Shown here one piece after another: positions 1-39,973 of a stretch of 39,973 nucleotides of DNA; position 1 is the stretch's first letter; the number at the start of each line of letters is the position of its first letter. This DNA is from Candidatus Brevefilum sp. (GTDB lineage Bacteria; Chloroflexota; Anaerolineae; Anaerolineales; Anaerolineaceae): the NCBI GenBank assembly GCA_019428905.1, contig JAHYJN010000023.1:1-39973 (forward strand), given 5' to 3'. The translations under genes were made by a program, and so were the position numbers. The notes under the pieces are model-generated. The model saw only the letters and a list, made by a program, of their open reading frames with translations. It was not told where the DNA came from and searched no databases.

Positions 1-510
1 ATCCGTAATCTGTTGCCAAAACCCCGGGGGTCTTAAAAAAATATCGAAGCGATCAGTTTTTAAAACAGTGATATCCTCGAGAGTCGAACCTGTTTGTAAT
101 TCAAATAATAATTAAAACAAAGACCCCCGGGGTTTTACGAATAAACATTATGGTCATTCTCACACGAGAACGATATGCACACAATCCGTAATCTGTTGCC
201 AAAACCCCGGGGGTCTTAAGAAAATATCGAAGCGATCGGTTTTTAAAACAGTGATATCCTCGAGAGTCGAACCTGTTTGTAATTCAAATAATAATTAAAA
301 CAAAGACCCCCGGGGTTTTAAGAATAAACATTATGGTCATTCTCACACGAGAACGATATGCACACCATCCGTAATCTGTTGCCAAAACCCCGGGGGTCTT
401 AAAAAAATATCGAAGCGATCAGTTTTTAAAACAGTGATATCCTCGAGAGTCGAACCTGTTTGTAATTCAAATAATAATTAAAACAAAGACCCCTGGGATT
501 TTTAAGAATA
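1..510. repeat. Tandem array of a 183-bp unit with internal 17-bp inverted repeats
   Basis: Nearly identical units begin at 1, 184 and 367, so the period is 183 bp. The third unit stops near 510 and degenerates at its end. Each unit carries AAAACCCCGGGGGTCTT (18-34, 201-217, 384-400) and its exact reverse complement about 85 bp later (120-136, 303-319). The last right arm near 486-503 is mutated and one base longer. Units also share a short hairpin, ATTCTC-acac-GAGAAC. Differences between complete units are single bases, implying recent expansion or homogenisation. No open reading frame over 60 codons crosses the array, so it is probably non-coding. The window starts inside the array, so the true copy number is unknown. 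Function is unrecognised. Confidence 0.93.
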
Positions 511-625
511 TACTGCTTCGTGAAAATGACTGAAGCCCGAGAACCGGCGTCCGAGGAAGACACTCCCAGTCTCCTGTCCTCCGTCCTCCGTCTTCTCTCA
601 CTTTCTCCCTTTCAGCTTCCAACTT
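511..625. other. Intergenic stretch 3' of rsmA with heptad-repeat remnant
   Basis: This stretch separates the tandem array from the rsmA stop codon. It is pyrimidine-rich on the plus strand (CTCCTGTCCTCCGTCCTCCG type). From 613 to about 640 it shows a 7-nt periodicity (CAGCTTC, CAACTTT, TAGCTTT, CAGCGAT) that runs into the last codons of rsmA. No gene and no convincing terminator was seen. Confidence 0.5.
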
Positions 626-1456
626 TTAGCTTTCAGCGATGACCGCCTCTGCCAGCCGGATCCAATCCTCCAACGGCAGATCCTCCGGCCGCTGGCGGGG
701 ATCAATCCCAGCACGTTCCAAGACCGCCACAAGCGCCGCCTCCTCAAGGATAACCTTGAGCGAATTGCGCAGCATCTTGCGCTTCTGGTTGAAGGCTGCG
801 TGCGCCAGCTTGAACATCCAGCGGATCCCCTCATCCGAAAGTTTGGGCTGTTCATCCACCTCAATGATCAGCACGCTTGAATCCACCTGCGGCCTGGGAT
901 AAAAACAATTGGCCGAGATTTCGCCGGCGATCCTGGCCTCCCCATACACCTGCACCGAAAGGGACAGCAAGCTCATCTTATCATCACGGCTGATGATGCG
1001 CTCAGCCACCTCACGCTGGATGGTCAGCACAATTCGTTTAGGTCTGACCGCCGCTTCCAACAGGTGACGGATGACGGCTGAGGTGATGTAATACGGGATA
1101 TTGGCCACCACCAGGTAGCCATCCTCGCTGAACAGGCTTTCCAGCGGGATGTCCAGGATATCCCCTCTGACCAGGCGCACATTCGTAAATGGCCGCAGTA
1201 CCCCCGCCAGGGCAGGGTACAAACGCTCATCAATCTCCACCGCGGTCACCTCACACGCATCTTGAGCCAACAGTCGCGTCAGGTTTCCCAACCCCGCACC
1301 GATCTCCAGGACTCGATCCCCTTGGTTAACCCCGGCATCGCGCACAATCTTGACCAGGGCGTTATGATCGGCCAGGAAGTTTTGCCCCAGGGATTTTTGG
1401 GGCCGGATATTGTATTGCTTGAGCAGGCTAGGGACGTGCAGCGGGTCTAAGGCCAT
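626..1456 (-). CDS. rsmA: 16S rRNA (adenine1518-N6/adenine1519-N6)-dimethyltransferase RsmA
   Basis: RsmA (KsgA/Dim1 family) dimethylates two adjacent adenines in the 3' terminal hairpin of 16S rRNA using SAM, a late step of 30S subunit maturation. Visible motifs are the family N-terminus 'KSLGQNFL', the SAM-binding motif I 'VLEIGAGLGNLT', and the catalytic motif 'NIPYYI' (a variant of N-L/I-P-Y-N/Y). The C-terminal helical region contains 'NQKRKMLRNSL', as expected. I place the start at the ATG at 1456 (MALDPLHVP), giving 276 residues; an upstream in-frame start at 1513 would add residues that are not typical of the family. The gene overlaps the end of the upstream YabE-like gene by 10 nt, so the two are probably translationally coupled. 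The stop codon lies inside a heptad-repeat tract. Confidence 0.96.
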   Translation of the reverse strand: MALDPLHVPSLLKQYNIRPQKSLGQNFLADHNALVKIVRDAGVNQGDRVLEIGAGLGNLTRLLAQDACEVTAVEIDERLYPALAGVLRPFTNVRLVRGDILDIPLESLFSEDGYLVVANIPYYITSAVIRHLLEAAVRPKRIVLTIQREVAERIISRDDKMSLLSLSVQVYGEARIAGEISANCFYPRPQVDSSVLIIEVDEQPKLSDEGIRWMFKLAHAAFNQKRKMLRNSLKVILEEAALVAVLERAGIDPRQRPEDLPLEDWIRLAEAVIAES

Positions 1457-2862
1457 GGCAGCACCGCCGGGTACCAGGCAGGGACAGGGGTTAAAAAATA
1501 CATCGTCGTCCAATGATGCCAGGATTGATAACTATCATCCGGATAGCCCAGGTCAATCCAGTAATGGCTGAAGTAGAACCCGCCGCCGCCGATGTCCGCA
1601 ATCGTGCCATAGCCATACCCCTGGACGAACACTTGCTGGAATTTCATCATATTAAACCAGTTGCGCGTCACCGCAATTGTCCCCTTACTCACAGGCAAGC
1701 CGCTGGCCGTGGTGTTGCTGCACAAACCCGGTACACCCAAACGGCAGGGTGAATATGACGTGGCATACACGCTGATTTTGCGCCAATATTCGATCTCCTG
1801 GCCGTCCACCACGGCGGTACGTACCTCGACTCTTGAACCATAGCCGAGCAACCCATCGGCAGCTTCACTGGCTTGCCAGCTCTCGGGGGTATCGCGCCAT
1901 AATTCTTCCCCATTGGCATACTGCACCCGCTCACGGGTGGCAAAGATACCCATCTGACCGGGTTGAACAACGGATACCTGGTCTAATTCCGTATTGGGGT
2001 CTTCAACATACTCGTTCGCATACGGGACCTCATCTGTCAGGATCAACACCTGTTCGCTGACTTGAACCAGCTCAATTTCCCCATTGGGGGGGATCGGCGC
2101 ATCTTCCGAGGGTACGGTGTGATCCAGGTTCTGCAGGGTGACGCCGATATCTACCAGCGCATCGCCCACAGTCACAGCGGCCGTCATGCCGGTCACCTCC
2201 AGTTCCCCAACCATCACCGCTACCGGGCGGGCTCGCCGAATGGTGACAACCAGGTCGTCTTCCAGCGGGGTAAGCAGGTCTTCCGAGATCCAATCCTGCG
2301 GCGCCACCCGGATCGCTGCGGCTTCCAGGGCAGCACCCAGCGTCGGCTGGTCTGAATACACGGTTAACTGGCGGCCGTCGATCACCAAGTTCACCGGCAC
2401 TGCCGGTTGAACCTGCAGCAAGGCAAAATCGGTCTCATCTTCCAAAGGGATATTTGGGTTGATTGCCCGCCCGTTCAACAGCACCCGGTCGTGGGGGAAC
2501 AAGGGCACATCAACCTGGCTGACCAGGTTGGCCGGGATTCGTTCAGCCGTATGCAGGGTTACCTGGCCGTCGGGTGTTTTGATCATCACATCCCGGGCAG
2601 GTTCAATTGTGATCAGCGCAGACCGCCAGATCCAGGGGTCCCCTGCCGGGACCAGGCGGTCGTCCTCGCCCACGATGATGTCCGCCGCACGCAGCACACC
2701 AGAAGCCCGTAAGGCATTGGTGCGCACGCTGACCGGTTCACCGGCGATGATGACCGTATTGGTCTGCATCAGCCCAAACCAAATCAGGCCGATTCCCGCC
2801 AGGATCATTAAAAACGACCCGGGGAACAGCCATTTGTGGGATTTTTGCAAAAATAGTTTCAT
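1447..2862 (-). CDS. YabE-like G5 and 3D domain cell-wall protein
   Basis: The N-terminus has one membrane segment (roughly residues 11-32, 'GSFLMILAGIGLIWFGL') acting as signal anchor. DUF348-like repeats follow ('NLVIDGRQLTVYSDQPTLGA', 'MTAAVTVGDALVDIGVTLQN'), then a G5-like region ('LDQVSVVQPGQMGIFATRER'). The C-terminus is a 3D domain, with 'SVYATSYSPC', 'TIADIGGG' and 'YWIDLGYPDD' supplying the conserved acidic positions. YabE/Rpf-like proteins are muralytic or cell-wall associated, with the 3D domain related to the MltA lytic transglycosylase fold; an extracytoplasmic peptidoglycan role is inferred. A TTG start 12 nt upstream is possible, but the ATG at 2862 is preferred. It sits next to rsmA, as yabE does in Bacillus. 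Its 3' end overlaps rsmA. Confidence 0.85.
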   Translation of the reverse strand: MKLFLQKSHKWLFPGSFLMILAGIGLIWFGLMQTNTVIIAGEPVSVRTNALRASGVLRAADIIVGEDDRLVPAGDPWIWRSALITIEPARDVMIKTPDGQVTLHTAERIPANLVSQVDVPLFPHDRVLLNGRAINPNIPLEDETDFALLQVQPAVPVNLVIDGRQLTVYSDQPTLGAALEAAAIRVAPQDWISEDLLTPLEDDLVVTIRRARPVAVMVGELEVTGMTAAVTVGDALVDIGVTLQNLDHTVPSEDAPIPPNGEIELVQVSEQVLILTDEVPYANEYVEDPNTELDQVSVVQPGQMGIFATRERVQYANGEELWRDTPESWQASEAADGLLGYGSRVEVRTAVVDGQEIEYWRKISVYATSYSPCRLGVPGLCSNTTASGLPVSKGTIAVTRNWFNMMKFQQVFVQGYGYGTIADIGGGGFYFSHYWIDLGYPDDSYQSWHHWTTMYFLTPVPAWYPAVLPWP

Positions 2863-2920
2863 CGTTTTAATCAAGTTGCCGACAGTTGAAGACCAGAGTG
2901 GTTTTTTAGTACCTTTTTGC

Positions 2921-2948
2921 AGTATAACACAAGGGCATTTTTTAGCAA
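2921..2948 (-). promoter_or_regulatory. Probable sigma-70-type promoter for the yabE-like/rsmA pair
   Basis: Read on the minus strand there is a -35-like TTGCTA (2943-2948), a 16-nt spacer and a -10-like TATACT (2921-2926). Transcription would start about 50 nt before the ATG at 2862. It sits between mfd and the YabE-like gene, so this pair need not depend on read-through from pth-mfd. Confidence 0.55.
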
Positions 2949-2992
2949 GTGGGGTGACCTTCGCCAGGTCAGCGGCAATTTAGGGTAAATCC

Positions 2993-3085
2993 TTACGATT
3001 CCAACACATGGTAATCATCACCCAACATCGGCTTGATCTCCAGGAGCAATCTCGATCGATTGAGTAAGGTGATCAATCCCGTCAT
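2993..3085 (-). CDS. Possible 30-residue small ORF after mfd
   Basis: Eight bases after the mfd stop codon an ATG opens a 30-codon frame (MTGLITLLNRSRLLLEIKPM, then LGDDYHVLES). It is preceded by GAGGTGAAC, a good Shine-Dalgarno match that overlaps the mfd stop. The product would have a leucine-rich helix and no recognisable domain. It could be a real small protein, a remnant of a longer gene, or chance. The probable promoter of the next gene lies just beyond its stop. Confidence 0.3.
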   Translation of the reverse strand: MTGLITLLNRSRLLLEIKPMLGDDYHVLES

Positions 3086-3092
3086 GTTCACC

Positions 3093-6000
3093 TCAAAGTC
3101 CATTCACCTTGCGTATCTTTCCCAGCGTCTCGACCAAAACCGCCTGCCAGGGTTCATGATCGGGGTCTGAGAAATTGATACGATAGGCATTCTTGCCCGC
3201 CATAACGGGCATCCCCAATTCAGGCAGGTTACGCGCTTTGATGCCTTCAGGGAGCTGCGGATAGCTCAATACAATCTGCCGGCCTTCAAAGTTGACCGAG
3301 GCCAGCCCGACCAGAGCCGCTAAAAGTTTGATCTTGATTTGGAAGATCAGGTTGCGCACCTGTTCTGGCAAGGGACCAAACCGATCCACAAACTCCATTT
3401 CGATCGATGCCAGGGCGTCCTCATCATTGATGTCCGCCAGGCGCCGGTACAGTTTTAGCCGCAAGGCCTGGTCAGCGATATACGTATCCGGGATGCCAAT
3501 CGAAAGCGGCAGGTTGACCGAAGTGGGGATGGTCAAAGACGCATCCAGGATGGAAGCCTCCTCCGGCGCGTCGACCCCTGTTGCCAGCCGGAATTGGCTG
3601 ACAGCCTGGGCCAGCAGCCGGGTATACAGGTGAAAGCCCACCGAGGCGATATAGCCTGACTGACGCGTCCCCAACAGCTCACCAGCCCCGCGCATCTCCA
3701 GGTCACGCATGGCGATGGCATACCCTGAACCGAGCTGCGTGTTCTCCGCTAACACCTCCATCCGCTCCTGGCCTTCGGGCGTGGGGGCTTTGACCCGATG
3801 GCGGAACAGGTAAGCATAGGCGCGTTGGGCGCCACGCCCAACCCGGCCACGCAACTGATAGAGCTGCGCCAGCCCAAAGGTATCGGCACGGTCAACGATC
3901 AACGTGTTGGCATTGGGGATATCCAGCCCCGATTCGATGATCGACGTGCACAACAGCACATCGATCTCAGCATCGTTAAAGCGGTGCATCATCTCTGCCA
4001 GGGCTTTCTCGTCCATCTGCCCGTGGGCGATACCGATCCGGGCTTCCGGAACCAACCCTTCGAGGTGGGTCCGCATGGCGTTGATCGTCTGCACCCGGTT
4101 GTGTACAAAGAACACCTGCCCGCCGCGCTCCAGCTCACGCACAATCGCATAGCGCACCAGCTTGGTGTCATACGGCCCGATATGGGTCACGATCGGCAGG
4201 CGTTCCTCGGGCGGCGAGTTGATGGTGGAAATGTCCCGCACGCCGGTCAACGCCATATATAGGGTGCGTGGGATGGGGGTTGCGGTCAGTGTGAGCACAT
4301 CCACCGAAGTTCGCAGCTGTTTGAGGTGTTCCTTGTGGGCCACCCCAAAGCGTTGCTCTTCATCGATCACGACCAAACCCAGGTCTTTAAATGAAACATC
4401 ATCCGAGAGCAGCCGGTGTGTGCCGATCACGATATCCACCTTACCCTTCCGCAGGTCCCGGATAATCCGGTTCTGCTGCTGCTGGGTGCGAAAACGAGAG
4501 AGCATTTCCACCTCGACCGGGAAGGTTGCCAGGCGCGAGCGAAAGGTGTCATAATGCTGCTGGGCGAGCACGGTCGTGGGCACCAGCACCGCAACTTGCT
4601 TGCCATCCATCACAGCTTTGAAGGCTGCTCGCAAGGTCACTTCGGTTTTGCCATATCCCACATCCCCGCACAGCAAGCGGTCCATCGGCCGGGGGACTTC
4701 CATATCTTGCTTAATTTCAGCCAGGGCACTCAGCTGGTCCTCGGTCTCAATATAGGGGAAACTGGCTTCCAGCTCGCGCTGCCAGGGGGTGTCGCTGTTG
4801 AAGGCATAACCCTCAGCCACCTGCCGTTGGGCATACAGCTCTAACAGCTCGCCGGCGATCTCCTGCACTGCCTCCCGCACCTTTTGCTTGGTCGTGTTCC
4901 AGCTGCCCCCGCCCAGGCGAGAGATAACGGGCATATGCCCATCTGCGCCGACATAACGCGTCAGCCGGTCTGCATGATGAATTGGGACGTAGAGCTGGTC
5001 CTGGTCGGCGTAGTTAATACACAAGAATTCCTGTAAGACGCCATCCTGTGCCCGCTGGACCAGGCCGGCAAACTTCCCGATGCCGTGGTCAACATGCACC
5101 ACCCAATCGCCGGGTTCTAAGTCGGCGTAACTGGATTCGGGCGCTTCGGCGGTCGGGCGATAGCGGCGGCGGGGCTGCGGCCGTGACCAGCCAAAGATCT
5201 CGCTGTCCGTCAGCAGGTGCAGTTGGCCCCCTTCAGACGTGGTCAGCACCCATCCTCCCGCCAGGGTGCCCTCGATAAAATGCTCCGCCAGCTGTTCTTC
5301 TACCAGGGCTCCATGATACATCTGCCCTTCCGCCCACAGGTTGCGCAACCGCGCTGATTGGCGTGAGACGATCACCCAGCTGTTGCCCTGGTTTTCGAGT
5401 GACTTCAAGTAATCCATGAAATCCCGCAGTTTACCAGCAAACCGAGGTCCGGGTTCGAAATGTGAGGCGAGCTGCGGCACATCCGGCGCGCTGGTATACC
5501 CCAACTCAATCACCGGCCGTTTACTGATCCGGTCTTCAATTTCGGACCAGGTGAAAAATGGCACAGGGAATCCCGGATCGATCTCCCCAGCCTTGACAGC
5601 GTCCTCCCGACGGGAAAGGCTTTCTTCTTCGATATCGGTCACCGCAGCCAGGATGAACTCCTGGCCGTCAAGGCTGATCAGCGCGTTATCTGGCAAAAAA
5701 TCCAGTAAGCTGCCGCCAAAGGGGTGAGCCAGGGGCAGGTGAAATTCCGTCAGATCCGTGGGCGGCAGCCCGGCTTTTTCTGCCGCGAGGGGCAGGATCT
5801 CGCGGGCCGGGGTAATGATGAAGCTTTCCAATTTCCCCACCGTGCGCTGGGTCGCTGGATCAAAGGCGCGCATCGTATCGATTTCGTCCCCAAAGAACTC
5901 AATCCGCACCGGCATAGCTTCACCTGGCGCCCACACATCCAGGATGCCGCCGCGCCGCGAGAACTGGCCCGCTTCAACGACGATGTTGGCATAGGTATAA

Positions 6001-6515
6001 CCGGTCTCGACCCACGCCCGGGTCAGTTCCTCCGGTGTGACCTGCTGACCGAGCTTCAAGACCTTGGTATGCTTGATAAAATCCCGGCGGGGCAGTGTGC
6101 GAGTCATGATCGCCCGCACCGGTGCCACGATCACCGGCGGCAGCTCAGGCTCAGCCATCCCGGGCATTAAGGTGCGCGCCAGGGTGGTCAACACCTGCAG
6201 GCGGTCTCGACGGGTGCCCAGACCCCAGCCAGATTTTTCATAAAACAAAGGGTTCGGCTCTGGGAAGTAATACACACCCCGCTCCCCCAGCCAGAATTGC
6301 AGCTCCTCGTACAGGGCCAGGGCGCGATCGGCGCGGTTGGTGATCAGTAGGATTGGCCGGCGCAGGTCCTGCTGCAGGCGCGCCACCAGGGGCAGGCGCG
6401 CTGCGCGCGGTAAGCCCAGCCCCGCCAATGGCTCTGAGCTGCCAGGGCTGACCTGCAAACCCGCCAACACGGCGCGGTAAGCAGGCAGCTTGCTTAAAGT
6501 ATCCAGCAATTGCAT
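3093..6515 (-). CDS. mfd: Transcription-repair coupling factor Mfd
   Basis: Mfd is an ATP-driven DNA translocase that pushes stalled RNA polymerase off DNA and recruits UvrA to lesions in the transcribed strand. The 1140-residue length matches full-length Mfd. In order: an N-terminal UvrB-homology module ('[20 protein letters not shown]'); the CarD-like RNA polymerase interaction domain near residue 472 ('[17 protein letters not shown]'); the helicase core with Walker A near residue 618 ('GDVGYGKTE') and the DEEQ box near residue 718 ('[11 protein letters not shown]'); motif '[12 protein letters not shown]'; 'QLRGRVGR'; and the C-terminal TRCF domain. The ATG at 6515 overlaps the pth stop codon (TGATG), showing translational coupling; a TTG codon directly before it is in frame but unlikely. 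All expected motifs are present. Confidence 0.97.
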
Positions 6516-7108
6516 CAATCCTCGCCGATGATACGCCCATTATACGTCGTCATGGCTGTGTCAATACCCTCCAGGATAAACATCCGGATGGCATCCACTG
6601 CCCTGCCCAATACCTCGGGCAGGATTTCCTCTTGCGAGGGGTCAAAATTATGCAACACGTAATCCGCCGGGTCCATGCGCCCGGGCGGCCGACCGATGCC
6701 GATCCGCAGGCGCGGGAATGCATCGGTGCCCAGCTGGGTTACGATCGATTCCATCCCACGCTGGCCGCCGGTGCCGCCAAAGGGACGCAAGCGCAGGGTC
6801 CCAAAGGGCAGGTCCAGGTCATCATGAATCACCAGCAGTTGTTCTTGGGGGATCTTATAAAACCTTGCCAGGGGTGCCACAGACCGCCCGGAATTATTCA
6901 TGAAGGTCTGCGGTTTGGCCAGGATCAGGCGCTCACCATCCAGGGCGCCTTTACCAACCAGGGCGCGCAGCTCCACACGTTGGATGGGGATCAGCAGCGC
7001 AGCCGCCAGGGCATCCACCACCATAAAGCCGATATTATGCCGGTTATGACGGTAGTCCGGGCCGGGGTTTCCCAAGCCGGCGATTAAAAAGGGTGTGTTA
7101 TCTGTCAT
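6515..7108 (-). CDS. pth: Peptidyl-tRNA hydrolase
   Basis: Pth cleaves the ester bond of peptidyl-tRNAs that drop off ribosomes, recycling tRNA. Family signatures are 'GLGNPGPDYRHNRHNIGFMV' (with the catalytic His in RHN and the conserved Asn), 'KPQTFMNNSG', 'VIHDDLDLPFG' and 'GGTGGQRGMESI', where many homologues have GGxxGHxG. I choose the ATG at 7108 because Pth normally begins a few residues before the LIxGLGNPG strand. An in-frame ATG at 7141 would add 11 residues and has no better ribosome site. The stop overlaps the mfd start, forming a pth-mfd operon, an arrangement also common in Firmicutes. Confidence 0.95.
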   Translation of the reverse strand: MTDNTPFLIAGLGNPGPDYRHNRHNIGFMVVDALAAALLIPIQRVELRALVGKGALDGERLILAKPQTFMNNSGRSVAPLARFYKIPQEQLLVIHDDLDLPFGTLRLRPFGGTGGQRGMESIVTQLGTDAFPRLRIGIGRPPGRMDPADYVLHNFDPSQEEILPEVLGRAVDAIRMFILEGIDTAMTTYNGRIIGED

Positions 7109-7228
7109 AAAAATTTCTCGATCAATATCTACCAGCGCCATTCAAGGCCAGCCACTGCGGTCATTCAGACGCGCGAAAAAGCCCGCCCACACGAATTCTG
7201 GGCATGCTTTACAACAATCTGACCTTTA

Positions 7229-7258
7229 AGTTTAGCACGAAAAAGGGTGAGTTGTGAA
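7229..7258 (-). promoter_or_regulatory. Possible promoter for pth-mfd
   Basis: On the minus strand there is TTCACA (7253-7258), an 18-nt spacer and TAAACT (7229-7234). Both hexamers are imperfect. The position, about 120 nt before the pth start with no other gene between, makes it the best visible candidate. Its -35 lies at the edge of the heptad-repeat tract. Confidence 0.35.
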
Positions 7259-7535
7259 TAGTGATGGGGCAATAAGGTATTAGGTATGAGGTATTAGGCA
7301 TCAGGAATTAAACCGATGTGAGAGCTATTCGCGACCAATTACCAGCTAACAAACATCAGCTACCGACTACCAGCTACAAACTACCAGCTACAAACTACCA
7401 GCTAACAGCTTTAAGCTATCAGCTATCAGCTTTGGGCTTTTTTCTACCAGCTATCAGCTTTCAGCTTTGAGCTTTTTTCGCCAGCTATCAGCTACCAGCT
7501 GCCTACTACAGGTTGCCAGCTTCACCTTTCAGACT
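7250..7535. repeat. Heptanucleotide repeat tract between two operons
   Basis: The whole gap is built from degenerate 7-nt repeats. Around 7275-7306 the unit is AGGTATT/AGGTATG/AGGCATC. From about 7345 to 7530 the unit is CAGCTAT, CAGCTTT or CAGCTAC, interrupted twice by a T-run (GGGCTTTTTTC, GAGCTTTTTTC). The same style recurs at 613-640 and 25981-26008, and GTGAGTTGTGAATAGT occurs at both 7248 and 25993. The tract resembles short tandemly repeated repetitive sequences known from cyanobacteria and other phyla. It contains no gene. It abuts the 3' end of the sugar transporter operon. Confidence 0.85.
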
Positions 7536-7537
7536 CA

Positions 7538-8380
7538 TCATTTCGTCGCCCCCAAGGTGAGTCCTTCGATGAAATAACGTTGTAAGAACAAGAAAACCAA
7601 AAGTGTAGGCAATGTCCCGAGTAATGCGCCAGCCACGATCACTGGCCAATCGGTCACAAACTGCCCTTGAAGCGAAGCCAGCCCAGCCGTAATTGGCTTA
7701 AGCTTTTCACTGCGTAACAGGATGATCGCCCATAAATAATCATTGAAGATCCAGGTAAACTCCAACGTTGCCACTGCAGCGATCGCCGGTAGGGTCAACG
7801 GGAGCATAATGCGCCACCAGATACGAAACTCGGAGCAACCGTCAATCCTGGCAGCCTCAAGGATTTCGCCAGGCACAGTACGCATATAATTACGCAGCAT
7901 GAATGAGCAAAACCCCAATTGAAAGGCTGTGTGAAAAAAGATCAACCCCCAATAGGTATCATACAAACCCAAGAAGTCGGTTAACTTAAACACGGGGAGC
8001 ATCAACACCTGGAAAGGCAACAACATTCCACCGACAAAAGTAAAGAATATCAAGCGGTTCCCACGAAAGTTAAACCGTGCCAGGGCATAGGCACCCATTG
8101 ATGAGAACAACATTGTGAGCAAGAGTGATGGGATCGTGATAATGAAACTGTTAGGCAGGTAGCGACTTAACCCGCCGCGTTCCCAAGCCGTCTTGAAATT
8201 TCCAAGGGTAATTTCCTCAGGCCAGGAGATAAAACCCCTGTAAAGGATGTCATTGAACGTCCGGATGGAAGTGACCAGTGAGGTCATGATTGGAACAAGC
8301 CAAATGATCGTCGTCAGCACCAGAACGATAAAGATCAACACCCGCCAGGGAGATTTGAAATATGCTTGTGCGTTTTTCAT
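7538..8380 (-). CDS. Carbohydrate ABC transporter permease, MalG type
   Basis: This is an inner-membrane permease of a CUT1-family sugar importer. It has about six hydrophobic segments, starting with 'WRVLIFIVLVLTTIIWLVPI'. The EAA loop that contacts the ATPase is 'EILEAARIDGCSEFRIWWRI' followed by 'MLPLTLPAIA'. The ATG at 8380 is chosen because GGAG lies about nine bases upstream; a longer in-frame start would overlap the preceding gene. It begins two bases after the stop of the partner permease. No ATPase gene is in this operon, so the transporter probably shares a general MsmK/MalK-type ATPase encoded elsewhere, a common arrangement for CUT1 systems. The substrate cannot be told from the sequence. 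Confidence 0.92.
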   Translation of the reverse strand: MKNAQAYFKSPWRVLIFIVLVLTTIIWLVPIMTSLVTSIRTFNDILYRGFISWPEEITLGNFKTAWERGGLSRYLPNSFIITIPSLLLTMLFSSMGAYALARFNFRGNRLIFFTFVGGMLLPFQVLMLPVFKLTDFLGLYDTYWGLIFFHTAFQLGFCSFMLRNYMRTVPGEILEAARIDGCSEFRIWWRIMLPLTLPAIAAVATLEFTWIFNDYLWAIILLRSEKLKPITAGLASLQGQFVTDWPVIVAGALLGTLPTLLVFLFLQRYFIEGLTLGATK

Positions 8381-8382
8381 GA

Positions 8383-9261
8383 TTAATACTCCAACTCGTC
8401 TTGCATCACTCGCCACAAGTAAATGAAGATGAATACCAGACTGATCAGAAAGAGGATCACAGCGATAGAAGCAGCATAACCCATGCGGTAATTATTGAAA
8501 GCCTGGATGTACATATAGTTCGCCAACACCGATGATGAATTAGCCGGACCGCCCCTGGTCATCACAGAGACCAGGTCAAACGCCCGCAGTGAGTCAATTA
8601 CGCTGATGACCAAAACAATCACTGAAACCGGCATCAAGAGTGGTAATAACACTTTTCGAAAAACCTGCCAGTCGTTGGCACCATCAATTTTCGCCGCTTC
8701 AAGGTATTCTGGGTTAATGCTTTTTAATCCTGCCAGGTAAAGCACCATTACATAGCCCACCTGGCGCCAGATCGCCACAATGATGATCGACCAAAGGGCT
8801 AAGTCGCGATCACTCAACCATCCAGGCCCTTTTTCAACAATTCCAAGCCCGACGAGTACACTATTAATCAATCCACCCCGAGGATGATACAGCCACCCCC
8901 AGATCAACCCACTCACCACCATCGCCAGCACCATCGGCATATAGAAGCTCATTTTAAAGAACTTTTCACCTGGTACAGCTCGGTTCAATATCATTGCTAA
9001 CGCCAACCCCAGAACCACGGGAACGGTCACAAATGAAGCTAACCATTTCATATTGTTGGTCAGCGAGAGGAAGAATACCCTGTCAGTAAACAAACGTTCA
9101 TAATTGCGAAAACCAATGAATTGCGGTGAGGATAAACCATCCCAATTGGTCAGGCTGAGGTAAAAGGTATAGAACATCGGCCCGATCACCCACACCAAAT
9201 AAATAATGATTGGGATAGCTAGAAATAGGTAGGGTAAGAAATTTCTACGTAGACGGACCAC
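8383..9261 (-). CDS. Carbohydrate ABC transporter permease, MalF type
   Basis: Partner permease of the sugar importer, with an N-terminal segment 'LPYLFLAIPIIIYLVWVIGP' and several further membrane spans. The EAA motif is 'EYLEAAKIDGANDWQVFRKV' followed by 'LLPLLMPV'. Translation starts at GTG (9261), seven bases after an almost perfect AAGGAGGTG ribosome site, stronger than that of its neighbours. A 14-bp inverted repeat sits in the gap between it and the binding-protein gene. Together with the downstream permease it would form the heterodimeric membrane channel. Confidence 0.92.
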   Translation of the reverse strand: MVRLRRNFLPYLFLAIPIIIYLVWVIGPMFYTFYLSLTNWDGLSSPQFIGFRNYERLFTDRVFFLSLTNNMKWLASFVTVPVVLGLALAMILNRAVPGEKFFKMSFYMPMVLAMVVSGLIWGWLYHPRGGLINSVLVGLGIVEKGPGWLSDRDLALWSIIIVAIWRQVGYVMVLYLAGLKSINPEYLEAAKIDGANDWQVFRKVLLPLLMPVSVIVLVISVIDSLRAFDLVSVMTRGGPANSSSVLANYMYIQAFNNYRMGYAASIAVILFLISLVFIFIYLWRVMQDELEY

Positions 9262-9284
9262 GAGAGCACCTCCTTGATGGAGAT

Positions 9285-9314
9285 TGGGATCCTGACAAAA
9301 TTGTCAGGATCCCA
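9285..9314 (-). promoter_or_regulatory. Intercistronic stem-loop between binding protein and permease genes
   Basis: TGGGATCCTGACAA and its exact complement TTGTCAGGATCCCA are separated by two bases, giving a very stable hairpin in the mRNA. No T-run follows on the minus strand, so it is more likely an mRNA-stabilising or processing element than a full terminator. Such hairpins after the binding-protein gene, as between malE and malF, keep its transcript more abundant than that of the permeases. Confidence 0.75.
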
Positions 9315-9326
9315 GTTATTCAGTAT

Positions 9327-10691
9327 TTAATCTGCGCCAAATACCTCCATGCGGTAGGCATCTAATTCTGCTAGCATCTCGAGTAGACGAGCTATATTAC
9401 CGGGATCATCCCAGAATTCCATGAATACATTCATCCCCATATCAGCCACTTCAGGCCTGGTATCACGATCGTAGAATTGTGCCACGTAATCAGCACCATC
9501 TATCAGCGCCAACCCTTTCTGCTGGGCTGCGTTGAACATGCTTCGATCAACACCCGTATGAGTCGGCAAGCGGCCCAATTTCTCAGCGTTATAGGTTTGC
9601 ACCTCAACAGAACCAAGATAAGCCAGGAAAGCCTTGGCAGCTTCTGGGTTCTGGGAATTGGCAGCGATGAAGTAACCATCTGTGGGTGCATCTTCCCCAA
9701 TCAACACTGCGGGATCCATGATCGGGAAACGGAAGAAGTCCAGATCATCCATGATTTCGGTTGGCAGGCTGTCGCGTATGAAATCTCCCATCAGATACAT
9801 TCCAGCTTCACCAGTGATAAAGGGTTCCAAAGCTTCCGACCACGTGTAAGCAGCGGCATCTTCAATGAAGTAATCATTATCAAGCAATTCTCGCCAAGCG
9901 TCAAAGACCGCCAGCACACGCTCGTCCTCATAAGACTCTTTACCAAGCATCAAATCGATATGGAACTCGGGCCCATTAATCCGCATATTGAGATAATCAA
10001 ACCAGGCGCCCGTAGTCCAGCGATACTTAGTGCCGATGGTGATTGGGGTTTTCCCGTTTTCTTTGAGCGTCTCACAGACTTCGATAAACTCATCCCAGGT
10101 GGTCGGTGGTTCAAGCCCCAGCTCTTCAAAGACAGAAACCCGGTAATAAACTGCCCACCAATACCAGGATGTCGGCAGGAAGTACTGCTTGCCATCAACA
10201 GAACTCAGGGCTTTAAAGCCGGCAGGATAGTCTTCAACCCATCCTTCGCCCTCCCAGACATCACTGATATCCATGATTTGATCATTGTCGATAAAGAAAC
10301 GAGCACGCTCACCGGCAAACCAGGTCATCACATCTGGCGGTGCAGAAGCGGTCAGATAGGCGCGGATGGCCTGCTTGAAATCCTCATGGTTGATCGTGCT
10401 ATGGATGACATCATATTGCGGATATTTATCCATGAACATTTGCACAATCTCTTCATCAGCTTCACGCGGTGCTGGGTCACTGGCATAGGAGTTATAGATC
10501 AGGATCTCTTTATCTTTAAGGACCTCAACCTCACGTTCAACAATCACTTCAACGGTTTCACCCTCAACCTCGACAGTTTCGATCACCGTTTCTACCACTG
10601 TTTCGATAATCGTCTCTGGTTCACAAGCTGTAAGGATCAAAGACAACAGCATCACAACAGCGAGGATTATAAACATTTTCTTTCTATACAT
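9327..10691 (-). CDS. Extracellular sugar-binding lipoprotein of an ABC transporter
   Basis: Family 1 solute-binding protein, 454 residues. A signal peptide ends in the lipobox 'LTAC' near residue 23, so the mature protein is anchored to the membrane by a lipidated cysteine. A low-complexity, strongly acidic linker (ETVVETVIETVEVEGETVEV) follows, a style frequent in Anaerolineae binding proteins. The fold shows typical features: 'IVQMFMDKYPQYDVI', 'DVMTWFAGERARFFID', 'ITIGTKYRWTTGAWFDYLNM' and 'GEAGMYLMGDFIRDSL', the last a common CUT1-binding-protein pattern. The ribosome site is AAAGGAG, eight bases from the ATG. It is the first structural gene after the LacI regulator, 42 bp away, and is followed by a hairpin and two permeases. 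Substrate unknown. A long antisense frame here is only a shadow. Confidence 0.93.
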   Translation of the reverse strand: MYRKKMFIILAVVMLLSLILTACEPETIIETVVETVIETVEVEGETVEVIVEREVEVLKDKEILIYNSYASDPAPREADEEIVQMFMDKYPQYDVIHSTINHEDFKQAIRAYLTASAPPDVMTWFAGERARFFIDNDQIMDISDVWEGEGWVEDYPAGFKALSSVDGKQYFLPTSWYWWAVYYRVSVFEELGLEPPTTWDEFIEVCETLKENGKTPITIGTKYRWTTGAWFDYLNMRINGPEFHIDLMLGKESYEDERVLAVFDAWRELLDNDYFIEDAAAYTWSEALEPFITGEAGMYLMGDFIRDSLPTEIMDDLDFFRFPIMDPAVLIGEDAPTDGYFIAANSQNPEAAKAFLAYLGSVEVQTYNAEKLGRLPTHTGVDRSMFNAAQQKGLALIDGADYVAQFYDRDTRPEVADMGMNVFMEFWDDPGNIARLLEMLAELDAYRMEVFGAD

Positions 10692-10733
10692 GATTTTCTC
10701 CTTTCTTGCTCAAATATTTAACAAAATTCATGA

Positions 10734-11783
10734 TTAAATTTGATTGTGACTTAATTCAATAGGCTCCTCCTTCTGATGATTAAACGGTGCTGTTGATTTG
10801 CGAACAATCAGTTCTGGATTGATGGTCAGGCGATGGGTGGGATGCGATGGCTCCTCGATGTTCGCAATCAACAATTGGGCTGCCTTGCTGCCGATTTTGA
10901 TAATGTCCTGCCGGATGGTCGTCAAAGGGGGTGCAAAATAGGATGCCAAAGGCAAATCATCCAGACCGATAACTGAGAGCTGTTCTGGGACAGAAATCCC
11001 CATGTCACGGGCTGACTGCATAACGCCAATCGCCATCCGGTCATTTTGCGCAAAAATCGCGCTGGGGACCTTTCCCGTTTCAGTCAACGCCATAAAAGCA
11101 TCTCGCCCTGAAGTGGCAGACCAGTCCCCTTGAATAACTTGGGAGGCAGTATGGGTGATGCCAGCTTCTTTCAGTGCTTTTTCAAAACCAATGCAGCGTT
11201 TTTGAGCGCAGTCTTCGATCATCACGCCTGTTACCATGGCGATATCACGATGTCCTAAACTTAGCAGGTGTTGTACGGCTAGATAACCCGCCAACTCATC
11301 ATCCAAAGTCACCGATGATATCCCTGGTTCACGCGCATGTGAACCGATAAAAACTAAGGGGAAATTTTCAGGCAGATAGGAATATCGTTCATCGACGTAA
11401 GGATTGATGACGATCAAACCGCTCACACGGCGGCTATCGATCAGCTCGTTGAGCAGGTGTTGCAAAATATCTGGCGTTGGTGCAGATGATGAAATTAGGA
11501 AATAACCGTGTTTACGTGCTTCAACCTCAGCGCCCTCAACCAGGCTGGCAAAGGTAAAATCCGTCAGATTAGGCGCCAGGCAAGCCAACAAACAGGTTCT
11601 TCCCAACGCCATTGAACGTGCAATTGCGTTGGGGCGATAATCAAGTTCTACAATGGAAGCCTGCACTTTTTTACGGGTCTTGGGGGCAACATGCTGGCTG
11701 TTATTGATGACGCGCGATACGGTTTGGTGAGAGACACCTGCATGTTTAGCAACATCTCTAATTGTCACACGTGATTGAGGCAT
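10734..11783 (-). CDS. LacI family transcriptional regulator
   Basis: The N-terminal helix-turn-helix is 'VTIRDVAKHAGVSHQTVSRV' followed by 'INNSQHVAPKTRKKV', and the hinge helix is 'NAIARSMA' (Met in place of the usual Leu). A periplasmic-binding-protein-like effector domain follows ('LISSSAPTPD', 'GLIVINPYVD', 'HRDIAMVTGV', 'AIFAQNDRMAIGVM', 'LSVIGLDDLPLASYFAPPLT'). I use the ATG at 11783 (MPQSRVTIRD) because LacI proteins start just before the HTH. The longer frame to 11843 would run through the promoter. It leads the sugar transporter operon and has a palindromic operator at its own transcription start. The simplest model is autorepression of the whole operon, relieved by the transported sugar. 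Confidence 0.95.
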   Translation of the reverse strand: MPQSRVTIRDVAKHAGVSHQTVSRVINNSQHVAPKTRKKVQASIVELDYRPNAIARSMALGRTCLLACLAPNLTDFTFASLVEGAEVEARKHGYFLISSSAPTPDILQHLLNELIDSRRVSGLIVINPYVDERYSYLPENFPLVFIGSHAREPGISSVTLDDELAGYLAVQHLLSLGHRDIAMVTGVMIEDCAQKRCIGFEKALKEAGITHTASQVIQGDWSATSGRDAFMALTETGKVPSAIFAQNDRMAIGVMQSARDMGISVPEQLSVIGLDDLPLASYFAPPLTTIRQDIIKIGSKAAQLLIANIEEPSHPTHRLTINPELIVRKSTAPFNHQKEEPIELSHNQI

Positions 11784-11798
11784 TCCACGCCCTTTTAA

Positions 11799-11812
11799 TG
11801 TTACCGGTAACA
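11799..11812. promoter_or_regulatory. LacI-family operator palindrome
   Basis: TGTTACCGGTAACA is a perfect 14-bp palindrome with a central CG, the classic form of LacI-family operators and very close to the GntR-type gluconate operator. It covers the predicted +1 region of the regulator's promoter, 16 bp before the ATG. Bound repressor would block transcription start. No second copy was noticed in the window. Confidence 0.85.
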
Positions 11813-11814
11813 AT

Positions 11815-11843
11815 ATTGTATAAGAATTTCTGACAGTTGTCAA
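11815..11843 (-). promoter_or_regulatory. Strong sigma-70-type promoter of the LacI/sugar transporter operon
   Basis: On the minus strand: a perfect -35 TTGACA (11838-11843), a 17-nt spacer and -10 TACAAT (11815-11820). The operator palindrome lies immediately downstream. This is the best-matching promoter in the window and probably drives regulator, binding protein and both permeases (11783 down to 7538). Confidence 0.85.
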
Positions 11844-12224
11844 GAGTAATTTATTAAGACACTTGAAAAACTAATAGGTCAACTGAGCAGAAATTGTATA
11901 TCCGATTGTCAAACCCGCTTAAACCAGTGGACGCCAAGCAGCCGATAAACTTTACCACCCCCAATTCTGACTGCTTTAGTGACAGACGCCCAACAAGCAC
12001 CCTAGTTGTGAATTGACTGTCATTAGTTATTCCCGCAACTTGTGGGTTGAGCCATGCTTGGGCTTGAGTCAGAGGTTAAAGCACAGCCATCCCAAAGAAT
12101 GATGCAAGTCCCAATCTATTCCAAGCCATACCAACAGATTAACAGCGCTACCACAGCCACTGTTTCTTAGTTTTTTTAACCTTTTCTCAACGATTGACTC
12201 AGCACATCTCAGCCGTTAATGTTT
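11844..12224. other. Intergenic region without recognisable gene
   Basis: No reading frame with a credible start, no RNA gene and no terminator with a T-run was found. One small hairpin is visible on the plus strand (CCCGCA-act-TGTGGG, using one G-U pair). The stretch separates the sugar operon promoter from the 3' end of the coiled-coil gene. Confidence 0.5.
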
Positions 12225-13427
12225 TCACACAAAAGCCAAGATAAAAAAGAAGACGATCAACACCAGCAAAATCAATAAACCCGCGACCATCAGGTAAAAA
12301 TTGCGCACCGTGCTTTTATCCGTGGTATCCAGTCGGGCTTTAATCAAATGGTGCTCCTGGGTCAGATCGCGCAGGCTAGCACTGGCCTGGTCAATTTTCT
12401 GGTATTCACCGCTCAATGCGTCAGATTCCGGTCGGGCAGCATCGACCAAAGGCCCCAGGTTTTGGATGATCGGCGGCATTTTCTCCTGCAGACCCTCAAC
12501 TTCTGCCTTTTTAGCAGCAAGGTCTGCTTCTAAACCATTAATGCGCTGCGCCAAGGGGGTCAAGGCCTCTTGTTGATCACCTTCCACGGTTGAGATCTGG
12601 GCGCTCAAACGCTCAATTTGGTCTTCAAAAGGCTGCTGCTCGATTTCCAGCTTGGCGATGTCCCTTTCGAAATCTGCGATTTTCTCACGGGTCTCACCCA
12701 CAGAGCCCTCGAGGGTCTTATTCCGGCTGACCAGCGCCTCTGCCTGAGCCTCTTTATCGGGGGCGTCCGAAGCTTCAACTTCAGCCAGCTTGTCCTGGTT
12801 TTCAGCAATTTCAGCCAGCAGCTTATCTTGTTCTTTGAGGATCTTCTCTACGTCTTTATTCAATTTAGATGCTTGGGAGCGGGATTTATCCAATTTTTTC
12901 TCGACATCTCTCACCAGGGACTGCAAATCGCTGATTTGCTTTGCATACTCCGAAGTGATCTTGGTCCGCGAATCCTCAGCTTGCTTCAGCGCCGTCTCAA
13001 GCTGTTGGGTTTCCTTCACCAACGCCGATTTGTGCGCATCTAAATCCTCCAGGTTGGTATACAGCTCAGCATAAGAAGGATGCAAGACCTTTGCAGTCCA
13101 GGCTTTTTTACCCAAATCTGAGATCAAACTTTCTTTCTTTGCCTGGATATCGTCTTTTTGACCCCCTAATTTCCGTTCCTCGAGCTTCCACTTATTGGCA
13201 TTGATGCCGGCGGTGCTCAACTGGGAAAATTTGCCCGATTTGATCAACCAGCCCAAAATGACGCCCAAGGCGATCACCAAAACCACAGCCACAGCCAAGA
13301 AAATCCAGTTAACCCCATTTGCGGTCGATCCTGCTGTGGTACATGCCCCCATCAATCCGCTGACCAGTAAAGAGAGATAAGCGATTCTGCTGATGACCTT
13401 TTTTAGCGAGTGACCATTTTTTGTCAT
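12225..13427 (-). CDS. Coiled-coil membrane lipoprotein of unknown function
   Basis: I do not recognise a named family. The N-terminus looks like a lipoprotein signal ('AYLSLLVSGLMGAC', cysteine near residue 29). A hydrophobic segment follows ('WIFLAVAVVLVIALGVILGWL'), then about 290 residues of charged heptad sequence typical of long coiled coils ('SDLQSLVRDVEKKLDKSRSQ', 'ETREKIADFERDIAKLEIEQ'), and a C-terminal membrane segment ('FYLMVAGLLILLVLIVFFFI'). A coiled-coil rod between two membrane attachments suggests a structural or spacer role in the envelope, but this is inference. The ATG at 13427 is chosen because GAGGAG lies seven bases upstream; the ATG at 13442 is part of the ribosome-site region. 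It appears to be a single-gene unit. Confidence 0.75.
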   Translation of the reverse strand: MTKNGHSLKKVISRIAYLSLLVSGLMGACTTAGSTANGVNWIFLAVAVVLVIALGVILGWLIKSGKFSQLSTAGINANKWKLEERKLGGQKDDIQAKKESLISDLGKKAWTAKVLHPSYAELYTNLEDLDAHKSALVKETQQLETALKQAEDSRTKITSEYAKQISDLQSLVRDVEKKLDKSRSQASKLNKDVEKILKEQDKLLAEIAENQDKLAEVEASDAPDKEAQAEALVSRNKTLEGSVGETREKIADFERDIAKLEIEQQPFEDQIERLSAQISTVEGDQQEALTPLAQRINGLEADLAAKKAEVEGLQEKMPPIIQNLGPLVDAARPESDALSGEYQKIDQASASLRDLTQEHHLIKARLDTTDKSTVRNFYLMVAGLLILLVLIVFFFILAFV

Positions 13428-13798
13428 GTCGTTTCTCCTCATAAATAAAGTCTAAAATGATGATTGAGTCAAAATGCTGATTACCAATTTTCCCTCTAAA
13501 TATTCCTCCTTAAATTTTTAAACCTTAGCAATTAGCTGAAATAATAATCATGTAAATTTTTCGAACATTACATCAGCAAATTCATAAACGTGATTTGTCG
13601 ACTTTAGAAATCAATCCCAACACCGCAGCTGCTCTTCTTTTTATGTAATCATTTCCGTCTGATCATTTTGTATTGAGTATATCATCATTAATTCCCAAAT
13701 TTACACTTGATTATCTGGCCTGACAGTCCAATCTGTGAGCCACAACAAACGACTGGCTCAATGCTGCCAACAAACAGCACCCCTACCCACAATCCCTG
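13428..13798. other. AT-rich intergenic region with a hairpin
   Basis: No gene was found. On the minus strand downstream of the deaminase gene, TGAGCCA (13736-13742) and TGGCTCA (13754-13760) can form a 7-bp hairpin, but no T-run follows, so it is a weak terminator candidate. The remainder is AT-rich and should contain the promoter of the coiled-coil gene, but no hexamer pair stands out. An unused AAGGAGG-like sequence occurs near 13510 with no frame after it. Confidence 0.45.
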
Positions 13799-15130
13799 TC
13801 ATTCAGATTTAATTCGAGCAACCTGCTCTGCGATGCGGTTAGCCTGACTCCGAACCTCATCCTCATCCAAGGTCAACAATGCGCGATTCTTCATCAACAC
13901 CTGTCCTGCAACCATCACGTGGCGGATATCCCCAATCGAGAGGGCGTAGATCAGGTGCGAATAGAGGTCATAACAGGGTGTCAGGTTGGCTGAGCTGAAG
14001 TCAATCACGGCCAGATCGGCAAACTTTCCAACCTCCAGTGAGCCGATCACATCCGCTAAACCCACAGCCCGAGCGCCGTCAATCGTAAGCATTGAAAATA
14101 CCTTTTCTGCTGGCAGCACTTTGGGATCCCCAGTGACACCCTTCTGCATCAACGCTGCCAGCTGTGCTTCGTGGAACAGGTCAAGATCGTTATTGCTGGC
14201 TGCGCCGTCTGTGCCGATCCCCACATTGACACCCCTCTCAACCATCGCCGCCACCCGGGCAATCCCCGAGGACAATTTCAGGTTCGAGGATGGGCAATGC
14301 GCCACAGAGGTGCCGCTTTCAGCCAAACGCGCAATCTCGTCATCTGTTAGGTGCACGCAGTGAGCTAATAACGTGCGTTCTCCTAATAAACCAAACCCAT
14401 CCAATACTGCGATTGGACGTTTACCATGCTTCTGATGGACTTGCAGCAGTTCACCTTGAGACTCAGCCGCATGGGTCACAAACAGCAGACGCCGGTCGTG
14501 AGTTAAATTTGCCACATGTTCAAGCGTGGCTGGGCTGGTCATATAAGCTGAATGCGCCTGGATACATGGGTGCACCAGGTGAACATCTTGATAGTGGTCC
14601 AGGTATTCAACTGCGATGGCCTGGTTGGTATTGCGGTAGTTTTCAAACCCTTCAATTTCAGCAAAGCTGGGGCCGGTCACGATGCGAAAGCCAGCGGTTC
14701 GGGCAGCTTCTGTCGTTTCTTGGTAGTACCAGTACATATCGGCCGCGCAGGTGGTGCCAGCACGAAGCATTTCCACCATCGCCAGCTGTGAACCTGTCAC
14801 CACGGTGTCTTTGGAAATTAATGCCGCTTCAACCCGCCAGATCGTTTCCAGCCACTTTTCAAGCGTGCAGTCATCGACCAACCCCCGCACAAGGGTCATT
14901 GCCCAATGCCCATGAACATTAATCAAGCCCGGAATGACGACCATCCCATTTAACTCAAGAAGTTCTTTGGGTTTATAGGCCTGCAATCCCTCAGCTTCAG
15001 CGCCTATCCAAACGATCCTCCCTCCATCAACCGCCATGGCGGCATTTCGCAAGATGGATCGATCGGCATTCATGGTGACGATTGTTCCGCCAATCAACAG
15101 GGTATCTACGGGTGTGGGTGATGGTAACAT
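13799..15130 (-). CDS. mtaD: Amidohydrolase, 5-methylthioadenosine/S-adenosylhomocysteine deaminase type
   Basis: Metal-dependent deaminase of the amidohydrolase superfamily. The MtaD/SAH deaminase subgroup converts 5'-methylthioadenosine, SAH, adenosine or 5'-deoxyadenosine to the inosine forms, releasing ammonia in the cytoplasm. Likely zinc ligands are His73 and His75 in 'NVHGH', His220 in 'VTHAAES' and Asp308 in 'GTDGAASNNDLDLF'. Glu223 fits the catalytic acid, and His193 in 'IQAHSAYMTS' is also conserved. Length 443 is normal. The tail 'LGVGKFADL'-type strand (here 'LEVGKFADLAVIDF') is typical. It is the last gene of the ECF/salvage operon, after an intercistronic hairpin, and its product would be the substrate of the phosphorylase two genes upstream. 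Guanine deaminase or chlorohydrolase-like roles are less likely given the neighbours. Confidence 0.85.
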   Translation of the reverse strand: MLPSPTPVDTLLIGGTIVTMNADRSILRNAAMAVDGGRIVWIGAEAEGLQAYKPKELLELNGMVVIPGLINVHGHWAMTLVRGLVDDCTLEKWLETIWRVEAALISKDTVVTGSQLAMVEMLRAGTTCAADMYWYYQETTEAARTAGFRIVTGPSFAEIEGFENYRNTNQAIAVEYLDHYQDVHLVHPCIQAHSAYMTSPATLEHVANLTHDRRLLFVTHAAESQGELLQVHQKHGKRPIAVLDGFGLLGERTLLAHCVHLTDDEIARLAESGTSVAHCPSSNLKLSSGIARVAAMVERGVNVGIGTDGAASNNDLDLFHEAQLAALMQKGVTGDPKVLPAEKVFSMLTIDGARAVGLADVIGSLEVGKFADLAVIDFSSANLTPCYDLYSHLIYALSIGDIRHVMVAGQVLMKNRALLTLDEDEVRSQANRIAEQVARIKSE

Positions 15131-15154
15131 TTGAAATCCATCCTAATATAAAAC

Positions 15155-15182
15155 AGGTGAGTGGCTAAATGGCCACTCACCT
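15155..15182 (-). terminator. Hairpin between S-component and deaminase genes, possible partial terminator
   Basis: AGGTGAGTGGC (15155-15165) and GCCACTCACCT (15172-15182) form a perfect 11-bp stem with a 6-nt loop. On the minus strand it is followed by GTTTTATATT, a short T-rich tail. It lies 25 bp before the deaminase start, inside the operon, so it could lower downstream expression or protect the upstream mRNA 3' end. Confidence 0.6.
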
Positions 15183-15206
15183 TGTAATTCTGGTTGTTGA
15201 AAAGAC

Positions 15207-16043
15207 TTATGCTTCCGGTTCCTCAACAAATTGCTCTCGGCCAGATAACATGAAGCTCGCTAAGAGGATCAACAGCAAGAACGGGAGCACAGACAGCCAA
15301 ACCGCAACCTGTCCCTGCTGACCGGCAAATCCGTACAATTGCTGACCAGCAGCGCCAATGGCCACCAACACACCCACAATCAAACCACCCAGCGAACCGA
15401 TGATCATTAAAATTGAACCAATGGTCTTGGCAAAACCCTTAGCCACGTCCTCTTCCTGCATGATATCCGTCCAGATCAAACCCCACCGCTTAACCCGCGG
15501 GTAGAGCAAGACCAGCAAAATGGGACCCAAGATAAAAGCAGCCGCGAAGTTGTTGACGGTGATGGTGATTGAAAGGAAGGCAAAGGGAACAATTGCGACG
15601 ATGTCGAGATACCAGGCGATGATGATGCCGCAGGCTGCAGAGGAGACCAGGGCAACAAGTTCAAAAGCGAGGACCTTTTTCCAATTATTGGTTGTTTGGG
15701 CCATGTCATCCTTCGAGACCAGGCCAAAGGTGGCTCCCCACATTTTGTAGGGGATGAAGGCGAGGAAGAAGTTGCCAAAGAAACCAAAGATTGAACCAAT
15801 CCCTAATGTGCCGCCAAACAGGTCACCAATGAAGTTGCCAATTGCAGCGCCCCAAGCGCCGGCCGGGCCAAACAAAAGACCAAAAACAGGCGGGAACACA
15901 TTCGCAGGGCGTACTTCGGTGATACCAGGGACAATTGGAATACCGCCCTTAAAAACAATTAGAAACGCTGCATAAATTGCAGCAGAGAGCGCCACCAGGA
16001 TGATCATCCGGGTGTTCTTCCACATAGAAATAACTTCTTTCAT
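15207..16043 (-). CDS. ECF transporter S component (substrate-binding membrane subunit)
   Basis: Hydrophobic protein of 278 residues with about six membrane segments, similar to the QueT-like S-component group. The hallmark stretch is 'RPANVFPPVFGLLFGPAGAW' followed by 'GAAIGNFIGDLFGG', then 'GSIFGFFGNFFLAFIPYKMW'. S components give an ECF importer its substrate specificity and couple to the shared T and A subunits. The C-terminal tail carries extra membrane segments and ends in acidic residues. Translation starts at 16043 after AAGGAG. It is in the same gene run as the T and fused A subunits (18014-20496) but separated from them by the isomerase and phosphorylase genes. That interleaving suggests the substrate is a nucleoside or thiopentose handled by those enzymes. 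The substrate itself is not provable here. Confidence 0.85.
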   Translation of the reverse strand: MKEVISMWKNTRMIILVALSAAIYAAFLIVFKGGIPIVPGITEVRPANVFPPVFGLLFGPAGAWGAAIGNFIGDLFGGTLGIGSIFGFFGNFFLAFIPYKMWGATFGLVSKDDMAQTTNNWKKVLAFELVALVSSAACGIIIAWYLDIVAIVPFAFLSITITVNNFAAAFILGPILLVLLYPRVKRWGLIWTDIMQEEDVAKGFAKTIGSILMIIGSLGGLIVGVLVAIGAAGQQLYGFAGQQGQVAVWLSVLPFLLLILLASFMLSGREQFVEEPEA

Positions 16044-16156
16044 GATCGAATCTCCTTAATAAATGGGTTGGATAAATTGGATAAAGTTAATGGTCGTTTG
16101 GCAATATTCTTATCGGCAGCACCTCCTTTTAAACTTTCTAGTTCATCACGAATAAC

Positions 16157-16939
16157 CTAGGGCTGATTTTGCGGCTCATGCATCATCATCACAGCCTTTT
16201 CACAACCACAGTCGAAACCACTTGTTTCCTTAAGTGTATTAACCAACAGCAGGGCTAAAAGTTGCCTGAGTTCTGCCATCTGATCGCTGACGAACACCAT
16301 CTCTTGTTCCAATCCAGCGGCCCAATTAATGGAATAGGCCATTGAAGCATAGTGCATCCCCAATTCGCGCGCCAGAACCACTTCGGGTATGCCAGTCATA
16401 CCCACCACATCGCCCCCTAACTGGGCAAACATCCTGATTTCCGCTGGAGATTCAAAACGCGGTCCGTTCGTGGCTACATAAACTGCTTCTGGATGGATTT
16501 CAAGATTAAATTGTGGGGATAATTCGAGAACCTTCTTCCGCAGCACGGGGCAATAAGGCACATCCATGTTGGTATGCGCCAAACCAGAATTTCCACCATC
16601 GTAAAAGGTAAATGCCCGACCACTGGTAAAGTCCATGAAATCCGTTAATAATGCCAAACTCATCGGCGGTATCTCACGGCTGATCGAACCAACTGCATTG
16701 GTAGCCAAGATCTGTTTGACACCCAATAAATCCAACGCCCGTAAATTAGCCCGATAATTAATCATATGGGGTGGTGTCGTATGCTCTAAACCATGCCGTG
16801 CCAAAAAGACCAGTTCAAAATCGTCCTGCGTCCCAAGATTGACCAGCGCCTGACCATACTCAGTTTCCACAATTTTTTGAACAAACTTAAAACCGGGGAT
16901 AACATAAATGCCGGTGCCAGTGATGATCGCGGATTTCAT
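16157..16939 (-). CDS. MTAP/PNP family phosphorylase, possibly 5'-methylthioinosine phosphorylase
   Basis: Trimeric-type nucleoside phosphorylase (260 residues) that splits a nucleoside with phosphate into pentose-1-phosphate and purine. Family motifs are 'FLARHGLEHTTPPHMINYRA', 'ATNAVGSI', 'LLTDFMDFTSGR', 'VATNGPRFESPAEIRMF' and 'GGDVVGMTGIPEVVLAREL'. The base-recognition region reads 'AYSINWAAG' with Asn205. Adenine-specific MTAPs carry Asp here (TDYD), and 6-oxopurine enzymes such as PNP and methylthioinosine phosphorylase carry Asn. I therefore infer a methylthioinosine- or deoxyinosine-like substrate, fitting the deaminase in the same operon. The start is the ATG at 16939, about ten bases after TTGGAG. 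The C-terminus adds an odd 'FDCGCEKAVMMMHEP' tail. Confidence 0.87.
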   Translation of the reverse strand: MKSAIITGTGIYVIPGFKFVQKIVETEYGQALVNLGTQDDFELVFLARHGLEHTTPPHMINYRANLRALDLLGVKQILATNAVGSISREIPPMSLALLTDFMDFTSGRAFTFYDGGNSGLAHTNMDVPYCPVLRKKVLELSPQFNLEIHPEAVYVATNGPRFESPAEIRMFAQLGGDVVGMTGIPEVVLARELGMHYASMAYSINWAAGLEQEMVFVSDQMAELRQLLALLLVNTLKETSGFDCGCEKAVMMMHEPQNQP

Positions 16940-16962
16940 GCTGATTGTCTCCAATTAGTCCA

Positions 16963-18000
16963 TTATCCAAAATAACGCGCCAAGTCATACGGGCTTAAAA
17001 TCCCGTGCTGGGTGATGACGCCTGCCACAAAGTTGGGTGGGGTGATATCAAACGCCGGATAGTAGGCATCAATCTCCTGGGAGGTTGTGGGCACGCCGCG
17101 GCACATTTTGATCTCATCCGGGTTGCGCGCTTCAATTTCAATCGATTCCCGGTTGGGTTTATGTTTATCCGCTGCCTGTGTGAACACAAAATAAGGCACA
17201 CCGTGGTGGTGGGCAGCCAGTGCGTTTTGAAAAGTGCCAATCTTGTTGACCACATGCCCATCCAGGGTGATCAAGTCAGCAGCGGTGAAATATTTCTGGA
17301 TCTTTCCCTGAGAGATGACATGCGCCGGCATGTTATCCGTAATAATTTGTACGGGCACACCAATCTCGTGAATGCTGGGCGCTGTCAGGCGGGCACCCTG
17401 TAAATAGGGCCGGGTTTCGGGCGTGAACACATGCATCGCTTTACCCGATTTTTTAGCAATCGCTAAAGTCATTAACAGGGATGTCTCAGCAAAGCACATC
17501 GTCAAAATACCATCCCCATCTTCAATCAAGCTTGCGCCATACTCACCACATTTGAGGTGTTTTTCATAACTCAGGTCGCGGATTTTTTCAATCCAATCAA
17601 GCAGCGCCGCTTCAACATCCTGCCCCTGATCGAGGGCTTGATCGATAACCCCCATGGCATTTTCAAGGTGCCTGGCCATGCTGGTGTTGGTGGGGCGGGT
17701 TTTTATCAACCGAAGATTCGCCTTTTTAAATGCCTCACGTTGTTGGGCAGCCTTCCGGTTGGCAACCTGCCCAGCTAACATCGCCATGGCATATAGGGCA
17801 ACGTATTGTGGGCCACCGCCCTGGGTTACCATGTCCTCAATGGCACGTGCCGCACACTCAACATCCTGACAACGAAAGAACGTCTTTTCAAATGGATATT
17901 GACGCCGGTCACACATCACCACCTCACCGCCCTCATATCGGGCAACATTTTCTCGGCGCAACAAGAAAGGTAATAGGGCGTTTATTTCATTTAAATCCAT
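16963..18000 (-). CDS. MtnA/eIF2B-family isomerase (methylthioribose-1-phosphate isomerase-like)
   Basis: Member of the MtnA/eIF2B-alpha family, which isomerises 5-methylthioribose-1-phosphate (or 5-deoxyribose-1-phosphate) to the ribulose form. Recognisable motifs are 'TRPTNTSMARHLENAM' (RPTAVNL region), 'TPETRPYLQGARLTA' (near-perfect ETRPxxQGARLTA), 'AADLITLDGHVVNKIGTF' and 'YPAFDITPPNFVAGVITQHG'. The catalytic Cys is kept (Cys169) but its surroundings are divergent: 'ILTMCFAE' instead of the usual ILTHCNAG. Asp242 or Asp247 could be the catalytic acid. The start is the ATG at 18000, preceded by GGAGG. It lies between the ECF T component and the phosphorylase that would make its substrate. 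The divergent active site leaves room for a different pentose-1-phosphate. Confidence 0.85.
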   Translation of the reverse strand: MDLNEINALLPFLLRRENVARYEGGEVVMCDRRQYPFEKTFFRCQDVECAARAIEDMVTQGGGPQYVALYAMAMLAGQVANRKAAQQREAFKKANLRLIKTRPTNTSMARHLENAMGVIDQALDQGQDVEAALLDWIEKIRDLSYEKHLKCGEYGASLIEDGDGILTMCFAETSLLMTLAIAKKSGKAMHVFTPETRPYLQGARLTAPSIHEIGVPVQIITDNMPAHVISQGKIQKYFTAADLITLDGHVVNKIGTFQNALAAHHHGVPYFVFTQAADKHKPNRESIEIEARNPDEIKMCRGVPTTSQEIDAYYPAFDITPPNFVAGVITQHGILSPYDLARYFG

Positions 18001-18013
18001 CAATCCTCCAAGA

Positions 18014-18796
18014 TCAGAAGCGGATCAAACCCTCAATTTGACCGAAGCCCAAGATCGCGAAATAAATCGAAACCAACATAAACACGATCGAAAAAACCAG
18101 TACGAGATAATCCGCTCTACCCATTTCAAACACCAGGTAAAAAGTACGTTCCTCTTTCGCGCCAAACCCCTTCGATTCGAGCGCCATACCAAAAATATTT
18201 GTGTTGCGGATGGTTGAAAGGAAGACAGGAACCAGTAACGGTAGGAATTTTTTTATGCGCTGTAACAGGTTGCCCGATTCAAGGTCTAGACCACGGCTTC
18301 GCTGCGCCTGACTGATGGTGATGGTGCTTGAAACAATTGTAGGGACCAACCGTAAAGCGGTCGAAATTGCAAAGCCGACCCGGTAGGGCATCCCCAGCCG
18401 GATCATGCCGTTCACTAATTCCTCATTACGAGTGGAGGTGATCAAGATCATTCCAGCGGAGATCATCAGGATCATGAGCAGTGTGCGGGCGATTGCAAAG
18501 CTCATCGATTCAACAGATATCCGCCAAAATAATTGGGTCTCTCCAGTTGAGAACAAATTCCACAGAATCATACTGGAGACCGTTAACACAATCAAGATAT
18601 AGCGAATCCGGCGCAGATTAACCAAAGCGCCAGAGATGATCAACTGGGCGATAATCAGAACGGTAATCGGCAGCATCCACAGCGGATTCTGAAACAGGAG
18701 GATGGCGACGAAGGTCAGGAGAAAGATGATGATCTTTACACGTGGGTCCAAGCGGTGAATAAAGGAATTGTTATCAAGATAAATTTCAGCATCCAT
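18014..18796 (-). CDS. ecfT: ECF transporter T component (EcfT)
   Basis: Membrane coupling subunit of an energy-coupling factor importer, 260 residues with about five or six membrane spans. It begins with the typical 'SFIHRLDPRVKIIIFLLTFV'. The two cytoplasmic coupling motifs that dock into the ATPases are visible as 'QAQRSRGLDLE' (near residue 165) and 'MALESKGFGAKEER' (near residue 205). These correspond to the Ala-Arg-Gly signatures, with Ser or Lys changes. Its ATG shares one base with the stop of the fused ATPase gene (TGATG), so translation is coupled. Confidence 0.93.
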   Translation of the reverse strand: MDAEIYLDNNSFIHRLDPRVKIIIFLLTFVAILLFQNPLWMLPITVLIIAQLIISGALVNLRRIRYILIVLTVSSMILWNLFSTGETQLFWRISVESMSFAIARTLLMILMISAGMILITSTRNEELVNGMIRLGMPYRVGFAISTALRLVPTIVSSTITISQAQRSRGLDLESGNLLQRIKKFLPLLVPVFLSTIRNTNIFGMALESKGFGAKEERTFYLVFEMGRADYLVLVFSIVFMLVSIYFAILGFGQIEGLIRF

Positions 18797-20496
18797 CAGT
18801 CATGAACTCCTTCTAAACAAGCTATCATCTCCTCTGGGGTTAAAAAGGTATATCCCAGGCGATAGCTGAATTCAACAAAATGCGGTGGGCGCAAAAAAGC
18901 ATCTCTAAGGACATCTCCCTGGGAGAATACCTCGCGGGTTGTTCCTTCTAAAAGGATATCCCCATCTTTCATCACAAACGCACGTTTGGCATATTCAGCC
19001 ACAACCCACATGTGATGCGTGATAAAGATGATCGTGCTGCCATTCTCATTCAGCTTTTTGACCATGTTCATCATACTGCGCTGCTCGCGATAATCTAAAC
19101 CAGTGGTCGGTTCATCTAAAATTAACACATCCGGGTTCGATGCCAAAACTGCGGCCACTGCCACCCGTTGCCGGCCGCTCTTGGTCAGGGTAAACGGGTC
19201 CTCCTCTCCCTGCCCTGTCAGACCAACAGCTTCCAAAGCCTCAGCCACACATCGTTTAACGTCATCTTCGGAAAAATTTCGCAGGCGTGGACTGAAGGCA
19301 ACTTCGTCGAATACTTTTTCGGAGAAGATTTGGTGATCTGGGTTTTGAAACACGTAGCCCACACTCTGTCCGAGGGTGAATATCCCTTGGTCAACCGTTG
19401 GTTTGCCGTTCACATTCACCTCACCTGCCGTGGGCATCAGCAAACCGTTGAAATGTTTAGCGAGGGTTGTCTTTCCACTACCATTCTGGCCGATGATGGC
19501 GACCATCTCACCGCGGTGTATTTCCATGCTGACATCTTTCAGCGCCTTAACATCCCCCTTATAGGTATGCGAGAGATGCTTACATTCGATTAAGGGTGAG
19601 TGATGCACCTTCAAAGCAATCTGATCCTCGGCGATCATCTGCTGGTAAGCCTGATCATTGATCTTTAAATTCAACGTACCAAAAGCTTCCACGCCCTCAT
19701 CTGGCGTCAGCGGTAAATCTGGCACATGGACGGCTTTAAAAAACTTAGGGATACCTAAAGGCATCACACCTAAAGATTCGAGTAAATCAACATCACTTAA
19801 GATCTCCCGGGTTGGCCCAACTTTGATCAGATGCCCATCTTTGATTAATGCGATTCGATCAGCAAATAAGGCTTCTTCCGTTTCGTGCTCCACCATCAAC
19901 AGGCTCAGGTCATCGCGCTTGCAGAGGCGGTGGGTGATTTCAAATACGCCCATTTTGCTGATCGGGTCAAGGTCAGTTGTGGGCTCATCCATGACTAACA
20001 CTTCGGGCTTTAATGCTAAAACAGAAGCGATGGCTAGTTTTTGCTTCTGCCCACCTGAAAGTGTCGATGGAGGTCGGTTACGGTTTGCCTCCAACCCGAC
20101 ATATTTCAAGTTCTCGTCAATACGAATTTTGATTTCCTCTCGGGGAACAGCAAAGTTTTCAGGACCAAAGGCAATTTCCAATTCAACATTGGTTGAAAAC
20201 AGCTGGGCTTCAAAGTCTTGAAACACCATTCCCACGATCTCCGCCATTTGGGCGACAGTATACGCTTTCGTGTCCCGCCCCATGACGATCACTTCACCGG
20301 ACAATTTCCCGATATGAAAATGCGGGATCAGCCCATTGACGGTGGCAGCTAAGGTGCTTTTGCCTGCCTCACTGGGTCCCATCAACATTAAGAACTCACC
20401 ACGGTCGAGGGTTAAGTTAACCCCATCCAAGGCAAAGGTTTTTTGTCCGCGGTATCGATACTGAAGGTCACGAATAGAAACAACGGGTTCGCCCAC
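18796..20496 (-). CDS. ECF transporter fused ATPase (EcfA-EcfA')
   Basis: Two ABC ATPase domains in one 566-residue chain energise the ECF importer. Domain 1 has Walker A 'GPSEAGKST', signature 'LSGGQKQKLAIA' and Walker B 'VLVMDEPTTDLDP'. Domain 2 begins near residue 300 and has Walker A 'GQNGSGKTT', Q-loop 'YVFQNPDHQIFS' and Walker B 'VLILDEPTTGLDY', with the switch His in 'IFITHHM'. Its signature reads 'LTKSGRQRVAVA' instead of LSGGQ, so one of the two composite ATP sites may be altered; similar changes (LTKGERQ) are known in this subfamily. GTG start at 20496 with TTTGGAGG upstream. It is the first gene of the operon and follows a long leader with an attenuator-like terminator. Confidence 0.95.
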   Translation of the reverse strand: MGEPVVSIRDLQYRYRGQKTFALDGVNLTLDRGEFLMLMGPSEAGKSTLAATVNGLIPHFHIGKLSGEVIVMGRDTKAYTVAQMAEIVGMVFQDFEAQLFSTNVELEIAFGPENFAVPREEIKIRIDENLKYVGLEANRNRPPSTLSGGQKQKLAIASVLALKPEVLVMDEPTTDLDPISKMGVFEITHRLCKRDDLSLLMVEHETEEALFADRIALIKDGHLIKVGPTREILSDVDLLESLGVMPLGIPKFFKAVHVPDLPLTPDEGVEAFGTLNLKINDQAYQQMIAEDQIALKVHHSPLIECKHLSHTYKGDVKALKDVSMEIHRGEMVAIIGQNGSGKTTLAKHFNGLLMPTAGEVNVNGKPTVDQGIFTLGQSVGYVFQNPDHQIFSEKVFDEVAFSPRLRNFSEDDVKRCVAEALEAVGLTGQGEEDPFTLTKSGRQRVAVAAVLASNPDVLILDEPTTGLDYREQRSMMNMVKKLNENGSTIIFITHHMWVVAEYAKRAFVMKDGDILLEGTTREVFSQGDVLRDAFLRPPHFVEFSYRLGYTFLTPEEMIACLEGVHD

Positions 20497-20737
20497 ACAG
20501 CCTCCAAATCATAGAAACAACTCATTTAAAAAAACCTGCTTGAGAATGGAATTTCTCAAACAGCCTAACACTCAACCAATCGCAGACTGAGAAAAATAGC
20601 AGCCAAGCGTTGATTGATTTTGGACAAATCAAAAATAATGACATTAAAGTTGCCGACACTCTTTTGATTCATAAAAATATTTCTTAAACAAAATGACTGG
20701 ATAAAACCGATGAATGACCATCTGAACACAAAATGAC
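20497..20737 (-). promoter_or_regulatory. Long 5' leader of the ECF/salvage operon, candidate attenuator or riboswitch
   Basis: About 240 nt lie between a perfect -10 box and the EcfA start codon, without an ORF. GTCATTTTGT occurs twice on the minus strand (20691-20700 and 20728-20737 region), with further GTCATT copies. An intrinsic terminator (20528-20563) sits near the end. Upstream, UUUCUCA (plus-strand TGAGAAA, 20588-20594) is complementary to UGAGAAA in the terminator's 5' arm (20552-20558), giving a possible antiterminator. I recognise no known aptamer class. Confidence 0.5.
20528..20563 (-). terminator. Intrinsic terminator in the leader of the ECF operon
   Basis: On the minus strand CTGTTTGAGAA and TTCTCAAGCAG form an 11-bp stem (one G-U pair) with loop ATTCCA, and seven U residues follow after a single spacer base. 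It is 32 bases upstream of the EcfA start and about 170 nt after a likely promoter. It is better explained as an attenuator than as the end of the aldolase transcript 260 nt upstream, though both could use it. Confidence 0.75.
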
Positions 20738-20743
20738 AAGCCA

Positions 20744-20749
20744 ATTATA
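20744..20749 (-). promoter_or_regulatory. -10 element of the probable ECF operon promoter
   Basis: A perfect TATAAT lies on the minus strand between the aldolase stop and the long leader. No good -35 is visible at 16-18 nt, so an activator or another sigma factor may be needed. The spacing places a start site near 20737. Confidence 0.45.
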
Positions 20750-20822
20750 ACGTAATTTTTCGAGCAGATTTCTAGAAAAAAAACATGAATCCAGGTTTAT
20801 CACCACGATCCCAAATCAGGTC

Positions 20823-21482
20823 TTAATTCTTTTTCCCAGGTTGATCGCCATAACCGACAGATCGATCAATGACTTCCTGGATTTCAGCCTCGCTGAGCTG
20901 CACTGGCGTCCCCACGGATTTTGTGATCACGTAGACCTTGGCCACATATTCCACCAATTCAGCTGTATTGAACGCTTTCCTCAGGTTGGCGCCCACAGTG
21001 ACCAGGCCGTGATTGGCCATCAACACCGCGTTACCGCTCCCGATCACCCGGCAGATGTTATCTGCCAGTGCCTGGGTGCCAAAAGTCGCATACGGCGCTA
21101 ATGGGACCACGCTGCCAGCGCTCCCAATCAGGTAATGCACAGCCGGGAGTTCCCAACGCAAGCAGGCCAACGCGGTCGCATGTTCGGAATGGGTATGGAC
21201 CACAGCTTTAATGTCCGGCCGCTGTTTGATCAAGGCTAGGTGAAAGGCCATTTCAGATGAGGGCTTGAGCTGCCCATCAACGCGGTTGCCTTCCAGATCC
21301 ACAACCACCACATCTTCTGGGGTAAGCGTTTCATAAGGCACTCCTGAGGGGGTGATAGCCAGTAAGGTTTTCTCAGGGTTTGCCAGGCTGATATTACCAC
21401 CTGTGCCCTTGACCAACCCGGATGTGATCAGTTTCTTGCCGTATTCAGCGACCGCTTGTCGTTCATCTAAAAGGAGCATCAT
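20823..21482 (-). CDS. Class II aldolase (fuculose-1-phosphate aldolase family), candidate methylthio/deoxyribulose-1-phosphate aldolase
   Basis: Zinc-dependent aldolase of the AraD/FucA family, 219 residues. Metal and catalytic residues are visible: His96 and His98 in 'VVHTHSEHATA', His158 in 'MANHGLV' and Glu77 in 'KPSSEMAFHLAL'. The phosphate-binding 'GTGGNIS' and 'TPSGVPYE' are present. FucA enzymes split ketose-1-phosphates to dihydroxyacetone phosphate and an aldehyde. In the DHAP shunt the homologue acts on 5-deoxy- or 5-methylthio-ribulose-1-phosphate, exactly the expected product of the MtnA-like isomerase encoded downstream. No fucose or rhamnose genes are nearby, which favours that role. 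The start is uncertain: ATGs at 21482 and 21479, or TTG at 21491. It has its own -10 box at 21526. Confidence 0.85.
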   Translation of the reverse strand: MMLLLDERQAVAEYGKKLITSGLVKGTGGNISLANPEKTLLAITPSGVPYETLTPEDVVVVDLEGNRVDGQLKPSSEMAFHLALIKQRPDIKAVVHTHSEHATALACLRWELPAVHYLIGSAGSVVPLAPYATFGTQALADNICRVIGSGNAVLMANHGLVTVGANLRKAFNTAELVEYVAKVYVITKSVGTPVQLSEAEIQEVIDRSVGYGDQPGKKN

Positions 21483-21525
21483 CTCTTCCAATTCTTGTGC
21501 TTCACGCGCGATTTGATCAGGAATG

Positions 21526-21531
21526 ATTATA
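21526..21531 (-). promoter_or_regulatory. -10 element upstream of the aldolase gene
   Basis: Perfect TATAAT on the minus strand, about 44 bp before the aldolase start, in the gap after the LppM-like gene. The -35 region has no strong match. It indicates that the aldolase can be transcribed independently. Confidence 0.5.
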
Positions 21532-21583
21532 CAAGAAATCTCCCTGGCCGTGCCATTCTCCCCTTTTCTAACCGCTGCCTGTC

Positions 21584-22351
21584 TTACTTAAACTTCAAGG
21601 TGGGTTCTTTATCACGACGTCCAGAGGTGTTGACAATGATCACCACCAACACTGAGAGCACACCCAAAGCCAGGAATCCAATCACGACATATGGGAAAAA
21701 CACTTCCCAGGGGATGAAGAAGCCTTCATAGGGTTCCATCACGTAAGTTGCCCGCAGGAAGGCGGTTGACCCGCCCTGTAAGACCTCATCCAGGGGAATC
21801 GACCAGGTGCTGACCCCCGCAGTCGGTTGGACCCCGTTCGTTGAAACGACCTGGGGAGTCACCAAACGCACCATATAGCTGGCGGACGAAAAATCCATTA
21901 AGTTGACGCCAGGGATACTGAGGGGCGAATTGGCTACATCGATCGTTTGTGTGAAACGAAAGCCTGTCTCAGCCTCAATGATTTCAAGCGACAGCGGGCC
22001 AATGCGGCGGGTCTCACCAAAGACTGCCGTGAAATCCGCCACCGTCAGTTCAACCGAGTCCCAGGTAAGCCCATCGGCCGTGTACTGATCAAACGTCATC
22101 GAAGATACATTTTCATCACGTGCCAAGGCAGCGAACAGGTTTTCCAGCTCAAACCCTTCAGGGGTGCCTTCCTGGTAAGCCTCAAAATTCTCCGCAGACA
22201 TACCCAACGCAAACCTCAGCGTGCCCGAGCCGTCCTCAAATACGGAGATCTCCTCCACCACGGAAACACACCCGCTCAAGAGGGCAAGGCTGAGCATGGC
22301 GAGGATGATTAAATAAGGTCGGGTCTCCTTTATCAAGTGTTTTTTGATCAT
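21584..22351 (-). CDS. LppM-like (DUF3153) membrane lipoprotein
   Basis: Predicted lipoprotein of 255 residues. The signal peptide ends with lipobox 'LLSGC' near residue 28, followed by 'VSVVEEISVFEDGSGTLRFA', a pattern seen in LppM/DUF3153 proteins. The domain is mostly beta strand, and one C-terminal membrane segment ('YVVIGFLALGVLSVLVVIIV') is followed by a short basic cytoplasmic tail. In mycobacteria LppM affects envelope lipoglycans; a role here is unknown. The ATG at 22351 is preferred because GAGG lies five bases upstream, and the longer start would overlap the -10 box. It seems to be monocistronic and is divergent from fhs. Confidence 0.75.
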   Translation of the reverse strand: MIKKHLIKETRPYLIILAMLSLALLSGCVSVVEEISVFEDGSGTLRFALGMSAENFEAYQEGTPEGFELENLFAALARDENVSSMTFDQYTADGLTWDSVELTVADFTAVFGETRRIGPLSLEIIEAETGFRFTQTIDVANSPLSIPGVNLMDFSSASYMVRLVTPQVVSTNGVQPTAGVSTWSIPLDEVLQGGSTAFLRATYVMEPYEGFFIPWEVFFPYVVIGFLALGVLSVLVVIIVNTSGRRDKEPTLKFK

Positions 22352-22366
22352 CAAAGCCTCGCAGAA

Positions 22367-22394
22367 ATTATATTGCATCTGGTAAATAAGGCAA
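22367..22394 (-). promoter_or_regulatory. Promoter of the LppM-like lipoprotein gene
   Basis: Minus strand: TTGCCT (22389-22394), 16-nt spacer, perfect TATAAT (22367-22372). It would start transcription only a few bases before the ribosome site, giving a short leader. Confidence 0.6.
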
Positions 22395-22461
22395 TCCTGA
22401 CCCGCCGCCCCCGGTTGTCTACACCTTTAACTTAAAATTCGGCCGCCAGCAGGCAGTTTTC

Positions 22462-22489
22462 TTGATTTTTTTACTATTTTCGGCATAAT
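22462..22489 (+). promoter_or_regulatory. Promoter of fhs
   Basis: Plus strand: TTGATT (22462-22467), 16-nt spacer, CATAAT (22484-22489). The leader to the fhs ATG would be about 70 nt and ends with AAAGGAAG as ribosome site. Confidence 0.55.
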
Positions 22490-22565
22490 TAAGCTGAGTG
22501 ATAAGTTGCTTTAATAAATGGAATTATGTTCTTTACTCAGATCAGTTTGAAAGGAAGAAGACTGC

Positions 22566-24482
22566 ATGACCCAAAAACCCAACACCCCTTACACCCCCAC
22601 CAAACTTAAGCGGCGCAGCCCCGTCCCATCCGATATTGACATTGCGCAAGAGGCAGAGCTGAAACCCATATCCCAGGTCGCTGAAGAGTTAGGCCTCCTG
22701 CCCGATGAATACGACCCCTATGGGGCGCATATCGCCAAGGTTCACCTGTCGGTGCTAGAGCGTCTGGCTGATGTGCCCGATGGCAAATACATCGACGTGA
22801 CCGCCATCACACCCACCCCCCTGGGCGAAGGCAAGACGACTACCACCGTCGGCCTGAGCCAGGCGTTGGGCGCACACCTCGGCAAACGGGTGATCACAGC
22901 CATCCGGCAGCCTAGCCAGGGCCCAACCTTTGGCATTAAAGGCGGCGCAGCGGGCGGCGGCTACAGCCAGGTGATCCCGATGGAAAATTTCAACCTTCAC
23001 CTCACCGGCGATATCCATGCGATCACTGCCGCCAACAACCTGATCGCAGCTGCTGTTGAAACCCGCATGTACCACGAAGATTACCAGAGCGACAAAGCGC
23101 TGTTCAACCGCTTGTTCCCTGCTGATGAGGACGGCAATCGGAAATTTGGAATCAGCATGCTGGGTCGGTTGAAAAACCTGGGCATTGATGCGGCTGAGCC
23201 CTGTGACATGACAAAAGAAGAGCGCAAACGATTTGTGCGCTTGAACATCGACCGCGACACCCTCACCTGGCGCCGGGCAACTGACACCAATGACCGGCTT
23301 CTGCGCCAAATCACCGTCGGACAGGGCAGCAAGGAAAAAGACTTCAACCTTGAGACAAGTTTCTACATCACTGTTGCCAGCGAACTCATGGCGGTGCTAG
23401 CCCTTGCCACCAGCCTGGTAGATATGCGCGAACGGATCGGTCGCATCGTATTGGCGCTGGATAAAGACGGTCACCCGGTCACCGTTGAGGATGTGGGTGT
23501 TGCTGGCGCAGCCACGGTGCTGATGAAGGACGCCCTGATGCCTAACCTGATGCAAACGCTGGAAGGCACACCTGTTTTCGTCCACGCTGGGCCGTTTGCC
23601 AATATCGCCCACGGCAACAGCTCCGTGATCGCCGACATGATCGGCCTCAAGCTGGCGGATTATGTGATCACTGAATCCGGCTTCGGCTCCGACATGGGCA
23701 TGGAGAAGTTCTTTGACATTAAGTGCCGCTACTCTGGCAATATCCCCGATGTGGTCGTGCTGGTCGCCACCATCCGCGCACTAAAGATGCACGGCGGCGG
23801 GCCAAAGGTTGTGGCGGGTAAACCTCTGGCATCAGAATATATCAAAGAAGACCTGGACCTGCTGGAAAAGGGTTTAGAAAACCTGATGGCACACGTTGAT
23901 ATTGCCAACCACTACGGGGTATCGGTCGTTGTGGCCATTAACCGCTTCCATACAGACACCGATGCCGAGCTTGAGCTCGTGAAACAGGCCTGCCTCAAGA
24001 GCGGTAAGGTGGTGGATGCGGTAGTCACAAACCACTGGGAAGAAGGCGGCGCCGGCTCGATTGAGCTGGGCAAAGCCGTAATCAAAGCGGCAGAGCGGGA
24101 AAACGACTTCAAGTTCCTCTATCCCCTCGACATACCCATCAAAGACAAGATTGAAACCATCGCCAAAAAGGTCTACGGGGCAGACGGCGTCGATTATTCC
24201 CCAGAAGCTGAAAAGCAAATCCAGGAATATACCCGGTTGGGATTTGACAAAGTGCCGATCTGCATGGCCAAAACCCATCTCAGCCTGAGCCATGACCCGG
24301 ATCTCAAAGGCCGACCAACGGGCTACCGCATTCCCATTCGTTCCGTGAATGCATCCATCGGCGCGGGTTTCCTCTACCCGCTGCTGGGCAGTATGAGCAC
24401 CATGCCCGGCCTGCCCACCCGTCCGGCATACTACGACATTGACCTTGATTTAGAGACCGGTCGCATTCTCGGCCTAATGTAG
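22566..24482 (+). CDS. fhs: Formate-tetrahydrofolate ligase (long form)
   Basis: FTHFS uses ATP to join formate to tetrahydrofolate, giving 10-formyl-THF for purine and fMet synthesis and, in anaerobes, the methyl branch of the Wood-Ljungdahl pathway. Signatures are the P-loop '[14 protein letters not shown]' near residue 84, '[20 protein letters not shown]', '[15 protein letters not shown]', and 'FADIGHG'-equivalent '[14 protein letters not shown]'. At 638 residues it is longer than the roughly 555-residue clostridial form. It has an N-terminal extension and resembles the longer versions found in several phyla and in eukaryotic C1-THF synthase. Well-separated promoter and strong terminator show a single-gene transcript. 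Its codon usage looks ordinary for the GC-richer part of the window. Confidence 0.97.
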
Positions 24483-24505
24483 CCTCCACGTACCAATCAA
24501 TGACC

Positions 24506-24539
24506 ACTCCCCGGTGAAACTCATCCGGGGAGTTTTTTT
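24506..24539 (+). terminator. Intrinsic terminator of fhs
   Basis: ACTCCCCGG and CCGGGGAGT form a perfect 9-bp GC-rich stem with a 10-nt loop, directly followed by a run of T residues. It starts 23 bp after the fhs stop codon. Confidence 0.93.
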
Positions 24540-24666
24540 CAAATTGCGTAACTGCTTGGCGAGCTAGGTGAAAGAGAACTGTTTTGTGGCAGCAAAGCCA
24601 CCACACCGTCTCCCCGACCCTACATCAGCCGGGTTGCCTGGGCAGTAACCAAGTTAAATTGATAAT

Positions 24667-24725
24667 GGGTTAATTCATATCGGGTTTGCAGCCCATGAAA
24701 AAAGCAAACAAGGTAAAATTAACCC
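24667..24725 (+). promoter_or_regulatory. Nested inverted repeats upstream of the Phd-like gene, candidate structured leader
   Basis: GGGTTAATT (24667-24675) pairs with AATTAACCC (24717-24725). Inside, GTTTGC pairs with GCAAAC, separated by an internal loop. The 59-nt element could fold as two stacked helices in RNA, or act as a protein-binding site in DNA. No T-run follows. It lies about 80 bp before the ATG at 24804, in a 220-bp gap that otherwise shows no gene. A small GTGGC/GCCAC hairpin also occurs near 24590-24605. Confidence 0.45.
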
Positions 24726-24803
24726 GGGTAAGACCATACAAGAACAATCATCCACTGGATGAGGCACCCGCTTTCATCCGAGGCGCATCTGCAGGCAGGA
24801 CCC

Positions 24804-25052
24804 ATGAGTGACCTTCCGCTGAACGAACAATACCTGGTAGACAAAGACGGCCGCCGTGTTGGCGTGGTTCTACCCATGCAAGCCTACCAAGCGCTCCTTG
24901 CCCGTTTGGCAGAGCTGGAAGCTTATAAGTCCTCTCGTGAAGAGATCAACATCGTCGATCAGCTCCTTGCTGAAGCTAAACTGGAGCAACCCGAAGAGAG
25001 CTTGCCCACATTTCGCCGCCGGCAAGGCCCCGGCGGCATGATCGTCATCTAG
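24804..25052 (+). CDS. Small Phd/YefM-like protein without an adjacent toxin
   Basis: 82 residues. The N-terminal part 'NEQYLVDKDGRRVGVVLPMQ' followed by 'AYQALLARLAELEAY' resembles the beta-hairpin and helix of prevent-host-death antitoxins ('G+pvaVlvp...Y..L'). The C-terminal half is charged and ends in a Gly/Arg-rich tail. No toxin-like gene is next to it. Instead an aldo/keto reductase starts 16 bp downstream with its own ribosome site, so the two are probably co-transcribed. The start at 24804 has AGGA upstream; a longer start at 24759 is less likely. It may be a DNA-binding regulator or an orphan antitoxin. Family assignment is tentative. Confidence 0.65.
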   Translation: MSDLPLNEQYLVDKDGRRVGVVLPMQAYQALLARLAELEAYKSSREEINIVDQLLAEAKLEQPEESLPTFRRRQGPGGMIVI

Positions 25053-25068
25053 TTCCCAGGAGGTTAAC

Positions 25069-25920
25069 ATGCAAACCAGGCGTTTTGGACGCACAAACCA
25101 TATGAGCACGGTGGCGGTTTTCGGGGGTGTGGCCCTGGGGCAGATAGACCAACCCCTGGCGGACAAGGTGGTCCAGAAAGTCATCGATGCCGGTATCAAC
25201 CATATTGACATTGCACCCTCGTATGGCCAAGCCGAGAGCCGCCTGGGCCCCTGGATGCTGCGCATCCGGGAGGACTTCTTCCTGGGCTGCAAAACCACCC
25301 AACGTACGAAGCAGGGTGCCATCGACGAGTTCCACCAATCCCTGGGACGGCTGCAAGTGGACGCCTTTGACCTGTACCAGCTGCACGCCGTCACCAGCAT
25401 GGACGAGCTGGATCAATGCACCGAACCCGGCGGCTCACTGGAGGGCGTGATCGAGATGCGGGATCAAGGCCTGACACGCTTCATCGGAATCACCGGTCAC
25501 GGCATGCACACCCCGGCTATCTTCATGGAAGCCCTGCGGCGTTTCGACTTTGACACGGTCCTATTCCCGATCTACCCGGCTCTGATGGCGGATGATCAAT
25601 ACCGGGGGGACGCCCTGGCACTGCTCGATATGTGTGAGGAAAAGGACGTCGGTGTGATGACGATTAAAGCCATCTGCAAGGGACCCTGGGGGGAGCAGGA
25701 AAAGCGCTTCCATACCTGGTACGTCCCCTTTGAAGACCAGGTGACGATCCAGAAGAACGTCAACTTTATGCTCTCACATAAGCTGACCCATTACTGCACA
25801 GCGGGAGATTACCGCCTGCTGGATAACGTGCTGCAGGCCTGCGAGAACTTTGAGCCGATGGCCGCAGCTCAGCAGGAAAAATTAATAGAAGAGCAAGCTC
25901 ATTTTGAATTAATTTTTTAG
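25069..25920 (+). CDS. Aldo/keto reductase
   Basis: NAD(P)H-dependent oxidoreductase of the aldo/keto reductase superfamily, 283 residues. The catalytic tetrad is complete: Asp47 and Tyr52 in 'HIDIAPSYGQAE', Lys75 in 'GCKTTQR' and His106 in 'YQLHAVT'. The barrel repeats 'GLTRFIGITGHGM' and 'GVMTIKAICKGPW' are typical of a prokaryotic subgroup close to those with C-terminal ferredoxin domains, but no Cys cluster is present here. The substrate is unknown. Ribosome site AGGAGG lies six bases before the ATG. It is encoded just after the Phd-like gene, with no other metabolic neighbour to hint at a pathway. Confidence 0.9.
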   Translation: MQTRRFGRTNHMSTVAVFGGVALGQIDQPLADKVVQKVIDAGINHIDIAPSYGQAESRLGPWMLRIREDFFLGCKTTQRTKQGAIDEFHQSLGRLQVDAFDLYQLHAVTSMDELDQCTEPGGSLEGVIEMRDQGLTRFIGITGHGMHTPAIFMEALRRFDFDTVLFPIYPALMADDQYRGDALALLDMCEEKDVGVMTIKAICKGPWGEQEKRFHTWYVPFEDQVTIQKNVNFMLSHKLTHYCTAGDYRLLDNVLQACENFEPMAAAQQEKLIEEQAHFELIF

Positions 25921-25980
25921 TCTGCATTATCCTGGCGGGATGGTCACAACGCAACCGACGAAGCAATTTCCTGTTAAAGT

Positions 25981-26008
25981 GAATAGGGAATAGTGAGTTG
26001 TGAATAGT
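25981..26008. repeat. Heptanucleotide repeat tract
   Basis: Four consecutive 7-mers: GAATAGG, GAATAGT, GAGTTGT, GAATAGT. They share GTGAGTTGTGAATAGT with the tract near 7248, so these are members of one repeat style spread over the chromosome. The tract directly precedes the structured intergenic repeat copy A. Confidence 0.75.
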
Positions 26009-26187
26009 CTTTCGTAGGGCGGGTTCCGCGCCCTGCCCTGACCCTTGAAGGCGAGAGGGTGAACCCGCCGTGGAAAAAATCTCAATCACTTCACACCTGC
26101 AACCCGCTCAATTCCACCACATCCGGGTCATGATCTTGGAGACCTGCAGTCAAGGGCACTCGCTGGTCTCCTAACCAGCGAGATCAT
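26008..26187. repeat. Structured intergenic repeat, copy A
   Basis: This 180-bp element recurs in the same orientation at 31608-31829. It has two strong stems: GGCGGGTTC (26018-26026) with GAACCCGCC (26061-26069), and CTCGCTGGT (26159-26167) with ACCAGCGAG (26174-26182). In copy A a competing GGAGACC/GGTCTCC pairing is also possible. It sits between convergent genes at the right-hand edge of the ordinary GC region, just before the AT-rich island. Confidence 0.85.
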
Positions 26188-26222
26188 AGCACCCTACAGC
26201 TGAGCCTTTTGGGTATGTTTAT

Positions 26223-28562
26223 TTACTTTTCATGAACTAATTCTAGATTAATAATTCGGATATCACCTCTTTGATAGACAATCGGGTATTTTGTGAACCT
26301 ATCAGCATAAATTTCTCCAACCCCTTCCCTTAGAAATAAATAATTGATTCCATTATTCTCAATGAGAGAGGGTATTAAAGATTTATCAGATATGCTTTCT
26401 GGATAATAAACCTCCCGATTAGTGAAAGCAGTTATCCAACCTCCACTTCCAATTGGTTTATATTGATTTCCCCAAAGAATTGAATCAACCAAAAATTTTG
26501 ATGATTTTGCAGTGTTCATATCAATCCAGATGAAGGCATCAAGATCATTATCCGTTACCATGACCACTCTTGGATTAAGAATTGAACTTTGATGATATCC
26601 AGAAAATAAGGTACAAATAATTAGTAAAGTCCACCCAAGTAATTTAATTGATTTAGAACTTTTGTTACAATATATAAGGGTATTGTTGAATCTAATATAT
26701 GATTTTATCGACTCAGATGCGTAAATTACATACATCCCTGCTAACATACTCATTGGAATGGGTAAATAATATATTAGATTTTCAAAAGAGAGAATTGATG
26801 CACCAAGAATAAACTTGAATAGAAGAATAATTGCGTTAGCAAATATTGCCCAAAGGATGAAGAAAAAAATTACTTTGTCACTCTTTTTAAGCAGGATAAT
26901 AACACATAAGATGGAGATAAGATACAGTACCCATCCTCCTTTCTGCATCGTAAGACCAAATGCATAGACATAATCAACATTATCAGCATTGAACCTATTT
27001 TGATTGACAATCGAAATCCAATCATTAGAAAAGAATAAATTTATAACTCGAATTAATAGATACCCCACGCTCACAAGTAACACCACAAATAACCCCAAAA
27101 AACCTCTATTTTTAGTCAAATTACTAAATAACTTTTTATCTTTTGGTAAATAAATAACTAGTACCGATAATAGGCCAGCAGAAAATAATAGGAAAGCACC
27201 ATAGTGGGTAAATGCCAATAAAAATAACAATACACTTAATAAAAGTTTATGCTTTGAATTATCCAATAATTTGATAGATAAAAATAAACAAATCGATATT
27301 AAAGCCAAACCCATTGCGAATGGAAATCTGCTCCAATTGACTAAATAATTAGGAAACGGTGATAAAAACCAAAAAAATAGCAAGCCAATCAAAGCTATTC
27401 CAAATGATTTGGTCACTTTTTGAGTAAAAACAAAAAAACTGAGACCTGATATGAGAATTACCCACTGCCCAACAAGAAGAAGGGCTAGATGAGTCTTGAC
27501 ACCAATTAATTGATGCAGGAAAACCACCAATGCATGAAAACCAGTTGGGTAGATTGTCCCTGTCAACAGATTATTGCTGAACAAGATACTTTCAACCAAT
27601 TGGTAATGGTAAAGACCATCAAACCATAAAGGTGCAATCACTTCAGAGATTTGCCAGGAATAAATCCAAGTGGCAAACAAGAAAGTTGTTACTAAAATCA
27701 AGGCGTCTTTTCTGAAGGAAACTTTAATGAAATGATCTGAGTTCTTTATGATTTTTATTAATATGGATATGAAATTACCGATCAAAATTATTATGGTTAG
27801 GATTGGAACATATCTATATGGGATATTACTCAAACCACAAATCAACAGAAAAAGAATAATGACAGCGACCCCAAGGAATATAGACAAGATCAGAAAACTA
27901 ATCCAATTTAATTCGTCTGAATGATAAAGTAAATAAACAGGTCCTACACCAAGAGATACACTGAAAAGTGAGAAAGCAATTGAGATAAGAAAGTAATGGA
28001 ATGTTGTTTTTATATTTTCAATATTAGGTAATCGATCATAACCATAAAATTCAAGGTCTGTTTTATAAAAATTTTGAGGTTGAATCTCATCCCCCTTCAT
28101 GTCTTCTTTTCTGATTGTCCCCCAAATGCCATACACTCCTTGCGGTGCATCTGAAAAAAAAGTGATTTTCGCTGGATTTTCTTGATCAATTATCTGTAGA
28201 ATACCAGTTATCTTACACTGTTGGAAGAACATTATCTGAAACAACGGACATTTCTGTTGTTGAACAAGCCCAGAATTATGAAATAAAATTTTTATATATA
28301 GGGGATGTCGTACTGATTGCGAAATATTAATCAGTTTCGGGAAAAATACAATTGCATCAACCTTCAGATTAGAAATATCTTGACTGATTGGTGTGTTTGC
28401 ATATACAGGTAAGAGAAGATTTGAATTCTCTTGTCTGATCTCTTTAGATGCAAATCTCGTTGTTGCTGATCGAATTAGTATAAAGACAACAAGAAAGAGT
28501 AAAAATAATACACCAAAAATTAATTTTTGTGGTTGATAACTTTTATCCAAATTATTCGGCAT
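26223..28562 (-). CDS. Multi-spanning membrane protein, GT-C glycosyltransferase-like
   Basis: Protein of about 779 residues with an N-terminal membrane anchor, an extracytoplasmic domain (roughly residues 35-185), a dozen or so membrane spans and a C-terminal extracytoplasmic domain. The layout resembles polyprenyl-phosphate-dependent GT-C glycosyltransferases and DUF6541-type proteins. The tail 'DAFIWIDMNTAKSSKFLVDS' and 'GGWITAFTNREVYYP' matches the region often seen after the membrane part of such enzymes. A first-loop motif of the DE type is not obvious, so catalytic activity is unproven. Start ATG 28562, or TTG 28568, follows the stop of the secreted-protein gene by a few bases. The gene is strikingly AT-rich compared with the flanks, suggesting transfer. 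Confidence 0.7.
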   Translation of the reverse strand: MPNNLDKSYQPQKLIFGVLFLLFLVVFILIRSATTRFASKEIRQENSNLLLPVYANTPISQDISNLKVDAIVFFPKLINISQSVRHPLYIKILFHNSGLVQQQKCPLFQIMFFQQCKITGILQIIDQENPAKITFFSDAPQGVYGIWGTIRKEDMKGDEIQPQNFYKTDLEFYGYDRLPNIENIKTTFHYFLISIAFSLFSVSLGVGPVYLLYHSDELNWISFLILSIFLGVAVIILFLLICGLSNIPYRYVPILTIIILIGNFISILIKIIKNSDHFIKVSFRKDALILVTTFLFATWIYSWQISEVIAPLWFDGLYHYQLVESILFSNNLLTGTIYPTGFHALVVFLHQLIGVKTHLALLLVGQWVILISGLSFFVFTQKVTKSFGIALIGLLFFWFLSPFPNYLVNWSRFPFAMGLALISICLFLSIKLLDNSKHKLLLSVLLFLLAFTHYGAFLLFSAGLLSVLVIYLPKDKKLFSNLTKNRGFLGLFVVLLVSVGYLLIRVINLFFSNDWISIVNQNRFNADNVDYVYAFGLTMQKGGWVLYLISILCVIILLKKSDKVIFFFILWAIFANAIILLFKFILGASILSFENLIYYLPIPMSMLAGMYVIYASESIKSYIRFNNTLIYCNKSSKSIKLLGWTLLIICTLFSGYHQSSILNPRVVMVTDNDLDAFIWIDMNTAKSSKFLVDSILWGNQYKPIGSGGWITAFTNREVYYPESISDKSLIPSLIENNGINYLFLREGVGEIYADRFTKYPIVYQRGDIRIINLELVHEK

Positions 28563-28574
28563 CCACAAGCCTGA

Positions 28575-30101
28575 TTATGGATATATTGGTATTGTTTCAG
28601 CTTGTGCGATGATCTGTTTGACCCCAATTGCTACCACTTCATAATCATCGAGATCTAAAACCTTAGCCAATTGGTCAATCACTCTGAAGCCAACCGGCAC
28701 ATCGATTCCTCCATAAAGCGTCCACCAGGGACTTATGAGCGGTTCTACCTTTATCTCAAGATAAGGTGTTATGTTTACATAAGGTCCAGCCACACCGTAA
28801 AGATAGAGATTGAAACGAGGGCCAAAGTAACCTTTCAGAGACATTTCGAATTGAGAAAGACTCGGAGGTGTAAACTTAAAAGCGTAATCAAATCCCGCAA
28901 TAGTACTCCACCCAGATGAATAATAATATTGGATACCGGCTTGCATAGATAACTCTTCAGAGACTTCCGTGGACATATACCAGCCTACACTGCCATCCAC
29001 CCCAACCACCAGGTCTAATTTCGGCACAAAAACAATTGGAACAGGACCAGCCATGAGCGTAATTGGGGAAAAGACTTGTGTTGACAAAATATATTCTGCT
29101 TTCTGACTGTCTAACCACTCTTCAGAAACAATCTCAAGTGAGTTTCTAATTGCATTTTCATTGACTAGTGAAAAGCGCCTGACTTGGAAATTCTGCATAC
29201 TCAAATAAAAAATAAACTCCATATCAAATTCGATGAATCCATTAGCCCTAATTTGATCAAATTTGGTTGATAAATCCCCATCATCATCATATAAGACGAC
29301 ATCTTCAATTTGGAAATAAAACGTTAAAGGTGCTCTCTCGCTGGACGGAAGCATTGTCACACCTGTTAAGGCACTCATGGATGTTACCTGGTCAGGGGAT
29401 AATTTCTCCTGAATAAAAACCGAACCGTCCTGGATGGCCTCTTCGAGCGTTGCTGGTTCGGTTGTGATGATGACTGAGCCCCCGGAATAATAGATCTCTT
29501 TTACTTTACGCAGGTAACCATCTGGTGCATTTTCTGAGACGCCACTGACCATGATATCACCTATATCAAGCGCATCCAATTCTGTTGTGGTCTGTGAAAA
29601 TGTGAAAATTGTCCCATCGGATTGCGTGGGATCGAGATATTGGTTTGATTCATCGGTCAAAACCTCAGTGTTATCCGTAATCACAGGCTCAAGGATGAGT
29701 ACCTCAAAATCCTGACTTTCCGTGGATGATGAATTGATTTCTCTTGCTGACGGTGAGAAATCAACGCCCTCCATTTCAGCCCGCAGTCTATATGTTCCAG
29801 ATAAAAAATCGATTGAATAATAGCCATTAGCATCAGTAACTGCACTTGGATAATAGTACCGAATTTCGCTTGCCAAGCTTGATTGAGATTCGCCATATGA
29901 TTTAAGAATCAACGGCAGGAAAACCTGAAAGTCAGAAACTCGCTCAGCAAATATGTTGACACCTTCCACACCATTCCCGCTGCCATCGGTAACCCGACCA
30001 GATATGGAATAAGTTGCGGTTTGCCCAGATATGGGACTGAAACTAATAAACATACTGAAAATGACAAGAGAGGAAATTAAGACCGAAATACTTCTTTTCA
30101 T
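28575..30101 (-). CDS. Secreted beta-rich protein with carboxypeptidase-regulatory-like domain
   Basis: 508 residues. A classical signal peptide ends near 'FSPISGQTA'. A carboxypeptidase-regulatory-like (CarboxypepD_reg) domain follows ('YSISGRVTDGSGNGVEGVNI' ... 'TDANGYYSIDFLSGTYRLRA'), with 'FQVFLPLILKSYG' inserted between its strands. A second region has 'LDIGDIMVSG', 'GYLRKVKEIYYSGG' and 'VIITTEPATLEEA', a pattern I have seen in bacterial exported proteins of unknown role. The remaining 250 residues alternate aromatic and hydrophobic positions and look like an extended beta structure. Start is preceded by AAAGGGG. A strong promoter is 38 bp upstream and touches the IS end. It likely forms an operon with the membrane protein. 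Function unknown. Confidence 0.75.
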   Translation of the reverse strand: MKRSISVLISSLVIFSMFISFSPISGQTATYSISGRVTDGSGNGVEGVNIFAERVSDFQVFLPLILKSYGESQSSLASEIRYYYPSAVTDANGYYSIDFLSGTYRLRAEMEGVDFSPSAREINSSSTESQDFEVLILEPVITDNTEVLTDESNQYLDPTQSDGTIFTFSQTTTELDALDIGDIMVSGVSENAPDGYLRKVKEIYYSGGSVIITTEPATLEEAIQDGSVFIQEKLSPDQVTSMSALTGVTMLPSSERAPLTFYFQIEDVVLYDDDGDLSTKFDQIRANGFIEFDMEFIFYLSMQNFQVRRFSLVNENAIRNSLEIVSEEWLDSQKAEYILSTQVFSPITLMAGPVPIVFVPKLDLVVGVDGSVGWYMSTEVSEELSMQAGIQYYYSSGWSTIAGFDYAFKFTPPSLSQFEMSLKGYFGPRFNLYLYGVAGPYVNITPYLEIKVEPLISPWWTLYGGIDVPVGFRVIDQLAKVLDLDDYEVVAIGVKQIIAQAETIPIYP

Positions 30102-30138
30102 TGGAACCCCTTTATCAATAACCCGGAATAATTACGAA

Positions 30139-30166
30139 ATTATAACATAAATTTGATCCACGTCAA
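30139..30166 (-). promoter_or_regulatory. Strong promoter of the secreted-protein operon at the IS border
   Basis: Minus strand: TTGACG (30161-30166), 16-nt spacer, perfect TATAAT (30139-30144) preceded by TG (extended -10). The -35 box lies at, or inside, the left edge of the IS element, because both IS ends read GACTTGAC outward. It may be a hybrid promoter. Confidence 0.75.
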
Positions 30167-30174
30167 GTCGCCGC

Positions 30175-30232
30175 GTTAGTTCATCTAAAATGTTACCAAA
30201 GTAGAATCGTTAGCTCAAATGATAATGTTACT
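30175..30232 (+). repeat. Left IS end: two direct copies of the transposase-site motif
   Basis: GTTAGTTCATCTAAAATGTT (outer, 30175-30197 in full) and GTTAGCTCAAATGATAATGT (inner, 30209-30232 in full) are 35 bp apart measured at their TACC/TACT ends. The same pair with the same 35-bp period is inverted at the right end, so these are likely transposase binding sites. The inner copy overlaps the region just before the transposase start. Confidence 0.8.
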
Positions 30233-30242
30233 GGAGCTAACG

Positions 30243-31508
30243 ATGTCCGAACAAGATGAAATGACAATAGACGAGAAACGAAAGTACTTACACAAAATGT
30301 GGGGACGATATCGAGATGCCACAAAGCAAGAAAAAAGTCTGATGTTGGATGACATGGAGCATGTCACGGGTCTGAATCGAAAATCCATTATTCGCATTCT
30401 AAATGGTCGATTGTCACGGAAGAAACGAACAAAAGATCGTGGGCCGAGCTATGGAATAGAGGTCAGAAACGCAGCTGTTAAAATTTCAGAAGCCTTGGAT
30501 CATCCTTGTGCTGAACGGCTGCAACCCAGTCTGGTTTTTATGGCCAATCATATGAAAAGACACAGTCAATTGTATGTGGATGAGGATATGCTCAGGAGAT
30601 TGGAAATAATCAGCATCTCCACTCTGAAGCGACTGTTGTCGAATACCAATAAATCAACAGAAAAGATTTCAAGAAAAAGATTTCCTAAAAGGAAAAGGAA
30701 TACATTCAAAGAGTCCTTTCCAATGCGAAAGATCCCCTATGACACACCCGAACCGGGTCATTTTGAGGTCGATTTAGTTTTGCATTGCGACGAGGATTCG
30801 TCTGGAGAGTACATTCATACGATCCAAATGACCGATGTAGCGATGGGTTGGTGTGAAATTCAAGCTGTTTTCGGCCGAAGTTACCGAGTTATGCAAGATG
30901 GTTTCGAGAGTATTCTTGAAAATACGCCAATCACTGTGATTGAAATACATCCAGATAATGGAAGTGAATTTTTCAATCAACATTTACTGCGCTTCTGGAA
31001 AAACAAAATTCCAGAGCTATTTATTACTCGAAGCCGTCCTTATCATAAAAACGATAATCGCTTCGTTGAAGAAAATAACAGTAGCTTGGTCAGAGCGTAC
31101 ATCGGTCATGGGCGTTTAGACACCTTGCCCCAATTATTGATCTTACGTGAAATCTACCAAGACCTGGTGTGTTATCACAATTTCTTTCTACCAGTCATGA
31201 AAACCATTCAGAAGGTTCAGACTGATGAAATCCATTACCGCAGGGTGTTTGATCGTGCACGGCCACCTTTAGTTCGTTTAGCTGAAACTGGGATACTCTC
31301 TGAGGCTCATGTAGAGAGACTATTTAATCTCCGTGACCAAGTTGATATCTTGGCACTGCGTGAGAGACTTGAAACCAACATTAACAATCTCTGGAGTGTC
31401 AGAACACCTAAAACTCCCATTCCCGTTAATATCTATGAAACTTTACGAAAGGAGCAGGACAAGCCTTTGGTAACATTATCATTTGAACCAACCATACCTG
31501 TTCGGTAA
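30243..31508 (+). CDS. IS transposase with integrase (rve) catalytic core
   Basis: DDE transposase of 421 residues in the IS481-like/ISNCY range. An N-terminal helix-turn-helix region ('MLDDMEHVTGLNRKSIIRIL') and a second one ('MLRRLEIISISTLKRLLS') precede the RNase H-like core. Candidate catalytic acids are Asp in 'GHFEVDLVLHC', Asp in 'EIHPDNGSEFF' and Glu in 'DNRFVEENNSS'. The C-terminal part 'YHNFFLPVMKTIQK' is typical of this group. I choose ATG 30243 because GGAG lies seven bases upstream. The stop codon lies inside the right end. Frame is intact with all three acidic residues, so the enzyme may be functional. Base composition is AT-rich like the rest of the island. Confidence 0.9.
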   Translation: MSEQDEMTIDEKRKYLHKMWGRYRDATKQEKSLMLDDMEHVTGLNRKSIIRILNGRLSRKKRTKDRGPSYGIEVRNAAVKISEALDHPCAERLQPSLVFMANHMKRHSQLYVDEDMLRRLEIISISTLKRLLSNTNKSTEKISRKRFPKRKRNTFKESFPMRKIPYDTPEPGHFEVDLVLHCDEDSSGEYIHTIQMTDVAMGWCEIQAVFGRSYRVMQDGFESILENTPITVIEIHPDNGSEFFNQHLLRFWKNKIPELFITRSRPYHKNDNRFVEENNSSLVRAYIGHGRLDTLPQLLILREIYQDLVCYHNFFLPVMKTIQKVQTDEIHYRRVFDRARPPLVRLAETGILSEAHVERLFNLRDQVDILALRERLETNINNLWSVRTPKTPIPVNIYETLRKEQDKPLVTLSFEPTIPVR

Positions 31509-31527
31509 CATTATCTTTTGACTTGAC
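31469..31527 (-). repeat. Right IS end: two inverted copies of the transposase-site motif
   Basis: GGTAACATTATCATTTGAAC (inner, 31469-31492 in full) and GGTAACATTATCTTTTGACT (outer, 31504-31527 in full) are the reverse complement of the left-end motif, again with a 35-bp period. The inner copy overlaps transposase codons. The outer copy ends in TTGACA (31523-31528), a perfect outward-facing -35 box. Confidence 0.8.
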
Positions 31528-31607
31528 AGGGTCGCATTGCATTGTAAATAATCTTACTTAAGATATTTACATTGCCTCAATGAATATTACTCTAGACCAG
31601 AACAAAA

Positions 31608-31829
31608 TCTTTCGGAGGGTGGGTTCAGCAACCTGCCCTGAGCCTTGAAGGCGTGAGGGTGAACCCGCTGTGATTAAAAACCTCAATCACAGCAGCCTTA
31701 TGACCAGCTCAATTTCACCGCATCCGAGTTGTGATCTTTGAGACTCCGGTCAAGCCCACTCGCTGGTCAGCAGAGTGCGAATCCTCCTGTTCGCTAAGCA
31801 TCCTGAAAGATAGGGACCAGCGAGATCAT
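31608..31829. repeat. Structured intergenic repeat, copy B
   Basis: Diverged direct copy of the element at 26008-26187. Shared blocks include CTGCCCTGA, CCTTGAAGGCG, AGGGTGAACCCGC, ACTCGCTGGTC and CCAGCGAGATCAT. The stem GTGGGTTC/GAACCCGC is kept through a G-U change, and CTCGCTGGTC/GACCAGCGAG is kept although the loop has grown by about 40 nt. It lies between the IS and the convergent pfkB gene, at the left-hand edge of ordinary GC sequence. The 70 bp between the IS and this repeat show no gene. Confidence 0.85.
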
Positions 31830-31853
31830 TATGTTTCGATAAGAAATGACCCT

Positions 31854-32792
31854 TTACAGCACATTCACAATCCTGGCGTCGATTTCACCCAACAGCTCCT
31901 GGACCCGTTCCACCTCAAATTCGCTGACTCCCTCCGTCTCGACTGAGGCGCTGCCGGTCGCCACTCCCCACCGGGCGACCTCGACCAGGTCCATGCCCCG
32001 CATCTGGGCATAGATTATCCCTGCCATCAGGGCATCGCCCGAACCAGCCGTGTTGCGGGCATGGATCTTGGGCGCCGCAGCAAAGGCCATCTCGTGCTGC
32101 GAGGCCAGCAGCAAGCCCGATGCACCCATCGTCAGGGCAAAACAGTCGACCCCCATCCTTAAAAAGGACAGCGCACCCCGTTTGGCGTCCTCCAGATCTT
32201 CAATCTCAAAACCCACGACCTGCGAGGCTTCAAACAGGTTCGGCTTGACCAGGAACGGCCCGGCCTGGCTGCCCAAATGCAACGCCTTCCCGCTGGCATC
32301 CAGGTACACCTGTGCCCCGCGCAGGTGCAGCAATTCGATCATCCTGGCATAAAAATCCTCGGGGACATCCGGCGGTAAGCTGCCAGAGAGCACCCACAGG
32401 TCACCTCTTTGGGCGTACCCCTCCACTTTAAGGAACAACTGCTCGATATCCTGTGGTGATATCGGCGGGCCGGGTTCGTTGACCTTGATATGCCAATCCC
32501 CCGCTTCTTCGTTGATCATCGTGTTGGTGCGGGTGTCCCAGTCGACCCACACAAAATCGGTTTGGATGCCCAAATGCTGCAAGCCATCAGCCAAAATCTT
32601 CCCAGTGCCCCCGCCGACCCAGCCCAGGGCGACCGTCTCAACGCCCATTTGCTGCAATGCACGCGAAACATTGAACCCTTTCCCGCCCCAATCCAGGCGC
32701 ACGCTCTGGCTGCGCAGTACGCTATTAAAGCGGATCTCTGGGATAATGATCGAGCGGTCAACGCTCGGGTTCGGTGTCAGGGTGTAAATCAT
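31854..32792 (-). CDS. PfkB family sugar kinase (1-phosphofructokinase/tagatose-6-phosphate kinase type)
   Basis: Ribokinase-fold kinase of 312 residues. The N-terminus 'TLTPNPSVDRSI' and 'GGKGFNVSRAL' are the signature of the FruK/LacC subgroup, which phosphorylates fructose-1-phosphate, fructose-6-phosphate or tagatose-6-phosphate. 'WVLSGSLPPDVP' and the catalytic 'NTAGSGDALMAG' (Asp as base) are intact, and 'KPNLFEASQVVGF' matches the substrate region. The substrate cannot be decided; the nearby GH4 glycosidase of alpha-galactosidase type would suit a galactose/tagatose or general sugar role. It starts 19 bp after the GIN-domain gene, so is probably co-transcribed with it. Confidence 0.9.
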   Translation of the reverse strand: MIYTLTPNPSVDRSIIIPEIRFNSVLRSQSVRLDWGGKGFNVSRALQQMGVETVALGWVGGGTGKILADGLQHLGIQTDFVWVDWDTRTNTMINEEAGDWHIKVNEPGPPISPQDIEQLFLKVEGYAQRGDLWVLSGSLPPDVPEDFYARMIELLHLRGAQVYLDASGKALHLGSQAGPFLVKPNLFEASQVVGFEIEDLEDAKRGALSFLRMGVDCFALTMGASGLLLASQHEMAFAAAPKIHARNTAGSGDALMAGIIYAQMRGMDLVEVARWGVATGSASVETEGVSEFEVERVQELLGEIDARIVNVL

Positions 32793-32811
32793 CGGGTGTC
32801 GTTCATCCAGT

Positions 32812-34092
32812 TCACAGCGGTTTCACACCCCCCAGGCCAGACACAGATTGATCCACCTGCGGTTCACCCTGGTATAGAATGCTGCCAGCACCTGAAACAC
32901 TGCCTTTGAGTTTGGTTTCAACCCACACCTTGGCTGAACCCGCACCGGTTAGGGTCACATCCGCTTCCTCGCTGCGCAAGCCAACCGCCTGGTAGCTGCC
33001 CCCACCGCTCAACGCCACCACCTGTGACTGGACTTCACCCGCCAGGCGCACCTCACCCAAACCGCCCAGGGTCACCTCTAATTCATGGACGTTGAGCCCG
33101 GTGATGTGTAACAAGCCCAGCCCGCTATGATGCAGTTTGAGCTTATCGCCAGTGATGGCCTCAGCGCGGATCACCCCCGCGCCGCCCAAGGTGAGCTGAT
33201 CAAGTTCTTTAACCGTAATGGTGTAGCGCAACCGGTTTTCAGCGCTGATCCAACCCAACCCCGTCCAATCGACCACATCGAGGGCATACGTGATCTTCAG
33301 CACCCCATCCACCACATTAGCAGCGACCTTCTTGATCAGTTCCGGGTCGCCTTCGATCCGTAGAGCACATGATTCACCCTGGGATAAGAACACCTCACCC
33401 ACGCTCTTGAAGATCAAGCCGGTGAATTCAGCACCCTCGACGAAATTTTTGGGTTCCTCTTCAGCTTGGGTTGGGCCAGCAGAACCATCTGTGGGGAGGT
33501 CTTTGAAAGGCACCTCAAGGACGTCCTCCAGACCAGTTTCGATTGTCTCAGCCGACTTTCCATGGGCGAACAAAGCACGGCTGAAAACCACGAACAAACC
33601 CAACAAAATCAGGCCGGCGCCTAAGAATATGCCGCTATACGTATTGGCGCCTGAGATATTCAGGATCACCTCAAACAACACCCCAAATACCACAAATGAA
33701 ATCAACCCAATGGCAATCACCACGCCGGCAGCGCGCCGGAGGCCCTCACGTTTGAGATAGCCGTTCATGATCAGCATTCCCAAGCCTACCGCACTGGTCA
33801 ATAAGGCCCAAGCATAGGTCCAGGTACCCCACAAGTTGAAGGTGTTTTGGAAAAACAACAACAATCCAAGGGTGGTGATCACGGCGCCCGGGATCGCCAG
33901 TCCAGACCCTTTTCTGCCTGCCACCAGCATACCAACAAAGAAGGTCAACCCAAACAGCACGATCAGCAGCGGCCAATAATAAGCCATGAGCTGGATTCCC
34001 AGCAGTTGGTCAACCAGGAACAGCCCCCCGGTCAGCACCAGCACCACGCCCAGGAACACCTGCCAGTTGAATAAATGCTTGCTTTTCGCCAT
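32812..34092 (-). CDS. LiaF-like membrane protein with C-terminal GIN (DUF2807) beta domain
   Basis: Protein of 426 residues. The first 170 residues hold several membrane segments of the LiaI/LiaF-like type ('WQVFLGVVLVLTGGLFLVDQ', 'YYWPLLIVLFGLTFFVGMLV'). A charged linker follows to about residue 225. The C-terminal 200 residues form short repeated strands rich in Gly, such as 'DQLTLGGAGVIRAE', 'LEVTLGGLGEVRLAG', 'ADVTLTGAGSAKVWVE' and 'LKGSVSGAGSILYQG', the pattern of GIN/DUF2807 right-handed beta repeats. Such proteins are linked to envelope stress sensing in other bacteria; here that is inference. Ribosome site AAGGAG lies seven bases before the ATG. It sits between the GH4 gene and pfkB. 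Confidence 0.85.
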   Translation of the reverse strand: MAKSKHLFNWQVFLGVVLVLTGGLFLVDQLLGIQLMAYYWPLLIVLFGLTFFVGMLVAGRKGSGLAIPGAVITTLGLLLFFQNTFNLWGTWTYAWALLTSAVGLGMLIMNGYLKREGLRRAAGVVIAIGLISFVVFGVLFEVILNISGANTYSGIFLGAGLILLGLFVVFSRALFAHGKSAETIETGLEDVLEVPFKDLPTDGSAGPTQAEEEPKNFVEGAEFTGLIFKSVGEVFLSQGESCALRIEGDPELIKKVAANVVDGVLKITYALDVVDWTGLGWISAENRLRYTITVKELDQLTLGGAGVIRAEAITGDKLKLHHSGLGLLHITGLNVHELEVTLGGLGEVRLAGEVQSQVVALSGGGSYQAVGLRSEEADVTLTGAGSAKVWVETKLKGSVSGAGSILYQGEPQVDQSVSGLGGVKPL

Positions 34093-34116
34093 GTCTGACT
34101 CCTTATTTAAATTATG

Positions 34117-34185
34117 GAACGAATTAATTTTATCACGGGATAATCTTGATGCGGATAACCCCTTTCACCAGGGATCAATTCGTTC
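34117..34185 (-). promoter_or_regulatory. Inverted repeat after the GH4 gene
   Basis: GAACGAATT (34117-34125) and AATTCGTTC (34177-34185) can pair around a 51-nt interior that includes a small TTATC/GATAA hairpin. It begins four bases after the GH4 stop on the minus strand. It is either a 3' stabilising structure or part of the leader of the next gene. No T-run is present. Confidence 0.4.
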
Positions 34186-34188
34186 AGG

Positions 34189-35577
34189 TCAATTGAAAGC
34201 TGGCAGCCAATCGCCATGGGCTTCGATCATTGCATCCACCAGCTGATAGATCTGGTCCGGGTCAAGCTCTGCTGCTGTATGCGGGTCGAGCAGGGCAGCG
34301 TGGTAGATGTGCTCACGCTTACCAGTCAGCGCTGCTTCAACCGTCAGGCTCTGTACGTTGATGTTGGTCTGGATCAACGCGGCCAGCTGGGGCGGCAGCG
34401 CACCGATTCGGGTCGGTTGGATACCGTTCTTATCCACTAAACAGGGCACCTCAACGCAAGCCTCACGCGGTAAATTATCGATCAGCCCGTCATTCATCAG
34501 GTTGCCATAGATCACACGCGGCTGTCCAGTCTCGATGGCATGGATGATGTACGCGCCATATTCCTGCGAGGGCTGACCGCTTTGGTCGCCGCTGAGCAGG
34601 CCTCGAATATGGTCAATTTCCATGTCAATCGCGCCGGCCGCTTTGAGATTCCTAACCAGCGCCTCTTGGTCCACCGGGACCGTCGGGTCCATAATGACCT
34701 CCCGGGCCACCTCCCAGCCGGCAATCTGCACTTTACAGCGCCGAATATACTCATCCAGCGGGATATTGTATTTTTCAATCAGATCCGGCCGGTCGCGCTT
34801 GATAAACCAGGGCACATATTCGGCAAAATGCTCGCTAGATTCGGTCACAAAGTACCCCAAGCGCTTGAACATATCAAACCGAACGCGGTTCCAATCGGGC
34901 ACCCGGCCTTCTTTGATCACCTGGTGGAGCAATGGGTACAGGTCCTGCCCATCCCGTTCAAAACGCAGGTAAAACGCCACGTGGTTGATTCCAGCACACA
35001 GGTAATTGATCTCATTAAGTGGTACATCAATCACTTCAGCCAGTTGGGCGGCGGTTCCCTGAACCGAATGGCACAGGCCAACGGTGCGAATGCGGGTCGC
35101 CCGCAGGATCGCCCAAGTCACCATCGCCATCGGGTTGACATAATTCAGCAGGGTCACATCCGGGCAGAGTTCTTCCATGTCACGGCACATTTCCAGGTAG
35201 ACCGGGATGGTGCGCAGCGCGCGCATGATCCCCCCGATGCCCAGCGTATCCCCAATCGTCTGGCGCAAGCCGAAACGTTTGGGAATCTCAAAATCCGTCA
35301 CCGTGCAGGGCTCATACCCTCCCACCTGGAACATGCCTATGGCATAATCAGCACCATCCAGCGCTGCCCGACGGTCAAGGTGCGCCTCAATTTTAGGTTC
35401 GACCCCCAAGGCCATTGCCACCCATTGGCCCACCTGAAGCGTAGTCTCCAACCTTGCGGGGTCAATGTCATGCAGGGCGATTGTGGATTCTGCCAGCTCA
35501 GGGAAGGTCAGGATATCCGTCAGTAAATCTTTGGCGAATACGGTGCTGCCGGCACCTAAAAATGCAATCTTTGGCAT
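34189..35577 (-). CDS. Glycoside hydrolase family 4, alpha-galactosidase (MelA) type
   Basis: GH4 enzymes cleave glycosidic bonds by an oxidation-elimination mechanism using NAD+ and a divalent metal. The NAD-binding motif 'KIAFLGAGSTVFAKDLL' is close to MelA. Likely metal ligands are Cys169 in 'GLCHSVQG' and His199 in 'AGINHVAF', with 'NYVNPMAM' (Asn148) in the substrate site. 462 residues is normal. 'CHSV' and the overall N-terminus favour alpha-galactosidase or alpha-glucuronidase-like activity over 6-phospho-glucosidase. The ATG at 35577 is chosen, with AAAGGAG nine bases upstream. It is the first gene of a possible operon with the GIN-domain protein and pfkB, and is divergent from the AI-2E family gene. 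Confidence 0.9.
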   Translation of the reverse strand: MPKIAFLGAGSTVFAKDLLTDILTFPELAESTIALHDIDPARLETTLQVGQWVAMALGVEPKIEAHLDRRAALDGADYAIGMFQVGGYEPCTVTDFEIPKRFGLRQTIGDTLGIGGIMRALRTIPVYLEMCRDMEELCPDVTLLNYVNPMAMVTWAILRATRIRTVGLCHSVQGTAAQLAEVIDVPLNEINYLCAGINHVAFYLRFERDGQDLYPLLHQVIKEGRVPDWNRVRFDMFKRLGYFVTESSEHFAEYVPWFIKRDRPDLIEKYNIPLDEYIRRCKVQIAGWEVAREVIMDPTVPVDQEALVRNLKAAGAIDMEIDHIRGLLSGDQSGQPSQEYGAYIIHAIETGQPRVIYGNLMNDGLIDNLPREACVEVPCLVDKNGIQPTRIGALPPQLAALIQTNINVQSLTVEAALTGKREHIYHAALLDPHTAAELDPDQIYQLVDAMIEAHGDWLPAFN

Positions 35578-35680
35578 CAAAAACACTCCTTTATAGAAAA
35601 TTCAGCTTCTTACAATTGTCTTAAGATCATACTGTTTAGGGCGACCACTTGCCTCATGGTTACAGGCTAACCAGTAAGGG

Positions 35681-35710
35681 TTGAAATATTGTATAATTAT
35701 ATGTGATACT
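35681..35710 (+). promoter_or_regulatory. Probable promoter of the AI-2E family gene
   Basis: In the 187-bp divergent gap the plus strand has TTGAAA (35681-35686) 18 nt before GATACT (35705-35710), which is preceded by TGT. An overlapping perfect TATAAT (35692-35697) lacks a good -35. The leader to the GTG start would be about 50 nt. No clear promoter for the divergent GH4 gene was seen. Confidence 0.45.
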
Positions 35711-35764
35711 TGAACAAACGCACGCATTTTAGCATGAAAAACACTGGTTAAGCGAAGGTAAATC

Positions 35765-37114
35765 GTGACATCTACAACACCGGAACCCAACAATAATGAT
35801 CCGCAAGGGGGTTCGCCCCATTGGAGTTGGACAACAAAACTGGTGGTGGGTCTGGCACTGGTCGCCATCTTTTTACTGCTTTTAGTCCGCTTCCAGAGCT
35901 TCCTTGGGCCATTGATCACCGCCATTCTCCTGGCATACCTGATCAACCCAATCGCAAATTTTGCCTGTGAAAAACTCAAGATCCCCTGGCGGTTATCCGT
36001 CACCATCATCTACCTGCTGCTGGTGCTGATCATCCTGGGTTTGACGACCTGGGGTGGGTTTGCCCTGGTAGACCAAGTTCAAAACCTGATCGGCTTTATC
36101 GAGAAAAACATCTTCCAGCTCCCCGACCTGGTCGCAGAAATCACTGAACGAACCTACGAAATTGGCCCCTTCACGTACACGCCCACAGGCATGAGCTGGG
36201 ATGAGATCACCAATGAGATCGTGCGCGCCATTCAACCCGCCATTGGTCGGCTGGGGAACCTGGTGGGGTCGATTGCGGCTGGGGCGGTAAACATCATCAC
36301 CTGGACGGTGTTGATTCTACTAATTTCGTACTTCTTACTAGCAGAATCAGCGGGATTTCCGGGTGAATTATCTGACGCAAGTTTTAGCGGCCAACGGGAA
36401 GATATGCAGCGCATTGGTGGGGAACTGAACCGCATCTGGCGCGCCTTTATTCGCGGTGAGCTGCTGATCGTGTTGATCTCGTATGTGATTTACACCGTTC
36501 TGCTGGGCGTCATGGGGGTGCAATTCTTCGTGGGCTTGGCCGCCGTCGCCGCCCTGGGTCAATTGATCCCTTACCTGGGTGCCTGGGCAACCTGGGTCTC
36601 CTTCGGGTTGGTGGCCTTATTCCAATCCAATATTCCCTTTGACCTCCCATCCGGCGTTTACATGTTGATTGTGTTAGGCGTTTCGATGGTAATCAATAAC
36701 ATCATCGACAATATCATCCGCACCAAGATTATGGCATCGGGTTTAAAGGTCCATCCTTCACTGGTGCTGATCGGGGCAATCATCGGCGTCCAGCTGTTTG
36801 GCTTCATCGGGATCGTGATCGCTGCCCCCATTATGGCCAGCTTCAAATTATTCCTGACCTACATCATCCGGAAACTTGGCGACCAGGACCCCTGGGAAGA
36901 GCGTGAAACACCTGAACCCTTGGAAGAAACACCTTGGGCCATCAAAACAAAGAAAGTCTGGCAGGCGGTTAAAGGATGGTTTGTGAAGCAGTGGCAGGCT
37001 GTAAGCACATGGACTGTTAATCAATGGCAGGTACTCCGCCAGAAATCTTCAAAAAAGATTTCTGAGAAATCCACAACATCATCCAATCCACAGCCACCGT
37101 CCGATGAACAATAA
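35765..37114 (+). CDS. AI-2E family transporter (PerM/YdiK-like membrane protein)
   Basis: 449-residue membrane protein with about eight spans, of the PF01594 family. Typical features are 'FLGPLITAILLAYLINPIAN' near the N-terminus, 'LNRIWRAFIRGELLIVLISY', 'LGQLIPYLGAWATWVSFGLV', and the C-terminal 'LSVMINN'-type strand with 'GLKVHPSLVLIGAIIGVQLF'. Members are variously reported as exporters or ion antiporters, so a substrate should not be assumed from the family name. Translation appears to start at GTG 35765 with AAGG upstream. The C-terminal 70 residues are a charged, tryptophan-rich tail ('KKVWQAVKGWFVKQWQAVST') that is not part of the core family and could be a membrane-surface helix. Confidence 0.9.
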   Translation: MTSTTPEPNNNDPQGGSPHWSWTTKLVVGLALVAIFLLLLVRFQSFLGPLITAILLAYLINPIANFACEKLKIPWRLSVTIIYLLLVLIILGLTTWGGFALVDQVQNLIGFIEKNIFQLPDLVAEITERTYEIGPFTYTPTGMSWDEITNEIVRAIQPAIGRLGNLVGSIAAGAVNIITWTVLILLISYFLLAESAGFPGELSDASFSGQREDMQRIGGELNRIWRAFIRGELLIVLISYVIYTVLLGVMGVQFFVGLAAVAALGQLIPYLGAWATWVSFGLVALFQSNIPFDLPSGVYMLIVLGVSMVINNIIDNIIRTKIMASGLKVHPSLVLIGAIIGVQLFGFIGIVIAAPIMASFKLFLTYIIRKLGDQDPWEERETPEPLEETPWAIKTKKVWQAVKGWFVKQWQAVSTWTVNQWQVLRQKSSKKISEKSTTSSNPQPPSDEQ

Positions 37115-37235
37115 GGAACCAGCCCAACAGGAAATTTAATGCCATCACATCTCGGAATATCGCTGAAAATTATGTGTAGAATTGTGATATAAATGGCGTT
37201 GAGCAATAACCACATTAATTAAAGGAGCAAACACC

Positions 37236-37427
37236 ATGGATGAGAACAACGAGCCCGTAACCAACACGATCGCCGAAACGGAGAACTTCCTTGCCTGGCG
37301 CGCAGAAGAGCCAGACGGTGAGACCACCTACCACCTCGAATTAAACAACGTCACCTTGCACTTTTTCAAAGAGGATTGGCAGGAATTTTTAGACCTGGTC
37401 GACCTGGTACTGGACGAAGAGCTGTAA
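37236..37427 (+). CDS. Small conserved-looking acidic protein
   Basis: 63 residues, strongly acidic, no membrane segment. It reads 'ENFLAWRAEEPDGETTYHLE', then 'LNNVTLHFFKEDWQEFLDLV', and probably folds as two strands and a helix. The ribosome site AAGGAG lies eight bases before the ATG, which makes it a credible gene. I do not recognise a named family. It follows the AI-2E gene by 121 bp in the same direction and may be co-transcribed. Confidence 0.75.
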   Translation: MDENNEPVTNTIAETENFLAWRAEEPDGETTYHLELNNVTLHFFKEDWQEFLDLVDLVLDEEL

Positions 37428-37703
37428 GCTTTTCCCCACAAAAGCAGAGACACCCGCAAAGGGATGGCTCTCGCCCAGCATTTAAAGGGTAATCCGGTAT
37501 CGTTTTGTCATTCACTTGACATTCTGTTCCGTTTGATTTCTTTTGTAATCAATACGGCTTTCTAAAAGGGGCTTTCCTAAAAGCACAAAGAAAACAATAA
37601 GTATGGCTAAAATCAACGAAAGCATCTCGTAGAGAAGCCCCGGTGGGGCTTCTTAATCTACCAATTATGGATAACCGCCCCACAACCCGGCTGCTTAATC
37701 TTA
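37428..37703. other. Intergenic region with a symmetric hairpin
   Basis: No gene was found. AGAAGCCCC (37633-37641) and GGGGCTTCT (37645-37653) form a perfect 9-bp hairpin with a 3-nt loop, but neither strand has a following T-run, so it is not a standard terminator. A short direct repeat, CTTTCTAAAAG/CTTTCCTAAAAG, occurs near 37558-37583. TTGACA near 37517 has no matching -10. Confidence 0.45.
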
Positions 37704-37745
37704 AATAAAAAATGGGACTGTCTCCTTTACTTTTAGGACAGTCCC
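37704..37745 (-). terminator. Bidirectional intrinsic terminator
   Basis: GGGACTGTC (37714-37722) and GACAGTCCC (37737-37745) form a perfect 9-bp stem. On the minus strand the sequence ATTTTTTATTT follows, terminating the GNAT gene. On the plus strand TTTGTTGTT follows, so it may also serve the upstream plus-strand genes. Confidence 0.88.
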
Positions 37746-37752
37746 TTTGTTG

Positions 37753-38733
37753 TTAAGGCTTACGCCGCATCCAGATCAGTGTTCTGAATTCGAAAAAACC
37801 CAGATCTCGCAGTGCTTCTTCAAACCTGCTTTTTGGGTAATCGATCGAAAGCGGATGATTCTTGGGTACATGGCGCATCACATGTCCCAAACCAAACGGC
37901 AGCAAGGTCTCGACCCGACCATCCGGAAAAGCCAACCAAAGGTTATTAGCATAGCTGTCTGATTTCTGCCAGGTGATCACCCCCTGGCATTTTCCATCAA
38001 TACACACTGCCCAATGTTTGAGGAGCGCACCCTCCATCACGTTTGAAATGGCTTGCAGCACACCAGGTTCAAACCTGCGGAAATTAACCGGCAGGTTCCA
38101 TCGAATAGCCCGGGGATAAGCTGCTTCCAGTTCATCACGCTGGATTTCCCAATCCCCTCGCAGCCTCCGGCGAACCGACAGCCCCGCTTGCGCTGTGACC
38201 GACCCCGACTGGAAGTCTGCCGGGCGGATGCGCCAGGTGGTGCGGGCCGCCTGGTCGATAAATCCCAATGAACGATAAAGAGTGATCGCGGGCGGGTTGT
38301 CATCTCGCACCTGCAGCCACACCTCGGATTCACGCTGTTGTGCCAGGTGCATCAATGCGCGTTGGGTCAATTTGCGTGCGATACCCTGGCGACGAAAGTC
38401 GGGATGCACAGCCACATTGGCAATCAGGTAGACCCGGCGCCCATCCTTGCGCAGCGGGACCAGGCTCAGGTTGCCCACAATTCGCCCATCTTCCTCCCAC
38501 ACAAAACCTGAGGTTCGCCCGGTTTCTAGATCAGAAACATTCGAAAGCCAACCCATCATGCGCATATCCCGGGCTGCTTTGCGCATCTCGGTCACATAGG
38601 TCTTGCCATCAGGGTCAAGGTGGATGGGAAAGCATAACTCGATCAGGTCAGCTACTGGGTTCAGGTCATGCGCCAGGTCGATTTTACGGATAGGGTCTGA
38701 TGTATGAAGTGTCGGAGACAAAGCCGTGATCAT
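37753..38733 (-). CDS. GNAT family acetyltransferase with a second GNAT-like half
   Basis: 326 residues. The N-terminal half is a clear GNAT domain: 'GNLSLVPLRKDGRRVYLIAN', then acetyl-CoA motif A 'VAVHPDFRRQGIARKLTQRA', and 'VRDDNPPAITLYRSLGF'. The C-terminal 150 residues resemble a degenerate second GNAT fold ('HWAVCIDGKCQGVITWQKSD', 'FGLGHVMRHVPKNHPLSIDY'), as in tandem GNAT proteins. The acceptor substrate is unknown. The start at 38733 has a weak ribosome site. A strong terminator follows 8 bp after the stop. It is separated from infA by another terminator, so is its own unit. Confidence 0.88.
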   Translation of the reverse strand: MITALSPTLHTSDPIRKIDLAHDLNPVADLIELCFPIHLDPDGKTYVTEMRKAARDMRMMGWLSNVSDLETGRTSGFVWEEDGRIVGNLSLVPLRKDGRRVYLIANVAVHPDFRRQGIARKLTQRALMHLAQQRESEVWLQVRDDNPPAITLYRSLGFIDQAARTTWRIRPADFQSGSVTAQAGLSVRRRLRGDWEIQRDELEAAYPRAIRWNLPVNFRRFEPGVLQAISNVMEGALLKHWAVCIDGKCQGVITWQKSDSYANNLWLAFPDGRVETLLPFGLGHVMRHVPKNHPLSIDYPKSRFEEALRDLGFFEFRTLIWMRRKP

Positions 38734-38761
38734 AGGGCAATTTTACCCCAACTGTAGATAT

Positions 38762-38786
38762 AAAAAATCCTGCCGAAGCAGGATTT
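38762..38786 (-). terminator. Intrinsic terminator of the rpsU-infA transcript
   Basis: AAATCCTGC (38765-38773) and GCAGGATTT (38778-38786) form a 9-bp stem with loop CGAA on the plus strand (TTCG on the minus strand, a very stable tetraloop). On the minus strand a T-run follows (TTTTTTATAT). It starts about 33 bp after the infA stop. Confidence 0.92.
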
Positions 38787-38818
38787 ATTTGTATACGAAT
38801 TAGGACATTACTTAACGA

Positions 38819-39070
38819 TCAGTTATCCTGATCAGGTGAGGCTGAATGACGCCGATAACGATAGACAATCCGCCCGCGTGTAAGATCATAGGGAGAGATC
38901 TCCAACCGTACCCGATCTCCCAATAAAATCCGGATATAATGCCGACGCATTTTGCCGGAAAGATAAGCCAGGATCTCCGAGCCATTTTCCAATTCAACCT
39001 TGAACTGTGTTCCGGGCAAGGCCTCCACAACCGTACCTTCTACGGTTAATTTATCGTCATCTTTGGCCAT
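38819..39070 (-). CDS. infA: Translation initiation factor IF-1
   Basis: IF-1 binds the 30S A site and helps IF-2 and IF-3 select the initiator tRNA. The S1-like OB fold is recognised by '[20 protein letters not shown]', '[20 protein letters not shown]' and '[20 protein letters not shown]'. Length 83 is slightly longer than the usual 72 because of a short C-terminal tail (HSASPDQDN). AAGGAGG lies five bases before the ATG. It is the second gene after rpsU instead of being in the ribosomal spc operon. Confidence 0.96.
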
Positions 39071-39103
39071 AAAACCTCCTTCTAACTTGCAAACTGGCTA
39101 TTC

Positions 39104-39289
39104 TCAGTCACGGCGTTGATAAGAACGTCGAATAGCCTTTTTCTTCTCGATGCGCCGAAGTTCACTCTTTGAGATGAACCAGCGTTTTCGGCGGATCGTA
39201 CTCAACACGCCGCTTTTGACAACCTGCTTGCGAAATCGTCGCAGCAGTTGTTCTTGTGATTCATTAGGTCGCAAAACCACACGAGCCAA
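39104..39289 (-). CDS. rpsU: Ribosomal protein bS21
   Basis: Small basic 30S protein that helps the anti-Shine-Dalgarno region pair with mRNA. Core motifs are 'LRPNESQEQLLRRFRKQV' and 'KRWFISKSELRRIEKKKAIR' with a basic end. The start is notable. A GTG at 39298 would lie within the ribosome site GGGAGGTG itself, so I prefer the TTG at 39289, which has the ideal seven-base spacing (61 residues). A GTG at 39280 is a third option. A rare start and a structured leader would suit autogenous control, but that is inference. It is followed 33 bp later by infA. Confidence 0.93.
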   Translation of the reverse strand: MARVVLRPNESQEQLLRRFRKQVVKSGVLSTIRRKRWFISKSELRRIEKKKAIRRSYQRRD

Positions 39290-39332
39290 AACCCTCACCT
39301 CCCTTCCAAAAGGTGATCATCGGAACAAACAG

Positions 39333-39409
39333 AGGTTGGGAGGTAAAAACCACACCAACCTTGTCACGTCCCAAGGCAAAGGTGCGCGTTCAATAGATTT
39401 GGACGCACC
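39333..39409 (-). promoter_or_regulatory. Structured 5' leader of rpsU
   Basis: Two hairpins lie in the 120-nt leader: GGTGCG (39381-39386) with CGCACC (39404-39409), and AGGTTGG (39333-39339) with CCAACCT (39355-39361). They lie upstream of the strong GGAGGT ribosome site and could be an autoregulatory structure for bS21. No known ribosomal leader class was recognised. Confidence 0.4.
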
Positions 39410-39416
39410 GGTAAGA

Positions 39417-39445
39417 ATTATACCTGAAATCTAGATAAATGGCAG
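39417..39445 (-). promoter_or_regulatory. Promoter of rpsU-infA
   Basis: Minus strand: CTGCCA (39440-39445), 17-nt spacer, perfect TATAAT (39417-39422). It lies about 70 bp downstream of the 5S gene, so rpsU-infA can be transcribed independently of the rRNA operon. Confidence 0.7.
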
Positions 39446-39514
39446 GGTAGGCAGACAACCTATCTCCCCATTGAACCAGAGCAGCGCCCATAACGCACAG
39501 TTAAATAAAAAAAG

Positions 39515-39636
39515 TCCTTTGGCAATGACCTACTCTCCCAGGGGGCTGCCCCCCAAGTACCATCGGCGCTGGTGAGCTTAACGACCGGGTTCGGGATGTT
39601 ACCGGGTGTGCCCTCACCGCACAAATCACCAAAGGA
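39515..39636 (-). rRNA. rrf: 5S ribosomal RNA
   Basis: The 122-nt length and conserved blocks fit 5S rRNA: GCGGTGAGGGCACACCCGG, CCCGAACCCGGTCGTTAAGC, GCGCCGATGGTACT and GGGAGAGTAGGTC. Ends were set by the terminal helix TCCTTTGG/CCAAAGGA and by alignment to E. coli 5S spacing. It follows 23S after about 80 bp. A T-run starts right after the terminal helix, which may itself act as the terminator of the rRNA operon. Confidence 0.95.
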
Positions 39637-39718
39637 CATTTTTACAATGTTAACGATACCAAAGAATAATCAAGACAAACAAATTGAGGCGAAAAAGCAG
39701 CGAGTTCTCCACATCACG

Positions 39719-39973
<255 letters not shown>

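Follow-up and report, generated by a model that had tools for sequence, protein, structure and literature searches.

Positions 13799-21482 of the window (the whole 39,973-nt stretch of DNA analysed here) encode an ECF transporter together with putative nucleoside-degrading enzymes, raising the question of what such a cluster takes up and breaks down. We lean slightly towards an answer in which it imports and degrades a 5'-modified adenine nucleoside, likeliest 5'-methylthioadenosine (MTA) and/or 5'-deoxyadenosine. Gene content, gene order, conservation, sequence signatures and the clade of the isomerase form the basis of this reading, and from them we infer the substrate, the transport, the reactions and the joint expression of the genes.

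Layout of the cluster and its leader

The features are as follows, in the direction of transcription:

20823..21482, minus strand: class II aldolase (PF00596, 198.6 bits; NF005302, 265.7, cut-off 264; nearest solved relative DrdA, 6btd)
20497..20822, minus strand: leader of ecfAA (a TATAAT precedes the start codon by 253 bases; a terminator-like hairpin occupies 20563-20536)
18796..20496, minus strand: fused double ECF ATPase, EcfA-EcfA' (PF00005, ABC_tran, in two stretches; TIGR04520, 457.6, cut-off 315)
18014..18796, minus strand: ECF T component, CbiQ family (PF02361, 100.9 bits)
16963..18003, minus strand: short-loop MtnA-like sugar-1-phosphate isomerase (PF01008, IF-2B/MtnA, 179.5 bits; Cys170 and Asp243 retained)
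16157..16954, minus strand: methylthioinosine-phosphorylase (MTIP)-like nucleoside phosphorylase (PNP_UDP_1, 121 bits; best PDB match 3ozb; N-x-A motif)
15207..16043, minus strand: ECF S component, QueT family (PF06177, 66 bits, cut-off 33.7)
15155..15182, minus strand: terminator-like 11-pair hairpin with a T tract in the S-deaminase gap (hairpin search)
13799..15130, minus strand: adenine-nucleoside deaminase of the MTA/SAH/5'-deoxyadenosine type, an MtaD-like amidohydrolase (PF01979, Amidohydro_1, 233.5 bits)

The minus-strand run and the gene names proposed in the first-pass annotation were borne out, all seven reading frames being present by their ORF coordinates and placed by Pfam and NCBIfam; two ECF ATPases, T and S are encoded together, as expected of an ECF transporter. 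The very short gaps described among the first genes were also recovered, as ecfAA and the T gene overlap by 1 base and are followed by gaps of 10 bases (T-isomerase) and 8 bases (isomerase-phosphorylase), ahead of 113 bases (phosphorylase-S) and 76 bases (S-deaminase). The aldolase had been placed directly upstream; it does lie upstream on the minus strand, but 326 bases separate its end from ecfAA, and we therefore treat it as adjacent to the run, not as closely packed within it. Alignments with several homologues begin at residue 5 of the aldolase ORF, so translation probably starts at the ATG at 21479 or that at 21482, not at the TTG at 21491.

A TATAAT lies 237-256 bases before ecfAA in 5/5 same-genus loci compared, window included. 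Alignment of the five leaders as RNA yielded the terminator hairpin alone, with both-sided changes in 3 of its 13 pairs; terminator-like sites are about as frequent in the stretch (10) as in shuffles (mean 8.7). A riboswitch in the leader was rejected, as Rfam at the gathering threshold returned rRNA only and the leader's single hit, on the opposite strand, stayed below threshold. Leader peptides were likewise rejected, the frames spotted by eye being ordinary against shuffled sequence (59 to 214 of 500 shuffles had frames as long).

Signatures of the enzymes and the S component

The best PDB match of the deaminase is 4f0r, named as an MTA/SAH deaminase (E value 3.3e-90), followed by 4dyk and 4gbd, listed without a deaminase name. 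An H-x-H, H, H and D, which we take to be the metal ligands, align by eye with those of solved relatives. The protein scored below the models for 5'-deoxyadenosine deaminase (PRK07228, 346.3 of 522) and MTA/SAH deaminase (PRK15493, 269.2 of 779), and no cut-off was reached among the best 25 of its 51 matches to curated models.

For the phosphorylase, the Pseudomonas aeruginosa MTIP structure (PaMTIP, 3ozb) was the best match among 57 PDB sequences compared. The score against the MTIP model NF006599 fell just below its cut-off (217.2 vs 223 bits), hence the name MTIP-like rather than MTIP, and that against the MTAP model TIGR01694 was also below cut-off (218.1 vs 274.85 bits). In alignment, its residues follow the P. 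aeruginosa MTIP pattern, unlike MTAP or PNP: the window protein has N-W-A where MTAP has Asp-x-Asp, a difference whose meaning presumably concerns the base. Across the cluster phosphorylases, the Asn of INWAAG is present in 32/32 and the Ala two positions further on in 29/32, the Asp pair being absent; all 32 carry AVG, as does PaMTIP, whereas both MTAPs compared have ACG and both PNPs AAG; and the PNP-type His is missing from 30, with a His near the PNP position in the other two. This MTIP-type signature agrees with the deaminate-first pattern claimed in the first-pass annotation.

The isomerase exceeds the cut-offs of subfamily models (PRK05720, 276.4 vs 271; TIGR00524, 209.6 vs 185.85) and falls below those of equivalog models (TIGR00512, 206.3 vs 279; NF004436 and NF004700 were also missed). 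Foldseek searches with its predicted structure returned MtnA first (2yvk, TM score 0.88). With Thermotoga maritima and Bacillus subtilis MtnA as references, it lacks the canonical marks RGAPA, CN[AT]G, the long loop and GADR, and in the tree the short-loop isomerases, the window protein included, are split from canonical MtnA by a branch with support of 100/99. We reject canonical methionine salvage via MtnA for this isomerase on its motifs and tree position. When rows from a plasmid collection were included, the short-loop side also contained an isomerase from Lactobacillus intestinalis whose gene is annotated with mtnK on one side and a fuculose-phosphate aldolase on the other; the window isomerase, grouped with that of this annotated mtnK-isomerase-aldolase cluster, is a candidate DrdI-like enzyme. 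The short loop and an R to Q change would provide a sequence mark that sets these isomerases apart from canonical methionine-salvage MtnA. Both classes are named alike by family models and in one record.

Among 31 PDB sequences, the aldolase best matches 6btd (E value 3.3e-63), which is DrdA, a 5-deoxyribulose-1-phosphate aldolase, according to the accessible text of PMC6079011. Its runner-up model is NF053831, ribulose-1-phosphate aldolase (199, cut-off 300). Together, the DrdA-nearest aldolase and the motifs and clade of the isomerase bear out the likeness to the DHAP shunt that had been noted for this locus.

The S component is predicted to be all-helical (mean pLDDT 89.6), and the first PDB matches of its model in Foldseek are the S components ThiT and RibU, at weak scores (E values of at least 0.13, TM score about 0.4 by query length). 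According to the accessible literature, the cargo of QueT/QrtT transporters consists of purine-like bases, with the nucleoside queuosine as cargo in one instance.

Conservation across related loci

We counted linkage on the strand of the S gene within each locus, using only loci with sufficient flank, among 31 related loci overall. The S component is accompanied by the phosphorylase in 29/31, the isomerase in 27/30, the fused ATPase in 26/26, T in 27/27 and the deaminase in 23/27 (it is absent from L037, L041 and L050); enzymes are absent from the stretches examined of L060, whose contig ends after S, and L064. The order AA-T-isomerase-phosphorylase-S-deaminase is repeated in related genomes and is therefore not a chance arrangement. 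A same-strand aldolase is found in 13/22 loci, at varying positions and from differing subfamilies (those of L053 and L059 exceed the cut-off of the RhaD model NF002963); it is distant in two of the 13 (L045, 7.6 kb; L050, 8.8 kb and 26 % identity), and the remaining 9/22 have none on the S strand.

By record title, 29/31 records are Chloroflexota. The linkage of S component and enzymes, which the first-pass annotation had left to comparison across relatives, thus holds in this close set, but not in S relatives at 45-54 % identity (L066-L070 from other phyla, L134 and L135 from Chloroflexota), which have ECF ATPases and no enzymes in the stretches examined; the S family alone is therefore not predictive of the pathway.

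Other neighbours recur. The same gene family lies immediately upstream of ecfAA in 13/40 loci, and the single member scanned is an RpiR/SIS-type regulator; SIS regulators commonly sense sugar phosphates. A Cys/Met PLP enzyme adjoins S or the deaminase in 3/40 loci, and two of these three, scanned against NCBIfam, were nearest to methionine gamma-lyase models at scores below cut-off, a hint of methylthio chemistry.

Proposed pathway, alternatives and known systems

In the pathway that we favour, a 5'-modified adenine nucleoside would be taken up by the dedicated ECF transporter and deaminated to its inosine form by the MtaD-like enzyme. Phosphorolysis by the MTIP-like enzyme would release hypoxanthine and leave 5-(methylthio/deoxy)ribose-1-phosphate to be converted by the DrdI-like isomerase to the ribulose-1-phosphate form, which the class II aldolase would cleave to DHAP and methylthioacetaldehyde or acetaldehyde. 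We find support for this likely order of steps, which had been proposed from the first reading of the locus. As an MTAP, a canonical MtnA and a PNP-like protein are encoded elsewhere in the genome, the cluster would be a second route and looks specialised; the same MTAP means that deamination of MTA as a first step is not needed, which counts against our reading. Further points against a 5'-modified nucleoside are the missed cut-offs of the MTIP and deaminase models and the true PNP of a sister operon in G031, from the same family, where deaminase, isomerase and aldolase of the kinds found here stand beside a BMP-type importer. The two cluster phosphorylases with a His near the PNP position, and the S relatives and loci above that lack the enzymes, the deaminase or a nearby aldolase, weigh on the same side.

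Because that operon pairs these enzymes with a true PNP, ordinary nucleosides may be handled on the same principle, and a serious, if rather unlikely, rival is that the window cluster itself imports adenosine or inosine, converting it via hypoxanthine release, ribose-1-phosphate and ribulose-1-phosphate to DHAP and glycolaldehyde, the short-loop isomerase acting as a ribose-1-phosphate isomerase. The runner-up model of the aldolase fits this, as does the isomerase of G077 (L105), which by eye adjoins a 245-aa ORF of uridine-phosphorylase type and a 342-aa ORF resembling a nucleoside hydrolase; halophilic archaea are known to cleave ribulose-1-phosphate to DHAP and glycolaldehyde. However, the residues of the window phosphorylase are of the MTIP type and do not include the PNP His, and the genome already has its PNP-like gene elsewhere. 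We consider it improbable that the goal is purine scavenging, with hypoxanthine drawn from the imported nucleoside and a sugar branch that merely removes leftover pentose phosphate: phosphorylase and deaminase are tied more closely to S than the aldolase is, but the isomerase is kept too, and the regulator family upstream of ecfAA speaks for the sugar. Least probable to us is a transporter for other cargo, e.g. a 7-deazapurine as in the QueT role, that shares no more than its regulation with an endogenous disposal pathway. Pfam does place the S component in QueT, and its distant relatives lack the enzymes; yet in most loci of the set the isomerase and phosphorylase genes separate T from S, and one substrate fits this better than two.

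The import and degradation of a 5'-modified nucleoside would join known parts, and the cluster is a new combination of parts each known already. The DHAP shunt, or 5-deoxyribose disposal (drdKIA, mtnK-mtnA-ald2), likewise uses an isomerase and then a class II aldolase to give DHAP and an aldehyde; the window aldolase is nearest DrdA among solved structures and the isomerase falls on the tree side of one such cluster. As described in the accessible texts, the shunt starts with a kinase or MTA phosphorylase and has linked sugar transporters or an unnamed permease, with no deamination and no ECF importer. The phosphorylase and deaminase families are related to those of deaminate-first salvage in P. 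aeruginosa and of the 5'-deoxyadenosine deaminase and MtiP of Methanocaldococcus jannaschii. In such salvage, MTA is converted to MTI, and phosphorolysis then frees hypoxanthine (PMC6302742, accessible text), whereas neither an importer nor a DHAP-yielding step appears in the accessible descriptions of these two systems. The halophilic archaeal non-carboxylating pentose bisphosphate pathway also leads from nucleoside to ribulose-1-phosphate and on to DHAP and an aldehyde, but, in the text available, passes through ribose-1,5-bisphosphate and uses a kinase as well as a phosphatase, both absent from the seven window genes.

MtaTUV was reportedly predicted as an ECF system by Rodionov in 2009. 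MtaT is listed in 'The Methylthioadenosine (MTA) Family', an MTA uptake family (TCDB 3.A.1.33; PMC3654945, accessible text), of which the window S component is a candidate member. Beyond the family name in PMC3654945, the part of the literature searched, which also included the accessible text of PMC12632272, PMC10986504, PMC11130926, PMC10418091, PMC3885546 and PMC9700705, yielded no paper linking an ECF transporter to the breakdown of MTA or 5'-deoxyadenosine. The arrangement had been put forward as new; with deaminate-first MTA salvage, the DHAP shunt with linked transporters and an MTA uptake family with MtaT in print, its novelty is smaller. If our reading is true, the uptake half of 5'-deoxynucleoside salvage is now identified in Anaerolineae, and an ECF S component of the QueT family acquires a substrate class.

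More tentatively, Chloroflexota may possess an exchangeable module of importer, deaminase, phosphorylase, short-loop isomerase and DHAP aldolase, combined with unrelated importers (ECF/QueT-type, BMP-type ABC or NMT1/THI5-type ABC) and with phosphorylases of either the MTIP-like or the PNP type; among its short-loop isomerases would be one that converts ribose-1-phosphate directly to ribulose-1-phosphate. The NMT1/THI5-type importer is that of G094, in which an aldolase was not observed. Such a module would turn both ordinary and 5'-modified nucleosides into DHAP and an aldehyde in bacteria, bypassing the pentose phosphate pathway. The cluster is testable, since a named strain, Thermanaerothrix daxensis GNS-1, carries a version of it (L062).

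Organization of the cluster and of its leader

The window is one contig (C114) of a 3.04-Mb genome in 149 contigs. The run of ECF transporter genes and salvage enzymes proposed for its minus strand in the first-pass annotation was confirmed, with all seven genes found between 21482 and 13799, starting with a class II aldolase and ending with an MtaD-like deaminase. The very short gaps claimed for the first genes also held (≤10 bases between the ATPases, T component, isomerase and phosphorylase). The aldolase, described as directly upstream, is upstream on the minus strand, but 326 bases separate it from the ATPases, so that it counts as adjacent to the run and not as a closely packed part of it.

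Features of the cluster and leader, in gene order
First, minus strand: class II aldolase, ending 326 bases upstream of the ECF ATPases
20497–20822: ecfAA leader, with TATAAT, a poorly conserved stretch, a terminator-like hairpin and then a ribosome-binding site
Second, minus strand: fused pair of ECF ATPases (ecfAA)
Third, minus strand: ECF T component
Fourth, minus strand: MtnA-like isomerase
Fifth, minus strand: nucleoside phosphorylase
Sixth, minus strand: QueT-family ECF S component, after a 113-base gap
15155–15182: terminator-like hairpin (11 pairs, T tract), in the short S–deaminase gap
Seventh, minus strand: MtaD-like deaminase, after a 76-base gap

The hairpin at 15155–15182 could uncouple the deaminase. 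Within the genus of the window, TATAAT lies 237–256 bases 5′ of ecfAA in all five loci compared; two of the leader hairpins in this genus were found by script, the others by eye or by alignment. A gene family directly upstream of the ATPases in 13 of 40 clustered loci (the one member scanned is an RpiR/SIS regulator) was absent from all four loci of this genus in that set (L020–L023); where it occurs, the family takes the place of the leader, which may represent a switch of control mode. At the contig edge (39517–39973, minus strand) lie a 5S rRNA and the 3′ end of a large-subunit rRNA.

Phosphorylase, isomerase and aldolase

The best solved relative of the window phosphorylase is 3ozb (listed as a methylthioadenosine phosphorylase; we take it to be the P. 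aeruginosa methylthioinosine phosphorylase, MTIP), ahead of human MTAP. We aligned 32 cluster phosphorylases with 3ozb, human MTAP, the MTAP and PNP-like protein of the window genome and a PNP of genome G031, which has a sister operon. All 32 carry the Asn of INWAAG at the Asp position of MTAP and AVG as in 3ozb (MTAPs, ACG; PNPs, AAG), and the second MTAP Asp is replaced throughout, by Ala in 29 rows and by Gly or Cys in the other 3. The His common to both PNPs is missing in 30/32, with one close to that position in L025 and L026. These positions presumably select 6-oxo versus 6-amino purines and 5′-hydroxyl versus 5′-modified sugars. The curated MTIP model was just missed (217.2 versus a cut-off of 223).

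The isomerase keeps the family Cys and Asp (invariant in 23/23 rows). In P. horikoshii ribose-1,5-bisphosphate isomerase the equivalent residues are C135 and D204, two positions whose mutants appear in PDB titles. It belongs to a short-loop class in which all 44 rows have Q replacing the R of RGAP and C plus F, I or Y instead of CN; a loop of ~7 residues, present in 20/20 canonical MtnA rows, occurs in 0/44. In a tree of 65 rows (63 different), a branch supported at 100/99 sets this class apart, and the split was found again in a 53-row tree; the row for ribose-1,5-bisphosphate isomerase sits on a very long branch, which makes its placement unsure. A Lactobacillus intestinalis isomerase whose annotated neighbours are mtnK on one side and a fuculose-phosphate aldolase on the other falls on the short-loop side; this layout is the same as that of the 5-deoxyribose disposal cluster. 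According to PMC6079011, the kinases and isomerases that Bacillus has in such clusters fall into clades separate from the methionine salvage enzymes. Family models gave a mixed answer for the window isomerase, which reached two MtnA subfamily models and missed the equivalogs. Judged by sequence, it is likely identical in kind to DrdI, the isomerase of the DHAP shunt.

Four genomes of Chloroflexota family f46 (L109–L112) form their own short-loop branch, with CYPG instead of CFAE; a deaminase-like ORF is nearby in three of the four fetched loci, and ECF genes were not seen in these four.

For the aldolase, the best solved relative is 6btd, deposited as DrdA (5-deoxyribulose-1-phosphate aldolase). 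Among the 22 loci that extend ≥5 kb upstream and ≥2.5 kb downstream of S, 13 hold a same-strand aldolase, within 6 kb in 11 of the 13 (L045 at 7.6 kb; L050 at 8.8 kb and with only 26 % identity). These operon-linked aldolases span different subfamilies: L057 reaches NF005302, like the window aldolase; L053 (219.4) and L059 (196.6) pass the cut-off of 170 of NF002963, a model for rhamnulose-1-phosphate aldolase, and fall below TIGR02624; the class II aldolases of L047 and L061 stay below every cut-off among the models shown. As the window genome has five PF00596 matches, a chance aldolase beside the operon should be rare, and the repeated recruitment of such enzymes argues for aldol cleavage as the last step.

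Conservation of the S component with the enzymes

Scanning species genomes for the S component gave 38 loci, of which 31 (L035–L065, S at 66–94 % identity) were counted; a gene scored when it lay on the S strand at any position of a locus with enough flank. The conservation of S with the enzymes was borne out here for the phosphorylase (29/31), isomerase (27/30) and deaminase (23/27), together with the ATPases (26/26) and T component (27/27), several loci being close kin and the counts thus not independent. By record title, 29/31 are Chloroflexota; enzymes were not seen in L060 (labelled Syntrophobacterales; the locus stops right after S) and L064 (labelled Pseudomonadota). In L061 and L062 (Thermanaerothrix daxensis and kin), the isomerase lies downstream, adjoining an aldolase. 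L036 shows overlapping ORFs at the deaminase.

Conservation did not extend to distant S relatives. L066–L070 (S at 45–51 %; Elusimicrobia, WOR-3, Calescamantes, Poribacteria and FCPU426) have ECF ATPases and no enzymes within the stretches examined (L069, 3.7 kb; L070, 9.8 kb), and the stretch examined in L071 has neither. Ten neighbour proteins of L066–L068, L070 and L071 match unrelated Pfam families (8) or none (2). An S alignment search of 400 Chloroflexota genomes gave nine matches at E 1e-12; apart from the window genome and G239, the seven others, including G215 and G247 (S at 52–54 %), have no enzymes in the stretches examined (G423, 3.4 kb only). Because S relatives at 45–54 % lack the enzymes in these stretches, the pairing is a trait of a single S-family branch.

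Substrates, precedents and parallel routes

We favour, by a small degree, a pathway for 5′-modified substrates in which the ECF complex would import a 5′-modified adenine nucleoside, followed by its putative deamination, phosphorolysis releasing hypoxanthine, isomerization of the sugar phosphate and aldol cleavage to DHAP plus an aldehyde. That the substrate is ordinary adenosine or inosine seems less likely but is a serious rival; in its favour, much the same enzyme chain occurs with three importer kinds, which supports the pathway logic yet keeps ordinary nucleosides in play. At L106 (7139–15811), in a single-contig genome belonging to the same family, one run combines a BMP-type importer with a PNP, a deaminase, a short-loop isomerase and a class II aldolase, a candidate bacterial route from ribose-1-phosphate to ribulose-1-phosphate. 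In G094 (L104, 2–8763), an NMT1/THI5-type ABC importer adjoins ORFs resembling a phosphorylase (27 % identity) and a deaminase (35 %), together with a short-loop isomerase (48 %); no aldolase was seen in that stretch. A Cys/Met PLP enzyme stands beside S or the deaminase in 3/40 clustered loci; the two scanned against NCBIfam were nearest methionine gamma-lyase, below cut-off, a hint of methylthio chemistry from a small count.

The arrangement had been put forward as new. Among the literature matches listed, none reports deaminate-first salvage, the DHAP shunt and an MTA importer in one operon, but each part is already in print: deaminate-first salvage of MTA by P. aeruginosa, along with the promiscuous MtiP from M. 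jannaschii (reviewed in PMC6302742), the DHAP shunt with linked transporters (PMC6079011, PMC12632272) and an MTA uptake family with MtaT (listed in PMC3654945). The cluster is a variation on known systems, not categorically new, and is worth testing.

Nor is it the only possible MTA route in the cell, since the genome also encodes a canonical MtnA followed directly by a PfkB-like kinase (contig C117; L019, 3077–5097), a canonical MTAP (contig C22; TIGR01694, 306.5 > 274.85; Asp-x-Asp motif) and, also on C22, a PF01048 gene classed by eye as PNP-like. The best models for the kinase include nucleoside and ribose-1-phosphate kinases, all far below cut-off. Another ECF–kinase pairing was seen in G180 (L139, 6318–10662), where a distant S relative (30 %), two ECF ATPases and a T component accompany a kinase 37 % identical to that of C117. 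Finally, an SDR-type gene is present in 6/40 clustered loci, directly before the isomerase in three.
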